Source: an uncultured Archangium sp.
GTDB lineage: Bacteria > Myxococcota > Myxococcia > Myxococcales > Myxococcaceae
Assembly: GCA_903905455.1 (NCBI GenBank)
Contig: CAIVGN010000075.1
Coordinates: 1-64,000 of the forward strand
DNA length: 64,000 nucleotides
Direction of reading: 5' to 3'
Shown here: positions 1 through 64,000 of the stretch, in pieces
Numbering within the stretch: the first letter of the stretch is position 1
How the letters are laid out: every line of letters begins with the position of its first letter
Notes under the pieces: model-generated
The model's input: the letters and a program-made list of their open reading frames with translations, nothing else
The model's database searches: none
Told to the model about the DNA's origin: nothing
Program-made: the position numbers and the translations under genes

Positions 1-3000
1 GGTCACCGTGGGCGCGCCGTTGGTGCAGGTGTTGGGGTCCGAGGTCACGCTGGTGAAGGGCTTGTTGGTGATGCCGGTGAACGAGATGTCATCGACCTCC
101 CAGCCCTTGGCCGCGGCTGCGTCGTCAGCGCCGATGCGGAACCGGAAGAGGATGGTCTGGCCCGCGTAGGTCGTGCCGAGGTTCACCGTCTCGAGGTTGA
201 ACGTGGGGTAGTTCGCGCTCTTGCCCACGAAGGCAGGCAGCCCGGCGATGGGGTTGGTGCTCTGGTTCTGCGAAGAGGTCAGCGTGCCCGTGTAGCCCGG
301 CGTCGACTGCGCGCCCACGTCGGTCCAGTTGAGGCCGTCGTCGGCGCTCACTTCGATCACCGCGCCGTCGAAGAACTCGGTCGGGCTCTGCTCGAAGTCG
401 AAGCGGTGCTTGAAGGTGATCACCAGCGGCGCCGCGCTCACCGTGAGGGGCGGCGAGGTCAGCCAGGTGTCGGCCGGCGACGAGGGGTTGGGGCCGAACC
501 AGAAGTGCTGCGTGGCCGTCGACTGGAACATGCGGAAGTTGCTGCCCGTGTTCCCGCGCGGGTCGGACGCCGAGGTCCACTGCGACATGGGGGCCTCCAC
601 GTCGTCCAGGCGGCTGCTGGCGGGCACCACGTCGAAGTTGAGGCGGAACATCGACACCAGGGTCACCGGGCCGCGCGTGAGCGAGGCGTCGGTCACGCTG
701 ATGTTGAACATCGCGCCCTGCGGCCCGGCCACGTCGGCCAGGCGCACGGGGAAGCTCAGGGTCGAGGTGCCGAAGGGCGCGGTCGAAGGCAGCGGGAGGC
801 TCGCCCCCGACGGGAAGGTGACGCCCGCGCTGGTGGTGACGATGGCCACGTTCGCCGCCGAGACCGTGCCCGAGCCGCTGTTGCGCACGCGCACCGTGAG
901 CACGCCCTCTTCGTTCGCGTCGAGCGTGCCGTCGTGATCGCAGCTCATGCGCGAGTCGTCGAGCGTCACCTCGGTGATGGTCAGCGCGTTGCCGATGGTG
1001 AAGCTCTCGACGACCGGCGTGTTGTCCTGCGAGTCGCGGTCGGGGGCCACCGCGCCCACGCCCATGCCGCGCCGCGCGAAGGCCGCCCAGAACGCCGCGA
1101 AGTCGTCCGGGTCGTTGGCCGCCGCCACCGCCAGCACCGCGTCCCGCGCGTCGACGAAGGTCGGCATCAGCGCCGTCGCCTTGTAGGCCGCCACCAGGTA
1201 CTTCTTCATGCGCGCCTGCGCCTGGGGGAACGTGTAGCGGCTGTCGCGCAGCAGCGCGACGTAACACTCCCACAACATCGCGGCCCACACCTCGCCGGTG
1301 TTGTGCACCTCCGAGTTGCTCGCGCCCGAGGCCCCGAAGGCCACCGGCGCCGTGGTGGGCAAGCGCACGCCGTCGGCGATGTGCTTGAAGGTCAGCGGGT
1401 TCTTCGCGAAGTCCACCGACAGCGGGTAGCGGCGGAAGCCGTAGTAGTAGCCGTTGGTGTCCGCGGTGTACCCGGCCCAGCCCGCGAGCCCGAAGGCCCC
1501 GGTCCAGTTCGTGTTCGAGGGAAGTTGGGCGTCGGACTCCCGGGCGACCAGCAGCGCCGCGTGAAAGTCGGCCCAGCCCTCGCCCATGCCCACGGCCTGG
1601 AGGTTCGAGATGCCGTTGCCGTCACCGATGAGGCGGTTGGAGATGTAGTGGCCCCACTCGTGGGCCACCACGCCGTTGTCGAGCGTGCCGTCGCGGTTCT
1701 TCGGCGCACTGCGCACCAGGGTGGCGGTGGTCGCACCCGAGGTGAGCATCGCCTTGAGCGCGTTGCCCGAGTTGAGCGAGACCGACATCGCGGGGATGGT
1801 GATCACCCCCAGCGGCGGGTTCGCGTCGGGCATGGACATCGGCCCGCCGGCCATGTTGTTGGCGATGATCACCCCCGCCGCGCCGGCCGCCTGCGCGCCC
1901 CAGGCCTTCTGCGCGAAGGTGCACAGCCCGCGGTCGATGAGCACGATCTTCCCCGCCGCGCTGCCGGCCGGCCACGTCGTCGCGCAGCCGTCGGTGGGCG
2001 TGGCGTCTCCGTCGTTGGCCAGCATCAGAGTCCCCGTGAGGTTGTGCGCCTGGAGCCCGAACTCGGCGCCCAGGGTATTGAAGCTCTGCGGGGTGCCGGC
2101 GCTCGCCGACAGCGTGGCCGCGTTGGCGCCGTCGAAGACGTACATCTGCATCTGCGGGCTCTGGCCGTCAGAGGGCGTCGACATGTTGGCGTTGCTGCGG
2201 CCCGAGTAGTCCTGCGCCTCGGACAGCACCGGGTCGTTGCCTGCACCGCCGCGCATCAGGTTGTTCTTCTGCCCGTTGCCCGCACGCTCGTCGAAGCCGT
2301 CGTCGTAGTACCAGTCGTGGAAGAAGTTGTTGTTGAAGAACAGCTGCGTCACCGCCGCCTGCCGCTGCGTGGCGTTCGCCTCGGGGCTGACGTCGAAGTC
2401 GTAGAGGTAGTCGAAGGCCCCCGGCGCGCTCGTGGCGCCCATCAGGTCACCGGCGCCGTAGCCGTTGCCCGCGCGCAGGTCGGCGTAGGCGATCACGTTG
2501 TTGCCCAGGGTCTGCGTCGCGCCCGGCGCCAACCACGGGTCACCCGTCGAGAGGCCGGCGTGATCGAGCGTCACCAGCGTCTGCGGCTGCGAGCCCGGGT
2601 CGAAGTTGCTGGGCGTCGCCGTGGGGTACGGCGTCGCGCCGAGGCCCTGCGGCCCGTCGTCCGGCAGGAAGGTGACCGGGTCGGCCCACACGCGGTAGCC
2701 GAAGGCGTCGGCCTTGAGGTCCTTGCGGTAGAGCACCGCGCCGTCCACCGCCGAGATCACGAACGAGAGGTAGTCGGTCGCCTGGTCGGAGACCGGGGCC
2801 TGCAGCTCCACGTAGAAGCCGGGCACCACGCCCTCGGGCAGGGGGAAGTAGACCGGGCGCGCGCGCACCGGCGTCGTCGAGCCCGCCAGCGAGAAGTGCT
2901 CGTAGCCCCCGCCGAACTGGCCGAGGTCCTGGAGCGCCGCGGGGTCGAGCGAGCGACCGGCCAGCGACTGGAACGCCGCGCCCACCGCCGACGCGGCCGA

Positions 3001-3513
3001 CAGCGAGAACTCGCCGCGCACCTTCGTCTCGGGCGTGAGGTAGCCCGCGAGCGCGACCAGCTGCAACTTCGCGTTCATGATCACCTTGAGCTCGTCGCGG
3101 AACACGCGCACGCCCTTGATGCGCTGCTGGAAGTCGACGATCACCGCCGTGCCGTCGTGGAGATCGTGCACCTGCGAGACCTGCGCCTCGGCCCAGCGCG
3201 ACGGCTCACCGCGGTAGAGCTCCGCGTGCGTCAGCAGGTAGCGCCGCGCGGCCTGCTCCGGGGTCAGCCCCAGGTCGCGGAACCCGCGCGCGCTGCCCGG
3301 CGACGACCAGAAGAAGGTCGGCACGCCCAGGCGCGGCTCGATCGAGCTCACCAGGCCCAGCTGGTACGAGGCCCGCGCCACCGACGACAGCCCCCGCGGG
3401 TCGACGACCGCCCGGGTGTCGTGGCGCGACAAGAACGCATCGATCGCCGGCCGCGGCGCCCCCAACACCGAGAAGGAGGTCAGCAGCAGCGCACCGAGCA
3501 GTTGCTTCGACAT
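1..3513 (-). CDS. Secreted M36 (fungalysin-type) zinc metallopeptidase, C-terminus cut by window edge
   Basis: Open from ATG at 3511-3513 for 1171 codons and running off the left edge, so the C-terminus is missing. An N-terminal signal-like segment is followed by a propeptide region (FTP-like). The catalytic part carries the zinc motif HEWGH at residues 618-622, with a downstream NTGEVWA stretch that fits the third-ligand glutamate helix of M36 enzymes. A PA domain (roughly residues 490-600, with VLIDRGLCTFAQKA) sits just before the zinc motif. After the peptidase come a CARDB-like segment (VLTVRVRNSGSG) and a jelly-roll/MAM-like region. The enzyme should be secreted and digest extracellular protein, which suits a predatory or saprophytic bacterium. 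The leader carries a stem-loop (see 3536-3561). Family call is firm; the substrate is unknown. Confidence 0.9.
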   Translation of the reverse strand, partial: MSKQLLGALLLTSFSVLGAPRPAIDAFLSRHDTRAVVDPRGLSSVARASYQLGLVSSIEPRLGVPTFFWSSPGSARGFRDLGLTPEQAARRYLLTHAELYRGEPSRWAEAQVSQVHDLHDGTAVIVDFQQRIKGVRVFRDELKVIMNAKLQLVALAGYLTPETKVRGEFSLSAASAVGAAFQSLAGRSLDPAALQDLGQFGGGYEHFSLAGSTTPVRARPVYFPLPEGVVPGFYVELQAPVSDQATDYLSFVISAVDGAVLYRKDLKADAFGYRVWADPVTFLPDDGPQGLGATPYPTATPSNFDPGSQPQTLVTLDHAGLSTGDPWLAPGATQTLGNNVIAYADLRAGNGYGAGDLMGATSAPGAFDYLYDFDVSPEANATQRQAAVTQLFFNNNFFHDWYYDDGFDERAGNGQKNNLMRGGAGNDPVLSEAQDYSGRSNANMSTPSDGQSPQMQMYVFDGANAATLSASAGTPQSFNTLGAEFGLQAHNLTGTLMLANDGDATPTDGCATTWPAGSAAGKIVLIDRGLCTFAQKAWGAQAAGAAGVIIANNMAGGPMSMPDANPPLGVITIPAMSVSLNSGNALKAMLTSGATTATLVRSAPKNRDGTLDNGVVAHEWGHYISNRLIGDGNGISNLQAVGMGEGWADFHAALLVARESDAQLPSNTNWTGAFGLAGWAGYTADTNGYYYGFRRYPLSVDFAKNPLTFKHIADGVRLPTTAPVAFGASGASNSEVHNTGEVWAAMLWECYVALLRDSRYTFPQAQARMKKYLVAAYKATALMPTFVDARDAVLAVAAANDPDDFAAFWAAFARRGMGVGAVAPDRDSQDNTPVVESFTIGNALTITEVTLDDSRMSCDHDGTLDANEEGVLTVRVRNSGSGTVSAANVAIVTTSAGVTFPSGASLPLPSTAPFGTSTLSFPVRLADVAGPQGAMFNISVTDASLTRGPVTLVSMFRLNFDVVPASSRLDDVEAPMSQWTSASDPRGNTGSNFRMFQSTATQHFWFGPNPSSPADTWLTSPPLTVSAAPLVITFKHRFDFEQSPTEFFDGAVIEVSADDGLNWTDVGAQSTPGYTGTLTSSQNQSTNPIAGLPAFVGKSANYPTFNLETVNLGTTYAGQTILFRFRIGADDAAAAKGWEVDDISFTGITNKPFTSVTSDPNTCTNGAPTVT

Positions 3514-3535
3514 AGGCACCCTTTCGAACTTGCGG

Positions 3536-3561
3536 GGGGTCTGGCGTTCGGATCAGACCCC
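3536..3561 (-). repeat. 8-bp perfect stem-loop in the leader of the M36 peptidase gene
   Basis: GGGGTCTG at 3536-3543 and CAGACCCC at 3554-3561 are perfect inverted repeats around a 10-nt loop, 23 bases upstream of the peptidase ATG. No T-run follows on either strand, so it is not an intrinsic terminator; it could be an operator or an mRNA leader hairpin. The rest of the 3514-3749 gap holds an AT-richer patch near 3630-3665 that may contain promoters for either flanking gene, but I cannot assign them. Confidence 0.5.
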
Positions 3562-3749
3562 ATCAGCGACACGTCCCCACGTGTGCGGCCCGTGTCCTAC
3601 TGCCAGAGAGTGGGCAGAGCAAGGACATTGCTCAATGAATTCAATACTTTACACGCCACTAAAGTAGCGACGGCCTTCGCCAGAAAACTATCGGCTGGGC
3701 AGCCATGTCAGGGGGCGACAAGGTGTGACACGACTCGTTCCGAGGACTT

Positions 3750-4646
3750 GTGACGGCTGAACTCGCTGCCCTGGAAGCGGCCATCGACGCTTCCCCCGAC
3801 GACGCATCGCGGTACGCCGTGCTGGGTGACTGGTACGCCGAGGCGGGGCACCCGCGCGGGGAGCTCATCGCCCTGCAGCTCGACTCGCAGCGCACGAAGG
3901 CGCGCCGGGAACGCGAGGCCACGCTGTTGCTGGCGCCGGGCGTTCGCATCAGCCAGGCGCAGCGCGCGCAGTGGCGCTGGGGCTTCGTCTACACCCTGCT
4001 CTTCGAGCTGGTGCACCACGACGCCTGGGAAGGGCACCCCGAAGACTGGCCCCAGGTGCTGCTGCAGCCGGAGCTCGCGCACCCCAGCTGCCGCTTCCTG
4101 CGCGAGCTGGTGATCGACGCCAGCCCCGGAGATCGCACCCTCGACTTCCTCTCCGCGCACCTGCCCCGCCACGTGCGCGCCCTGGCGATGATCTGCAACG
4201 AGGTCGACCTCGCCCGCGCGAAGGGGTCGCTGGCGGGCCTCGAGCGCCTGCAGCTCTCGGCGCAGCTCATCACCCCCGCGCCCCTCGCCCTGCCCCAGCT
4301 CGCCGAGCTCGCCGTGCCGCTCGACGCCATGACCAGCGGGGGCCTGGGCCTCGTGCTCGGCTCGCTGCCGTCGCTGCGCAAGTTGACCCTCTCGAGCCTC
4401 GAGACCATCGATCGCGAGGCGCTCTTCCCCGTGGCCCAACGCACCGGCCTCGAGTCCCTCACCCTGCGCGCCGACCAGACCAGCCGCTCGGCCGTCGAGG
4501 CGATCTTCGATTCACCCCTGCGCGAGTCGCTGACCACGCTCGACGTGTCCCGCAGCGGCCTGACCGAGGAGGGCGCGCAGCGGCTGCTCAAGCTCACCCC
4601 GAAGTTCGAGCGCCTCTCGAACCTGGTGCTCGGCGACGCGGTCTAG
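3750..4646 (+). CDS. TIGR02996 repeat-companion domain protein with leucine-rich C-terminal region
   Basis: 298 aa from a GTG start. The first about 45 residues (YAVLGDWYAEAGHPRGELIAL) match the repeat-companion domain TIGR02996, which in myxobacteria and planctomycetes sits in front of leucine-rich-repeat-like modules. The remainder is rich in Leu-spaced segments (LPQLAELAVPLDAM, LPSLRKLTLSSLE, LESLTLRADQ), consistent with degenerate LRRs. No signal peptide or membrane segment is seen, so it is probably cytoplasmic and a protein-binding scaffold. It converges with the CDP-alcohol phosphotransferase gene, with 13 bases between stops. Biological role unknown. Confidence 0.8.
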   Translation: MTAELAALEAAIDASPDDASRYAVLGDWYAEAGHPRGELIALQLDSQRTKARREREATLLLAPGVRISQAQRAQWRWGFVYTLLFELVHHDAWEGHPEDWPQVLLQPELAHPSCRFLRELVIDASPGDRTLDFLSAHLPRHVRALAMICNEVDLARAKGSLAGLERLQLSAQLITPAPLALPQLAELAVPLDAMTSGGLGLVLGSLPSLRKLTLSSLETIDREALFPVAQRTGLESLTLRADQTSRSAVEAIFDSPLRESLTTLDVSRSGLTEEGAQRLLKLTPKFERLSNLVLGDAV

Positions 4647-4659
4647 GGAGCGCCCGGGT

Positions 4660-5211
4660 TCAGGGCGCGCGGGCCAGCTTCCACGCGTGGACCGCGTACT
4701 GCACGCCCGCGGCCGCGCCGAGGGCCGCGGTGAGGACCGCCAGGGGCACCCACGCGGGCTCGAAGTCGAGCAGCACCGACGCGAAGAGCGCGAACTGGGC
4801 GACCGTGGTCACCTTGCCCAGCACCTTGGCCTTCCAGCGGAACTGGCGCTCGCGCAGCGAGGGTACGAGGAACCGCGCCACCACCAACGGCAACAGGAAG
4901 ATCTCCCGCGTCGCCGCGAGCCCCCCGAGCCACCACGCCGGCCCGTGCGTCACCCACACCGCCACCAACGTCGAGGCGACGAAGACCTTGTCGCACAACG
5001 GGTCGAGCCAGGCCCCGATGCCCTCCGCGCTGTCCCCGCGCGCGCGCGCGAGGCGCCCGTCGAGCAGGTCGCTCACCCCCGACAGCACCAGCAGCGACAA
5101 GACCCAGGCCACGTTCGTCGGCGCCACCCACACCAGCGCCGCGAGCGGCACCCGCACCAGGCTCATCAGGTTGGGGGGCGTCATCAGCTGGCGCAACGTG
5201 GGCAGGTTCAT
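4660..5211 (-). CDS. CDP-alcohol phosphatidyltransferase family membrane enzyme
   Basis: 183 aa integral membrane protein with several hydrophobic helices. It holds the family active-site signature as SDLLDGRLAR followed by GAWLDPLCDK, that is DxxDGxxAR...GxxxDxxxD, with all four metal/substrate aspartates present. Such enzymes transfer a phosphatidyl group from CDP-diacylglycerol to an alcohol; phosphatidylglycerophosphate synthase (PgsA) is the commonest member, but phosphatidylinositol- or choline-type acceptors cannot be excluded. It lies 41 bases downstream of the MsbA-like exporter on the same strand, so the two are probably cotranscribed, linking phospholipid synthesis with lipid export. 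Confidence 0.85.
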   Translation of the reverse strand: MNLPTLRQLMTPPNLMSLVRVPLAALVWVAPTNVAWVLSLLVLSGVSDLLDGRLARARGDSAEGIGAWLDPLCDKVFVASTLVAVWVTHGPAWWLGGLAATREIFLLPLVVARFLVPSLRERQFRWKAKVLGKVTTVAQFALFASVLLDFEPAWVPLAVLTAALGAAAGVQYAVHAWKLARAP

Positions 5212-5252
5212 GGCTCAGGCCCAGCATAGGCCTTCCGCCCGGCGACACCCGG

Positions 5253-7037
5253 CTACTGCGCGGCGCGGCCGGTGCTGTGCGCCCACAGCTCGGCGTAGCG
5301 ACCCTGGCGGGCCAGCAACTCGGCGTGCGTGCCCTGCTCCACCACCCGGCCCTTCGCCAGCACCACGATCTGATCGGCGTGGCGGATGCTCTGCAGCCGG
5401 TGCGCAATGACGATGGCCGTGCGCCCCACCAGCACCTTCTCCAGCGCCGCCTGCACCTCGCGCTCGCTCTGCGGGTCCAGGTTGCTGGTCGCCTCGTCGA
5501 GGATCAGCACCGGCGCCTGCGACAACACCGCCCGCGCCAGGCACAGCCGCTGCTTCTGGCCGCCGGAGAGCGTCACCCCGCGCTCGCCGATGAGCGTGTC
5601 CAGCCCCTGTGGCAGCGCCTGCAGGAAGTCCCAGGCGGCGGCCACGCGGCAGGCAGCCTCGAGCTCCTCGCCGCTCGCCTCGGGGCGGCCGAGCATCACG
5701 TTGTCGCGCACGCTCGCCGAGAAGAGCAGCGCCTCCTGCGTCACCAGCGCGAACTGCCCGCGCACCGACGCCACCGTGGCCTGCAGCGCGTCCACGTCGT
5801 CGAAGCGGATCGTCCCGCGCGACGGCACCTCGAAGCGCAGCAGCAACGACGCCAGGGTGCTCTTGCCGCTCCCGCTCTCGCCGACCAGGGCCGTCACCCG
5901 GCCCATGGGGAACGTGAGGGTCACCCCGTCGAGCGCCACCCGCTCGCCCCACGAGAACGCCACGTCGTGGAGCGCGATGGACGTGCGCAGCGGGGGCACC
6001 ACCGTGGTGCCGCCCCCGTGGGCCAGCTCGGGCAACGTCAGCACCGCCTCGATGCGCTCGAGGGCGGCCGCGGCGTTGAGCGCGAACTGGCTGACCCGGC
6101 CGAGATCCTTGGCCGGCTGGTAGACGAGGATCAACGCGCCCAGGAATGAGACCAGCACGTCGGGCTCCACTGAGCGCGTGCTCAGCGCCCAGGCCAGCGA
6201 GCCGCCGATGGCGCACGAGGCGAGGATCTCCATCAGCCCCGGCACCCCCGCCCGCGCCCACGCCGCCCGGGTCAGCGCCCGCTCCACCACCGCCGTGCGC
6301 CGCGCGAACCGCTGGGCCTCGACGGCCTCGGCGTTGAACGCCTGGATGGTGCGCAGCGCCCCCAGGCCTTCCTGCACCTGCCCGGCGATCGTGCCCAGCG
6401 CCGCCTGGCCCTCGCGCGTGCGCCGCATCAGCGCCGCCGTCAGCCGCGCCGCCGGCAGCACCGCCACCGGCACCACCGCCAGCGCCAGCAGCGAGAGCTT
6501 CCACGACAGCGTCACCGCCACCCCCACGAGGATCACGATCTGCAGCGAGTCGCGCAGCCAGCTGGCCACCGTGTAGGTCGCCGCCTGCTCCACGGCCGCC
6601 ACGTCGGAGGTGAAGCGGCTGAGCAGGTCACCGGACAGCTGCGCCGAGCGCTGAAGCGGAGAGAGCCGCAGCAGCTTCTCGAAGATGCGCCGCCGCAGGT
6701 CGACCACCACGTGCTGGCCGAAGAGGCCCACGAAGTAGAACTGGCCGAGGTACCCCACGCCCTTGATCGCCCCGATGATCAGCACCGCCACCGGCAAGAC
6801 GAAGAGCGCCTGGTCGCGCGGCAGGGTGCGCAGCGAAGGCGCGAGGCCGAAGAAGCGCTCGAGCCCCGCCTCGCCGCCGGTGAGCAGGAACCGCAGCGCC
6901 GGCCCCATCAAGAACGCGTAGCCGCCCGTCGACAGGGCCACCAGGGCCATGCAGCCGAAGGAGATCACCAGCAGCCGATGGTGCGGTCGCCCCAGCTGCA
7001 GCAGGCGCTTCATCGCGTTGAACAGGGGCGACGCCAT
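5253..7037 (-). CDS. msbA: MsbA-like ABC exporter, fused membrane and ATPase domains
   Basis: 594 aa from ATG at 7035-7037. An upstream in-frame ATG at 7086-7088 would overlap the lpxB start and adds a non-conserved highly charged peptide, so I reject it. The N-terminal half has about six membrane helices (residues 20-310). The nucleotide-binding domain has Walker A GESGSGKST at 386-394, signature LSGGQ at 490-494, Walker B LILDEAT at 511-517 and the H-loop His546. The type I half-transporter architecture fits lipid flippases such as MsbA. Divergence from lpxB, only 49 bases apart, supports a lipid A export role, though a drug or peptide exporter of the same fold is possible. Confidence 0.85.
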   Translation of the reverse strand: MASPLFNAMKRLLQLGRPHHRLLVISFGCMALVALSTGGYAFLMGPALRFLLTGGEAGLERFFGLAPSLRTLPRDQALFVLPVAVLIIGAIKGVGYLGQFYFVGLFGQHVVVDLRRRIFEKLLRLSPLQRSAQLSGDLLSRFTSDVAAVEQAATYTVASWLRDSLQIVILVGVAVTLSWKLSLLALAVVPVAVLPAARLTAALMRRTREGQAALGTIAGQVQEGLGALRTIQAFNAEAVEAQRFARRTAVVERALTRAAWARAGVPGLMEILASCAIGGSLAWALSTRSVEPDVLVSFLGALILVYQPAKDLGRVSQFALNAAAALERIEAVLTLPELAHGGGTTVVPPLRTSIALHDVAFSWGERVALDGVTLTFPMGRVTALVGESGSGKSTLASLLLRFEVPSRGTIRFDDVDALQATVASVRGQFALVTQEALLFSASVRDNVMLGRPEASGEELEAACRVAAAWDFLQALPQGLDTLIGERGVTLSGGQKQRLCLARAVLSQAPVLILDEATSNLDPQSEREVQAALEKVLVGRTAIVIAHRLQSIRHADQIVVLAKGRVVEQGTHAELLARQGRYAELWAHSTGRAAQ

Positions 7038-7086
7038 TTCGTGGTCGCTCTTTACACGGTCCACCTGCCTCCGGTACTCGCGTGGC

Positions 7087-8217
7087 ATGGACGTGCTGGT
7101 CGTCGCCGGTGAAGCCTCGGGTGATCAACACGCTGCCGACGTGGTGGCGGCCCTCAAGCGCCTGCGCCCCGACCTGCGCTTCTTCGGCATGGGCGGCCCG
7201 AAGCTCGAGGCCCAGGGCGTCGAACTGGTGCACGGGGCGCACGAGATCTCGGTGATGGGCATCGTCGAGGTGATCCCCAAGGTGCCCCGCATCTGGCAGG
7301 TGCTCGGCGATCTGGAGCGGGCCGCGAAGGCACGCAGGCCGGCGGTCGCGCTGCTGGTCGACGTCCCCGACTTCAACCTGCGGCTCGCCAAGCGGCTCAA
7401 GGCCCTCGGGGTGCCCATCGCGTACTACGTGGCCCCCATGGCCTGGGCCTGGCGCGAGAGCCGCACCAAGACCATCGCCGCCCGCGTCGATCGCCTGCTG
7501 TGCATCCTCCCCTTCGAAGAGCAGTTCTTCCGCGAGCGCGGCGTGGCGGCCACCTACGTCGGCAACCCGGTGGTCGAGCAGCTGCCCCCGCAGGCCAGCG
7601 CCGCGTCCTTCCGCCGGGAGCTGGGCCTCGCGCTCGAGGGCCCCGTGCTCGCGGTGCTCCCGGGCAGCCGCCGCTCGGAGATCTCCCGCCTCGGGGCCAC
7701 CCTCGCCGCCGCCGCCGCCCGCGTGGTCGCCGAGCGCCCGGGCACGCGCGTGGTGGTCCCCGTGGCGCCGGGGTTGCCCCGTGACTTCGTGGCCGCGGCC
7801 TTCCTGGCGGCCGGCGTCAACCCCGTGCTCATCGACGGCCGCGCCCCCCAGGTCGTCGGCGCCAGCGACGTGGCCCTCGTGGCCTCCGGCACCGCCACCC
7901 TCGAGGCCGGGCTCATGGGCCGACCGCTGGTGGCCGTCTACCGGGTCAACGGCCTGAGCTACGCCATCGGGAAGCTGCTGGTGCGCATCCCCTTCTTCTG
8001 CCTGGTGAACCTGCTCGCCGGGAAGAAGGTCGTGCCCGAGCTGCTGCAGGGCGACATGACCGTCGAGCGCATCGTCGCCGAGCTCACCCCGCTGTGGGCC
8101 GGCCCGGCCCGCGACGAGTGCCTCGCGGGCCTCGCCCTGCTGCGCGACAAGCTCGGGCCCGCAGGCGCGGCCGACCGCGTCGCCCGGGCCGTGCTCGAAC
8201 TCGTCGCCGGGGCCTGA
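7087..8217 (+). CDS. lpxB: Lipid-A-disaccharide synthase LpxB
   Basis: 376 aa, ATG at 7087, normal length for the family. It condenses UDP-2,3-diacylglucosamine with lipid X to make the tetraacyl disaccharide of lipid A at the inner membrane. Recognisable LpxB landmarks are AGEASGDQHAADVV at the N-terminus, FFGMGGPKLEAQGVE, DVPDFNLRLAKRLK, YYVAPMAWAWRESR and the C-terminal glycosyltransferase-B region with SGTATLEAGLMGRPLV. It stands apart from other lpx genes but is divergent from an MsbA-like exporter, so synthesis and export may share a control region at 7038-7086. Tail-to-tail with the kinase gene, 10 bases apart. Confidence 0.97.
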   Translation: MDVLVVAGEASGDQHAADVVAALKRLRPDLRFFGMGGPKLEAQGVELVHGAHEISVMGIVEVIPKVPRIWQVLGDLERAAKARRPAVALLVDVPDFNLRLAKRLKALGVPIAYYVAPMAWAWRESRTKTIAARVDRLLCILPFEEQFFRERGVAATYVGNPVVEQLPPQASAASFRRELGLALEGPVLAVLPGSRRSEISRLGATLAAAAARVVAERPGTRVVVPVAPGLPRDFVAAAFLAAGVNPVLIDGRAPQVVGASDVALVASGTATLEAGLMGRPLVAVYRVNGLSYAIGKLLVRIPFFCLVNLLAGKKVVPELLQGDMTVERIVAELTPLWAGPARDECLAGLALLRDKLGPAGAADRVARAVLELVAGA

Positions 8218-8227
8218 AGCGGCCTCG

Positions 8228-10120
8228 TCAGTCGGCGAGCATGTTGAACTGCACCCCGACCGTCTTCTCGGCCGTCACCGTCACGCGCTGCTTCTTGATG
8301 CGCGGCTTGGGCAGCGAGGGGTCCTCCATCACGCACTCGACCTGGTGCGCACCGGCCGCCACCTCGAGCGTCGCGTAGGAGGTCGCCGGCGAAGAGACGG
8401 CCACCCCGTCGAGCTTGATCAAGCAGAACCCGGTGACGTCGACGCGAATGGACCCCTTGCCCACCTCCGCAGGGGGCGTCACCACCGGTAGCGTGGGCGC
8501 CGGGGTGGCGGAGACCGACAAGGTGCGCGACTCGCCCGGCTTGAGCCGCCACGACACCTTCTTCTCGACCCCCGGACCCTTGACGGCGATGGCGTGCACG
8601 CCGGCCGTCAACTCCAGTTCCAGCGGCGTCACGCCTTGCCTCCGGCCGTCGACCAGCACCTCGGCCTCCACGACGGAGGTCACGCTGACGTGTGCGGGCA
8701 GGGCCAGCGTCGCAGGTGCAGGCGTCCCGGCATCGACCACGGCGGCCACGGCCTCGGGCTCGCCTGCATCGACGGGTTCCGGCTCCTCGGCCCCCGCGTC
8801 CTCCGTGGGGAAGACGAAGGCCTCGAGCTTCCCGGAAATCTCCCCGCCGGCGTCCACCGCGGCCACCGGGTGCTCCGGCGGCGCCTCGGTCGGCGGCGGG
8901 GGCTTGACCCACGGTTGCCAGAGCGCGAGCACCAGCCCGATGATCAGCAGCGACAACCCGGTCAGCGCGTAGAGCGGCGTGCGCGAGACCGGCGCCACCG
9001 GCTCGGCCGCGCTGGCCACGGGATGGCGCCGCGTCGCGCCCGCGGGGAGCACGTCGGGAGCCTCGGCCGCCGGCGACTTCATGCTCGGCACCGTCGACGA
9101 ATAGCCGAGCTGGTCGACCTTGTTGGGCGGCAGCGCCTGGTCGGGCACCACCACCACGCCGCCATGCGAAATGGGCTGCTCCTGCTCCGTGGGGCGCCCC
9201 GAGAAGCTGGTGTCACCCGCGTCCGCCGCGACCACGCGGAAGAGCCGCAGCAGGTCTTCCTGGCCCAGCACCTGGCGCTCGAGGCTCAGGTACTTCTCGA
9301 GGTCTTCCTTCACCGCCAGCGCCGTGGGGTAGCGACCCTCCACGTCCTGGTGCAGGCACCCCCCGAGGATCTGGCGCAGCGGCACCGGGAGGTTGGGTCG
9401 CAACTGCTCGATGGGCCTGATGCGCCCCAGCCGCGCCGCGTCGATCTGCTCGATCTCCGTGTTGCCGGGGATGGCGCGCACGTTGGTCAGCAGCTCGTAC
9501 AGCACCAGCCCCAGCGCGTAGACGTCCACCCGGCGGTCGATGGTCCCGCCGGTGATCTGCTCCGGCGACATGTACGGGTACTTGCCCTTCACGAAGCCCG
9601 CCTGCGTGCGGTGCATCGCGTTGCTCGCCTTGGCCACCCCGAAGTCGATCAGCTTCACCACGCCCTGCCTCGAGAGGAGGATGTTGTGCGGGGTGACGTC
9701 GCGGTGGATGATGTTGAGCGGCTTGCCGTTCTTGTCCTTCGCCTCGTGCGCGTAGTGGAGCGCCGCCGCCGCGTCGGCCACGATGCGCGCGCACAACTCC
9801 GGGGCCATCAGCTCGCCGTGCCGCTCCTGCTCGAGGCTGATCGACATCAGGTCGAAGCCCGGCACGTACTCCATCGCCAGGTAGTAGGTGCCGCCGGCCT
9901 GGCCCAGGTCGTAGATCTGCGCGATGCCCGGGTGGTGCAGCTGCGCGAGCAGCGACGCCTCGTCGAGGAACATGCGCACGAACTCCGCGTTGTCGCAGAG
10001 GTTCGGGTGCGGACACTTGAGCACGCACACGCCGTTGGGGCCGTGCGCCAGCCACACGTCGGCCATTCCGCCGGCGCCAATCTTCCTGTCGAGGGTGTAC
10101 CGCCCGAGCTGCGTGGCCAT
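8228..10120 (-). CDS. Membrane Ser/Thr protein kinase with extracytoplasmic PEGA-like tail
   Basis: 630 aa from ATG at 10118-10120; a start 7 codons further upstream is possible but adds non-conserved residues. The eukaryotic-like kinase domain has the Gly-rich loop GAGGMADV (16-22), Lys35, Glu54, HRD at 139-141 with HRDVTPHN, DFG at 159-161 and SPE at 185-187, so it should be active. A juxtamembrane Pro/Ala region leads to one membrane helix at about 383-402, then an acidic linker with DAG repeats and a PEGA-like domain (VLVDGRRQGVTPLELELTAG). The kinase faces the cytoplasm and the tail the periplasm. It is the last gene of a mre/rodA-led cluster, 30 bases after marC, which suggests that it senses or controls envelope growth (inference). 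Confidence 0.93.
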   Translation of the reverse strand: MATQLGRYTLDRKIGAGGMADVWLAHGPNGVCVLKCPHPNLCDNAEFVRMFLDEASLLAQLHHPGIAQIYDLGQAGGTYYLAMEYVPGFDLMSISLEQERHGELMAPELCARIVADAAAALHYAHEAKDKNGKPLNIIHRDVTPHNILLSRQGVVKLIDFGVAKASNAMHRTQAGFVKGKYPYMSPEQITGGTIDRRVDVYALGLVLYELLTNVRAIPGNTEIEQIDAARLGRIRPIEQLRPNLPVPLRQILGGCLHQDVEGRYPTALAVKEDLEKYLSLERQVLGQEDLLRLFRVVAADAGDTSFSGRPTEQEQPISHGGVVVVPDQALPPNKVDQLGYSSTVPSMKSPAAEAPDVLPAGATRRHPVASAAEPVAPVSRTPLYALTGLSLLIIGLVLALWQPWVKPPPPTEAPPEHPVAAVDAGGEISGKLEAFVFPTEDAGAEEPEPVDAGEPEAVAAVVDAGTPAPATLALPAHVSVTSVVEAEVLVDGRRQGVTPLELELTAGVHAIAVKGPGVEKKVSWRLKPGESRTLSVSATPAPTLPVVTPPAEVGKGSIRVDVTGFCLIKLDGVAVSSPATSYATLEVAAGAHQVECVMEDPSLPKPRIKKQRVTVTAEKTVGVQFNMLAD

Positions 10121-10150
10121 GGGTGTACGACGATGTACCACGTCGCGGGC

Positions 10151-10774
10151 TCAGCCCTTCAACAGCTCCTTGCCGCCCTCGAAGACGAACTGCACCGCGA
10201 TGGCCGCGAGGATGAGCCCGAAGATGCGCTCGAGGATGGCGATGCCCGTCTGCCGGAGCACCCGCTTGATGGTCTTCGCGCTGCGCAGCGTGAGGTAGGC
10301 CACGCTCATGGTGAGGAGGATCGCCGCCACCACCGGCACCGCGGCCTCGAGCCCCGCCCCGTGCTGCGCCATGAGCACCATCACCGTGGCGATGGCCCCG
10401 GGACCCGCGAGCAGCGGCATGGCCAGCGGCACGATGGCGATGTCGTCGCTCGTCGCGCCTTCTTCGGTCTCAGCGACGCTGGTCCTGGTGCCCGGGTTCT
10501 GCGCTCGCAACATGTCGAGCGCGGTGAGCATCAACAGGAGCCCCCCGGCCACGCGGAACGCCGCGAGCGTCACCCCGAAGACCTGGAAGACCACCGTTCC
10601 GAAGAGCGCGAAGAAGGTGAGCACCCCGGCGGCGGTGATGCAGGCCCGCCGCGCCATCGCCCGGCACTTCTCGGGCGAATCCTTGGCGGTCATCGCCACG
10701 AACAGGGGCACCACGCCAATCGGGTCGACGATGAACAACACCGCCGGCAACGCGATGGCGAAGATCGACAGCAT
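10151..10774 (-). CDS. MarC family integral membrane protein
   Basis: 207 aa, about six membrane helices. The N-terminus with FIVDPIGVVPLFVAMTA and the segment VAGGLLLMLTALDML are typical of MarC/UPF0056 proteins. Despite the name, the family has no proven role in antibiotic resistance and its transport function is unknown. It starts 3 bases after the glycosyltransferase stop and is followed after 30 bases by the kinase, so the three are almost certainly one transcript. Confidence 0.9.
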   Translation of the reverse strand: MLSIFAIALPAVLFIVDPIGVVPLFVAMTAKDSPEKCRAMARRACITAAGVLTFFALFGTVVFQVFGVTLAAFRVAGGLLLMLTALDMLRAQNPGTRTSVAETEEGATSDDIAIVPLAMPLLAGPGAIATVMVLMAQHGAGLEAAVPVVAAILLTMSVAYLTLRSAKTIKRVLRQTGIAILERIFGLILAAIAVQFVFEGGKELLKG

Positions 10775-10777
10775 CCG

Positions 10778-11482
10778 TCACACGGTGAAGCGGAGCTTCC
10801 AGACCATGCCCACGGCCTCGAGGAAGATCTTCCGGCTCATCTTCGAGTGCCCGACGCGGCGGTCTTCGAAGACGATGGGAACTTCCTTCACGGTGAAGCC
10901 CTTCTTCAGGGCCCGGTAGGTGAGCTCGATCTGAAACGCATAGCCACTGGAGACCACGGCGTCGAGGTCGATGGCCTCGAGCACGCGGCGGTTGAAGCAC
11001 TTGAAGCCGCCCGTGAGGTCCTTGACCTTCACCCCCAGGATGCTGCGCGCGTACAGCGAGCCGCCCTGCGAGATGAGCTGACGGCTGACGCCCCAGTTCA
11101 CCGTGCCGCCACCCTCGACGTAGCGGCTGCCGAGCGCCACGTCGGCGCCGTTGACGGCCGTGTCGATGAGCCCGGGCAGGAACCGCGGGTCATGCGAGAA
11201 GTCGGCGTCCATCTCGATGATGTACGCGTACTTCTCGGCGAGCGCCCAGCGGAACGCATGGAGGTAGGCGCGCCCCAGGCCTTCCTTCTTCTCGCGGTGC
11301 AGCACGCGAATGCGCTGGTCCTTGGCGGCGAGCTGGTCGGCCAGCTGGCCCGTGCCATCGGGGCTGTTGTCGTCGACGACGAGAATGTCGACGCGCGGAT
11401 CTGCCTTGAGGACCGCCTCGGTGATCGGGCCGAGGTTGTCCTTCTCGTTGTACGTGGGGATGATGACGAGCGCCGGGTTCAT
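10778..11482 (-). CDS. Polyprenol/dolichol-phosphate mannose synthase-like GT2 glycosyltransferase
   Basis: 234 aa soluble family-2 glycosyltransferase. It opens with IIPTYNEKDNLGPI, has the nucleotide-binding VVDDNSPDGT (35-44) and the metal-binding DAD at 92-94 in MDADFSHDP. The stretch LTGGFKCFNRRVLEAID and the C-terminal RALKKGFTVKEVPIVF with RRVGHSKMS are the classic Dpm1 pattern. It should transfer a sugar, most likely mannose, from its nucleotide donor to a polyprenyl phosphate on the cytoplasmic face; the sugar itself is inferred. No membrane anchor is seen. It lies 44 bases after rodA and 3 bases before marC. Confidence 0.9.
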   Translation of the reverse strand: MNPALVIIPTYNEKDNLGPITEAVLKADPRVDILVVDDNSPDGTGQLADQLAAKDQRIRVLHREKKEGLGRAYLHAFRWALAEKYAYIIEMDADFSHDPRFLPGLIDTAVNGADVALGSRYVEGGGTVNWGVSRQLISQGGSLYARSILGVKVKDLTGGFKCFNRRVLEAIDLDAVVSSGYAFQIELTYRALKKGFTVKEVPIVFEDRRVGHSKMSRKIFLEAVGMVWKLRFTV

Positions 11483-11526
11483 GACGCGCCGCGCATAGCA
11501 CGGCCGCGCCCGACTGGAACCGGAAC

Positions 11527-12693
11527 TCAGCCGCGAAAGATCTGCCGCCGCATGGAGACGTTCACCAGCAACCCGATGCCCAGCATCACGCTGACCATCG
11601 AGCTGCCGCCGTAGCTCATCAGCGGCAAGGTGATGCCGGTGATGGGCAACAGCCCGGTCACCATCCCGATGTTCTCGAACACCTGCCAGAAGATCATCGC
11701 GCAGATGCCCACGGCCACGAAGGCGCCGTAGCGTTCCTTCGCCGACAGCGCCACGCCCAGGCCCCCCAACAGGATCACCCCGAAGAGCGCCAGCAGCACC
11801 AGGCAGCGCGCGAAGCCCTGCTCCTCGGCGAAGACGCTGAAGATGAAGTCGGTATGCTGCTCGGGCAGGAAGCGCAGGCCGGTCTGGGTGCCCTCCATCC
11901 ACCCCTTGCCCGACCAGCCGCCCGAGCCGACGGCGATCTTCGACTGCATGGCGTGGTAGTTCGAGCCGCGCAGGTCGCTCATCGGGTCGAGCCAGCCGGT
12001 GATGCGGGCGTCCTGGTGCTTCTTGAGCTTGTGCCGGATGATGGTGAAGCGCTGCTCGTCCTGCGCGGGCTGCTCGCGCACGTAGTCGTTCCACAGCACC
12101 CCGACGCCCAGCACCACCGCCACCGCCAGCGCCGCGTTCACCGGCCAGGTGGGCCGGCTGAACATGATGATCGTCACCGCGGTGAAGACCATCATCAGCG
12201 CGGTGCCCAGGTCGGGCTGCACCAGCACCAGGGCCGTGGGGAACAGCGAGATCACCGCCGCGGGCAGCAGCCGCATGAACCCCTGCGCCGGCTGGTTGGG
12301 GCGGTCGTCGTCGTGGAAGTACTTGGCGAGCATCAACACCATGCCCAGCTTCATGAACTCCGCGGGCTGCACGCGAAAGGGGCCGATCACGAACCAGCTC
12401 TCGGCGCCCTTGGCCGTGTGGCCGAAGAACTTGAGGGCGATCAGCGCGCCGATGTTCAGCAGGTACAGCGGCACCGTCGCCCGCTGGATGAGCCGGTAGT
12501 CGAGCAGCGCGACGCCGATCACCATGCCCACGCCCACCCCGAGGTACAGCACCTGGCTCATCCACACCGGCGAGGCGGGGGGCCGCGAGGCCGACGCCAG
12601 GTTGTAGATGCCCACGGCCGCCGTCAGCAGCACGCCCACCACCAGCACCCACGGCACGTGCGCCGTCGCGCGCGGTTGAACTCGCAGCTCCAT
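11527..12693 (-). CDS. rodA: Rod shape-determining peptidoglycan glycosyltransferase RodA
   Basis: 388 aa SEDS-family membrane protein with about ten helices. The segment FVIGPFRVQPAEFMKLGMVL and the late LPLMSYGGSSMVSVMLGIG are SEDS signatures, the latter the FtsW/RodA family motif. RodA polymerises lipid II into glycan strands as partner of PBP2. Its ATG overlaps the TGA of mrdA (ATGA), giving translational coupling with its cognate transpeptidase. Length and order match the mre-mrd clusters of many bacteria. Confidence 0.96.
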   Translation of the reverse strand: MELRVQPRATAHVPWVLVVGVLLTAAVGIYNLASASRPPASPVWMSQVLYLGVGVGMVIGVALLDYRLIQRATVPLYLLNIGALIALKFFGHTAKGAESWFVIGPFRVQPAEFMKLGMVLMLAKYFHDDDRPNQPAQGFMRLLPAAVISLFPTALVLVQPDLGTALMMVFTAVTIIMFSRPTWPVNAALAVAVVLGVGVLWNDYVREQPAQDEQRFTIIRHKLKKHQDARITGWLDPMSDLRGSNYHAMQSKIAVGSGGWSGKGWMEGTQTGLRFLPEQHTDFIFSVFAEEQGFARCLVLLALFGVILLGGLGVALSAKERYGAFVAVGICAMIFWQVFENIGMVTGLLPITGITLPLMSYGGSSMVSVMLGIGLLVNVSMRRQIFRG

Positions 12694-14828
12694 CAGTCGG
12701 CTCCTTCGGTGCTGGGCGGGTCCACCGGCTCCGCGGGGTGGGGCCGCGGCGGCGCCTCGGCGGGAGGAGGCGGCGGAGGAGGTGCCCCGGCGAACGTCGC
12801 GCGCCCCGGGCCGGCGTCCGGCGCGTGCGCCTGCTGCGCGAGGCCCGCGCGCGCGTCGTCCCGCGGCGCTTCGAGCGGCGGCATGAGCAGCGGCACCTTG
12901 AGGGTGGTGGGGGCCTTCGGCGGCTGGTACTCGAGGCCGTAGGCCTCCGCGTCGGTCTTCTTGAGCTCGAAGTACTTCTTGATGATCGCCCCGGCCGTGG
13001 GGGCGGCCTCGGCGCCGCCGAAGCCGCTGTGCTCGTTGAGCACCACCACCACCAGCTCCGGCGCGTCGGCCGGGGCGAACGAGGCGAACCACGCGTTGTC
13101 GCGCTGCCAGTAGCTCAGCTCGTGGGTCTTGAGGCGCACCGCGCCGATGCGCGCGACCTGCGCGGTGCCGGTCTTGCCGGCCACCACCACGTCGGGCAAC
13201 CGCGCGCGGAAGCCGGTGCCACCCGGCTCGTTCACCACGCCGATCAGCCCGGCGATGATCGTCGCCCGCTGCTCCGGCGTCATGGCCACCTCGCGCACCA
13301 GCCTGGGCTTGAAGTCCTCGACCAGCTTCCCCTCGGGGGTCTCGATGCGCTCGACGATCTGCGGCTGGTACAGGTGCCCGCCGTTGGCGATGGTCGCGTA
13401 GAGCATCGCCAACTGCAGCGGCGTCACGTTGACGTCGCCCTGGCCGATCGAGGTGTTGAGGGCCATGCCCTTGGTGTACCCGCCCTTGGTCACCCGGTCG
13501 TGGTACTCGCTGCTGGGCATCACCCCGGGCACCTCGCCGCCCACGCCGAAGTTGGTGGGATTGCCCAGGCCGAAGTCGTGGCCCACCGCGGCGATGGGGT
13601 CGATGCCCAGCAGGTCGGCCAGCCGGTAGAAGTAGACGTCGCAGCTGGCGCGAATGGCATCCACGGCGTGCACCGAGCCGTGACCGCGCTCGAGATCGCA
13701 GCGCCACCGCCGCGAGCCCAGCTGGTAGCCGCCGGTGCAGGTGATGCCCGTCTGCGGCGTCACCACCCCCGCGCGCAACGCGGCCAGCAGGGTGACAACC
13801 TTGAAGGTCGAGCCGGGGCTGTAGTGCTGCGCCGTGGCCCGGAAGAGCATGGGCTGCAGCGGGTCACGGCTCAGCTGAACCAGTTGCTGGGGGGACATGC
13901 GCCCGGTCATCTCGTTGGGGTCGAACGACGGCCGGCTGACGATGGCGCGAATGAAGCCGGTGTTGGCCTCCACGGCGACCACGGCGCCGGCGGTCCCGGG
14001 GAACACCCGCTCGGCCTCGGCCTGCAACCGCGCGTCGATGGACAGCACCAGGTTGCGCCCGGCCCGCGGGGGCACCTCGTCGCGCTTGAGCGCGTTGCCG
14101 CTCGCGTCACGCATCAGCTCGCCGCGGGCGTTGACCACCTGCTTCACCCAGCCGTCCTGGCCTCGCAGCGACTGCTCGAAGGTGCGCTCCACGCCGCGGC
14201 GGCCGGTGTAGTCGCCCATGGCGTACGGCGGCCTCGCCTCGTCGGCCCCGCCGTTGAGCTTGCTCAGCTCGTCGCTGGTGACCTCGTTCATGTACCCCAC
14301 CACGTGGGCCAGGGCGGCGCCGGCGCGGTAGTGGCGGTGCGGCACCGGCTCGAGGTCCACGCCGGGGAGCTGGAACTGGTGCGAGTTGAGGAGATCGAAC
14401 TCGTCGCGCGTGAGGTCCACCTGCACCACGATCTGCTGGTAGCGCTGGGGCCCGCGCGCCGCCTTGACCAGGTCCACCACCCGGTCGGTCTGCTCGAGAT
14501 CCCACGCCAGCAGGGCCTGCAACCGGGGGATCACCTCGGCCACGCACTTCTGGCAGAAGGCCGGGGTGATGAAGACGTCGAGGCTGGGCCGCGCGTCGAC
14601 CAGCACCTCGCCCCGCCGGTCGCGGATCAACCCGCGCGGCGCACGCACCCGCACGTCCTTGAACTGGTTGTCCACCGACAGCGCGAGGAACTCCTCGTAG
14701 CGCACCACCATCAGCCGGTAGAGGTTGACGGCCAGCACCAGCAGGCCCAGCAGGAAGAAGCCGCCCACCATGAAGATGCGGGGGCGGAGCTCCTTGGGCT
14801 CCCGCTGCGTGCCCAGGCCCAGTCTCAC
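12693..14828 (-). CDS. mrdA: Penicillin-binding protein 2 (MrdA), elongasome transpeptidase
   Basis: 711 aa class B PBP. One N-terminal membrane anchor (about 18-40) is followed by the PBP dimerisation region and a transpeptidase domain with catalytic Ser340 in STFK, an SCD motif in place of SxN (as in E. coli PBP2, which has SSD) and the KTG triad at 552-554 in GKTGTAQV. It crosslinks new peptidoglycan during cell elongation with RodA. The C-terminal 70 or so residues form an Ala/Pro-rich periplasmic tail not present in short homologues. It overlaps mreD upstream and rodA downstream by 4 bases each. Confidence 0.96.
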   Translation of the reverse strand: MRLGLGTQREPKELRPRIFMVGGFFLLGLLVLAVNLYRLMVVRYEEFLALSVDNQFKDVRVRAPRGLIRDRRGEVLVDARPSLDVFITPAFCQKCVAEVIPRLQALLAWDLEQTDRVVDLVKAARGPQRYQQIVVQVDLTRDEFDLLNSHQFQLPGVDLEPVPHRHYRAGAALAHVVGYMNEVTSDELSKLNGGADEARPPYAMGDYTGRRGVERTFEQSLRGQDGWVKQVVNARGELMRDASGNALKRDEVPPRAGRNLVLSIDARLQAEAERVFPGTAGAVVAVEANTGFIRAIVSRPSFDPNEMTGRMSPQQLVQLSRDPLQPMLFRATAQHYSPGSTFKVVTLLAALRAGVVTPQTGITCTGGYQLGSRRWRCDLERGHGSVHAVDAIRASCDVYFYRLADLLGIDPIAAVGHDFGLGNPTNFGVGGEVPGVMPSSEYHDRVTKGGYTKGMALNTSIGQGDVNVTPLQLAMLYATIANGGHLYQPQIVERIETPEGKLVEDFKPRLVREVAMTPEQRATIIAGLIGVVNEPGGTGFRARLPDVVVAGKTGTAQVARIGAVRLKTHELSYWQRDNAWFASFAPADAPELVVVVLNEHSGFGGAEAAPTAGAIIKKYFELKKTDAEAYGLEYQPPKAPTTLKVPLLMPPLEAPRDDARAGLAQQAHAPDAGPGRATFAGAPPPPPPPAEAPPRPHPAEPVDPPSTEGAD

Positions 14829-15328
14829 CGCAGCACCCCGGGCTCGGGCCGCTCACCCGGTTCGATCTTCTTGAGCAACGGCCACATCGCCGTGCCGGCC
14901 AGCGTCGTGAGCACCACCTGCAGTGGAACACCGGAGAGCGAGAGCACATGCCCGCTGCCCGCCGCCGACGTCAGCCAGCTGAACAACACCGAGAGAAAGG
15001 CGTGGCCCGCCGTCGCCACGGCGACGAACAGCGCATACGAAGCCCGGCTCCGGCCGTCGACCAGCACGCCCACGCCGCGCACCAGCAGGAAGACCAGCAT
15101 CGCCAGCGCAGGGTACAGGCCCGTGGGGCGCCCTGTGAATACGTCGAGCAGGTAGCCCACCGAGAAGGCAGAGAACGCCCCCTCCACCGTCGTGGCGCGC
15201 AGGGCGGCGTACACCACCAGCGCCAGGCCGACATCGATGCGCGTGACCTCGAAGCCGAAGGTCTTCACCAGCACCGACTCCAGCGAGAGCAGCAGCAGCG
15301 CCAGCGTCGAGAACGCGAGGAACCTCAT
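14825..15328 (-). CDS. mreD: Rod shape-determining membrane protein MreD
   Basis: 167 aa, about five membrane helices, with the conserved segment FSVGYLLDVFTGRPTGLYPAL characteristic of MreD split over helices 2-3. MreD is a scaffold of the elongasome together with MreC, MreB and RodZ. It overlaps mreC and mrdA by 4 bases each, so expression is tightly coupled. No mreB lies in the window; mreB must be elsewhere in the genome. Confidence 0.93.
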   Translation of the reverse strand: MRFLAFSTLALLLLSLESVLVKTFGFEVTRIDVGLALVVYAALRATTVEGAFSAFSVGYLLDVFTGRPTGLYPALAMLVFLLVRGVGVLVDGRSRASYALFVAVATAGHAFLSVLFSWLTSAAGSGHVLSLSGVPLQVVLTTLAGTAMWPLLKKIEPGERPEPGVLR

Positions 15329-16182
15329 GGCGTGGTCCCCTTGAGCACCGCCGACGGCAGGCCCATGGTCACGGGGATCACCAGCACCTCTTCCACGCGA
15401 CTGAACTCCACCGAGGGTTCGAGCTTGCCCTTCATGAACATGCCCACGCTCGGCCGCTCCGGCGCGCGCACCACGCCGATGCGCACACCCCGGGGAAAGA
15501 TGCCATCGCTGCCCGAGGTGACCATCACGTCGCCGTCCACCACGTCGTCTTCCCGCGGCACCAGCTCCACCGACAGCTCGTGGCCGTCGCCGGTGCCCAC
15601 CACCGTGGCCCGCACCCGGTTGCGCTGGATGACACCGCCGATGCGGGAGGCCGCGTCGGTCAGCAGCATCACGTCGGCCGAGCCGCCCACCGCGCGCACC
15701 ACCTGCCCCACCACGCCCTCGGCCGTCACCACCGGCATGCCCGCGCGCACCCCGTCGTCTTCACCGCGGTTGATGCGGATCGACTGGAACTGCGGCGAAG
15801 GGTTGAGCCCGATGACCCGCGCGACGATCTCCTGGTCGACGGTGTCCTCCACGTAGCCCAGCATCGCCTTGAGCCGCGCGTTCTCGGCCTGCGCTTCTTT
15901 CAGCGAATTGAGCTCGGCGTGCGCCTCGCCGAGGCGGGTGCGGCACTCGAGCGACTCCTCGTGGGAGCCCCTCAAGGCGATGTAGCCACTGCCCAGATGC
16001 TCCACGCCGTCGATGATCGAGGTGAGCACCGACTGCACCGGCGCCGAGAGCAGGAGCACGGTGCGGTCGATGAAGTTGGGCGCCCGGCCCCGGTGTCCCG
16101 TCGACAGGTAGCTGATCAGCGGCCACAACAGCAGCGCGCCGACGATGAGCAACTCCCTGTGACGCCGGAGGAATGAGAACAT
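15325..16182 (-). CDS. mreC: Rod shape-determining protein MreC
   Basis: 285 aa from ATG at 16180-16182; a TTG five codons upstream is in frame but less likely. A short cytoplasmic MFSFLRRHREL is followed by one membrane helix, a coiled coil (about 65-110, RLGEAHAELNSLKEAQAEN) and the double beta-barrel periplasmic domain with the NRGEDDGVRAGMPV and PEGVV-like (TAEGVVGQVV) motifs of MreC. MreC activates the PBP2-RodA synthase. It is the first gene of the cluster and is divergent from the PpiD-like foldase gene. Confidence 0.95.
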   Translation of the reverse strand: MFSFLRRHRELLIVGALLLWPLISYLSTGHRGRAPNFIDRTVLLLSAPVQSVLTSIIDGVEHLGSGYIALRGSHEESLECRTRLGEAHAELNSLKEAQAENARLKAMLGYVEDTVDQEIVARVIGLNPSPQFQSIRINRGEDDGVRAGMPVVTAEGVVGQVVRAVGGSADVMLLTDAASRIGGVIQRNRVRATVVGTGDGHELSVELVPREDDVVDGDVMVTSGSDGIFPRGVRIGVVRAPERPSVGMFMKGKLEPSVEFSRVEEVLVIPVTMGLPSAVLKGTTP

Positions 16183-16221
16183 CAGGAGGCCCGCCAAACC
16201 GCTTGCATGTTGTGGTCACCG

Positions 16222-16251
16222 ATCCTACAGGTCGCGCCTTCGTCTCGCCAA
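16222..16251 (-). promoter_or_regulatory. mreC: Candidate sigma-70 promoter for the mreC cluster
   Basis: On the minus strand TTGGCG (16251-16246) and TAGGAT (16227-16222) are separated by 18 bases, each matching the -35 and -10 consensus at 4 of 6 positions. The -10 ends about 40 bases upstream of the mreC ATG. It lies in the 82-bp divergent gap with the foldase gene. This is a visual match only; no start site is known. Confidence 0.35.
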
Positions 16252-16264
16252 CTGCCAGAAACCT

Positions 16265-17830
16265 ATGAGCAATTCCTCCGATCAGACTCGCAAGTACGGC
16301 TCCTACATCTTCATCGCGGCGCTCGCCGCACTCTTCGCATTGCAGTGGGGCCCTGGCAGCCAGGGCTGCGACACGCGCATTCGCGATGAAGAGAGTGCCG
16401 CCACCGTCAACGGCAAGCCGATCTCCATCAAGGACTTCGCGCGCTCCTACGCCCAGCAGTCGGACAACTTCCGTCGCCAGGGCGTGCCGGCCGAGATGAT
16501 GAAGCAGTTCGGCATTCACAAGCAGGTCATGGACCAGCTGGTGAACACCGAGCTCCTGTCGCAGGCCGCCGAGGCGCGTGGGCTGACCACGAGCAACGAC
16601 GATCTCGCCAAGGTCCTCAAGGACGCGCCCGCGTTCCAGAAGGACGGCAAGTTCAACAAGGAGTCGTACCTCGACTACGTGCGCCAGGTCGAAGGCACCA
16701 CCGAGATCTTCTTCGAGGACAAGCTCCGCCGGCAGCTCGCGGCGCAGAAGCTCCTCGACCTCGTCGAGGCGTCGGTCACCGTGAGCGACGAGGAGGTCAA
16801 GGCCAAGTACCTCAAGGACGGCGACGTGGCGAAGCTGACCTTCGTGCGCTTCACGCCCGCGATGTTCTCCGAGAAGGTCGGCACGCCGAAGCCGGCGGAG
16901 ATCGACGCCTGGGCGAAGAACAACGAGGCCGCCATCGCCGCGCACTACGAGCAGAACAAGTTCACCTACTTCCAGCAGGAGAAGGTGAAGGCGAAGCAGA
17001 TCCTCCTCAAGGTCCCCGCGGACGCCACCGACGCGCAGAAGGCCGAGCTGAAGTCCCGCATCGACAACGTGCGCAAGGACATCGTCGACAACAAGAAGGA
17101 CTTCTCGACGATCGCCAAGGCCGTCTCCGATGACCTCGAGACCCGCGAAAAGGGCGGCGACCTCGGCTTCGTGGAGCGCCTCCAACTGCCCGGCGCCTTC
17201 GCCGACATGCTCTTCGCGCTGAAGGCCGGTGAAGTGACGGCCCCCGTCGAGACCCCCATGGGCTGGTTCGTGGGCACCGTGGTGGAGAAGAAGGCCCCCG
17301 AGCAGCGCCCCCTGGACGCCGTCCGCAAGGAGATCGCCGGCCAGCTCTTCGTCAAGGAGAAGGCGAAGGCGCTCGCGCAGGCCGAGGCCGACAAGGCGCT
17401 GGCCGCAATCAAGGCCGGCAAGAAGCTGGGCGACCTGTTCCCGGCCGAGAAGACCGAGGGCGCCAACCCCTTCGCCTTCGCCGCCGAGACCAAGCCGGAA
17501 GCCAAGGAGACCGGCGAGTTCAACTCGTCGGCCGAGGCCATCCCCCAGTTGGGCACCGACGCCGCGATCAAGAAGACCATCTTCGACATGAAGGCCGCCG
17601 GGAACATCGAGCAGGTCGTCAAGGTCGGCGACGCGCTGGTGGTGGCCGTGGTCGATGAGCGCAAGTCGCCCAACGACGCGGACTTCGAGACCCAGAAGGG
17701 CCAGCTGAAGATCGAGGCCGTCAAGGGCAAGCAGTTCGAGGTCCGCGAGGGTTTCCTCAAGGCGCTCAAGCAGGGCGGCACGGTCGTCACCAACGACTCG
17801 GCCATCGACAAGGTCATCGGCGACAGCTGA
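16265..17830 (+). CDS. Membrane-anchored PpiD-like peptidyl-prolyl isomerase/foldase
   Basis: 521 aa. A short cytoplasmic start is followed by one membrane helix (about 11-28), then a SurA_N-type helical chaperone region beginning at VNGKPISIKDFARSY, a parvulin (PpiC) domain at about 225-335 (ATIAKAVSDD, GGDLGFVERLQLPGAFADMLF, VETPMGWFVGTV) and a C-terminal helical region. This is the PpiD layout: an inner-membrane anchored chaperone that meets proteins leaving Sec. Lys-rich throughout. It starts a plus-strand run with maf and yggS, 27 bases ahead of maf, with AGGCGGGG just before the maf ATG. Confidence 0.88.
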   Translation: MSNSSDQTRKYGSYIFIAALAALFALQWGPGSQGCDTRIRDEESAATVNGKPISIKDFARSYAQQSDNFRRQGVPAEMMKQFGIHKQVMDQLVNTELLSQAAEARGLTTSNDDLAKVLKDAPAFQKDGKFNKESYLDYVRQVEGTTEIFFEDKLRRQLAAQKLLDLVEASVTVSDEEVKAKYLKDGDVAKLTFVRFTPAMFSEKVGTPKPAEIDAWAKNNEAAIAAHYEQNKFTYFQQEKVKAKQILLKVPADATDAQKAELKSRIDNVRKDIVDNKKDFSTIAKAVSDDLETREKGGDLGFVERLQLPGAFADMLFALKAGEVTAPVETPMGWFVGTVVEKKAPEQRPLDAVRKEIAGQLFVKEKAKALAQAEADKALAAIKAGKKLGDLFPAEKTEGANPFAFAAETKPEAKETGEFNSSAEAIPQLGTDAAIKKTIFDMKAAGNIEQVVKVGDALVVAVVDERKSPNDADFETQKGQLKIEAVKGKQFEVREGFLKALKQGGTVVTNDSAIDKVIGDS

Positions 17831-17857
17831 AGTCCTTTCACGGAGGCGGGGAATCGC

Positions 17858-18427
17858 ATGAAGCTGATCCTCGCCTCCGCCTCACCCCGTCGTAGCGAGC
17901 TGTTGGGGCACCTCGGCGTGCCCTTCGACGTTCGCCCCTCGAACATCGACGAGACGCTGGTGCCCGGCGAAGGGGCCCACGCCTACGTCGAGCGCCTCGC
18001 CCGGCAGAAGGCGGGCGCCGCCGGCAGCGACCTGGTGCTCGCAGCCGACACCTCGGTGGTCATCGACGACGAAGTGCTCGGCAAGCCGGGCCACGACGTC
18101 TGGCTGGGCCGCCAGATGCTGCGCAGGCTCTCGGGCCGCCCTCACGAGGTGATCACCGGCATCGCGGTGAGCGGCCCCCGCGGGCTCGTCTGCCGCGTGG
18201 TCAGCTCGCAGGTGGTCTTCCGCGCGCTCAGCGAGGCGGAGATCGCCTGGTACGTGGGCAGCGGCGAAGGCGCCGACAAGGCCGGCGGCTACGCGCTCCA
18301 GGGCAAGGCCGGGGCCTTCATCACGTCGGTGGTGGGCAGCCCCAGCAACGTCATCGGGCTCCCCCTGGCGGACACCATCGAGCTGCTCCGCGGGGCGGGC
18401 CTGGTGCTCCCCATGGACGGCCCGTGA
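17858..18427 (+). CDS. maf: Maf family nucleoside triphosphate pyrophosphatase
   Basis: 189 aa, typical Maf length. The N-terminal ILASASPRRSELL and the LAADTSVV segment (catalytic Asp64) define the family, and GADKAGGYALQGKAG is the conserved substrate loop. Maf enzymes hydrolyse non-canonical or methylated NTPs to the monophosphate (dTTP/UTP type in many members) and were first noted as septum inhibitors. The TGA overlaps the GTG start of the YggS gene. Confidence 0.95.
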   Translation: MKLILASASPRRSELLGHLGVPFDVRPSNIDETLVPGEGAHAYVERLARQKAGAAGSDLVLAADTSVVIDDEVLGKPGHDVWLGRQMLRRLSGRPHEVITGIAVSGPRGLVCRVVSSQVVFRALSEAEIAWYVGSGEGADKAGGYALQGKAGAFITSVVGSPSNVIGLPLADTIELLRGAGLVLPMDGP

Positions 18428-19101
18428 TCGACCGCGCCACGCTCGCCGCCCACTTCGCCACCATCGAGGCGCGCATCGTCGCGGCCTGCGCCCGGGCCCA
18501 GCGCCCCCGCGCGAGCGTCACCCTGGTCGCCGTCAGCAAGCTCCACCCGCCCGAGGTGGTGCGCCTGGGGTGGGAGCTGGGCCACCGCGACTTCGGCGAG
18601 AACTACGCCCAGGAGCTGCGCGACAAGCACGCCGGCCTGGCCGACTGCTCCGGCCTGCGCTGGCACGCCATCGGTCCGTTACAGCCGAAGAACGCCAAGT
18701 ACGTCGCGCGCGCGGCCACCGTGTTCCACGCCCTGGAGCGCCTCGACGTCGCGCAGGAGCTCTCGAAGCGACGCGAAGGCCCGCCGTTGCAGTGCCTGCT
18801 CGAGGTGAACGTCGCGGCCGAGGCCTCGAAGGCCGGCATCGAGCCCGGCGCCCTGCCCGACCTCGTTGCCGCGGTCCGCGCGCTGCCCAACCTCGAGCTG
18901 GTGGGCCTGACCGCCATGCCGCCGCTGTCCGAAGACCCCGAGGCCAACCGGCTGCACTTCCGCGCGCTGGCCCAGCTCGGCCGGACCCACGGGCTGGCCC
19001 AGCTCTCCATGGGCACCACCGGTGACTTCGAGGTGGCGATCGAAGAGGGCGCCACGCTGGTGCGCGTGGGCACCGCGCTCTTCGGCCACCGCCCGGCCTG
19101 A
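18424..19101 (+). CDS. YggS/PLPBP family pyridoxal-phosphate homeostasis protein
   Basis: 225 aa, GTG start overlapping the maf stop. The PLP lysine is Lys39 in LVAVSKLHP, and FGENYAQEL and HAIGPLQPKNAK are the conserved family segments (the usual HFIGxLQxNK is HAIGPLQPKN here). SMGTTGDFEVAIEEGATLVRVG near the C-terminus is the phosphate-binding region. These TIM-barrel proteins bind PLP and buffer vitamin B6 and amino-acid pools; no enzymatic activity is established. Stops 1 base before the convergent zinc-ribbon gene. Confidence 0.95.
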   Translation: MIDRATLAAHFATIEARIVAACARAQRPRASVTLVAVSKLHPPEVVRLGWELGHRDFGENYAQELRDKHAGLADCSGLRWHAIGPLQPKNAKYVARAATVFHALERLDVAQELSKRREGPPLQCLLEVNVAAEASKAGIEPGALPDLVAAVRALPNLELVGLTAMPPLSEDPEANRLHFRALAQLGRTHGLAQLSMGTTGDFEVAIEEGATLVRVGTALFGHRPA

Positions 19102-19102
19102 C

Positions 19103-19315
19103 TCAGATCTCGCGGAACTTCAGCTTGCCCTCGTCGCTGACGCGCGCCTCGAGGGTCGAGCCGCAGTAGTGGCAGATGACCTCGTCTTCGTCCTCGAAGC
19201 CGTCGGGCCAGGGGTTGTTCGCGTTGCACGAGGCGCAGTCGAACTCGAAGAACTTCTTGTCCTTCGTGTCGCCGCCCTTCTCGTCGTCGTCATCGCTCCA
19301 GCCATGACCAGCCAT
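19103..19315 (-). CDS. Small acidic zinc-ribbon protein
   Basis: 70 aa. After an Asp/Glu/Lys-rich start, two CxxC knuckles (CASC and CHYC, about 20 residues apart) predict a zinc ribbon. Function unknown; comparable small zinc ribbons bind nucleic acid or protein partners. It follows the cyclic-nucleotide-binding protein on the same strand after 8 bases, and its codon use is like its neighbours, so I regard it as a real gene. Confidence 0.7.
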   Translation of the reverse strand: MAGHGWSDDDDEKGGDTKDKKFFEFDCASCNANNPWPDGFEDEDEVICHYCGSTLEARVSDEGKLKFREI

Positions 19316-19323
19316 GCGTCACC

Positions 19324-19824
19324 TCACCAGCGGTTGAGAAAATCACTCATCTCGTCGAGCGCCTTGAGGCGCCGGGCGTGGACGTCCTGGAACAGCAACT
19401 CGAGGGCCGGCGGCACCCGGCCGGCCACCAGCAACAGCTCGCGGGGCAGCTCGACGATCTCCACCTGGCCCTGGGCCATGGCCGAGCACTGCCGCCCGCC
19501 GACGCCCGAGAGCGCCTCGCCCTCGCCGACGGTGTCGCCGCGCCGCGCGAAGCCCAGCTCGGCCGAGTCGCGATCGCGTCGCGCGAAGAGCCGCACCTCG
19601 CCCGCCATCACGAAGAAGAGCGAGTGGCCCGGCTCGCCCTGCTGCATCAGCACCACCTTGTCGGGGTAGCGGCGCAGCGAACCCTTCGCGAGAGCGGCCG
19701 CGCCCAGCAGCTTCACCAGCGGCGCCGAGGACAGCACCGGGTCCGCGGCGATCAACTCCGACACGTCTGCCCGCTTGAGCTCCAGCTTCAAGATGGGCGT
19801 GCTGTCACCGAAACGCTGGCTCAC
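19324..19824 (-). CDS. Cyclic nucleotide-binding domain protein (stand-alone)
   Basis: 166 aa from a GTG that overlaps the stop of the esterase gene by 4 bases. The central part (VVLMQQGEPGHSLFFVMAGE, then ARRGDTVGEGEALSG) is the beta-roll of the CRP/cNMP-binding fold. The phosphate-binding cassette is degenerate: GEGEALSG is present but the usual RxA arginine is not evident, so ligand binding is uncertain. No DNA-binding domain follows, so it is not a CRP-type regulator. Possibly a signalling adaptor. Confidence 0.8.
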   Translation of the reverse strand: MSQRFGDSTPILKLELKRADVSELIAADPVLSSAPLVKLLGAAALAKGSLRRYPDKVVLMQQGEPGHSLFFVMAGEVRLFARRDRDSAELGFARRGDTVGEGEALSGVGGRQCSAMAQGQVEIVELPRELLLVAGRVPPALELLFQDVHARRLKALDEMSDFLNRW

Positions 19825-21965
19825 CGTGCCTCAACCTCCGCCGCGCTCAGCGTGCGGTACGTGCCGTCGATGTGTTCCATCAACTCGAACATGGCGTCGC
19901 CGTAGGGCGTCGCGTCGGTGGGAGTGTAGCCCTTTCGGTTCACCCAGAAAGTGCCCGAGTGGCACTCGCGCTCCCAGTCGGGCAGTTGGTCGATGTCGGT
20001 GCCGGTGTCGTCGCTGTTCCGACAGTCGCGGGCGCCGGTGCGCTTGTTGACGAAGCAGCAGCGCCCGTTGGGGAACACGTAGATCACCGGGCGCAGCTGG
20101 AGGTTGGGGTCGGTGACGAAGTTGTTGGCGATGATCGCCGCCCCGACGAAGCCCGAGGGGTCCATGCCGTAGCCGTGGAGCAGGTAGGCCACCGGGTAGC
20201 GGGCGTCGGCGTTGGCCGGGTCGCCGTAGCCCGGGGGCAGCGAGATGGCGTACTCCCACTTCGCCCCCAGCTTCTGCGAGACGAAGGTCTCGGTGCGGTA
20301 ATCGGCCTGGGTGCTCTGGCCGAACACGGCCTGGGGCCTCGGCGCGTTGGGCCACATGTAGGCCACCCAGTTGAAGAGCACCTGGAAGCGACTGGCGGCC
20401 TGCTCGGTGGTGCCCACGTGATCGCCTTCGCCCACGGCGAGCTCCTCGTCGGTGCGCGACTCCTTGCCGTAGAGGGTGATCAGGTCCTTCGGCAGGCTCT
20501 TCCACGAGCGGTTCCAGGGGTTGAAGTTGCCGGAGCTGCGGTCCTTCATGCCGGGAATGTCGGTGAAGCTGCGGTACTCGCCGACGAGCCCATCGCGCGC
20601 GGCCTTGACCGCGGTGAACAGGTTCCGGGCCATGAGCCCCAGGTTGAAGATGTCGTGGATGCCGCCATCGAGCAGCACGTTGAGCCGCGCCATGGCCACC
20701 TTGTCGAGCTTCTTGAAGTTGCTGCGGCCGTCGAGCGCGAAGAGGCGCTTGCGCCCCTCGATCTCGTCGTACACGCCGTTGCCCTCGCCCTTGTCGGCCG
20801 AGCCGGCGACGCCATCGAGGCCGAGGTCGCGGAACGGCTCTCCCTGCTCGTAGCGCCAGTCGAGCTCCGTGCCCTGGGGGTTGGTGAGGGCCTCGTAGTC
20901 GTCGTGGTTGGCGTCGGTGGGCGTGGGGCTGGCGGTGGTGGTGCAACCGCCGGCGCCGTCTTCGAAAGCGTTGGCGCAGCCGTCGGCGCCCACGTCGTCC
21001 CAGCGCTCGTGCGAGTTGTTGAGCACCGGCTCGCCGTAATCGCGCCGCCCGTTCCCGTTGTAGTCGAAGGCGAGGAGGATCGACGCGGGCATGAGGCGCT
21101 CGCGGCACGGGTCGGTCTGGCCGGCGTGGCTGAGCCAGAAGAGCGTGTGGTCCGTCTTGTTGGCGCGTACCGCCCCGCCCTTGTTCGCGCAGTACGCGTC
21201 GGCGAAGGCCCCCTGGCCCGCCACGGGCAGGGGGGTGATGATGTTCGCGGGGTTCGAGCAGAAGTCGACCTTCTCCTGCCCGGTGCTGCAGAAATAGAGC
21301 TCCTGGTTACCGTCGCAGAAGGTGATCGCGTCGTAGTGCCCGTCGGGGTTGAACTCGGCGTTCTTGAGGCCCGCGACGTGCTTCGGGTGGGCGCACAGAT
21401 CAGCCGGCGGGTGGCGCAGCAGCTCCGGGTCGATGCCCGGGGGCGCGACCGGCGAGTCGGGGTTCTCGGTGAAGAAGTTCCCGTAGGCCAGCATGAGGTC
21501 CGTCATCATCTCGATGTAGCTGTCCCGATCGAACGTCCCCCCGTTGTTGGTGATGTGCCAGTGGTTGAAGTCGTTGGGGTGCTCCCAGGGGCCCGGCGTC
21601 GCCACCCGGGGCCTCGCGCACGCCTCGATCACCGCCGGGTCGTTGAGCCGCGTGGGGTCGGCCTGCATGATCGCCTCGAGCTCTTCCTTCGAGCAGAAGC
21701 CGCCGGTCACGAAGCGATCCATGAAGCGCTGGAAGAAGGCCGCGTCGAGCGGGCCGCCGAGCGACGCGACGCCGTCGACCTTCTCGGGGTTGGTCGAGAT
21801 GAGGGCCATGCCGCCGATGGCGCCCATCGAGACGCCGCCCAGGGCCCGGTACGTGGTGCGGATCTTCGGCACCACCGGCGTCGGCTCCGGCTCCACCGGC
21901 CTGGGGCTGCACGAGAGCGCGAACAAGGAAAGAGCAGCAGCCGCGAGGGGCAGAAGACGACGCAC
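19821..21965 (-). CDS. Large lipoprotein esterase of the alpha/beta-hydrolase fold, apparently circularly permuted
   Basis: 714 aa from GTG at 21963-21965, chosen because AGGAG lies 7-8 bases upstream and a lipoprotein signal follows at once (ALSC, Cys19). The nucleophile elbow GVSMG (Ser46) lies right behind the signal, while the strand and oxyanion motif YLLHGYG (His597-Gly598) and the segment FELMEHIDGTYRTL are at the far C-terminus. In D-type esterases the order is the reverse. Candidate acid and His occur between (LLDGGIHD, EGDHVGT). The middle holds EF-hand-like acidic loops (FDYNGNGRRDYGE) that may bind calcium. Probably cell-surface; substrate unknown. It overlaps the cNMP-binding gene downstream. 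Confidence 0.75.
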   Translation of the reverse strand: MRRLLPLAAAALSLFALSCSPRPVEPEPTPVVPKIRTTYRALGGVSMGAIGGMALISTNPEKVDGVASLGGPLDAAFFQRFMDRFVTGGFCSKEELEAIMQADPTRLNDPAVIEACARPRVATPGPWEHPNDFNHWHITNNGGTFDRDSYIEMMTDLMLAYGNFFTENPDSPVAPPGIDPELLRHPPADLCAHPKHVAGLKNAEFNPDGHYDAITFCDGNQELYFCSTGQEKVDFCSNPANIITPLPVAGQGAFADAYCANKGGAVRANKTDHTLFWLSHAGQTDPCRERLMPASILLAFDYNGNGRRDYGEPVLNNSHERWDDVGADGCANAFEDGAGGCTTTASPTPTDANHDDYEALTNPQGTELDWRYEQGEPFRDLGLDGVAGSADKGEGNGVYDEIEGRKRLFALDGRSNFKKLDKVAMARLNVLLDGGIHDIFNLGLMARNLFTAVKAARDGLVGEYRSFTDIPGMKDRSSGNFNPWNRSWKSLPKDLITLYGKESRTDEELAVGEGDHVGTTEQAASRFQVLFNWVAYMWPNAPRPQAVFGQSTQADYRTETFVSQKLGAKWEYAISLPPGYGDPANADARYPVAYLLHGYGMDPSGFVGAAIIANNFVTDPNLQLRPVIYVFPNGRCCFVNKRTGARDCRNSDDTGTDIDQLPDWERECHSGTFWVNRKGYTPTDATPYGDAMFELMEHIDGTYRTLSAAEVEAR

Positions 21966-22087
21966 GGGGGAACTCCTGATGGGTGGGGCCGGACAGAATG
22001 TAGGAATTTCGCCCATGAATAGCGAGGGCGGCTGACAGTCGAGTCATGCGTGCCACGACATTCGTGTCGGGCCGGAGGTCGAACCCC

Positions 22088-22861
22088 ATGAAGCGATTCG
22101 CGTTGTGGCTCACCCTGCTGCTCTCGAGCACTGTCTTCGCGGAGGGCGGCAAGTTGGTGAGCGTCTTCGGCCCCGGCGAGCAGACCACCTACGAGGTCAG
22201 CTACCTGGGCATCGTCGCGGGTCGCGCGCAGCTCACCGTCGGGTGGAAGATGCAGCAAGCCGGTCGCGAGGTGTGGCCGCTGGTGTGCGTGGGCGAGACC
22301 ACGCAGGTGGGGTTGATCTGGCCCATTCGCGATCGCTTCATCTCCTACTGGGACCCGCTGGAGCGCCGCCCCGTGGCCTCGGACTTCTTCGTCGACGAGA
22401 ACAAGAAGCGCCGCAAGGAGCACTACGCCTATGACTCCGAGAGCAAGCAGGCGATCGTCACCCGCCAGTCGGAGGGCCGCGAGCCCTCGGAGCGCCGCTT
22501 CGACATCGAACAGAACACCCTCGATCTCGCCGCCGCGGGCTTCGGCCTGCGCAACACCCCGCTCATCGAAGGCGCGGTGCACGAGATGCCCATCTTCACC
22601 GGCGTGAAGACCTACCGCATGCAGGCCACCGTGGTCGGCCGGGAGAAGCTCGAGTCCTCCCTCGGCGATCTCGACGTCTTCCGGGTCACGGTGAACGGCG
22701 ACTTCAACGGCAACATGAAGACCGCCGGGTTGATCACCCTGTTCTACACCGCCGACGACAAGCAGCTCCCGGTGCGGGCCGAGGCCGAGTTCGGGTTCGG
22801 GAAGATCCGCATCGACGCCGTGCAATACCTGCCGGGCCACCGCTACACGGGAGAAGAGTGA
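22088..22861 (+). CDS. DUF3108 domain secreted protein, first of two tandem copies
   Basis: 257 aa from ATG at 22088, with GGAGG 9 bases upstream; an in-frame ATG at 22046 lacks such a site. A signal peptide (MKRFALWLTLLLSSTVFA) is followed by a DUF3108 beta-rich domain: GPGEQTTYEVSYLGIVAGRA at the N-terminus and ARAEFGFGKIRIDAV-like C-terminus. DUF3108 proteins are periplasmic and uncharacterised; their fold resembles LolA/LolB-type half barrels by family knowledge. The stop TGA overlaps the ATG of the second copy, so the pair is cotranslated. Confidence 0.8.
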   Translation: MKRFALWLTLLLSSTVFAEGGKLVSVFGPGEQTTYEVSYLGIVAGRAQLTVGWKMQQAGREVWPLVCVGETTQVGLIWPIRDRFISYWDPLERRPVASDFFVDENKKRRKEHYAYDSESKQAIVTRQSEGREPSERRFDIEQNTLDLAAAGFGLRNTPLIEGAVHEMPIFTGVKTYRMQATVVGREKLESSLGDLDVFRVTVNGDFNGNMKTAGLITLFYTADDKQLPVRAEAEFGFGKIRIDAVQYLPGHRYTGEE

Positions 22862-23733
22862 TGCGCACGCTGCTGCCGCTGATCCTGGTCTCGACCTTCG
22901 TCTCCGCGGCCCCGCCGCTGCCGGCCCGCGTGGAAGGCGTGGTGGCGCCGCCCGCGGCCAGGCAGCGCGCCCCCTTCCCCACCGACGTCGAGTGCCAGTC
23001 CCTGGGCTCGGTGATGAACCCCATCCCCTTCGGGCCCGGCGAGACCCTGGAGTTCGACATCGACGCCCTGGGCGCCCGCGCCGGCAGCATGACCATGCAG
23101 ACCCTGCCGGTGCACGACGGCGTGCTCCCGCTGGAGGTCTCGGTCGCGACCAACACCTTCTTCAGCAAGGTGCGCCGCGTGAAGGCCGTCGCCAAGAGCG
23201 AGCTCAACCCGAAGACCCTGCGCCCCACGCGCTACTTCGAAGACGCGCAGGAAAACGACGTGCACCGCGTGGCCGACGTCACCTTCAACAAGAAGAACCT
23301 CGCCCACCTCGTGAGCTCCGTCGACGCGCACACCTGGCAGGAGAACCTGCGCTTCGGCAACGACATCAGCGACGTCGCCAGCGCCATCCATCTCCTGCGC
23401 GCCATCCCCATGAAGGAAGGGCAGCGGCTGTGCTTCGACGTATACGGAATCCGGCGCATCTGGCGCGTGTGGGGCACGGTGCAGCCGCGCGAGCACGTGT
23501 CGATGCCGGTGGGCGAGTTCGAGGCCTGGCACCTCGCCGGTGAAGCCGCGCGCCTCGACATGCCCGACGCGCGCCGCGAGGTGCACGTGTGGGTCAGCGA
23601 CGATGCCCGCCGGCTCCCGCTCGCTGCCCTGGGGATGATCGACCTGGGCGCGGTGCGCGCCTCGATGAAGTCGTTCTCCAGGCCGGGCGAGAAGACCACC
23701 CGCGCCGAGAACAAGGGCAACATCAAGTGGTGA
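22861..23733 (+). CDS. DUF3108 domain secreted protein, second tandem copy
   Basis: 290 aa, ATG overlapping the previous TGA. A signal peptide (MRTLLPLILVSTFVSA) is followed by an extra linker and a DUF3108-like domain starting at PFGPGETLEFDIDALGARAG, where the first copy has the corresponding FGPGEQTTYEVSYLGIVAGRA. Overall similarity is low, so the duplication is old or the pair forms a heterodimer. Likely periplasmic. Tail-to-tail with the gene at 23737, 3 bases apart. Confidence 0.75.
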   Translation: MRTLLPLILVSTFVSAAPPLPARVEGVVAPPAARQRAPFPTDVECQSLGSVMNPIPFGPGETLEFDIDALGARAGSMTMQTLPVHDGVLPLEVSVATNTFFSKVRRVKAVAKSELNPKTLRPTRYFEDAQENDVHRVADVTFNKKNLAHLVSSVDAHTWQENLRFGNDISDVASAIHLLRAIPMKEGQRLCFDVYGIRRIWRVWGTVQPREHVSMPVGEFEAWHLAGEAARLDMPDARREVHVWVSDDARRLPLAALGMIDLGAVRASMKSFSRPGEKTTRAENKGNIKW

Positions 23734-23736
23734 GAC

Positions 23737-24093
23737 TCAGCGGGGTGCGCGCTCGCGCATCTTGCCCGCCGCCTGGCTGAGGCGCCGCCGCAGCTGGGCC
23801 ACCACCACCATCAGGTACTCGATGCGGTTGAGCACGCGGAAGTCTTCGGCCGCGTCGATGAGCTTGATGGGCGTCACCCGGTCTTCGCGCAAGGTGTCGA
23901 GAATGTCGGTGAAGTGGGCCTCGACCTCGGAGATGGCGTCGAGCCCCTCGCGCAGGTCGTCTTCGATGAAGTCGAGCACGATGGCCGAGTCTTCACGGTC
24001 CGGGAGCAACCGCTCGAGCCGATCGACCGACTCGCGGATCGCGTCCACGGACTTCGACAGCGGGTAAGCAGTGGCGGTCTGGAGCATCGACAT
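23737..24093 (-). CDS. Small helical protein, unrecognised
   Basis: About 118 aa; the start is uncertain because GTG 24102, ATG 24099, ATG 24093 and ATG 24087 are all in frame. It looks entirely alpha-helical with charged heptads (DAIRESVDRLERLLPDRE, LDFIEDDLREGLDAISEVE) and a basic C-terminus (QLRRRLSQAAGKMRERA). No signal or membrane segment. I do not recognise a family. Upstream starts overlap a perfect inverted repeat at 24098-24116 that may be an operator. Confidence 0.65.
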   Translation of the reverse strand: MSMLQTATAYPLSKSVDAIRESVDRLERLLPDREDSAIVLDFIEDDLREGLDAISEVEAHFTDILDTLREDRVTPIKLIDAAEDFRVLNRIEYLMVVVAQLRRRLSQAAGKMRERAPR

Positions 24094-24097
24094 GCAC

Positions 24098-24116
24098 ATC
24101 ACGCTACAGGCGTGAT
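24098..24116. repeat. Perfect 7-bp inverted repeat at the start of the 23737-24093 gene
   Basis: ATCACGC (24098-24104) and GCGTGAT (24110-24116) flank a 5-base spacer TACAG, a typical size for a dimeric repressor site. It covers the two most upstream start codons of the helical protein. No T-run follows, so termination is unlikely. Confidence 0.45.
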
Positions 24117-24154
24117 CCAGACCGTCAATTTTTCGGGCGAAGACCGCCCGACCA

Positions 24155-24673
24155 TCAGATCAGGCCGCGGGCGCGACGGATCTGCTCGAGCACCTTCTGG
24201 TACTCGATCTCGAAGGCGCCAGTGCCTTCCTGGAGGTGCTTCAGGCGGCCGCGCGCCTCGCGATCGATGTCGTCTTCGATGTCGAGGTGCTTCTTCATCA
24301 CCTGGAGGATCTTCGGGCGCATGCCCGTGTCGTCCGAGAACACTTCCTCGACGTTCCGCGAGACGAGCAGGAACTCGAGCATCTGGCTGATGACGAACTC
24401 GATGCCGTCTTCGCCCAGCAGGAAGCCGCGCACGTCGGCCATCTCGCGCTTGACCTGGCTGAACTTCGACGAGTCGTAGCCGCGGCGCTCGAGCGCCTCA
24501 CGGGTGGCCTGGTTCACGCGCTCTTCGTTGGCGAGGTACTCACGCATGATGGCCGAGAGATCCATCTCCGCGTCAGAGACCCGGATGGGCTCGACTTCGA
24601 TGTCGTTCTCAGCCGTCAGGCGCTGGATGATCTCGCGGGCGATGATGGGGACGAGCTTGGGATACAGCCGCAT
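24155..24673 (-). CDS. DUF507 family protein
   Basis: 172 aa. MRLYPKLVPIIAREIIQRL, the repeat of Glu/Asp-rich helices (AIMREYLANEERVNQATREA) and the second half with VISQMLEFLLVSRNVEEVF match DUF507, a family common in Deltaproteobacteria and related phyla and of unknown function. Soluble and helical. GAGAGG lies about 10 bases before the ATG. It is followed after 61 bases by the helical gene on the same strand and preceded by the uvrC stop 117 bases away. Confidence 0.85.
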   Translation of the reverse strand: MRLYPKLVPIIAREIIQRLTAENDIEVEPIRVSDAEMDLSAIMREYLANEERVNQATREALERRGYDSSKFSQVKREMADVRGFLLGEDGIEFVISQMLEFLLVSRNVEEVFSDDTGMRPKILQVMKKHLDIEDDIDREARGRLKHLQEGTGAFEIEYQKVLEQIRRARGLI

Positions 24674-24741
24674 GGTTCTTCGCCTCTCAGGTCGGACTTA
24701 AAGCGGTCAAGGTGTACGTCAGCGGCGTTCGCCGTCGCAAC

Positions 24742-24769
24742 GAAAAATCCGAGAAACAGGCGATTTTTC
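24742..24769 (-). terminator. Weak candidate terminator or bidirectional hairpin after uvrC
   Basis: GAAAAATC (24742-24749) and GATTTTTC (24762-24769) form a perfect 8-bp inverted repeat in the 117-bp uvrC-DUF507 gap, about 22 bases past the uvrC stop. The stem is AT-rich and its 3' arm supplies the T-run on either strand, unlike a GC-rich canonical terminator. Also possible as an AT-rich regulatory site for the DUF507 gene. Confidence 0.3.
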
Positions 24770-24790
24770 CGCTGGCCTCTGACGCCAATG

Positions 24791-26701
24791 TCAGGTCGCC
24801 GCATCCTCGAGGGAGGCCGCGCGCACCTCGTCGTCGGGGTCGTCTTCGTCGATCTCGGCCTTCAGGGGCTGGTGCAGGAAGGCGTGAATGCGTTCGGCCA
24901 CCGACGGCCCGATGGACTCCACGCGGGAGATCTCCTCGACCGAGGCCTCCTTGACGCGCTTGAGGCTCCCGAAGTGCGTCAGCAGCGCCGTCCGGCGGGT
25001 CTCCCCCACCCCCGGGACCGCGTCGAGCTGGGACTGGAGCCCCCGGCGGCGCGAGAGCTTGCGCTGGTAGGTGATGGCGAAGCGGTGGGCCTCGTCTCGC
25101 AGCCGGGTCAGCGCGAAGAGCTCCGGCGAGGTCTGCGGCAGGACGATGGGGTCCTTGCGGTCGACGAGGAACACCCGCTCCGGGCTGCGCTTGACCTGCT
25201 CGTCAGGGAACGGCACGTCGAGGTCACGGCTCTTGGCGAGGGCCACCAGGTCCACCCCTTCGACCCCGAGGTCCTTCATCGCGGCCCAGGCGGCTGCGAG
25301 CTGGCCCTTGCCGCCGTCGATGACGATCAGGTCGGGCAGGTCGCCCTCCTCGAGCCCGCGGCGGAACCGGCGGGTGAGGATCTCGTGCATCGAGGCGAAG
25401 TCGTCGTTCTGGGTGACGGTCTTGAGCTTGTAGCGGCGGTAGTTCGCGGTGTCGGCCTCGGTGTCGAGGCTCGCGACCTGCGAGGCGACGATCGAGGTGC
25501 CCTGCGAGTGCGAGATGTCGAAGCACTCCATGCGGTGCGGCAGCTTCGCCAGGTGCAGGCGATCCTTGAGGCGCTCGAGCACCTGCTCGACCTCTTCGCG
25601 GGTGCGGGTGCGCTCGCTGAAGGCGCGCTCGGCGTTGCGGGCGGCGAGCGCGAGCAGCTCGACCTTGTCGCCCCGCTGGGGCACCACCACCCGCACCTTC
25701 TCGCCCTTCTGCTCGGAGAGCAGCTCGGCCAGGGCGTCGGTCTCGCCGGAGGTCGCCGGCAGGAGCACCTCGCGGGGCACGAAGTTCTCGTCCGCGTAGT
25801 ACTGGTTGACCAGCGAGGTGATGAGCTCGTCGTCGGGGAAGTCGCTCGTCGAGTGCAGCGGGCGGCCCCCGGTGATGCGGCCTCCGCGCACGAAGAGGAT
25901 GTAGATGCACAGGCGATCGGCCTCGCGGAAGAGGCCGAAGACGTCCTGGTCGATGGTGTCCGTGGTGGCGACGGTCTGGCGCTCGAGGCTGCGCTCCAGG
26001 GCGATGATCTGGTCTCGCAGCCGGGCCGCGTCTTCGAACTCCAGCTTCTTGGCGGCGCCCTTCATGCGCTCGCGCAACTGCTCCATCAACGGCCCGCTGC
26101 GGCCCTCGAGGAAGAGGATCACCGCGTCGACGTTGCGCCGGTACTCGTCGACCGGCACCGGGGCCACGCACGGCGCGGGGCAGCGGCCGATCTGGTGCAG
26201 CAGGCAGGGGCGCTTGCGGGTCTCGAGCACGTGGTCGGTGCAGGTGCGCAGCTGGAAGAAGCGGTTGACCACGCGCAGCGTCTCGCGAATCGACGAGGCG
26301 CTCGAGTAGGGCCCAAAGTAGCGCGCCCCGTCGCGGCGGGTGCGGCGCACGGTCTCCAGGCGCGGGTACTGGTGCGAGGTGTCGAAGCGGATGCAGAGGT
26401 ACTGCTTGTCGTCGCGGAGCTGGACGTTGAAGCGCGGGCGGTGCTTCTTGATCAGCTCGTTCTCGAGGAGCAGCGCCTCCTTTTCGGTGCGCACGACGAC
26501 GGTCTCGATGTCCACGAGCACGCGGTCGAGCAGTTGCACGAAGGCCCGCGAATCGGACGAGCCGCGGTTGAAGTAGCTGCGAACGCGGTTGCGGAGGTTG
26601 ACCGCCTTGCCGACGTAGATGATCCGGTCGGAGCGGTCCTTCATCAGGTACACGCCCGGCTGGTTGGGGAGCGCGTCGAGCTTGTCCTGGAGGATCGTCA
26701 C
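24791..26701 (-). CDS. uvrC: Excinuclease ABC subunit C
   Basis: 636 aa from GTG at 26699-26701 with AGGGAGG 4 bases upstream. A longer frame to 26761 only translates the flanking repeat ([13 protein letters not shown]) and is rejected. Domains in order: GIY-YIG nuclease ([18 protein letters not shown], residues 16-33), a Cys-rich segment ([17 protein letters not shown]), a UVR motif ([12 protein letters not shown]), the RNase H-like second nuclease and C-terminal helix-hairpin-helix pair ([18 protein letters not shown]). UvrC makes both incisions beside a lesion presented by UvrB. uvrB lies upstream on the same strand but is separated by the DUF559 cassette, and most of the Shine-Dalgarno lies inside its repeat. 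Confidence 0.97.
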
Positions 26702-26706
26702 GGAGC

Positions 26707-26754
26707 CTCCCTCGCCCTGCGCCAGCGGGGAGAGGGCCGGGGTGAGGGGCCGCA
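26707..26754 (+). repeat. Left 48-bp inverted repeat of the DUF559 cassette (REP-like)
   Basis: Matches the reverse complement of 27127-27173 at 45 of 48 aligned positions (one gap, one CC/TT change). Internally it folds: CCCTC and GAGGG arms with an inner CCC/GGG around a loop near CGCTGGCGCA. Its peptide reading [13 protein letters not shown] resembles the short peptides that REP-like palindromes of many proteobacteria encode. It provides AGGGAG of the uvrC ribosome-binding site. Confidence 0.9.
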
Positions 26755-26784
26755 CAGGCACACCGCCTGCAAACGCCCTCGCCG

Positions 26785-27173
26785 GTGCGCGCTCACCGAC
26801 TGAACATCAAGCAATCCCGGGAACTTCGACGAAACCAGACGGACGCCGAGCGCACGCTGTGGACGGTGCTGCGGACCCGGCCCTCGGGGTTCAAGTTCCG
26901 CCGCCAACACCCCATCGGGCCGTGGATCCCGGACTTCGTGTGCCCGGAGGCGCGCCTGATCATCGAACTCGACGGCGGCGGGCACGCAGAGCCGGCCGTG
27001 CGTGCGCGCGATCGGGTCCGGCAATTGTGGCTCGAGAATCACGAGTGGACGGTTCTCCGGTTTTGGAATGTCGAGGTGTGGTTCGAGCTCGAGGGAGTCT
27101 TGGAGGTCATCTACCGCGCATTGCCCTGCGGCCCCTCACCCCAACCCTCTCCCCGCTGCGCAGGGCGAGGGAG

Positions 27174-27177
<4 letters not shown>
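26785..27177 (+). CDS. DUF559 endonuclease-like protein (PD-(D/E)XK superfamily)
   Basis: 130 aa from a GTG at 26785, complete for the family. [16 protein letters not shown], then [18 protein letters not shown] and [12 protein letters not shown], then [11 protein letters not shown] are the conserved DUF559 segments. The Asp of PDFVC with Glu and Asp of IELDG form the predicted nuclease centre, as in Vsr-like and very short restriction-type folds. There is no stop before the right inverted repeat, so about 15 C-terminal residues ([16 protein letters not shown]) are encoded by it. The stop TAA overlaps the uvrB stop on the other strand. No methylase partner is nearby, so a classic restriction system is unlikely. 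Confidence 0.88.
27127..27173 (+). repeat. Right 47-bp inverted repeat of the DUF559 cassette
   Basis: Inverted copy of 26707-26754 with one deleted base and a two-base change. It abuts the uvrB stop codon at 27174-27176 with no spacer, and encodes the C-terminal tail of the DUF559 protein. As RNA on the minus strand it would form a hairpin just after uvrB and could act on readthrough into uvrC. Confidence 0.9.
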
Positions 27178-29264
<2,087 letters not shown>

Positions 29265-29288
29265 GGGGGGCACTTTTAACGCCCCTGG

Positions 29289-29304
29289 TGACAGCCGGCT
29301 GTCA
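29289..29304. repeat. Perfect 16-bp palindrome upstream of uvrB
   Basis: TGACAGCCGGCTGTCA is fully self-complementary, 5 bases past the M28 peptidase stop and 25 bases before the uvrB ATG. It may be a regulator site for uvrB or a hairpin ending the peptidase message; there is no adjoining T-run. It does not fit the Myxococcus LexA box as I remember it. Confidence 0.6.
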
Positions 29305-29308
29305 GCAT

Positions 29309-30913
29309 TCAGCGGGTCAGTGACTTCTTCCGCGCCGCCTCGAACTCGTCGCCCTTCGTCCAAACCGGCATGGCAGGGGCGTTGGCGACGGCGAGGCCCA
29401 GCTCGAGGAACAGCCGGACGTCCTCCACGGCCCCGGAGAGGTCCCAGTCATCGCGGACCTCATCGGACGGCTGGTGGTAGTGCGTCGCCTCCCACTTCTC
29501 GCGCTGGGCGCGGCCCCACCCTTCCGGGCGGCCGATGAAGTCCTGGCCGCTGGAGAAGTAGGCCGAGGGCACGCCGTGCTTCGCGAAGTTGAACTGGTCC
29601 GAGCGGTAGAAGAACCCGCGGTCCGACAGGGCGTCGGGCTTCACGGTGCGGCCCTGGGCGTGCGCCAGCTCGACGATCAGCGCGTCGAGCGACGACTTCC
29701 CCAGGCCGATCACGCTCACGTCGCGGGTGCGGCCCCAGACGTTGAGCCCGTCGATGTTGAGATCGGCGGCGATGCGGCCCTCGGGAACCGGCAGGTGCTC
29801 GACGAGGTACTGCGAGCCCAGCAGGCCCTGCTCCTCGGCGGCCACGGCGGCGAAGAGCACGCTGCGGCGCGGCGCCTTCGGCAGCGCGCTCATGAAGCGG
29901 GCGATGGCCAGCATCGAGGCGACCCCCGACGCGTTGTCCACCGCGCCGTTGTAGATGACGTCTTCGCCCGGCGCCCCGCCCTGCCGCTTGCCGAGGTGAT
30001 CGTGGTGCGCGGTGAACACCACCACCTCCTGCCGCAGCGTGGGGTCGGAGCCCCGCAGCAGCCCCAGCACGTTGCCGGTGGTCTTCTTCGCCACCACGCT
30101 CGGGAACGAGGTCGAGAGCGTGACCCCCAGCGGTACCGGGGTGAACTTGCGCGACGAAGCCGCGGCGCGCAGCGCGTCGAAATCCTTCCCGGTCAGCGCC
30201 ATCACCTGGCGCGTGGCCAGCTCGGTGAGCCAGCCCTTGAGCTCCAGCGTGGGCCCGGGGCCGAGGGGCAGCTCGAACTGCTCCCCCGTCCACGAGGTCT
30301 GCACCACCGTCCACGGGTACCCCGCCGAGGGCGTGGTGTGAATGATGAGGCACCCCGCGGCGCCGAGCTGGCGCGCCTGCTCGTACTTGTAGTCCCACCG
30401 GCCGTACCAGAGCCGCGCGCGGCCCGCGAAGAGCGAGGGGTCGTCTTCGGGGTCGTTGTTCATCACCACCAGCACCTTCCCCTTGAGATCGACGCCCTTG
30501 AAGTCGTCCCACTGGTACTCGGGCGCGCGGATGCCGTAACCGACGAACACCAGCTCGGCGCGCTCGAGCGAGGTGTCGCGGCGCTGGTGGCCCGCGAGGG
30601 CGATGAAGTCGTCCTTGAACTTGAGGCGCAGCGCGCCCGAGGGCGCCTGTACGGTGAGCGTCTCGGGGTGGCCGGTCACGCCGACCAGCTCCACCGGCTG
30701 CACCCACCCGCCATCGGGCGCCCCGGGTTCGAGCCCGAGCGCCTCGAACTGCGTGGCGAGGTACTGCTGCGTGAGCCGGTCGCCCTCGGACGCCGGGCCG
30801 CGGCCCTCGAGGAGATCCGAAGCCAGGAAGCGCATGTGCCCCATCAGCTCCGGCGCCTCGATGGGCTTCACGGCTGGAGCAGCCGCGAGGAGAACACACA
30901 CGACGGGCAGCAT
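29309..30913 (-). CDS. Secreted M28 family zinc aminopeptidase
   Basis: 534 aa with a signal peptide ([14 protein letters not shown]). An inserted PA-like domain lies at about 120-270 ([16 protein letters not shown], then GAAGCLIIH). The M28 catalytic domain has HHDH at 303-306, Asp326 in DNASG, the EE pair at 360-361, Asp388 in NIDGL and a late His in HYHQPSDE, which are all metal or catalytic residues of dizinc peptidases. It should release N-terminal residues from peptides outside the cytoplasm. It starts 6 bases after the cysS stop and is probably cotranscribed with it. Confidence 0.92.
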
Positions 30914-30919
30914 GGCGCC

Positions 30920-32401
<1,482 letters not shown>

Positions 32402-32411
32402 GGCTGGGGGC

Positions 32412-32441
32412 ACTTTACCCACAGGCAACCATTGGTGTCAG
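32412..32441 (-). promoter_or_regulatory. cysS: Candidate promoter of cysS giving a very short leader
   Basis: On the minus strand CTGACA (32441-32436) and TAAAGT (32417-32412) are 18 bases apart, matching TTGACA at 5 of 6 and TATAAT at 4 of 6. A start about 7 bases past the -10 would fall within a few bases of the cysS ATG at 32401, agreeing with the absence of a Shine-Dalgarno. Confidence 0.5.
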
Positions 32442-32488
32442 ATGTGCGATACTTCGACACTTTCAGTCGGCCTAAAAGGAGTGCCTGC

Positions 32489-34075
32489 ATGCCCCCCAAC
32501 CCCAAGCGACCCCACGGTGGTGGGGAGCCCGTGACGGACGAGCAGGTCTTGCAGGTCGATGACCCCCGGCCTCAGCGGGTGGCGCAGCTCTCCAGCAGCA
32601 GCACCGGGGGACGGCGCGCGGTGAAGAAGGTCGAAGAGCACATTCCCACGTCCATTTTCGATACCGAGGCAGACCAGGAAATGCAGGCTGAGTACGGCGT
32701 CCAGGGTGCAGAACAAAAGCCGGCGTTCCTCTACGTGGAGCGCGGGCCGGGCGCGGGACAGCTCCTCGAGGTGAAGCAGGGAGCGGTCGTGGTCGGCCGG
32801 GCGTCGGTCAGCGATCTGAGGCTGCAGCACCCCTCGATCTCCCGGCGCCACACGCAGATCAAGCGCGTCGGGGAGCAGTTCTTCGTCAAGGACCTGGGCT
32901 CCCAGAACGGGACCTTCGTCAACAAGCAGCGCATCGAGACCGAGGTCGAGGTCAAGCCCGGGGACTCCATCGCCATGGGCAACGCGCTGCTGCGGCTGCG
33001 CGGGCCGCTGGCCAAGGGCGAGAAGCTCCCCACCGACGCGCTGCCTCCGGCGGCCGAGCTGCCGAAGATCGCCAAGGCGGAGAAGGCCGAGAAGGCCAAC
33101 AAGTCGCGCATCAGCACCGCCGTCGTCGCGCGCCCCTCGGGGCCGCTGGTCGCGACGCCGGCCCCCAGCACCACCGCCCTCAAGATCGCGGTCTTCGCCG
33201 GCGCCGTGGGCTTCAGCCTCGCCGGCGTGCTCGCCTTCGCGCTGGTCAAGACGATGTCCGGCGACAAGCAGGCCTCGCCGACCACGGTGGCCGGCGGCAG
33301 CGCCGACAAGGCGGACAAGTCCAGGCTCATCGACGATGCCATCAAGCGGAAGATGGCCGAGCAGCCGGTGGCCCGGGCCGACGCCCCCAACGAGGAGATG
33401 GTCGAGGCCGACGACTCGGTGACGGTCAAGGAACAGGCGAAGGCCCCCAGCGTGGTGCGCGCGCCGATGATCACCACCACCCGGCCCGCGGCGGCCCCCA
33501 AGAAGGTCGCGACGGCCAGGCCGGCGCCCGAGGAGACCGAAGAAGAGCCGGCGGCGAAGTCGGCCGGGGGCAACAAGCGGTCCCAGATCCTCGCGGCCTA
33601 CGAGAAGGGCAACGCCGAGGCGTCGCTCGAGGCGGCCAAGAAGGCCGGCGACAAGGAACTGAGCGACAAGCTCTCGCGCTTCATCGCCGCCTACGACGCC
33701 GCCAACGACGCGATGCTGTCGAACAACGGCAGCGCGGCCATCGCCAACTTCCAGAAGGCGCTGGCCCTCGACGAGGGGCTCTCCAGCGGCTGGGGCAAGT
33801 ACGGCGCGGAGATCCGCCGGCAGCTCTCGAACCTCTACGTGCTGGTGGGCCTGCAGTTCGTGAGCAACGGCGACCCCGAGAAGGCCAAGGCGGCGTTCCA
33901 GGGCGCGCTCAAGCACGACCCGAACAACGCCCGCGCCAAGGCCCAGCTCACCAAGCTCGGCGCCGAGGCGCCCAAGTCGGCGGCCGACGCCTTCGGGGAC
34001 GAGGCCACCCCGGTGAAGAAGGCCCCCGCGAAGAAGGCGCCGGCCAAGTCCATCGACGACGCCTTCGGCGACTGA
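32489..34075 (+). CDS. FHA domain membrane protein with helical C-terminal repeats
   Basis: 528 aa from ATG at 32489, with AGGAG 8 bases upstream. After a disordered N-terminus, an FHA domain spans about 79-172 (VVGRASVSDL, SISRRH at 116-121, SQNGT at 138-142), which binds phosphothreonine peptides. One membrane helix is at about 231-255. A Lys/Ala/Pro-rich stretch leads to TPR-like helices (about 430-505: IANFQKALALDEGLSSGW, AKAAFQGALKHDPNNA). The tail repeats DAFGDEATPVKKAPAKKAPAKS. With the FHA inside the cell and the TPR part outside, it could relay kinase signals; a partner kinase is not adjacent. It abuts the next gene tail-to-tail with no spacer. Confidence 0.88.
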   Translation: MPPNPKRPHGGGEPVTDEQVLQVDDPRPQRVAQLSSSSTGGRRAVKKVEEHIPTSIFDTEADQEMQAEYGVQGAEQKPAFLYVERGPGAGQLLEVKQGAVVVGRASVSDLRLQHPSISRRHTQIKRVGEQFFVKDLGSQNGTFVNKQRIETEVEVKPGDSIAMGNALLRLRGPLAKGEKLPTDALPPAAELPKIAKAEKAEKANKSRISTAVVARPSGPLVATPAPSTTALKIAVFAGAVGFSLAGVLAFALVKTMSGDKQASPTTVAGGSADKADKSRLIDDAIKRKMAEQPVARADAPNEEMVEADDSVTVKEQAKAPSVVRAPMITTTRPAAAPKKVATARPAPEETEEEPAAKSAGGNKRSQILAAYEKGNAEASLEAAKKAGDKELSDKLSRFIAAYDAANDAMLSNNGSAAIANFQKALALDEGLSSGWGKYGAEIRRQLSNLYVLVGLQFVSNGDPEKAKAAFQGALKHDPNNARAKAQLTKLGAEAPKSAADAFGDEATPVKKAPAKKAPAKSIDDAFGD

Positions 34076-34735
34076 TCAGCGCCGGCGCTTGAGGGTCAAG
34101 CCGCGGGCGAACAACCACCCGTTCACCGCGGCGAAGAGCAGCACGAACGAGAACATCGAGACGGTGCCGAAGTCCTTCCCCGGCGGTTGCTCGGCCAGGA
34201 GGATCCACTCGGGCTTCACCCCGCTCCAGGTCTCGTACTCGCGGAAGACGTCCTCGTAGCGCTCGCCCTCGGCCCGGGAGAGCAGGCGGCCGCGCGCGAA
34301 GAAGGGGTTCTGCCGGGGCTGGGGCCGCTTGCCGTCGGGCAGGCGCCGGGTCTCGTCTTCGAAGGTGACGCGCTTGACCAGCACGTTGGTGTCGGTGAGC
34401 CCGAGCACCACGAAGCTGCCTTCCTTCTCTTCGACGTACCAGCCGCGCACCGTGGGCACGCCGTGCACCTGGGCGTAGCGGTTCGAGAGGGCACGATCGA
34501 CGTGGTAGGCGCCCTCGGCCCCGAGCTCGATGGGGTCCTGGGAGGAGAAGAAGTACGTGGTGTCGGCGCGCATCCACCAGGCGAGCGCGAGGCCCGCCAG
34601 CAGGGCCACCAGGGCCACGGGGGGCAGCACGCCCACCCCGGGCCGCTCGAGGTTGCGCTCCAGCTGGGCGATGAGCTGCTCCTGCTCGGCGCGGGCTTCG
34701 CTTGCGGGCTGCTTCGGATCTTCGGCCATGGGCAT
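34076..34735 (-). CDS. Two-helix membrane protein, unrecognised
   Basis: 219 aa; ATG 34735 or ATG 34729 are both possible and neither has a good Shine-Dalgarno. A cytoplasmic coiled start (EARAEQEQLIAQLERNLE) leads to a membrane helix (VLPPVALVALLAGLALAWW), an extracytoplasmic domain of about 120 residues (YFFSSQDPIELGAEGAYHVD, GWYVEEKEGSFVVLG) and a second helix near the C-terminus ending in RRR. No family recognised. It lies directly behind the intrinsic terminator of cdnL. Confidence 0.75.
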   Translation of the reverse strand: MPMAEDPKQPASEARAEQEQLIAQLERNLERPGVGVLPPVALVALLAGLALAWWMRADTTYFFSSQDPIELGAEGAYHVDRALSNRYAQVHGVPTVRGWYVEEKEGSFVVLGLTDTNVLVKRVTFEDETRRLPDGKRPQPRQNPFFARGRLLSRAEGERYEDVFREYETWSGVKPEWILLAEQPPGKDFGTVSMFSFVLLFAAVNGWLFARGLTLKRRR

Positions 34736-34736
34736 G

Positions 34737-34770
34737 AAAAACCCCGGCCGCGTACGGAACGCAACCGGGG
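34737..34770 (-). terminator. cdnL: Intrinsic terminator of cdnL
   Basis: In the minus-strand RNA an 11-bp stem (CCCCGGTTGCG with CGCGGCCGGGG, two of the pairs G-U) with a 7-base loop is followed by five U. The stem begins 29 bases past the cdnL stop. The U-run ends one base before an ATG of the next gene. This is the clearest terminator in the window. Confidence 0.85.
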
Positions 34771-34798
34771 CCTCAATGAGAAGTTCAGCGCTTGAAAC

Positions 34799-35368
34799 TC
34801 ACTCCACGAGCTTCTTGGGTTCTTCCTTCTTCTTCTTCTCGGGCTTCTCCGGCATCTCCGACATCTTGGGAGGGTTCTCCGGGATGTTGAAGATCTTCTT
34901 CAGGTCGTTCTCGATGTCCTGCTCGGTGACGCCCTTGGCGAAGGCCAGCTCCTTGATGAGCAGCGACCGCGCGGTGTCGAGCATCTTGCGCTCGCCGAAC
35001 GAGAGGTCCTTGTCACCCTTGAGCAGGTAGAGGTCGCGGAGCACTTCGGCGATCTCGAACACGGAGCCCGTCTTGATCTTCTCCATGTATTCCCGGTAGC
35101 GCCGGTTCCACGTGGTGGAGTCGACCGAGATGTCCTTCTCCTTGAGGATTGCGTACACCTGACGCACGTCGTCCTCGGAGATGATCTCGCGCAGCCCGAC
35201 CTGGCCGATCTTGTTGATGGGGATGAGGAAGCGCCCGCCGTTCTTCTCGAGCATCTTGAGCACGTAGAACGATTGCCGCTGACCGGCGACCTCCGTGTGC
35301 TCGATACCCACCACCTCGCCCACGCCGTGCCCCGGATAGACCGCCTTGTCGCCTGGCTTGAACATCAT
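34799..35368 (-). CDS. cdnL: CdnL/CarD-family RNA polymerase-binding regulator
   Basis: 189 aa; ATG 35368 or ATG 35365, both behind GAGG. The N-terminal Tudor-like RNAP interaction domain (FKPGDKAVYPGHGVGEVVGI) and the helical C-domain with DISVDSTTWNRRYREYMEKI and LSFGERKMLDTARSLLIKEL match Myxococcus CdnL closely. CdnL binds the beta subunit and stabilises open complexes at rRNA and other housekeeping promoters, and is essential in M. xanthus. The tail here is longer and Lys/Pro/Glu-rich (MSEMPEKPEKKKKEEPKK). It is not CarD, having no HMGA-like AT-hook region. Transcribed divergently from comEC. Confidence 0.95.
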   Translation of the reverse strand: MMFKPGDKAVYPGHGVGEVVGIEHTEVAGQRQSFYVLKMLEKNGGRFLIPINKIGQVGLREIISEDDVRQVYAILKEKDISVDSTTWNRRYREYMEKIKTGSVFEIAEVLRDLYLLKGDKDLSFGERKMLDTARSLLIKELAFAKGVTEQDIENDLKKIFNIPENPPKMSEMPEKPEKKKKEEPKKLVE

Positions 35369-35496
35369 CACCTCGAACTACGCGTGAAAACGCGCGCCAT
35401 GCCTGTCATGACGCGTGAAGTCAACATGTTTAACACATCTCCCCCTTGACTACAACCGCGCACCTTGTCCACGCTTCGGCCGCGCGGAGGTGGGCG

Positions 35497-37884
35497 ATGG
35501 GGTGGTCGTGGTGGGCGCTGGGCAACCGTCCGGCGGCGTTTCCGGTGGTGTCGTGTCTGGTGGGCGCGGTCGTGGGGCCGCTCGCCGACGTTCCTGCGAA
35601 GGCGTGGCTGCTGCTGGCCCTGGGGCTGCTCGCCGTGGCGTGGCTGCGCGCCGCGAAGCTGGGAGCGGTCTTCCTCGGGTTGCTGGCCTCGGCCGCGGTG
35701 GGCGCCGGCCTGGCGGAGCTCACGCTCGAGGTTCCGCTGCCTCCGCTGGGCGAGCGGGTGCAGGTCGACGGCGTGGTGGAGCGCGTGGGGGCCCACGGCT
35801 TCACCCTCGACGTCACGCGACTCGACGGGCGGTCCACCCGGTTCCGGGCGGCGCTGTCGGGTGAGGGGCCTGCGCTGCTCGAGGGCCAGGTGGTGCGCGC
35901 CGAGGTGCGCTTCAAGCCCCTGGGCGACGCGGCCAACCCGGGCGAGTGGAGCCGCAGCGAGTGGGCCTGGCGCCGCGGCCAACCGGTGACCGGCAGCTTC
36001 AGCGGCTCGCGGGTGGTGGTGCTGAGCGCCGCGCCGGCCTGGCGACGCTGGCTCGCCGGGGAGCACGAGGCGTTGAGCCGCGACACGCACGCGCTGACCT
36101 TCGACGACTCGGCGGCGGCGCTGCTGCTGACCCTCGCGGCAGGGGCGCGGGCGGAGCTCGACGACGCGCTGGAGGACGCCTTCGCGAAGAGCGGGCTGGC
36201 GCACGTGCTGTCGGTCAGCGGACTCCACGTGGCGGTGCTGGCCTTCACCGTCTTCGCGGCGCTGCGCTGGGCGCTCTCACGGCGCATGCGCCCGGCCTTT
36301 CGCCGCGTCGACCCGCGAGGCCTGGCGGCGCCCCTCGCGCTGCCCATCGTCTGGGCCTACGTGCTGTTCACCGGGTGGCAGGGCCCGGCGGTGCGCTCGG
36401 CGGTGATGTGCTCGCTGGTGCTCGGCGCGTGGGTGCTGCGGCGGCGCAGCGACCCGCTCAACGCGTTGGCGGTGGCGGCGCTGGCAATGCTCGTGCTCGA
36501 CCCGGCCGCGCCCTTCGATCTCTCGGTGCAGCTCTCGTTCTGCGCGGTGCTCGCGCTGGTGCTGCTCACCCCGACGCTGCGCAAGGCCATTCCCCTCGCG
36601 CCGCCCTCCCCCGCCACCCAGGAGGGACTGCGGCTGCGCCTCGCGCGCTGGCAGGAGGCCGCGGTGCAGACCTTCTGCGCCAGCCTCGCGGTAACCCTGG
36701 CGTCGGGGCCGCTGGTGCTGGCGGCGTTCCAGCGCGTGAGCCTCGCGGGGCTGGTCTCGAACGTGGTCACCCTGCCCCTCTCGGGCGTGCTCACCCTGGT
36801 GGCGGCCTCGGGCGCGGCGCTGCACGTGGCGTGGAGCCCCGCGGCGGTACCGGTGCTGTGGGCCGGGGTGCAGCTCTCGCGGCTCTTCGTGTTCATCGCG
36901 CAGACCTTCGCCGAAGTGCCCGGGGCGACCGCGCAGCTCCCGGCAGCGAGTTGGGGCGTGATGCTCACCTGGTGGCTCGGGTTGGGGGCCGTGGTGTTCC
37001 TGCGCGGGCGGTGGCGGTGGCTCGCGCTGGCCGCGCCGGCGGCGCTCGCGGTGCACCTGGTGGGCCCGGGGACGACGACCGAGGGGCTGCGGGTGACCTT
37101 CCTCGCCGTGGGCCAGGGCGACGCGGTGGTCTTGAGTTCGCGCGGGCACCACGCGCTGATCGACGGCGGCGGCGTTCCCCAGGGGCACGACACCGGCCGG
37201 CGCTTCGTCCTCCCCTTCCTGCGGCAGTCGCGCATCGCCTCGCTCGACCTCGCGGTGCTCTCGCACGCGCACCCGGATCACGCGCTGGGGCTGATCACCG
37301 CCCTCGAGGAGATGCGCACCGCCCGGCTCTGGCTCCCGGCCGACGTGGGCGACGGCCCCATCGTGCAGGACCTCCTGGCGGCGGCCTCGGAGGCGCAGGT
37401 CGAGGAGAAGGAAGCGGGCGACGAGGGGCTGGCCCTGGGCGAGGCGCAGCTCACGGTGCTGGGGCCTCCGGTCGATCGGAGCCAGCTCGCAGGCGAGAAC
37501 GATCGGTCGATCGTCCTGCTGGTGCGCCACGGGGCGGTGACCTTCCTGCTCACCGGCGACGTGGAGGCCGCGGCCGAGGCGTCGCTGGACCCCGGGCCGG
37601 TCACGGTGCTCAAGGCCCCGCACCACGGCAGCGACACCAGCTCCACCGCGGACTTCGTCGAGCGCACGCGGCCCCGGCACGTGGTGTTCTGCGTGGGGCG
37701 GAGGAACCGCTTCGACTTCCCCCGGCCCGACGTGGTGCGCCGGTGGGACCGGGTCGGCGCGCGGTGTCACCGCACCGACGTCGACGGGGCGATCACCTTC
37801 GTCAGCGACGGGCACGACGTGGAGGTCGAGACCTTCAGCCCGCCGGCCGAGCGGCGGGCGCGACGCACCGTCAGGGCTGAATGA
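35497..37884 (+). CDS. comEC: ComEC/Rec2 DNA-uptake channel protein
   Basis: 795 aa from ATG at 35497, with GGAGG 7 bases upstream; in-frame codons from 35446 are rejected. N-terminal helices and a DUF4131-type OB region (RVQVDGVVERVG) precede the competence domain (SGLAHVLSVSGLHVAVL, a ComEC hallmark) with many membrane helices. A C-terminal metallo-beta-lactamase domain carries SHAHPDHALG and LKAPHHGSDTSS. It passes single-stranded DNA through the inner membrane in transformation. No other com genes are in the window. The last 14 bases overlap the convergent EEP lipoprotein gene. Confidence 0.95.
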   Translation: MGWSWWALGNRPAAFPVVSCLVGAVVGPLADVPAKAWLLLALGLLAVAWLRAAKLGAVFLGLLASAAVGAGLAELTLEVPLPPLGERVQVDGVVERVGAHGFTLDVTRLDGRSTRFRAALSGEGPALLEGQVVRAEVRFKPLGDAANPGEWSRSEWAWRRGQPVTGSFSGSRVVVLSAAPAWRRWLAGEHEALSRDTHALTFDDSAAALLLTLAAGARAELDDALEDAFAKSGLAHVLSVSGLHVAVLAFTVFAALRWALSRRMRPAFRRVDPRGLAAPLALPIVWAYVLFTGWQGPAVRSAVMCSLVLGAWVLRRRSDPLNALAVAALAMLVLDPAAPFDLSVQLSFCAVLALVLLTPTLRKAIPLAPPSPATQEGLRLRLARWQEAAVQTFCASLAVTLASGPLVLAAFQRVSLAGLVSNVVTLPLSGVLTLVAASGAALHVAWSPAAVPVLWAGVQLSRLFVFIAQTFAEVPGATAQLPAASWGVMLTWWLGLGAVVFLRGRWRWLALAAPAALAVHLVGPGTTTEGLRVTFLAVGQGDAVVLSSRGHHALIDGGGVPQGHDTGRRFVLPFLRQSRIASLDLAVLSHAHPDHALGLITALEEMRTARLWLPADVGDGPIVQDLLAAASEAQVEEKEAGDEGLALGEAQLTVLGPPVDRSQLAGENDRSIVLLVRHGAVTFLLTGDVEAAAEASLDPGPVTVLKAPHHGSDTSSTADFVERTRPRHVVFCVGRRNRFDFPRPDVVRRWDRVGARCHRTDVDGAITFVSDGHDVEVETFSPPAERRARRTVRAE

Positions 37885-38968
37885 AGAAGTCTCGCACCAC
37901 GCCCATGTGCTGCATGTTCGAGGCGTTCGAGTCGCCGAACTGAGCGGGGGCGAGCTCGGTCAGCGGCGTGTAGACCGTGGTGTCGATCACCAGGCCCGAG
38001 GGGTAGACGGAAGCGCCGACGCGCACGGCGCCTTGGAGCCGGTCGAGGCACGGCGAGGCCAGCACGTTGTCGTAGGGCTTCGAGCGGCTCGAGTTGGTGC
38101 CCCCGTTGCCCTTCTGATCCGCGGGGTACGGGCCGGTGACCACGAAGCGGCTGGAGAACGTGGTGAAGGCGCTCTCCCCGCGGTTGTCGGTGTTGAAGTC
38201 GCCGCCGAGCAGCAAGTAGTCGTCGGAGGGGACGTTGGCGGCGAAGCGGCTGACGAGCGCCACGGCCTCGGAGTTGCGCGTGCTGGCGTTCGCGGTGAGC
38301 AGGTGCACCGAGACGACCCAGAGATCGTTGGGGCCGGGGATGTCGATGCGCGCCCAGGTGAAGGCGCGGTTGCCGACCTGGGGATCGGCCCACTCGCCGC
38401 GGTCGACGATGGGCCAACGGCTGATGACCCCGTTGGGGATCTGCCCTGCGCCGCGCAGGTACGAGAACCCGCCGTCGAAGGTCTGCGACACGAAGCCGGA
38501 GATGTCGGCGGCGGAGTTGGAGCCGTAGTTGAACTCCTGGAGCATCACGATGTCGGGGTCGGCGCCCTGCAGGATGCGCGCACCGTGGCCCGGGTCGTAC
38601 GACTGGAGGTTTCCGCTGGTGAGGTTCGCGGCCATGGCGCGCACCCGGAACACGTCGCCGGCACCGGAGGGGATGGGACAGACGCCCGCGTCGCGCGGGG
38701 GGCCCGCGTCAGGGCGCCCCGCATCGGGAACGCCCGCGTCGAAGGGGCCGGCGTCGGGGCCGCCCGCATCGGGAACGCCCGCGTCCTCGGAGCCGGCGTC
38801 GTCCCCGCCGGCATCGGCGTTGAGGCCCGCGTCGTCCGCCGGGAGGAAACCCGCGTCGTCCGAGCCCACCCCGCCATCGGGAGCCCCCGCGTCGGGGACT
38901 TCGACCGGAGCCTGACCACACGACCAACCCAGCAGCAGGAGGACCGACAGCAGTACGACGGGCTTCAT
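37871..38968 (-). CDS. Secreted lipoprotein with endonuclease/exonuclease/phosphatase fold
   Basis: 365 aa. Lipoprotein signal with Cys17 (LLGWSC), then a 75-residue linker with twelve DAG triplets (PDAG, DDAG and so on), then an EEP domain: VRAMAANLTSG, the metal-binding Glu in IVMLQEFNYG, VVSVHLLT and GDFNTDNRG with the catalytic-site Asp and Asn. The C-terminal DHH-type histidine is replaced by NMQHMGVVRDF, where His is present. It could be a surface DNase, phospholipase C or phosphatase; the choice cannot be made from sequence. It overlaps comEC tail-to-tail by 14 bases. Confidence 0.88.
   Translation of the reverse strand: MKPVVLLSVLLLLGWSCGQAPVEVPDAGAPDGGVGSDDAGFLPADDAGLNADAGGDDAGSEDAGVPDAGGPDAGPFDAGVPDAGRPDAGPPRDAGVCPIPSGAGDVFRVRAMAANLTSGNLQSYDPGHGARILQGADPDIVMLQEFNYGSNSAADISGFVSQTFDGGFSYLRGAGQIPNGVISRWPIVDRGEWADPQVGNRAFTWARIDIPGPNDLWVVSVHLLTANASTRNSEAVALVSRFAANVPSDDYLLLGGDFNTDNRGESAFTTFSSRFVVTGPYPADQKGNGGTNSSRSKPYDNVLASPCLDRLQGAVRVGASVYPSGLVIDTTVYTPLTELAPAQFGDSNASNMQHMGVVRDFFIQP
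38671..38905 (-). repeat. Asp-Ala-Gly coding repeat (lipoprotein linker)
   Basis: Twelve irregular DAG triplets in the EEP lipoprotein, encoded by GC-rich near-repeats based on CCGGACGCGGGC. This type of Pro/Asp/Ala/Gly spacer between a lipid anchor and a secreted domain is frequent in myxobacterial lipoproteins and is likely disordered. Confidence 0.85.
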
Positions 38969-38999
38969 GCAGCCAATGTAACAGCTGCGTTACAGGCGG

Positions 39000-40213
39000 T
39001 CAGTCATCCAGCGTCGGGGGGCGCGAGCGGCGACGGGCGACGACCACCAGGAAGAGGAGCGCCGCGAGGCCGCCGGCGCCGGCGATCAGGGCCCCGGGAG
39101 GGCCGCGGTCTTCAGGCGGCGGCGGCGCGGCGGCGGCGAGCGGCGTCCCCGCGTCCACCAGGGGAGGTGCCAGCGCGACGGGCTCCGCGCCCGCGTCCAC
39201 CACCGGTGGGGCGACGGCGACGGCCGCACCGGCGTCCACCGTGGGCGCAGGCGCGTCGAGAGGGGTCGCCAGGTTCTTCGCGCGCTCGAGCATCTGGGCC
39301 TGCTCCGAGGCAAGCCGCAGCTTCTCTTCGGCGCGTTCGCTGGCATCGAGGGCCGCGAGCCGCTTCGCCTCGAGGGCGTCGGCGGCCCGCTGCTTCTTCT
39401 CGTCGGCGGCGGCCTGCTTCGCGGCCTTTGCGTCGGCGGCCCTCTGCTTCTTCTCGTCGGCGGCGGCCTGCTTGGCGGCGAGGGCCGCCTCGGCCTTCAG
39501 CTTCTTCTCGTCCGCGGCCGCCTGCTTCGCGGCGAGCGCGGCTTCGGCCTTGCGCTGCTTCTCGTCGGCGGCGGCCTGCTTCGCGGCGAGGGCCGTGGCA
39601 GCCTGCTGCTTCGTGTCGGCGGCGAGCGCCTCGGCGCTGAGCCCGGCGTCGGGCGTGGAGCTCACCGGCTTGGCCATCGCCTCGGGCATCTTCCCGTCGT
39701 CGAGCTGGGCGATCATCACCGGCTGCGCGGGGAGGCTGAGCTTGAAGCGCTTGGCGACGTCGGTCTGCTTCGAGTCGCGCGTGGGGGTCGCCTGCACGCG
39801 CACCTCGATGCCCGCGTTCACGTCGAAGCTGACGTCGCCGGCCACCGTCCACTTGTTCCCGCCCTCGTCGCTGAGCACCACGCTGGCGCCGTTGGAGAAC
39901 ACGATGCGCGCCCTGACGGTGTGCTTGCCCGGGGTGACGTCGCCGTTCCACACGAGGTGGGTGCCCTCTTCCGAGAGCTGGCCGAGCGACGGCGTGCCCA
40001 GGGAGCGGCCGTCGAGCTGGAAGGTGGCCTCCTCGAGGCGGTAGTTCGGGTCGTCGAGCGCGACGTAGTCGATGCGCACCTTGGTGGGCTGCGTGCCGAC
40101 CATCTGGCTGAGCTGCTTCTCGAGTTCTTCCCGGGCGGCCTTCGCCTTGGCGTCCTCCGCGAGGGCACCGGAGGCGCCCACCACCAGCAGCACGAGGAGG
40201 ATCCGGGAGCTCA

Positions 40214-40214
<1 letters not shown>
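39000..40214 (-). CDS. Secreted protein with 18-residue Ala/Lys repeats and C-terminal membrane anchor
   Basis: 404 aa; ATG overlaps the dnaE stop (ATGA). Signal peptide, then a beta-rich domain of about 140 residues (YRLEEATFQLDGRSLGTPSLG, PGKHTVRARIVFSNG), five 18-residue repeats (residues about 205-295, pattern ALAAKQAAADEKKxxAEA), a Pro/Ala linker with VDAG units and a C-terminal helix (LIAGAGGLAALLFLVVVA) followed by RRRSR. The N-terminal domain is thus held outside the cell membrane at the end of a long helical stalk. No function known; gliding or envelope-spanning roles would be guesswork. Confidence 0.8.
39326..39598 (-). repeat. Tandem 54-bp coding repeat, about five units
   Basis: Units read ALAAKQAAADEKxxKAEA with 18-residue period; the central three are almost identical at DNA level (GCGGCCGCCGACGAGAAG core). 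They predict a straight single helix or coiled coil. Boundaries are approximate to one unit. Confidence 0.8.
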
Positions 40215-43801
<3,587 letters not shown>

Positions 43802-43805
43802 GAAG

Positions 43806-43831
43806 CCGTTTCAGCACCGATGGGCGAAACG
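43806..43831 (-). repeat. Stem-loop between the HDOD gene and dnaE
   Basis: CCGTTTC (43806-43812) and GAAACGG (43825-43831) are a perfect 7-bp inverted repeat 5 bases ahead of the dnaE ATG. A second small repeat, ATCAA/TTGAT, lies next to it. Without a T-run it is a poor terminator; it may affect dnaE translation start. Confidence 0.4.
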
Positions 43832-43847
43832 GATCAATCTTGATTCG

Positions 43848-45014
43848 TCAGGCGGCCTGTTCGTCGGCCCGCCCGAAGTAGCGGCCGATGGACTCGATGC
43901 TGGCCGCGGGGAAGGCGATCACCAGCTCCTCGGCGGCCGCGCGGAACTCCCGGCGCAACGACTCGGGGGCGCGCAGCGACCACTCCACGGCGCTGACCAG
44001 GGCGAGCGCGGTGGTGACGTTGGGGGTCGAGGTGCCGCGGGGGGCGTCGTGGTGCAGGGCCACGGCCTCCACGAGGCTCGCCGGCAGGTTCCACCGGGCC
44101 AGCAACTGGGCGCCGATGGCGGCGCTGGTGCACCCCAGGCGCTCGCGCTGCACCACCCACGGCAGGCGCCCCGCCTCGACGGCCTTGTCGATGGCCATGG
44201 CGTCCACCGGGAGCTTCGAGACGAGCAACAACGAGCCCACGTCGGAGAGCACGCCGGCGATGAAGGCCTGCTCGGCGAGCACCGACCGGCCGAGGATTTC
44301 GCGCATGGCGTAGGCCCGCAGCAGGGCCTCCTGCTGGAGCCCGAGCGCGCGGCGCCCCTGGGCGAGGCCCTCGAAGAGTTCGACGGTGAGCACCAGGTTG
44401 CGCAGGGGCACGATGCCCAGGTAGCGCACGGTCTCGCGCACGCTCGCCACGCGGCGCGGCAGGCCGAAGTAGGCCGAGTTGATGATGCGCAGCACGGCCG
44501 CGGTGATCGCCGGGTCGCGCTCCACGACGGCGGCCACGGCGTCCAACGACACCTCGGGGTCCTGCGACATCTGGGAGAGCTTGGAATACGTCGCCGGCAG
44601 CGGGGGGAGATCGCCCAGCTGCGCGACCACGGTCTGCAGCCGCTCCGAGGCCAGCGAGTCGATCACCGAGCAGGTGCGCTCCACGAGATCGAACAGCAGC
44701 GTGGGCAGCAACGGCTTGCGCAGCACCTGGTGGCTGAGCGCCTGGAGCCGGGCGAAGGCGTCGGGCTTCACGTCGAGCGGCGCGAGCACGGTGCGGGCGA
44801 GCTTCGGCAGCCTCGTCTTGAACTCGAGCAGCAGCGCCTCGATGCCCTGGAGCGTCGCGTCGCACACCAGGGCGTCACTCTCGGCCCCGGCGGCGAGGGC
44901 CTGCGCGGCGGTGACGACGAAGCGAAGCTCCCAGGCGTTGGAGAACGGGCGCAGGGAGCGCTTGAGCCCCTCGGCGACCTGCTCATCAGGCTCCACCACC
45001 AACACCCTGCGCAT
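43848..45014 (-). CDS. Receiver-HDOD signalling protein
   Basis: 388 aa. The N-terminal receiver domain has Asp10 (VEPDE), the phospho-acceptor Asp52 (LVCDATLQG) and Lys100 (LRKPL), so phosphorylation is plausible although the acidic pair is only E/D. The rest (about 125-330) is an HDOD domain: LPPLPATYSKLSQMSQDPEVS, ERDPAITAAVLRIINSAYFG and SAYFGLPRRVASVRETVRYLG. HDOD proteins are HD-like, lack nuclease activity and act in signalling. No histidine kinase is adjacent. It lies just upstream of dnaE on the same strand. Confidence 0.93.
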   Translation of the reverse strand: MRRVLVVEPDEQVAEGLKRSLRPFSNAWELRFVVTAAQALAAGAESDALVCDATLQGIEALLLEFKTRLPKLARTVLAPLDVKPDAFARLQALSHQVLRKPLLPTLLFDLVERTCSVIDSLASERLQTVVAQLGDLPPLPATYSKLSQMSQDPEVSLDAVAAVVERDPAITAAVLRIINSAYFGLPRRVASVRETVRYLGIVPLRNLVLTVELFEGLAQGRRALGLQQEALLRAYAMREILGRSVLAEQAFIAGVLSDVGSLLLVSKLPVDAMAIDKAVEAGRLPWVVQRERLGCTSAAIGAQLLARWNLPASLVEAVALHHDAPRGTSTPNVTTALALVSAVEWSLRAPESLRREFRAAAEELVIAFPAASIESIGRYFGRADEQAA

Positions 45015-45039
45015 GGCGACGGGTCACTGCAGCCCTCAG

Positions 45040-45054
45040 GCCGCTTCAAGCGGC
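45040..45054. repeat. Inverted repeat upstream of the HDOD gene
   Basis: GCCGCTT and AAGCGGC around a single C form a near-perfect 15-base palindrome, 26 bases before the HDOD start in the 93-bp gap 45015-45107. An operator or a hairpin; no T-run is present. Confidence 0.4.
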
Positions 45055-45107
45055 TGGATCCACGGAAACCGGGTGGGTCAAACGCCGCCGTGAGGGTCGA
45101 TCCGGCC

Positions 45108-45899
45108 CTAGAGGGAGGTCTTGGGAACGAGCGTGCCACTGCGACGCTTGAGTTCGGAGTCGAGCACCTTCAGCTCGGCCTTGAGACGGACGAAGTTGGC
45201 GTACATGCCGTCAGGCTGCTTGCCGGGCATGGAGCGGATCTGATCGCGGAGCTGGCCCATGGTGGCGCCGATCTCCTGCAGCCGGTGCGTGAGATCGTCG
45301 TCGGCGCCGGCGCGCACCCCGAGGAGCTCATCGACCTCGAGCTTGCCCTCGAGCTGCCGCTCCATCTGCTTGAACGAGAGCTTCACCGGGGCGGTGGCCA
45401 GGGCGGCGTCGACCAGCTCGACCGTCTTGAGGGCCTCCTCTTCGAAGTGGGCGAGGTCGCGCGCGGTGCGCATGCGCAGCAGGCTGTCGGCGAGCTCGAA
45501 GAACAGCGGCTGCTTCGGCGGCCGGCCGGGGGGCGAAAAGAGCGCCAGCAGCCAGGTGTCGATGCCGTCGCCGCCCGCCTGCTCGAGGGCCTGGCGCGCC
45601 AGGGGCAGCCACGCGGCCTTGAGGGCCTCCATGGCCTTGCGGGGATGGCTGGCGGACTGCAGCGTGACGCGCAGGGAGGACAGGAGCCCCTGCTTGACGT
45701 CTTCCCGGGACATCACGGCGCGGGGGGTGAAGACGCGCTCGCGCCAGGCGCCCTGGCTGACCTCGGGGGCGACCTCGGCGGCCCGGTGGATGTCGGAGGC
45801 GGAGACCTTCGAGCGACCGATGAAGGAGTCCTCGGCGCGGCTGTTGAACGCGGGGAGTCCCTTGATGGTCTCGTCTCCGGGGGGCTTCTTGGTGGCCAT
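45108..45899 (-). CDS. Hypothetical soluble helical protein
   Basis: 263 aa from ATG at 45897-45899; a GTG seven codons upstream is the alternative. It is predicted helical with charged segments (ELADSLLRMRTARDLAHFEEE, FVRLKAELKVLDSELKRRS), has no signal peptide or membrane helix and no motif I recognise. Standing alone between the HDOD gene and a divergent lipoprotein gene. Codon use matches the surroundings, so it is a genuine but lineage-specific gene. Confidence 0.75.
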   Translation of the reverse strand: MATKKPPGDETIKGLPAFNSRAEDSFIGRSKVSASDIHRAAEVAPEVSQGAWRERVFTPRAVMSREDVKQGLLSSLRVTLQSASHPRKAMEALKAAWLPLARQALEQAGGDGIDTWLLALFSPPGRPPKQPLFFELADSLLRMRTARDLAHFEEEALKTVELVDAALATAPVKLSFKQMERQLEGKLEVDELLGVRAGADDDLTHRLQEIGATMGQLRDQIRSMPGKQPDGMYANFVRLKAELKVLDSELKRRSGTLVPKTSL

Positions 45900-45989
45900 G
45901 CGGGCCTGCGATTCTGCCACGGCCCCGGCCCCGCGTCGTGGAAGAGGAAAAATTGGCTCCGCGCCCCCCGTCCGGCGTACTCACGGGTC

Positions 45990-46646
45990 ATGCGCGCCCT
46001 CCTCGCCCTCGTCTCCGTGGTCGTGTGTTCTGCCTGTGGCTACACCTCGCCGGGCGGCGGCACGGGGACGCTCTTCGTCACCGCCCGCCTCTCGTCCGAC
46101 GGCAGCACCCAGGGCAACCGCGCGCGGGTCACGGTGCGCTCGGCGTCGTCGACCGGCGACGTAGTGCCCAACGCGGAGGTGGCCCTGCAGGGCGGGGCCT
46201 TGAAGCGCACGGTGCTCAGCTGGGACCCCGACTCCAAGCAGTACCGGCTCGACGGCTTCACCTGGGTCGACGGGTTCCGGCTCGAGGTGATCCGCGGCAA
46301 CGACCTGCTCGACGGCTCCATCGACGCGCCCGGGGCGACGTTGATCACCAACCCCATCTCCGACTCGACCTTCCGCCGGGCCGACGCCCAGCCCCTGAGC
46401 ATCACCTGGAAGGACACGCGCAACGCGCCGGCGAAGACCACCCAGGTGCGGCTGGACAAGGCGAACGTCGACCGGGCGATCCCCGAGGGCCTGTACGAGC
46501 TGCGGCTCGACGCCAACGAGCTGACGGCCAGCACCAAGGAGACGGTGCGGGTCGAGCGCAGCAACGAGGTCAACCTCGCCGGTGGCGCCGTGGGCTCGCT
46601 GTTGAGCGCGTCCACGAACCACGAGATCGAGTTCCGCGTCGAGTAG
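45990..46646 (+). CDS. Small lipoprotein, unrecognised
   Basis: 218 aa, ATG at 45990. A lipoprotein signal (VVCSAC, Cys16) precedes a beta-rich region: GTLFVTARLSSDGS, VTVRSASSTGDVVPNAEVAL, FTWVDGFRLEVIRGNDLLDG. The pattern resembles carboxypeptidase-regulatory or Ig-like beta sandwiches but no family is certain. Expected in the periplasm or outer membrane. Its stop is followed immediately by the stop of the convergent YgiQ gene, without an intervening base. Confidence 0.75.
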   Translation: MRALLALVSVVVCSACGYTSPGGGTGTLFVTARLSSDGSTQGNRARVTVRSASSTGDVVPNAEVALQGGALKRTVLSWDPDSKQYRLDGFTWVDGFRLEVIRGNDLLDGSIDAPGATLITNPISDSTFRRADAQPLSITWKDTRNAPAKTTQVRLDKANVDRAIPEGLYELRLDANELTASTKETVRVERSNEVNLAGGAVGSLLSASTNHEIEFRVE

Positions 46647-48587
46647 TCAGCGCCGCGCCGGCGGCTTGATCTTGCCCTGGCGCACCAGCCGCTCGCGCTC
46701 GCCCGGTGACTCGGCGGGCACGAGGCAGCCCGGCCCCCGGCCGATGAGGTCTTCGCGCCCCGCGACCTGCAGCGCCTCGCGCACGTCCGGCCAATGCTCG
46801 GGGTTCCAGTAGAGGATCAGCGCCTTCTGCAGCCGCTTCTCCTTGAGGCCCTTGGCCACGTAGACCGGCTCCATCTTCAGCGGGTCGATGCCGGTGAAGT
46901 ACATGCAGGCGGCCACCGACATGGGCGTGGGGATGAAGTCCTGCACCTGGCGGGGGCGGCGACCGCTCTCCTTGAGCCACAGGGCGAGGTCGATCATGTC
47001 CTCGAGGCCCGAGCCCGGGTGTCCGGAGATGAAGTACGGGATGTCGTACTGCTCCTTGCCGGCCGACTTCGACTCGCAGGCGAACATCTCCTGGAAGCGC
47101 TCGTAGGCGGCGATGCCCGGCTTCTTCATCTTCTCGAGCACCCGGGGGCTGACGTGCTCGGGGGCGACCGAGAGCTGGCCGCCGGTGTGGAAGCTGGCGA
47201 GCTCCTTGACGTACTCGGGGCTGAGCTCGGCGAGATCGTAGCGGACGCCCGAGGCGATGAAGACGTGCTTGATGCCCTCTTCCTTGCGCACCTCGCGCAT
47301 CAGGTCGATCAGGGGGCCGTGATCGGTGCCGAGGTTCTCGCAGACGCCGGGGTGCACGCAGGACAGCTTGCGGCACTTCTTTTCGATCTCCGGTGACTTG
47401 CACTTGAGCTTGTACATGTTGGCCGTGGGGCCACCCAGGTCGGTCACCGTGCCGCGGAAGTCGCCCATGCGGCGCAGCTCGCGGATCTCCTTGAGCACGC
47501 TCTCGGCCGACCGGTTCTGGATGACGCGGCCCTCGTGCTCGGTGATGGAGCAGAAGGTGCAGCCGCCGAAGCAGCCGCGCATCAGCACCACGGAGTGCTT
47601 CACCGTCTCGAAGGCCGGCACGCTGTCGCTGCCGTACATGGGGTGCGGCGCGCGGTTGAACGGGAGATCGTACAGCTCGTCCATGGCGACGTTGGTCAGG
47701 CCCTGGGCGGTGTCGCCGGGGCCATCACCCAGGGGGAAGGCCGGCGGGTTGAAGTACACCGCGCGCTCGGCGTGGCGCTGGAGCACGGGGCGCGCGTTGC
47801 CGGGGTTGGTCTCCATCTGGAAGGCGCGGGTCATGCGCGCGAACGCCTCGGGCTCGGCGACGACCTGCTCGTAGCTGGGGAGCACCACGATCTTGCGATC
47901 GACCGCGTGCTGCGCCGGGTCCGCCTCGAGGCGCTTGGCCTCCTCGTTGTTGACCAGGTACGCGGTGCCGCGAATGTCGCGCAGCTGGCCCACGGCCTCG
48001 CCGCGGTTCAGGCGATCGGCGATCTCCCAGATGGGGCGCTCGCCCATGCCGAAGACCAGCAGGTCGGCCTTGGCGTCCAGGAGGATGGAGCGGCGCACCT
48101 TGTCGCTCCAGTAGTCGTAGTGCGCGATGCGGCGCAGCGAGGCCTCGATGCCCCCGAGCACGATGGGGGTCTGGGGGTACGCCTCCCGGCAGCGCTGGGC
48201 GTAGACGGTGGTGGCGCGATCGGGGCGGCAACCGGTGCGGCCCCCGGGCGAATACTGGTCCTCGCTCCGGTTCTTCTTCTGCGCCGTGAGCCGGTTGAGC
48301 ATCGAGTCCATGTTGCCGGCGGCGACCCCGAAGAAGAGCCGCGGCTGGCCCAGGGCCTTGAAGGGCTCGGCCGAGTGCCAGTCGGGCTGCGCCAGCAGGC
48401 CCACCTTGAAGCCGCGCCCCTCGAGGAAGCGGGCGATCAGCGGCGGGCCGAACGCGGGGTGATCCACGTAGGCGTCGCCGCTGACGATGATGATGTCGCA
48501 CTGGTCCCACCCGCGCTCGTCGAGGTCGGCGCGACAAACGGGCAGGAAGGGGTGCGGATACTTCTTCGTGGACATCACGGTCGCCAT
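46647..48587 (-). CDS. YgiQ family radical SAM protein (UPF0313)
   Basis: 646 aa. The radical SAM cluster is CFGGCTFC (Cys339, 343, 346), preceded by a cobalamin-binding-like N-terminal region ([20 protein letters not shown]) and followed by the conserved [10 protein letters not shown] and [11 protein letters not shown] segments of YgiQ. Family members are widespread and their reaction is unknown. ATG 48587 gives the usual [13 protein letters not shown] start nearby (ATG 48575 is an alternative). It ends at the base following the lipoprotein stop on the other strand. Confidence 0.94.
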
Positions 48588-48627
48588 GGCCGGCGACCCC
48601 TACCCCGTTCTCCGGAGGTTCGGCAAA

Positions 48628-50361
48628 TCACCACGCGGCGCGCACGCCGACATACCCGCCGACCTGCCAGCCAATGGTCTTCCCGTCGGGCTTGGTGGTG
48701 GTGCCGCCGTTGACGTGGAAGGTGAGGAACCGCCAGCTGACCTCGAAGTCCCCCAGCAGGCGCACCACGTCGATGGCGTTGCCCAGGGGGAGGTAGTTGA
48801 CGCCCAGCAGCACCCGCGTCTCGTGGGTGTCCACGAAGGCCACCGCGAGGGTCGGCCCGGCGCCCACGCGCAGGTTGGCGAGGTTGGGGTCGAGCAGCCG
48901 CACTTCGCCCGCCAGGCCCAGGGCGAGGTGGCCGAAGTAATACCGCGCGGTCAGCAGCGAGCCGATGGTGCGGTCGGGCGTGCCGGTGACGGTGGAGGCG
49001 AAGCGGCCCCACAGGCGCAGCTCGAAGCCCGAGGCCATGCCCTCGGCCGGGGCCGTGCCCCAGAAGCCGAGGTGCACCAGGCCCAGCACGCCCAACGAGA
49101 AGCCGGTGTCGACAGCCGCCAGGCCTCCGGCGATGAGCGCGCTGCCCGAGCCACGCTCGTGCGAGTCGTCGATGACGATCGCCTCGGCCTGCTGGCGGGC
49201 CTCGAAGAGGTGCTTCTCGGCGTCGATGCGGCCGCGCTCGGCCTGGGCCGCCTCGGCGACGGCCGCCTGGGCGATGGCCGGGCTGGAGCTGATGGCGTCG
49301 ACGGCCAGCTGCTTCTTGAGCGACTCCTCGTCCTTCGCGTGCTTGAGGTTCTCCTCGGCCAGCTTGACGAGGCGCTCCTTGGTGGTGCGCTGCTGGGAGA
49401 CCCTGGTGTCGCGCTCGGTGACGACGCGCTTCTCCTCGGCGTCCTGCTGCTTGCGCTCGGCGTCTTCCTTCGCCTGCTGCACCCGCTTCTCGGCGTCCTC
49501 CTTTTCCTTCGCCAGCATCGCCGCGGCCGCGAGCTTCTCGGCCTTTCGCTCCTGGTCGGCCTTGTCGGCGCGGTCGGCGGCGGCCTTTCGATCGCGGTCG
49601 CGCTCGTCGCGGGCGGCCTTCTCCATCTCCTCGCGTCGCTTCTGCTCTCCCTCGGCGAACTCCCGGGCCTGCCGGGTGCGCAGGGCCTCGGCGTCGACGA
49701 CCTGCTTCTGGCGCAGGGCCTCGGCCTCGGCGGCCGCCCGCGCCTGCTTCTCCACCTCGGCCTTCGCGGTCGCGGCGTCGGCCAGTTGCTTGAGCCGGAG
49801 GGCCTCGGCGGCCGTGACCGCGGCGGAGGCCGCGACGAGGCGCTCGCTCTCGGCCCGGGTGGTGGCCGCCTTCATCTCGTCGGTGGCGACGCGGTCCTTG
49901 CACTTCTGGAGCTGGGTCTGCGTCCACCGCGCGTAGCCCTGGTACTCCTGGAACAGGGCGTCGCGCCGCGTGGCCTGCACGGTGCGCTTCTGGGCCGCGA
50001 GGGTGAGCGCGGCGACCTCGATGTTGCACGACGCGTCGCCGGCGATGGCCGCCGCGCCGAAGCTGCGGGTCATGGGGTAGCTGCCGCCGTTGAAGGGCAG
50101 CAGCATGTCGCGAAGCCACTGGCCCTCGTCGAAGCCCACCTGGCGCTGGATGGTCGAGGTGAGCAACGCGGCGCACTCGAGGCGGGCCTGGTCGCAGGCC
50201 TCCCCCCGCTCAGCGCAGGTGGTGGCGGCCTTGGTGAACGTCTGCGCCATGACGCGGTCTTGCGCGATGGCGGCGACGAGCGGAGCGGTGTCGCGCACGC
50301 GGGGCGTTTCGCAGGGCTCCGCGCCGAGGCTGGCGGCGATGACGAGTGACGTCCACAGCAT
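48628..50361 (-). CDS. Coiled-coil protein with predicted C-terminal outer-membrane beta-barrel
   Basis: 577 aa. A signal peptide (MLWTSLVIAASLGAEP) and a Cys-containing N-terminal region are followed by a long Ala/Glu/Lys/Arg-rich coiled coil (about 165-385). The last 165 residues alternate hydrophobic and polar residues in barrel-like strands (FELRLWGRFASTVTG, LLTARYYFGHLALGLAGEV, GWQVGGYVGVRAAW) and end in Trp after an aromatic-containing strand. I infer a protein anchored in the outer membrane with a periplasmic helical arm. No family recognised. Forty bases upstream of YgiQ on the same strand. Confidence 0.7.
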   Translation of the reverse strand: MLWTSLVIAASLGAEPCETPRVRDTAPLVAAIAQDRVMAQTFTKAATTCAERGEACDQARLECAALLTSTIQRQVGFDEGQWLRDMLLPFNGGSYPMTRSFGAAAIAGDASCNIEVAALTLAAQKRTVQATRRDALFQEYQGYARWTQTQLQKCKDRVATDEMKAATTRAESERLVAASAAVTAAEALRLKQLADAATAKAEVEKQARAAAEAEALRQKQVVDAEALRTRQAREFAEGEQKRREEMEKAARDERDRDRKAAADRADKADQERKAEKLAAAAMLAKEKEDAEKRVQQAKEDAERKQQDAEEKRVVTERDTRVSQQRTTKERLVKLAEENLKHAKDEESLKKQLAVDAISSSPAIAQAAVAEAAQAERGRIDAEKHLFEARQQAEAIVIDDSHERGSGSALIAGGLAAVDTGFSLGVLGLVHLGFWGTAPAEGMASGFELRLWGRFASTVTGTPDRTIGSLLTARYYFGHLALGLAGEVRLLDPNLANLRVGAGPTLAVAFVDTHETRVLLGVNYLPLGNAIDVVRLLGDFEVSWRFLTFHVNGGTTTKPDGKTIGWQVGGYVGVRAAW

Positions 50362-50376
50362 GGGTGCGCTCCGGGC

Positions 50377-51375
50377 TTACGGATGGTCGAGGGTGAAGAC
50401 GCCGGGGATGCCGCCATCGGTCGTCTCGCGGTAGGCGAGCGACGGGCCGGTGATGCAGGTGTTGTACTGCTCCATCGACGTGGCCGTGGCGAGCATGCCG
50501 CCGGTGTACGTATAGGGCTGCGTCAGGTTGTCGCTCAGGTCGAACGAGAGATCGCACTCGCAGGCGCTGCCGGTCGCGGCGCAGGTGCCGGTCATGCCCG
50601 CGGGGAGCTGGCCGCTGACGTTCGAGCAGAGCGCGACGCAGGTCTGGCCGACGGCGGCGAAGTGGAAGTTGACCAGGCCCACCACGTTGCGGTGCACGTT
50701 GGTGCCGTCGAAGACGACCGCACCGGCGATGGCGCCGTTCTTCCCGGAGATGGTCGAGGTGCAGCCCAGCTGCGCCACCAGCCCCGAGAGCAGGGTGAAC
50801 GCGGAGTTGTCGATGCAGCCCGCCGAGTACATCCAGTTACCGATCTCGTTGCCCGCGCAGGGTGCCACCGGGCCACACGTGGTCATGAAGGTCAGCGGAA
50901 CGGTGGGCGGGAAGAGCGTGCCGCCGTCGACGCCGGGGGTGCCTGCGTCCAGGATCACCGGGCCCGCGTCGGGGCGCGAACCACCGCCACCGCCCGTCGC
51001 GCCGCCACCACCACCCGCAGCCCCGCCAGCGCCACCACCCGTGGCGCTCCCGCCGCCGGTGCCGGTGCCGCCGCCGGTCGCGCTGCCGCCACCGCCACCA
51101 CCCGCGCCGCCGCCCGTCACCGCGCCGCTGCCGCCGCCCGTCGAAGCGCCGCGGCAGATGCCGAACTCACACGCAGTGCCGGCGCCACACGACGCGCAGG
51201 CGTTGCCCTGCGATCCACACTCGGTCTGCACCTTGCCGTCGACGCAGGCGCCGGCCTCGGTGCAGCAGCCGGCACAGGACACCGGCGAGCACTTGGGAGC
51301 CGAGGTACCGCAGGCGAAGAAAGCGCCGCTCAGGGCGGAAGCGAAGACGAGGACCGACAGACGGGGGAAGTGCAT
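50377..51375 (-). CDS. Cys-rich, Gly-linker lipoprotein
   Basis: 332 aa. The signal ends near FFACGT, probably lipidated at the Cys. A small module with ten or so cysteines (CSPVSCAGCC, CGSQGNACASCGAG, CEFGICRG) is of a type repeated in many myxobacterial surface proteins. A Gly/Thr/Ser linker (GGGTGTGGGS units, about residues 78-132) leads to a C-terminal domain (about 160-332) with six more cysteines (TTCGPVAPC, CVALCSNVSG, CECDLSFDLSD). Secreted; function unknown. 15 bases ahead of the coiled-coil barrel gene. Confidence 0.8.
   Translation of the reverse strand: MHFPRLSVLVFASALSGAFFACGTSAPKCSPVSCAGCCTEAGACVDGKVQTECGSQGNACASCGAGTACEFGICRGASTGGGSGAVTGGGAGGGGGGSATGGGTGTGGGSATGGGAGGAAGGGGGATGGGGGSRPDAGPVILDAGTPGVDGGTLFPPTVPLTFMTTCGPVAPCAGNEIGNWMYSAGCIDNSAFTLLSGLVAQLGCTSTISGKNGAIAGAVVFDGTNVHRNVVGLVNFHFAAVGQTCVALCSNVSGQLPAGMTGTCAATGSACECDLSFDLSDNLTQPYTYTGGMLATATSMEQYNTCITGPSLAYRETTDGGIPGVFTLDHP
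50980..51145 (-). repeat. Gly-rich linker coding repeat
   Basis: Irregular repeats of GGTGGCGGC-type codons encode GGGxGGG/TGGGS units in the Cys-rich lipoprotein. It is a low-complexity spacer; slipped-strand length changes between strains would be expected. Boundaries are approximate. Confidence 0.75.
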
Positions 51376-51470
51376 TGCGACTCCAGGGGAAGACGAGGCC
51401 GGGGCCGCCTCGGAAGGCGCGCAGCTTCCCCCGGAATGCGTGGAACGGAAAGCGTAAGGTCTTTGGCCAC

Positions 51471-53603
51471 ATGTTGACTCTTGGCACCGCGCCGCCGCAG
51501 CAGCTGGATCTCAAGGCCCTCAGCACCCACGGCTTCATCCTCGGCATGACGGGCTCGGGGAAGACCGGACTGTGCGTGGTGCTCGTCGAGGAGCTGCTGC
51601 GCGCCGGGGTGCCGGTGATCGCCGTCGACAGCAAGGGCGACCTGGCCACGCTGTTGCTCAACTTCGACTCCAGCGATCCCGGGGTGTCGACGTGGGGCAC
51701 GCCGGAGTCGGGGCCGCGCATCGACCAGGCCCTGGGCGCGCTGGGGCTGACCAGGGAGGCCTTCGCCGCCTGGCGCGCGAGCTACGAGCCGAGGCTCTAC
51801 ACCCCGGGCTCTTCGCTGGGGCTGCCGCTCGACCTGCTGGGCAGCCTCGCGCCCCCGGCCGACGCCAGCGCCGAAGGACTCGCCGAGGCCGCCGATGGCG
51901 CGGCGCGCAGCCTGCTGGGGTTGCTGGGCCTCGAGGCCGATCCGCTCACCTCGCGGGAATACCTGCTGCTGGTGCAGTTGCTCACCGGCGCCTGGGCCGA
52001 GGGCAAGACGCCCACCCTGGCGGAGCTCGTCAAGCAGGTCGCGACGCCACCCTTCGCCACGGTGGGGGCGCTGTCGCTCGAAGACTTTTTCCCCCAGCGC
52101 GATCGCCAGGGGCTGATGGTGCGGCTCAACGGGCTGCTCGCCTCGCCGAAGTTCGCGGCCTGGCGCCAGGGGGAGCCGCTCGATCCCGCGCGCCTGCTGC
52201 GCTCCCCCGAGGGCAAGCCGCGCCTGTCGATCTACTCGGTGGCCCACCTCTCGGACGAGGAGCGCCTCTTCGCGGTCGCGCAGTTGCTCGAGCGGACCCA
52301 GTCGTGGATGCGCAAGCAGGGCGGCTCGAGCACGGTGCGCGCGGTGCTGCTGATCGACGAGATCTTCGGCTACTTCCCGCCGGCGCCTTCGAACCCGCCC
52401 ACCAAGCCGCCGCTGCTCGGGCTGCTCAAGCAGGCGCGCGCCTTCGGGGTCTCGGTGGTGCTGGCCACCCAGAACCCGATCGATCTCGACTACCGGGGCC
52501 TCTCGAACATCGGCACCTGGATGGTGGGGCGGCTCCAGTCGGAGCAGGACAAGGCCCGCATTCGCGACGCGCTGCTCTCGGCGGCGGCGGCCAGTGGGCT
52601 CACGGCCTCGCAGCTCGACACGCTGCTCTCGACCCTGGCCCCGCGAAAGTTCCTGCTGCACTCGGTGCACCAGCCGCAGCCCGCGGTCTTCACCACGCGC
52701 GACACGGTGACGGTGCTGCGGGGGCCCTTCAGCGCGGACGAACTGCGCCAGGTGACCGCGCCCATGAAGCTCGGCCTCGCCGCCCCGGTGGCCGCGGCGC
52801 CCGTGAGCGCCGGCGTGACCGGCACCCTCGACCCGGAGCTGGGGCCGGTGTTCGAGATCGATCAAGGCACCGCCCTGCCCTACCTGCTGCTCAAGTTCGG
52901 CGTGCGCTACCGGCTGGGCACCACGGTCAGTGAAGAGACGGTGCACGAGCTCGCCTTCCCGCTCGAGGGCGTGACCTCCGGGGCCGAGGCGCTCGAGGGC
53001 GCGCCGCTGTCGGTCAAGGGCGTCGGGTTCCAGGCCACCTTGCCCGCGGGCGTGACCTTGTCCGCGTTCCCCCCGTGGCTCAGCGGGCTCAAGGCCGCGA
53101 AGCTGATGGCCCAGCTGAAGGAGCGCCTGCCGTCCAAGCTGGAGACGAAGCTGACGCAAGACCCGGTGACCAAGCTGATCTCCGGGCCCACCGAGACGCC
53201 CGAGGCCTTCGCGGCGCGGGTGGTGGAGAAGCAGGGCGTCTCGAAGGATCGGCTCAAGGTGATGCGCGACCTCGAGAAGCGCCGCGTCGACTTCGCCCAG
53301 GCCGAGAAGGAGCTGTCGGCGCGCAAGGCGGAGAAGTGGCTCAACGTGGGCGCCGGCGTGCTCGGGCTGTTCTCCGGCAAGCGCTCGTCGCTCAGCGGCG
53401 TGGGCCGGGCGTTGACCAGCAACCGGCAGCAAGGCGGCAGCGAGGCAAAGCTGGAAGACCTTGCGCTGGAGATCCAACAACTCGAGAAGACCCTCGCCTC
53501 GCAGGAGGACGTCGACGCGCGCCGCTTCACCGAGCAGGTGTGCGTGCCGCGGCCCGCAGACGTGCAGGTGCTGCGGCTCGCGTTCGCGTGGATCGTCCCG
53601 TAG
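51471..53603 (+). CDS. HerA/FtsK-superfamily ATPase
   Basis: 710 aa from ATG at 51471; the Shine-Dalgarno is weak (AAGG). Walker A GMTGSGKT at 25-32, AVDSKGDLATLL typical of HerA-like proteins, Walker B LLIDEIFGYFP at about 285-295 and sensor segment VVLATQNPIDLD are present. The last 230 residues are divergent, with coiled coil (RLKVMRDLEKRRVDFAQAEK, KLEDLALEIQQLEKTLASQ). Related ATPases move DNA or remodel ends, but no NurA-type nuclease is beside it. Its stop directly abuts the stop of the epimerase gene. Confidence 0.85.
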   Translation: MLTLGTAPPQQLDLKALSTHGFILGMTGSGKTGLCVVLVEELLRAGVPVIAVDSKGDLATLLLNFDSSDPGVSTWGTPESGPRIDQALGALGLTREAFAAWRASYEPRLYTPGSSLGLPLDLLGSLAPPADASAEGLAEAADGAARSLLGLLGLEADPLTSREYLLLVQLLTGAWAEGKTPTLAELVKQVATPPFATVGALSLEDFFPQRDRQGLMVRLNGLLASPKFAAWRQGEPLDPARLLRSPEGKPRLSIYSVAHLSDEERLFAVAQLLERTQSWMRKQGGSSTVRAVLLIDEIFGYFPPAPSNPPTKPPLLGLLKQARAFGVSVVLATQNPIDLDYRGLSNIGTWMVGRLQSEQDKARIRDALLSAAAASGLTASQLDTLLSTLAPRKFLLHSVHQPQPAVFTTRDTVTVLRGPFSADELRQVTAPMKLGLAAPVAAAPVSAGVTGTLDPELGPVFEIDQGTALPYLLLKFGVRYRLGTTVSEETVHELAFPLEGVTSGAEALEGAPLSVKGVGFQATLPAGVTLSAFPPWLSGLKAAKLMAQLKERLPSKLETKLTQDPVTKLISGPTETPEAFAARVVEKQGVSKDRLKVMRDLEKRRVDFAQAEKELSARKAEKWLNVGAGVLGLFSGKRSSLSGVGRALTSNRQQGGSEAKLEDLALEIQQLEKTLASQEDVDARRFTEQVCVPRPADVQVLRLAFAWIVP

Positions 53604-54527
53604 TCAGCGGTGTTCGCGGTACCAGGCGATGGTCTGGGCCATGCCGCGCTCGACGTCGAACTGGGGGGACCAGCCGAGCACCTGCTTCGCCTTGCCGTTG
53701 GCCAACACGCTGCGGCGCTGTTCCCCGAGGCGCTCGGGGGCGTGCTTCGCCGGCGTGGCGATGCCGAGATTCTTCGCCAGCAGCGCGTAGACCTGGTTCA
53801 CGTCGGTCTCGGTGGAGGTGCAGATGTTCACCCCGCCGCAGTACTCGGTGGTGAGCGCTTTCACGTTCGCGGCCACCACGTCACCGACGTACACGAAGTC
53901 CCGGGTCTGCCCGCCGTCGCCGAAGATGGTGCAGCCCTCACCGCGCAGGAGGCGCTCGGCGAAGATGGCCACCACGCCGGCCTCCCCGTGGAGGTTCTGG
54001 CGCGGCCCGTAGACGTTCGCGTAGCGCAGGGCCACGTAGTGCAGGCCGTACATGGCGCGGAAGCACGAGAGGTAGAGCTCACCTGAGAACTTCGAGACCG
54101 CGTAGGGCGAGACGCCCGCGGGGGGCTCGGTCTCCGGGGTGGGCAACACCGCCGAGTCGCCGTACATCGACCCGCCCGAGGCCGCGTACACCACGCGCTT
54201 CAAGGCCCCGCCCCGCCGCCCGGCCTCGACCATGTTGAGCGTGCCGCCGATGTTGGTGTCGGCGTCGAAGCGCACGTCAGTGACCGACTTGCGCACGTCG
54301 ATCTGCGCGCCGTGGAGGCTCAGGACCTCGGGCTGGAACGCCTCGACCACCTTCGCCGCCGCCTCGCCGCGGAGATCGAGCTCGTGGAACGTCGCCTTCG
54401 GGTTGAGGTTCTTGCGATCGCCCGTGGAGAGGTTGTCGACGATCACCACCTCGTGCCCCAGGGCCAGGTAGGCGTCGACGATCTGCGACGCGATGAAGCC
54501 AGCTCCACCAGTGACGACGATCTTCAT
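53604..54527 (-). CDS. NAD-dependent nucleotide-sugar epimerase (extended SDR)
   Basis: 307 aa from ATG at 54525-54527. NAD motif GGAGFIAS at 7-14 and catalytic YAVSK (Tyr142, Lys146) with Ser upstream in YAASGGSMYGD fit UDP-glucose 4-epimerase-type SDRs; NVYGPRQNLHGEAGVVAIF is close to GalE-like and dTDP-sugar epimerases. The exact sugar is unknown. It is the last gene of the nucleotide-sugar operon, its ATG overlapping the stop of the TviC-like gene. Confidence 0.9.
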   Translation of the reverse strand: MKIVVTGGAGFIASQIVDAYLALGHEVVIVDNLSTGDRKNLNPKATFHELDLRGEAAAKVVEAFQPEVLSLHGAQIDVRKSVTDVRFDADTNIGGTLNMVEAGRRGGALKRVVYAASGGSMYGDSAVLPTPETEPPAGVSPYAVSKFSGELYLSCFRAMYGLHYVALRYANVYGPRQNLHGEAGVVAIFAERLLRGEGCTIFGDGGQTRDFVYVGDVVAANVKALTTEYCGGVNICTSTETDVNQVYALLAKNLGIATPAKHAPERLGEQRRSVLANGKAKQVLGWSPQFDVERGMAQTIAWYREHR

Positions 54528-55518
54528 GACGGGTTCTCCACTGCGTAGGCGACGGTCTCGTCCATGCCCTGCGAGACGGTGTGCGTCGGGGCGTAGCCGA
54601 GCTTCTCTTTCGCGCGGCTGATGTCGGCCTGCGAGTCCTTGATGTCGCCGGGGCGGAAGGGCTGGAACACGGGCTCGAGCTTCGCGAGCTCGGGGCGGCT
54701 GCCGGCGAGGCGCTCGCGGATCATCGTGTACAGCTCGAGCAGGCTGGTCTTGCCGCCGACGGCCACGTTGTAGACGGCGTCGGTCGCGCCGGGCACCTGC
54801 GTGAGCGCGGCCTTCAAGTTGGCCTGCACCGCGTTGGCCACGAAGCAGAAGTCGCGGCTGGTGCTGCCATCGCCGTTGACCCGGCACGGCTCGCCCTGCT
54901 GCAGCGAGGCCATCCACTTGGGGATCACCGCCGCATAGGCGCCGTTGGGGTCCTGCCGCGGGCCGAAGACGTTGAAGTACCGCAGGCCGATGGTCTCGAG
55001 CCCGTAGCTGAGCTGGAAGACGCGCGCGTAGACCTCGTTGATGTGCTTGGTGGCCGCGTAGGGCGAGAGCACCCGGCCCACCCGGGACTCCACCTTGGGC
55101 AGCGTGGGCTCGTCGCCGTACACCGAGCTCGAAGACGCATAGACGAAGCGCTTCACCTTCGCGTCGCGGGCGGCGAGCAGCATGTTCATGAAGCCGTCGA
55201 CGTTGGCGCGGTGGCTGTCGAGGGGGTGGGCGATGCTGCGGGGCACGCTCCCGAGGGCCGCCTGGTGCAGCACCCAGTCGACACCGACGCAGGCGCGCTG
55301 GCAGGTCTCGAGCGAGGTGATGTCGCCATGAATGAAGGTGAAGCGCTCGGCCGCCCCCGGCCCCGCGCGGCATAGGGCGGCGTCGAGGTTGCGCTGGTAG
55401 CCCGTCACCAGGCTGTCGAGGACCACCACCTTCTGCCCTTCGCGCAGCAACGTCTCCACCAGGTTCGAGCCGATGAAGCCCGCGCCGCCGGTGACCAGCC
55501 AGGTGCCGTGGGCGTCCA

Positions 55519-55519
<1 letters not shown>
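54524..55519 (-). CDS. tviC: TviC/WbpP-type UDP-N-acetylhexosamine 4-epimerase
   Basis: 331 aa. NAD motif GGAGFIGS at 11-18, SSSSVYGDEPTLPKVE, Tyr154 and Lys158 in YAATK, and the run RYFNVFGPRQDPNGAYAAVI followed by GDGSTSRDFCF are close to WbpP and TviC, the class 3 epimerases that prefer N-acetylated UDP sugars and act on UDP-GlcNAc/GalNAc or their uronic acids. It overlaps the upstream dehydrogenase and downstream epimerase genes by ATGA junctions. Confidence 0.9.
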
Positions 55520-56802
<1,283 letters not shown>

Positions 56803-56839
56803 GAGGGACCCTTAGTTGAGGCTCGAGCGCGAATAGCCA

Positions 56840-56882
56840 AAAAAGCCAACGCCGTCACGAAGCCGCACGCGGCTCTTCAGTG
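56840..56882 (-). terminator. Candidate terminator after the DUF1501 gene
   Basis: On the minus strand AGCCG CGTG CGGCT (a 5-bp stem, 4-base loop) is followed 13 bases later by TTTTTT between GGC triplets. The distance is longer than usual, so it is a modest candidate. If real, it separates DUF1592-DUF1501 from the sugar operon. Confidence 0.35.
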
Positions 56883-56902
56883 CCCGGCGCCGCGAGGGTC
56901 GT

Positions 56903-58549
56903 TCAGGGTTTCTTGATGAAGCCCAATGAAGGCTGGTTGTTGCGGCCCTTGCCGGTGGGGTTGAGGCCGGTCAATTCGAGGGCGGTGGCGTAGACGTGGC
57001 CGGCGTTGGGCACGACGCTGTTGGCGCTCTTGGTGCCGGTGAGCACGCCGGTCGCCGCGTTGTAGGCGGGGTCCAGGGTGCCGTCGGGCATCACCGGGAT
57101 GCCCTCGAGGCTGCTGGTGCCTACGCGGCCGTACTGGCGATCTCCCTGCACGTTGCCGCCGAGGAAGGCGACGGAGTTCACCTTCCAGTGCTGGCAGACG
57201 TCCTGCTCCATGATCTTGGTGTACTTGGTGGCGTCGGGGTCCGTGGTCGCGAGGATCGAGGCGACGTCGCCCTGGATGGTGCGCCCCATCTCGGATGCCA
57301 GGACGATGGTGGTCAGGTCCCAGTACGACTTGCCGCTGGTGCCGTACTGCGTGGTCTTGAGCTTGTTGACGAAGACCTTGAGCGGGTTCCACAGGTCGCG
57401 GCGCAGGCTGGCGAGCTGGTCGTCCTGCCCGCGGTTGGTGAAGACGCTGTCACGGCCCTTGTGGGTGTCGAAGCCGCGGATCTGCCGATTCTCGATCCAG
57501 AAGGCGACCGACAGGCCCTTGGTCATCAACTCGTAGGCCATGAGGGCCTGCACGTTGGTCATCGGGCTGTCCTTCGAGCGGGCCGGGTTGCCGTTGACCG
57601 AGGTCGAGTTGGTCGCCTCGTCGTTGGCCGTGACCCCGAACTCCGCGCGCAGGTTCATGTCGGTGAAGAGCGTGGCCGGGTTGACCACCAGGCCCGTGCC
57701 CGAGGTGAGCTGCTTGTAGATGCCCACCGCGGAGCTGAAGGCGGCCACCGACTCGCCGTTGTGGTCGGCGATGAAGTTCTGGTGGAGGTTGTCCACGAAG
57801 GTACGGATGCGCGCGCTGCGGGCGCCGGCGGTGACGTTGCCCAGCTGCGAGAGCCGGTTGCGCATCTCCGAGGGCGTGCGGCCGTAGACGGTGTGCGCGT
57901 AGGTCGGGCCGAGCTTCTCGTAGAAGCCGGTGCCTTCGGGGTAGTTGGCCTCTTCGAGCTCGCCGTCGGACAGCCAGCGGTGCCAGCTCACGTTGGCCAG
58001 CGGGTAGTTCGCGCCGTAGGCCTCGCTGAAGGCCTGCATCAACGAGCGCTCATTGCTCGCGCGCTGCGCGGTGAGGGCCGCGTAGCTGGCGTACTTGCCG
58101 TAGTGGTAGTCCCACCGGCCGCCGGAGTGGAAGGTGTTGCCCGCGTGCGACGAGAGCACCGCCATGTCGGGGAACAGGTCCAGGCCGTCCTGCGCGAGGT
58201 ACCCGTAGGTGATGTTGCCCTGCGTCCTCGGCGCGAAGTGCGCGGCGTCGAGGCCGTAGGTCTTGGGGCGGTAGAACTGGTTCGACCACGCGGGGTTGGG
58301 GTTGAGCGTGCCCGCGGGGATGGTCATCGTCGCGTGGTTGGGCGTGTCGATGGGGCTGAGCATCGAGTAGCTGTCCCAGCCGCCTTCCTGGAACCACATC
58401 ACCAGGAACCGGGGCTCCATGGCCTGGGCCACGGCGTCGGCGATGCCCAGGGACTTCGCGGTGCCCGGCACGCCGAACCGACGGAAGAACCCGAGCCAGT
58501 CGGCGACGCCGATCGCGGCCGCGCCCTTGAGGACTGAACGACGCTTCAT
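56903..58549 (-). CDS. DUF1501 family secreted protein with Tat signal
   Basis: 548 aa from ATG at 58547-58549. The N-terminus MKRRSVLKGAAAIGVADWLG is a twin-arginine signal (RRSVLK). The body fits DUF1501, an alkaline-phosphatase-like fold of sulfatase type: FLVMWFQEGGWDSYSML, DMAVLSSHAGNTFHSGGRWD, GFDTHKG, IVLASEMGRTIQGD, PNAGHVYATALELTG. Asp/His residues typical of metal binding are present. Such proteins are common in Planctomycetes and myxobacteria beside DUF1592-type cytochromes, with unknown substrate. Coupled to the gene upstream by an ATGA overlap. Confidence 0.85.
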   Translation of the reverse strand: MKRRSVLKGAAAIGVADWLGFFRRFGVPGTAKSLGIADAVAQAMEPRFLVMWFQEGGWDSYSMLSPIDTPNHATMTIPAGTLNPNPAWSNQFYRPKTYGLDAAHFAPRTQGNITYGYLAQDGLDLFPDMAVLSSHAGNTFHSGGRWDYHYGKYASYAALTAQRASNERSLMQAFSEAYGANYPLANVSWHRWLSDGELEEANYPEGTGFYEKLGPTYAHTVYGRTPSEMRNRLSQLGNVTAGARSARIRTFVDNLHQNFIADHNGESVAAFSSAVGIYKQLTSGTGLVVNPATLFTDMNLRAEFGVTANDEATNSTSVNGNPARSKDSPMTNVQALMAYELMTKGLSVAFWIENRQIRGFDTHKGRDSVFTNRGQDDQLASLRRDLWNPLKVFVNKLKTTQYGTSGKSYWDLTTIVLASEMGRTIQGDVASILATTDPDATKYTKIMEQDVCQHWKVNSVAFLGGNVQGDRQYGRVGTSSLEGIPVMPDGTLDPAYNAATGVLTGTKSANSVVPNAGHVYATALELTGLNPTGKGRNNQPSLGFIKKP

Positions 58550-60894
58550 GGCGCACCCTGGAAGTTCGGAGAAGCAGCGACGGCCTTGAGCACCGCGCGC
58601 ATGTCGCCGTTGTTGGCAAACGTCGTGTCCCAGAGCGTCTTGTAGAGCACGCGCTCGTCGGTCTGCGATCGCAGCTCGCGGCCGATGAGCAGCTTGACCT
58701 GGGTGTTGATCATCCGGCGGATGAAGGGCTCCTTCTTCACCGCCTTGGTGGTGAAGGCCTCGAGCCCGGCGCCCTTGTAGGGGTAGGTGGCGACGAGCCC
58801 GCGGTCGGTGTCGTCGATGGCCGCGCCGTTCAAGGTGTCGCGGAACGTGCCGTCGTCGGACCACCGGAGCCGCTGGTGCGCGAGCGGGGTCAGCAGCTGG
58901 TGGCAGTTGAAGCAGATGCTCTGCGGGTCGACGGTGGAGGACGCGGTGGAGGTGCCGCGCTGGTCGAAGACCTCCGGGGGCACCTCGAAGATCGACCCCA
59001 TGAACCCCGAGAAGACGCGGGCGGGGAAGTTGTAGTGCGGGAGCCCGGGCTTGTTGCTCAGGTAGCCCTTGGTGGAGAGCACGCCGGTGCGCCCGTGTTC
59101 GGCGCCGCGCGGCTGCTGCTGGTACTGCTCGTCGACGGTGTACTCGGCGGTGAGCACCTCCTCGAAGCTGCGGCCGTTGACGGTGACGTAGGTCCACAGC
59201 CGGGCGGGCTCGTCAGACTCGGGCGTCCCCTGGCTCTCGATGCGCAGCTGGATGCGGCCGAAGTAGTACGCGCGGAACTCGGGGCTGGCGATGACGTCCG
59301 CGAGGAGCGGGGTCAGGCCGTCGGTGCCCAGCCTGGTGAACTCCGCGGCGGTGGGCGGGCGGCCCAGGGCGCGCTGGGTCAGGGCCACCAGTCGCAGGGT
59401 GTCCTTCGCCGAGGCACCCGTGGCCACTTCGATCGAAGGCGGCATGGTGAAGAGGAAGTCGGGGTGGCGCACCAGCGCCTCGCACACGCCGCTCCAGGCA
59501 TCGACGCGCGTGCCCAGGCCGCCCAGGTCCTTGAGCAGGGCGTAGGTCGAGGTCTGCTCCGCGGCGGTCGCCGGGCGGTACAGCAGCCGCTGGTAGAGCG
59601 TGGAGATCTTCTGCTTCGCCGAGTCGGTCATCGTGGTGCCCGTGCCCGCGCCCAGGGGCCCGGTGATGGTGACCTGGTCGAGGTAGACGTTGATGTCGCC
59701 GCCGGCCACCACCGCGTCGTTGATGAAGCTGATGGAGATCGAGGTGTTGCCGACGTCGGGCACCACCACGTCGGTGGTCTTGTCTTCGTAGGCCGCGATG
59801 TTGGTGTACTCGAGGGTGTTGGCGCCGACGGCCGTGCCGATCTGCACGCGCAGCTGCGGGCCGACGCCGTTGCCGTCGAGCGTGGGCTTGCCGCGCACCG
59901 TCACCCGGTACGTCCCCGGGGCGGCCAGCGTGTAGGGCACCGCGAAGGTGCAGCCGGTGTAGCAAAAGTAGCCCGCCGGGTTGGTCGACGCGTTGCCCGC
60001 GCCGGTCGCGGGGCTGGGGGTCAGCGCCTCGAACTGGGCCACGGTGTCGCTCTGCGCGGGGGTGTCGATGATCGGCCCGGTCAGCGGGGTGAGGCCGGTG
60101 AAGGGCCCGGTGCCGTTGGTGGCCGCGGCGCTGCAGACGTCGGGGGCCAGGGCGTCCATGCCCAGGAGGAACTCGGCCGTGGCGGCGCGCGCCTCGACGA
60201 AGTGGGTCCGGAAGTTCACGCCGCCGAAGAGGCCGATGTTGCGCTCGAACTGGTCGACGCCGCCGCGCATCCAGTCGTCGTTGAAGGCCGACTTCACCTT
60301 GCCCTTGAGCTGCACGAAGTTGAGGAACGGGTTGTCGTACGAGGAGATCGGCGGGCCGCTGTAGGGGGACAACAGCTCCGGGGGGAACTGCTCGTCGGCG
60401 GCGGGCCCACCCGAGGCCTCGAACGCCCGCACCATGCACGCCGCCCGGCTGAGCGCCTGCACCGTGGCGTCGGGCCAGGCCGGCGTGCCCTGGGGCATGC
60501 GCACGCGATCGTCGGGGTTGATCACCCGCGCCAACAGCGAGCCCGGCTCGTCGCGGAAGAAGCCCGCGGTGCGCGCGAGGTGAAAGGTCTCGGTCGCGTC
60601 GGCGGTCACCAGGAAGCGGCGGCCCGAGCCCTGCGCGTGACACGAGAGGCACTGGCTGTCGCCGCTCACCATCGGCGGGTACACCTGGGTCGCGAACACG
60701 CCGATCGCGTCTTCGAGCCGCGCGTTGGGGAACTGGGTGAGGTCGCAGCTCACCTCGGGGGGCACGTAGACCGCGGCGCCGCCACCACCCGTGCCAGAGC
60801 CTGAACCTGCGGGCCCATCGCTCTCGAGCGCGCCGATCAGCCCTTCACACCCAGAGAACACCACTGCAGCAAGGAGCCAGGCGAACCTACCCAT
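58546..60894 (-). CDS. Planctomycete-type cytochrome c lipoprotein (DUF1592/DUF1588/DUF1585-like)
   Basis: 782 aa from ATG at 60892-60894 with GAGG 6 bases upstream. A lipoprotein signal (VVFSGC) and Gly/Ser linker precede a haem-binding CLSCHAQ and a second CFNCHQ in the C-terminal part, the latter in SICFNCHQLLTPLAHQRLRW, as in DUF1588/DUF1585. A carbohydrate-binding-like beta domain sits at about 270-420 (YTLAAPGTYRVTVRGK, ISISFINDAVVAGGDINVYL). Two CxxCH motifs suggest periplasmic c-type haem. The TGA overlaps the DUF1501 ATG, so the two work together. Role unknown. Confidence 0.78.
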   Translation of the reverse strand: MGRFAWLLAAVVFSGCEGLIGALESDGPAGSGSGTGGGGAAVYVPPEVSCDLTQFPNARLEDAIGVFATQVYPPMVSGDSQCLSCHAQGSGRRFLVTADATETFHLARTAGFFRDEPGSLLARVINPDDRVRMPQGTPAWPDATVQALSRAACMVRAFEASGGPAADEQFPPELLSPYSGPPISSYDNPFLNFVQLKGKVKSAFNDDWMRGGVDQFERNIGLFGGVNFRTHFVEARAATAEFLLGMDALAPDVCSAAATNGTGPFTGLTPLTGPIIDTPAQSDTVAQFEALTPSPATGAGNASTNPAGYFCYTGCTFAVPYTLAAPGTYRVTVRGKPTLDGNGVGPQLRVQIGTAVGANTLEYTNIAAYEDKTTDVVVPDVGNTSISISFINDAVVAGGDINVYLDQVTITGPLGAGTGTTMTDSAKQKISTLYQRLLYRPATAAEQTSTYALLKDLGGLGTRVDAWSGVCEALVRHPDFLFTMPPSIEVATGASAKDTLRLVALTQRALGRPPTAAEFTRLGTDGLTPLLADVIASPEFRAYYFGRIQLRIESQGTPESDEPARLWTYVTVNGRSFEEVLTAEYTVDEQYQQQPRGAEHGRTGVLSTKGYLSNKPGLPHYNFPARVFSGFMGSIFEVPPEVFDQRGTSTASSTVDPQSICFNCHQLLTPLAHQRLRWSDDGTFRDTLNGAAIDDTDRGLVATYPYKGAGLEAFTTKAVKKEPFIRRMINTQVKLLIGRELRSQTDERVLYKTLWDTTFANNGDMRAVLKAVAASPNFQGAP

Positions 60895-60945
60895 CGACCA
60901 CCTCACTGGAGAATTGCAGCAGTGTTGGGTGGTTCTTGATCTACG

Positions 60946-62136
60946 TCAACGGTGGGCCCGAGTGCGCACAGGTGCGATACGCCCGTCGAGCACCGCGCGG
61001 GTGACGAAGGCGAGCGAGGTGAGCCGGCGCAGCGCCCGCCCCTTCCCCTCGGGGAGCTCGGCGCCCAGCGACTGCGCGAGCGACTCCACGCTGCCCGCCG
61101 CGCCATCGCGGAGCTGACCGAGCACGCTGCGCAGGTTGACGAAGTCGGCCGGGGCCACGCCCTCGTGCTCGAGGAGATCGCGACAGAAACCGCCCCACCC
61201 CAGCTGGAGATCGCCGGGCCGGATGAAGGCCTTCCACGCCTCGACCACGTCGGGGCGCGCGTCGGCGGCGAGGATGGTGGCGGCGTCGAGATCGAGGTGC
61301 ATCGGCACGCGGGGCCCCAGGGCGCGGGCGGGCTTGAGCAGGCGCACGAAGCGCTCGCCGGTCGACACGCGCTCGGCGACGAGCTGCACCAGCTCCTGGT
61401 CGTCGGGCAGCGGGCGCTCGGGGTCGGTCATCGGCCACGCGTTGGCCTCGCCAAAGACCACCACCAGCTCACGATCGCGCAGCACCGCGGTGGGGTCCTG
61501 GCGCTCGCCCTTCTTCGGCTTGCGGTTCTTGTGACGCGAGCCCGAGGTGGGGTTGGCGCGGATGTAGTCGAGCTGCTTTTCGACCATGGCGTCGAAGGCC
61601 GTGAGGATCGGCGAGAACCGCGCCGGCGCCTTCTCCAGGCGCTCGAGCACGAAGGCCGTGGCCTCGATGGTGGCGAGGCAGTGCTCCTCGGGTTCCTTGC
61701 GGATGCGGTAGTTGCCGGGCTGGTCGGGGAAGAACTTGAGGCGCGGCAGCTTCGAGAGCAGCGGGCACTTCTCGACGACCTTCTTCGCGTTCGACCAGGT
61801 GCCGTCGATCACCACCAGCGTCTGCGGGGGCGCGACCAGGTCGTCGATGTCCACGGCCGATTCACTGGGGAAGAGCACGGCCACGCCGGGCTGCGCGCAG
61901 AGCGCCTCGAGGGCCGGGTTGCCCACCGCCGTGAGCCCTACGTGGAGCTCGGAGTTGGGCAGCGAGAGGTGCGCCATGCGGCAGGTGCTGATGGGCACCT
62001 TCGCCTCGCGCGGGTGCTGGATGAAGACCACGTGCGTCTGGCTGGGCACCTGGGTCACCGCGCTGCACCAGCAGACGGATCTCGGCCGGCGGCAACGAAG
62101 ACAGACTTCCCGGTGCTCGGCGGCGGCGACTTCCAT
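60946..62136 (-). CDS. DTW domain protein (tRNA acp3U synthase type) with degenerate DEDD-exonuclease-like C-terminal domain
   Basis: 396 aa from ATG at 62134-62136, with AGGAG 8 bases upstream. A zinc-like CLRC(x)6CWC at 12-24, QHPREAKVPIST, and the DGTW motif at 111-114 identify the DTW family, whose members TapT and relatives put 3-amino-3-carboxypropyl groups on tRNA uridine. Residues about 222-390 align by pattern with DnaQ-like exonucleases (ELVQLVAERVSTGERF, then a PRVPMHLDLDAATI region), but the catalytic DxE is replaced by FGE, the FD site by FCRD and the HxxxxD by RALRRLT. So I infer an inactive RNA-binding module. Divergent from rsmE. Confidence 0.82.
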   Translation of the reverse strand: MEVAAAEHREVCLRCRRPRSVCWCSAVTQVPSQTHVVFIQHPREAKVPISTCRMAHLSLPNSELHVGLTAVGNPALEALCAQPGVAVLFPSESAVDIDDLVAPPQTLVVIDGTWSNAKKVVEKCPLLSKLPRLKFFPDQPGNYRIRKEPEEHCLATIEATAFVLERLEKAPARFSPILTAFDAMVEKQLDYIRANPTSGSRHKNRKPKKGERQDPTAVLRDRELVVVFGEANAWPMTDPERPLPDDQELVQLVAERVSTGERFVRLLKPARALGPRVPMHLDLDAATILAADARPDVVEAWKAFIRPGDLQLGWGGFCRDLLEHEGVAPADFVNLRSVLGQLRDGAAGSVESLAQSLGAELPEGKGRALRRLTSLAFVTRAVLDGRIAPVRTRAHR

Positions 62137-62193
62137 GCGTCCGGCTCCTGTGCCCGGTCCTCTGCCTGACCGCAAGCAGGTAGGGTGGGCCGC

Positions 62194-62916
62194 GTGAACC
62201 TGCTGTTGCTGCGTCAGGAAGAGCTCGATCCCGAAGGCGTGGTGCGGCTCACGGGCCGTCGCCTCGAACACGCGCGCGAGGTCCTGCGCGTGCAACAGGG
62301 CCAGGCGCTGCGCGTGGGCGTGCTCGGAGGCCTGATGGGGACCGGCGAGGTGCTCTCGGAAGATCGCGAGGCGCTGGTACTCAAGGTGAGCGTCACCCTG
62401 CCCCCGCCCCCGCGCGCCGGGGTGTCCCTGGTGCTCGCCGTGCCGAGGCCCAAGCAGCTCAAGCGCGTCATCCCCGCGGTGGCCTCGCTGGGCGTCGATC
62501 GCGTGGTGCTGGTCAACGCGGCGCGCGTGGAGAAGAGCTACTTCGACTCCAAGGTGCTGGCCCAGGAGTTCCTCGACGGGCTCATCGAGCTGGGCCTGGA
62601 GCAGGCCTGCGACACGGTGCGGCCCACGCTGGAGATCCGCCAGCGGCTCAAGCCCTTCATCGAAGACGAGCTGTCCACCTGGGCCCCGGCCGACGCCCTG
62701 CGCCAGGTCCCCCACCCGCACACCGCGACCCCGCTGCGGCCGGTGCCCGCGAGCACCCACGTGGTCCTCGCCATCGGCCCCGACGGAGGCTGGGTGCCCT
62801 TCGAGATCGAGCTCTTCGTGAAGCACGGGTTTCAGCCGGTTTCCCTCGGGCCCCGGGTCTTGAGGGGGGAAGTCGCGGTGCCCGCCGTGCTCGGGGCCGT
62901 GCGCGCTGGCACCTGA
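62194..62916 (+). CDS. rsmE: 16S rRNA m3U1498 methyltransferase RsmE
   Basis: 240 aa from GTG at 62194, chosen because VNLLLLRQEE fits the family start and AGGGTGG lies 5 bases upstream; GTG 62185 is the alternative. An N-terminal PUA-like domain (VRLTGRRLEHAREVLRVQQG) is followed by the SPOUT methyltransferase with AVPRPKQLKRVIPAVASLGV and the knot loop LAIGPDGGW and VSLGPRVLRGEVAV. It methylates N3 of U1498 in 16S rRNA. Paired divergently with a tRNA modification protein. Confidence 0.95.
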   Translation: MNLLLLRQEELDPEGVVRLTGRRLEHAREVLRVQQGQALRVGVLGGLMGTGEVLSEDREALVLKVSVTLPPPPRAGVSLVLAVPRPKQLKRVIPAVASLGVDRVVLVNAARVEKSYFDSKVLAQEFLDGLIELGLEQACDTVRPTLEIRQRLKPFIEDELSTWAPADALRQVPHPHTATPLRPVPASTHVVLAIGPDGGWVPFEIELFVKHGFQPVSLGPRVLRGEVAVPAVLGAVRAGT

Positions 62917-62936
62917 CGCGGTATCAACGCGGGGCC

Positions 62937-64000
62937 ATGACGTTCCTCAAAGAGCTGCCCAAGAAGAAGCAGGACCCGGTCAACCCGCCCGCCCTGCTGG
63001 AGTTCATGATGAAGGACTGGAAGCCCCAGTCCGCCGCGCTGCCCAAGGTGCACCGCCACGCGAAGAACTTCCGCGCCCGGCGCGACGCGCTCTCGGCCCT
63101 CTTCCCCGGCGACGTGCTGGTCATCCCCACCGGCCACGAGCAGGTGCGCGCCAACGACACCCACTTCCGCTTTCGCGCCGGCAGCGACTTCTTCTGGCTG
63201 ACCGGCAACCTCGAGCCGGACTGCGTGCTGGTGATGGTGCCCGGCGCCCGGGGCGGCCACGACGCGCACCTCTTCGTCGAGCCCAACCCCGGCCGCACCA
63301 ACGAGACCTTCTTCACCGATCGCCACAAGGGCGAGCTGTGGGTCGGCCCGCGCTTCGGCGTGGTGCAGAGCTGCGCGCACTTCGACGTCGAGTTCGCCCA
63401 CGGCCTGCCCGACCTCGCGAAGTTCCTCGAGAAGTACCCCCTGTGCCGCGTGCTGCGAGGCCTCTCTCCCGCGGTCGACACGCTGCGCAGCCCCGCCCAC
63501 GAGCGCCCCGAAGACAAGGAACTGGCCATCGGCCTCGGGGAGCTGCGCCTCATCAAGGACTCGCTCGAGGTCACGGAGTTGAAGAAGGTCGTCGACGCCA
63601 CCCGGCGGGGCTTCGAGGACGTCATCCGCGCCCTGGGCACCGCGAAGAGCGAGCGGGAGGTCGAGGGCCTCTTCGGCCTGCGCGCGCGCGTCGAGGGCAA
63701 CGACGTCGGCTACGGCACCATCGCCGCCTCGGGCGCCCACGCCTGCATCCTCCACTGGACGAACAACGACGGCGCGCTGAAGAAGAAGGACCTGCTGCTG
63801 CTCGACGCCGGGGTGGAAGGGCTCGCGCTGTACACGGCCGACATCACGCGCACCCTGCCCATCGGCGGGAAGTTCTCGAAGGAACAGCGCGAGATCTACG
63901 AGCTGGTGTGGGCTGCCCAGCAGGCTGCCTTCGGGGCGGTGAAGCCGGGCAACGACTTCATGGAGCCCAACCGGCGCGCCATGCGGGTGCTCGCCGAGGG
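62937..64000 (+). CDS. Aminopeptidase P family (M24B) peptidase, 3' end cut by window
   Basis: First 354 codons from ATG at 62937; the rest lies outside. The N-terminal creatinase-like domain (YHRHAKNF-like RHAKNFRARRDAL, DFFWLTGNLEPD) precedes the M24 pita-bread fold with LHWTNNDG, LLLLDAGVEG and TADITRTLPIGGKFS, which supplies the two metal-binding Asp residues. Proline aminopeptidases remove an N-terminal residue ahead of proline. Starts 20 bases after rsmE, so probably cotranscribed. Confidence 0.93.
   Translation, partial: MTFLKELPKKKQDPVNPPALLEFMMKDWKPQSAALPKVHRHAKNFRARRDALSALFPGDVLVIPTGHEQVRANDTHFRFRAGSDFFWLTGNLEPDCVLVMVPGARGGHDAHLFVEPNPGRTNETFFTDRHKGELWVGPRFGVVQSCAHFDVEFAHGLPDLAKFLEKYPLCRVLRGLSPAVDTLRSPAHERPEDKELAIGLGELRLIKDSLEVTELKKVVDATRRGFEDVIRALGTAKSEREVEGLFGLRARVEGNDVGYGTIAASGAHACILHWTNNDGALKKKDLLLLDAGVEGLALYTADITRTLPIGGKFSKEQREIYELVWAAQQAAFGAVKPGNDFMEPNRRAMRVLAE

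Follow-up and report, generated by a model that had tools for sequence, protein, structure and literature searches.

We find that a 714-aa protein encoded in the window (the whole stretch of DNA that was analysed, 64,000 nucleotides) carries the parts of an esterase in circularly permuted order. Very probably it belongs to the CE1/esterase-D branch of the alpha/beta hydrolases and is an exported serine esterase and lipoprotein, in which a permuted core forms one domain and bears a lid with EF-hand-like loops. Our computations establish the permuted order and its conservation, the predicted fold, the position of the lid and a single clade of permuted proteins. The initial annotation had proposed a circular permutation, and the proposal is borne out by profile pieces that abut in swapped order, by an alignment that spans the junction once the sequence is rotated, by a model that resembles the structure 2D80 and by conservation across Myxococcota. 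We think it reasonably probable that the family represents an independent second permutation of the alpha/beta hydrolase fold, cut where the type-2 PHB depolymerases are cut, fixed once in Myxococcota and always accompanied by a lid of unsolved fold, and that permutation and lid together mark a new family of envelope esterases.

The gene occupies the span first given for it, 19821–21965, to which we add the strand that had been omitted (minus); the frame begins with GTG at 21965 and its stop codon is counted in the span (Table 1). An alternative start, an in-frame ATG at 22016, would yield 731 aa, or 17 additional residues. Because a stop codon sits shortly upstream of this ATG, we rule out a missed upstream segment, and the HG motif lies at the C-terminal end in all 50 relatives. 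A pseudogene is rejected because the frame is open and conserved across dozens of genomes. The motifs GVSMG (residues 44–48), YLLHGYG (594–600) and FELMEHIDGTYRTL (693–706), together with Cys19, stand where they had been noted. GVSMG is the sole GxSxG of the protein and YLLHGYG contains its sole HG, which confirms the earlier statement that neither motif has a second copy. Shuffled copies of the protein show the same short-motif order in 0.5% of cases, making it fairly unlikely by chance; the evidence that counts is the conservation of this order in 50 relatives.

Table 1. Features of the esterase gene and its downstream neighbour, in window coordinates.
Feature	Positions	Strand	Evidence
Downstream gene, cyclic-nucleotide-binding domain protein	19324..19824	-	PF00027 E 3.9e-14; neighbours the esterase at most loci in the window's family
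Permuted esterase, entire gene, 714 aa	19821..21965	-	Reading frame; family alignment
Lipoprotein signal, residues 1-19, predicted lipid-anchor Cys19	21909..21965	-	Cys in 49/49 filled rows; model helix 5-17
Residues 34-69: strands 5 and 6 with nucleophile elbow	21759..21866	-	Model DSSP; aligned to 7xrt 144-204
GVSMG, residues 44-48, predicted catalytic Ser46	21822..21836	-	S46 50/50; opposite the mutated residue of S150A entry 7xrv
Lid, residues 70-428, between strands 6 and 7	20682..21758	-	Predicted alone pLDDT 92.8, pTM 0.89; no PDB fold or sequence match
EF-hand-like loop 1, DYNGNGRRDYGE, residues 301-312	21030..21065	-	D301 50/50, N303 48, N305 48, G306 49, D309 48, E312 50
EF-hand-like loop 2, residues 324-335	20961..20996	-	D324, D328, G329, E335 kept in at least 46 rows; looser pattern
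Acidic loop 3, residues 380-391	20793..20828	-	D380, G382, D384, G385, D391 nearly invariant
Residues 429-540: strands 7 and 8, last core helix	20346..20681	-	DSSP; matches 1gkl second half
D438, proposed catalytic acid after strand 7	20652..20654	-	50/50; aligned with Asp of canonical DCGSRDEYNL
H516, proposed catalytic His after strand 8	20418..20420	-	50/50, in GDHVGT
Residues 549-705: strands 1-4 and pre-nucleophile helix, now C-terminal	19851..20321	-	8bf3 125-262, Z 8.4; profile 540-623 on 7xrt 25-106
YLLHGYG, residues 594-600, oxyanion strand	20166..20186	-	H597 and G598 50/50
FELMEHIDGTYRTL, residues 693-706, helix preceding the nucleophile strand in canonical order	19848..19889	-	Aligned to 7xrt 120-143, just ahead of 144, the start of the N-terminal piece

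Comparison with a feruloyl esterase locates the cut. The family profile matches the chain of 7xrt with an E value of 4.3e-24 and in three pieces, where profile positions 540–623 fall on residues 25–106, positions 673–695 on 120–143 and positions 33–93 on 144–204. Along 7xrt, the protein's C-terminus comes first and its N-terminus second, the pieces abut at 143/144, and the alanine of the S150A mutant 7xrv lies exactly opposite Ser46. Re-joining the C-terminal part to the N-terminal part, as suggested at the outset for structure prediction, produces alignments that run across the join. Against the canonical esterase L036, a stretch spanning the junction scores 18.1 bits in rotated order, compared with 4.5 + 4.1 bits in native order. 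Rotation raises the Pfam score of the distant member L049 from 44.4 to 55.1 bits and that of the window's protein from 29.0 to 33.3 bits, and the best Pfam stretch of the rotated window protein (149–210) crosses the junction. With its lid removed, rotated L049 aligns to 7xrt in one run (13–173 on 32–178, 66.9 bits), with no more than a short loop needed to bridge the two parts. In profile comparisons (hhalign), the rotated family aligns to canonical esterases over its full length (probability 100, E 4e-47) while the native order covers one half (1.7e-28), the canonical set having been chosen with the rotated profile, a choice that favours the rotated alignment.

Structure prediction of the 714-aa protein, also suggested at the outset, gave a confident single-chain AlphaFold2 model (pLDDT 93.6, pTM 0.90). 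The structure 2D80, a PHB depolymerase of Penicillium funiculosum that shares the permuted order, represents the only kind of solved structure matching along the whole core: VIA-align superposes 245 residues of 2d80_A (Z 15.7), running from 37..704 of the model on 30..338 of the chain, although the fit is not tight (rmsd 4.4, 11% identity). Canonical esterases score Z 8 to 9 at best and match one half each, with 1gkl 942–1084 covering model residues 35..544 and 8bf3 125–262 covering 547..708 (Z 8.4). According to these superpositions, Ser46 and His597 would lie in one active site.

The model's secondary structure shows how the core is arranged. Strand 5 (residues 40–45) and strand 6 (65–69) precede the lid, strand 7 (429–435) and strand 8 (495–499) follow it, and a core helix (520–535) leads through a linker to strands 1–4, within residues 556–632, and to a helix at 688–702. 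The initial annotation had described a middle of about 500 residues with Ca-like loops that joins the halves; the acidic loops are there, but the middle is no mere joiner, since it holds strands 6–8, the proposed catalytic Asp and His and the 359-residue lid. Judged from sequence, S46, D438 and H516 supply the predicted Ser-Asp-His triad of PF00756 / CE1-esterase D. The hhalign alignment is poor beyond strand 8, and we therefore assign H516 from its conservation, its location behind strand 8 and the similarity of its motif.

The arrangement is a property of a whole family. A tblastn search of Myxococcota returned matches in 62 of 195 genomes, including a few short ones to ordinary esterases, and we aligned 50 full-length family members (alignment A1). 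Every one of them keeps the same order of elements: lipoprotein Cys, GxSMG (S46), lid, D438, H516, HG (H597), the YRT helix and the end of the chain. S46, D438, H516, H597 and G598 are invariant (50/50), and the C19 column contains Cys in all 49 filled rows. All 50 members also match PF00756 (E <= 0.01), to which the window's protein scores 27.7 bits against a gathering cut-off of 22. In the canonical order of PF00756 the oxyanion HG stands ahead of GxSxG; here the nucleophile is N-terminal and the HG C-terminal in 50/50 relatives, and the family is therefore a permuted variant rather than an ordinary member of PF00756 / CE1-esterase D. When 26 rotated members are placed in a tree with 34 canonical esterases, the permuted proteins come out as a single group (SH-aLRT 99).

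The distribution of the family is patchy. Within the window's own taxonomic family, 25 of 96 genomes contain a match and several genera with large, complete genomes have none, an absence that may explain why these proteins were overlooked. Beyond Myxococcota, coverage comes from a wide scan with a single-protein query, which detects close relatives only and found three loci, all myxobacterial. Viral contigs contained no relative, and plasmids gave one weak match, confined to the C-terminal part. Two genomes carry two tandem permuted esterase copies each (L188 in G058 and L189 in G057, with spacings of 3704 and 2578 bases). We rule these pairs out as intermediates of the permutation; they are recent copies, because both copies are permuted and 98–99% alike over the 300 bases compared.

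Half of the protein consists of the lid (359 residues), whose mean column identity is 42%, compared with 38% for the whole protein. It contains one exact EF-hand loop (301–312) and two looser acidic loops. The exact loop follows the pattern DxNxNGxxDxxE, recurs in 49 of 50 members and appears in 0.5% of shuffled sequences; the model shows it without flanking helices. Searches with the lid fold gave only E > 1 in Foldseek against the PDB and viral models and nothing at Z 2 in VIA-align, and hmmsearch of the PDB with its sequence gave no match. The modelled lid is thus without a match among solved structures, though failure to find one is no proof that the fold is new. Across 189 Myxococcota genomes, a search for the lid without the permuted core found only two short partial matches. 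These lie in other open frames (G005:C54:1741-1917 and G165:C244:9627-9791) and correspond to the lid's acidic-loop part; possibly the acidic loops occur elsewhere.

The gene's surroundings are partly conserved. The esterase stop codon and the start of the downstream gene share four bases (19821–19824), as in operons with coupled translation, and two adjacent DUF3108 genes at 22046–23733 are divergent from the esterase. The cyclic-nucleotide-binding gene and the divergent DUF3108 genes are also neighbours of the esterase at most loci in the window's taxonomic family, and several families of the order have a DUF3108 gene adjoining it (L029, L030, L032, L041, L059). In the deeper branches that were examined, the genes around the esterase did not match the cyclic-nucleotide-binding or DUF3108 neighbours. 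The neighbouring genes (YggS-like, Maf, DUF3108, DUF507, UvrC) offer no lead to the esterase's substrate.

We weighed three other accounts of these data. The family might be a divergent branch of the type-2 extracellular PHB depolymerases, both going back to one permutation event. The order and the cut are identical in the two groups, 2D80 is the one solved fold that fits the whole core, and type-2 enzymes are present in Myxococcota as well (L100, L101, L102). However, the family's sequence shows little kinship to the type-2 catalytic domain: 2d80 is absent from the family profile's matches at E <= 1, whereas CE1 chains reach 4e-24, and hhalign assigns a probability of 2–25% against nine type-2 proteins, compared with 100% for the rotated family against canonical esterases. 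Rotated type-2 proteins, for their part, match type-1 depolymerases at 4e-28. This comparison of one permutation with two rests on nine type-2 sequences and on the canonical set picked by the rotated profile, and a common origin appears unlikely. From these alignments we favour two separate permutation events in the same loop, because the family's sequence belongs with PF00756/CE1 and not with the type-2 depolymerases.

A domain-swapped dimer, in which the N-terminal half serves one active site and the C-terminal half another so that the chain is not internally closed, had been offered as one of two explanations. The order of the halves alone would permit it, but a single chain yields a confident closed model, which superposes on the 2D80 chain as a single unit; with a model complete in one chain, swapping need not be invoked, and we regard it as very improbable. 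It is somewhat easier to imagine, though still improbable, that the permuted fold has lost its catalytic function and now acts in the envelope as a structural protein or a calcium-dependent binding protein. A lid that is half of the protein and conserved as strongly as the whole would suit such a role, as would the adjoining DUF3108 genes, which encode a domain of unknown function; the invariance of S46, D438 and H516 argues against it. A catalytic protein thus remains our preferred reading, most likely a lipid-anchored, exported serine esterase with a calcium-stabilised lid, and probably an esterase of the cell envelope.

For this predicted esterase, the strand order in sequence would be 5-6-(lid)-7-8-1-2-3-4 instead of 1-8. 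A short linker, at about residues 541–555, would join the old termini, and the new termini would have been created in the loop that runs from the YRT helix to strand 5. The chain would then fold as one ordinary hydrolase domain, with the triad Ser46-Asp438-His516 and the oxyanion strand HG597-598. The lid, inserted where lids normally sit, behind strand 6, may cover or shape the site and select the substrate, presumably an ester, and its acidic loops may bind calcium; Cys19 would anchor the protein in the membrane. The permutation may have arisen by tandem duplication followed by loss of the ends.

To our knowledge, the alpha/beta hydrolase fold is rarely found circularly permuted in nature. 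A second case with its cut in the same loop points to only a few sites in the fold that accept new ends, this loop among them, and the tolerance of new ends between helix and strand 5 is testable on enzymes with structurally known canonical relatives. The literature that we searched contains no report of a permuted feruloyl esterase or of a myxobacterial permuted hydrolase. Strands 1 and 2 are permuted in some hydrolases, according to a review (PMC11878206).

The topology has a precedent, and the sequence family has none. The initial annotation missed that precedent, the type-2 PHB depolymerases and 2D80. In its original paper, 2D80 was reportedly described as a circularly permuted hydrolase. 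We located the type-2 proteins of Myxococcota and plasmids with a short consensus sequence; a PF10503 search for type-2 depolymerases led, at the loci inspected, to type-1 or other unpermuted proteins, and type-1 depolymerases (L103–L109) are common in the same phylum. Type-2 PHB depolymerases (defined in PMC2666664) likewise have their nucleophile near the N-terminus, but their sequence affinity is with type-1 depolymerases and other unpermuted esterases, and they have no such lid. The CE1 / PF00756 esterases, such as the Bacteroides feruloyl esterase BT_4077 (7XRT/7XRV) and the XynZ and XynY domains, share with the family its sequence family, nucleophile motif, oxyanion HG strand and pre-nucleophile YRT helix. 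Relative to them, the family has its halves swapped, is a predicted lipoprotein and carries a 359-residue lid between strands 6 and 7. The search of myxobacteria, as had been proposed, turned up unpermuted esterases (L036, L065 and L142) alongside the permuted family; these have the canonical order without such a lid, their DCGSRDEYNL resembles LDGGIHDIFNL around the proposed catalytic acid, and L036 and L065, the latter from the window's own genome, are the best-scoring unpermuted relatives.
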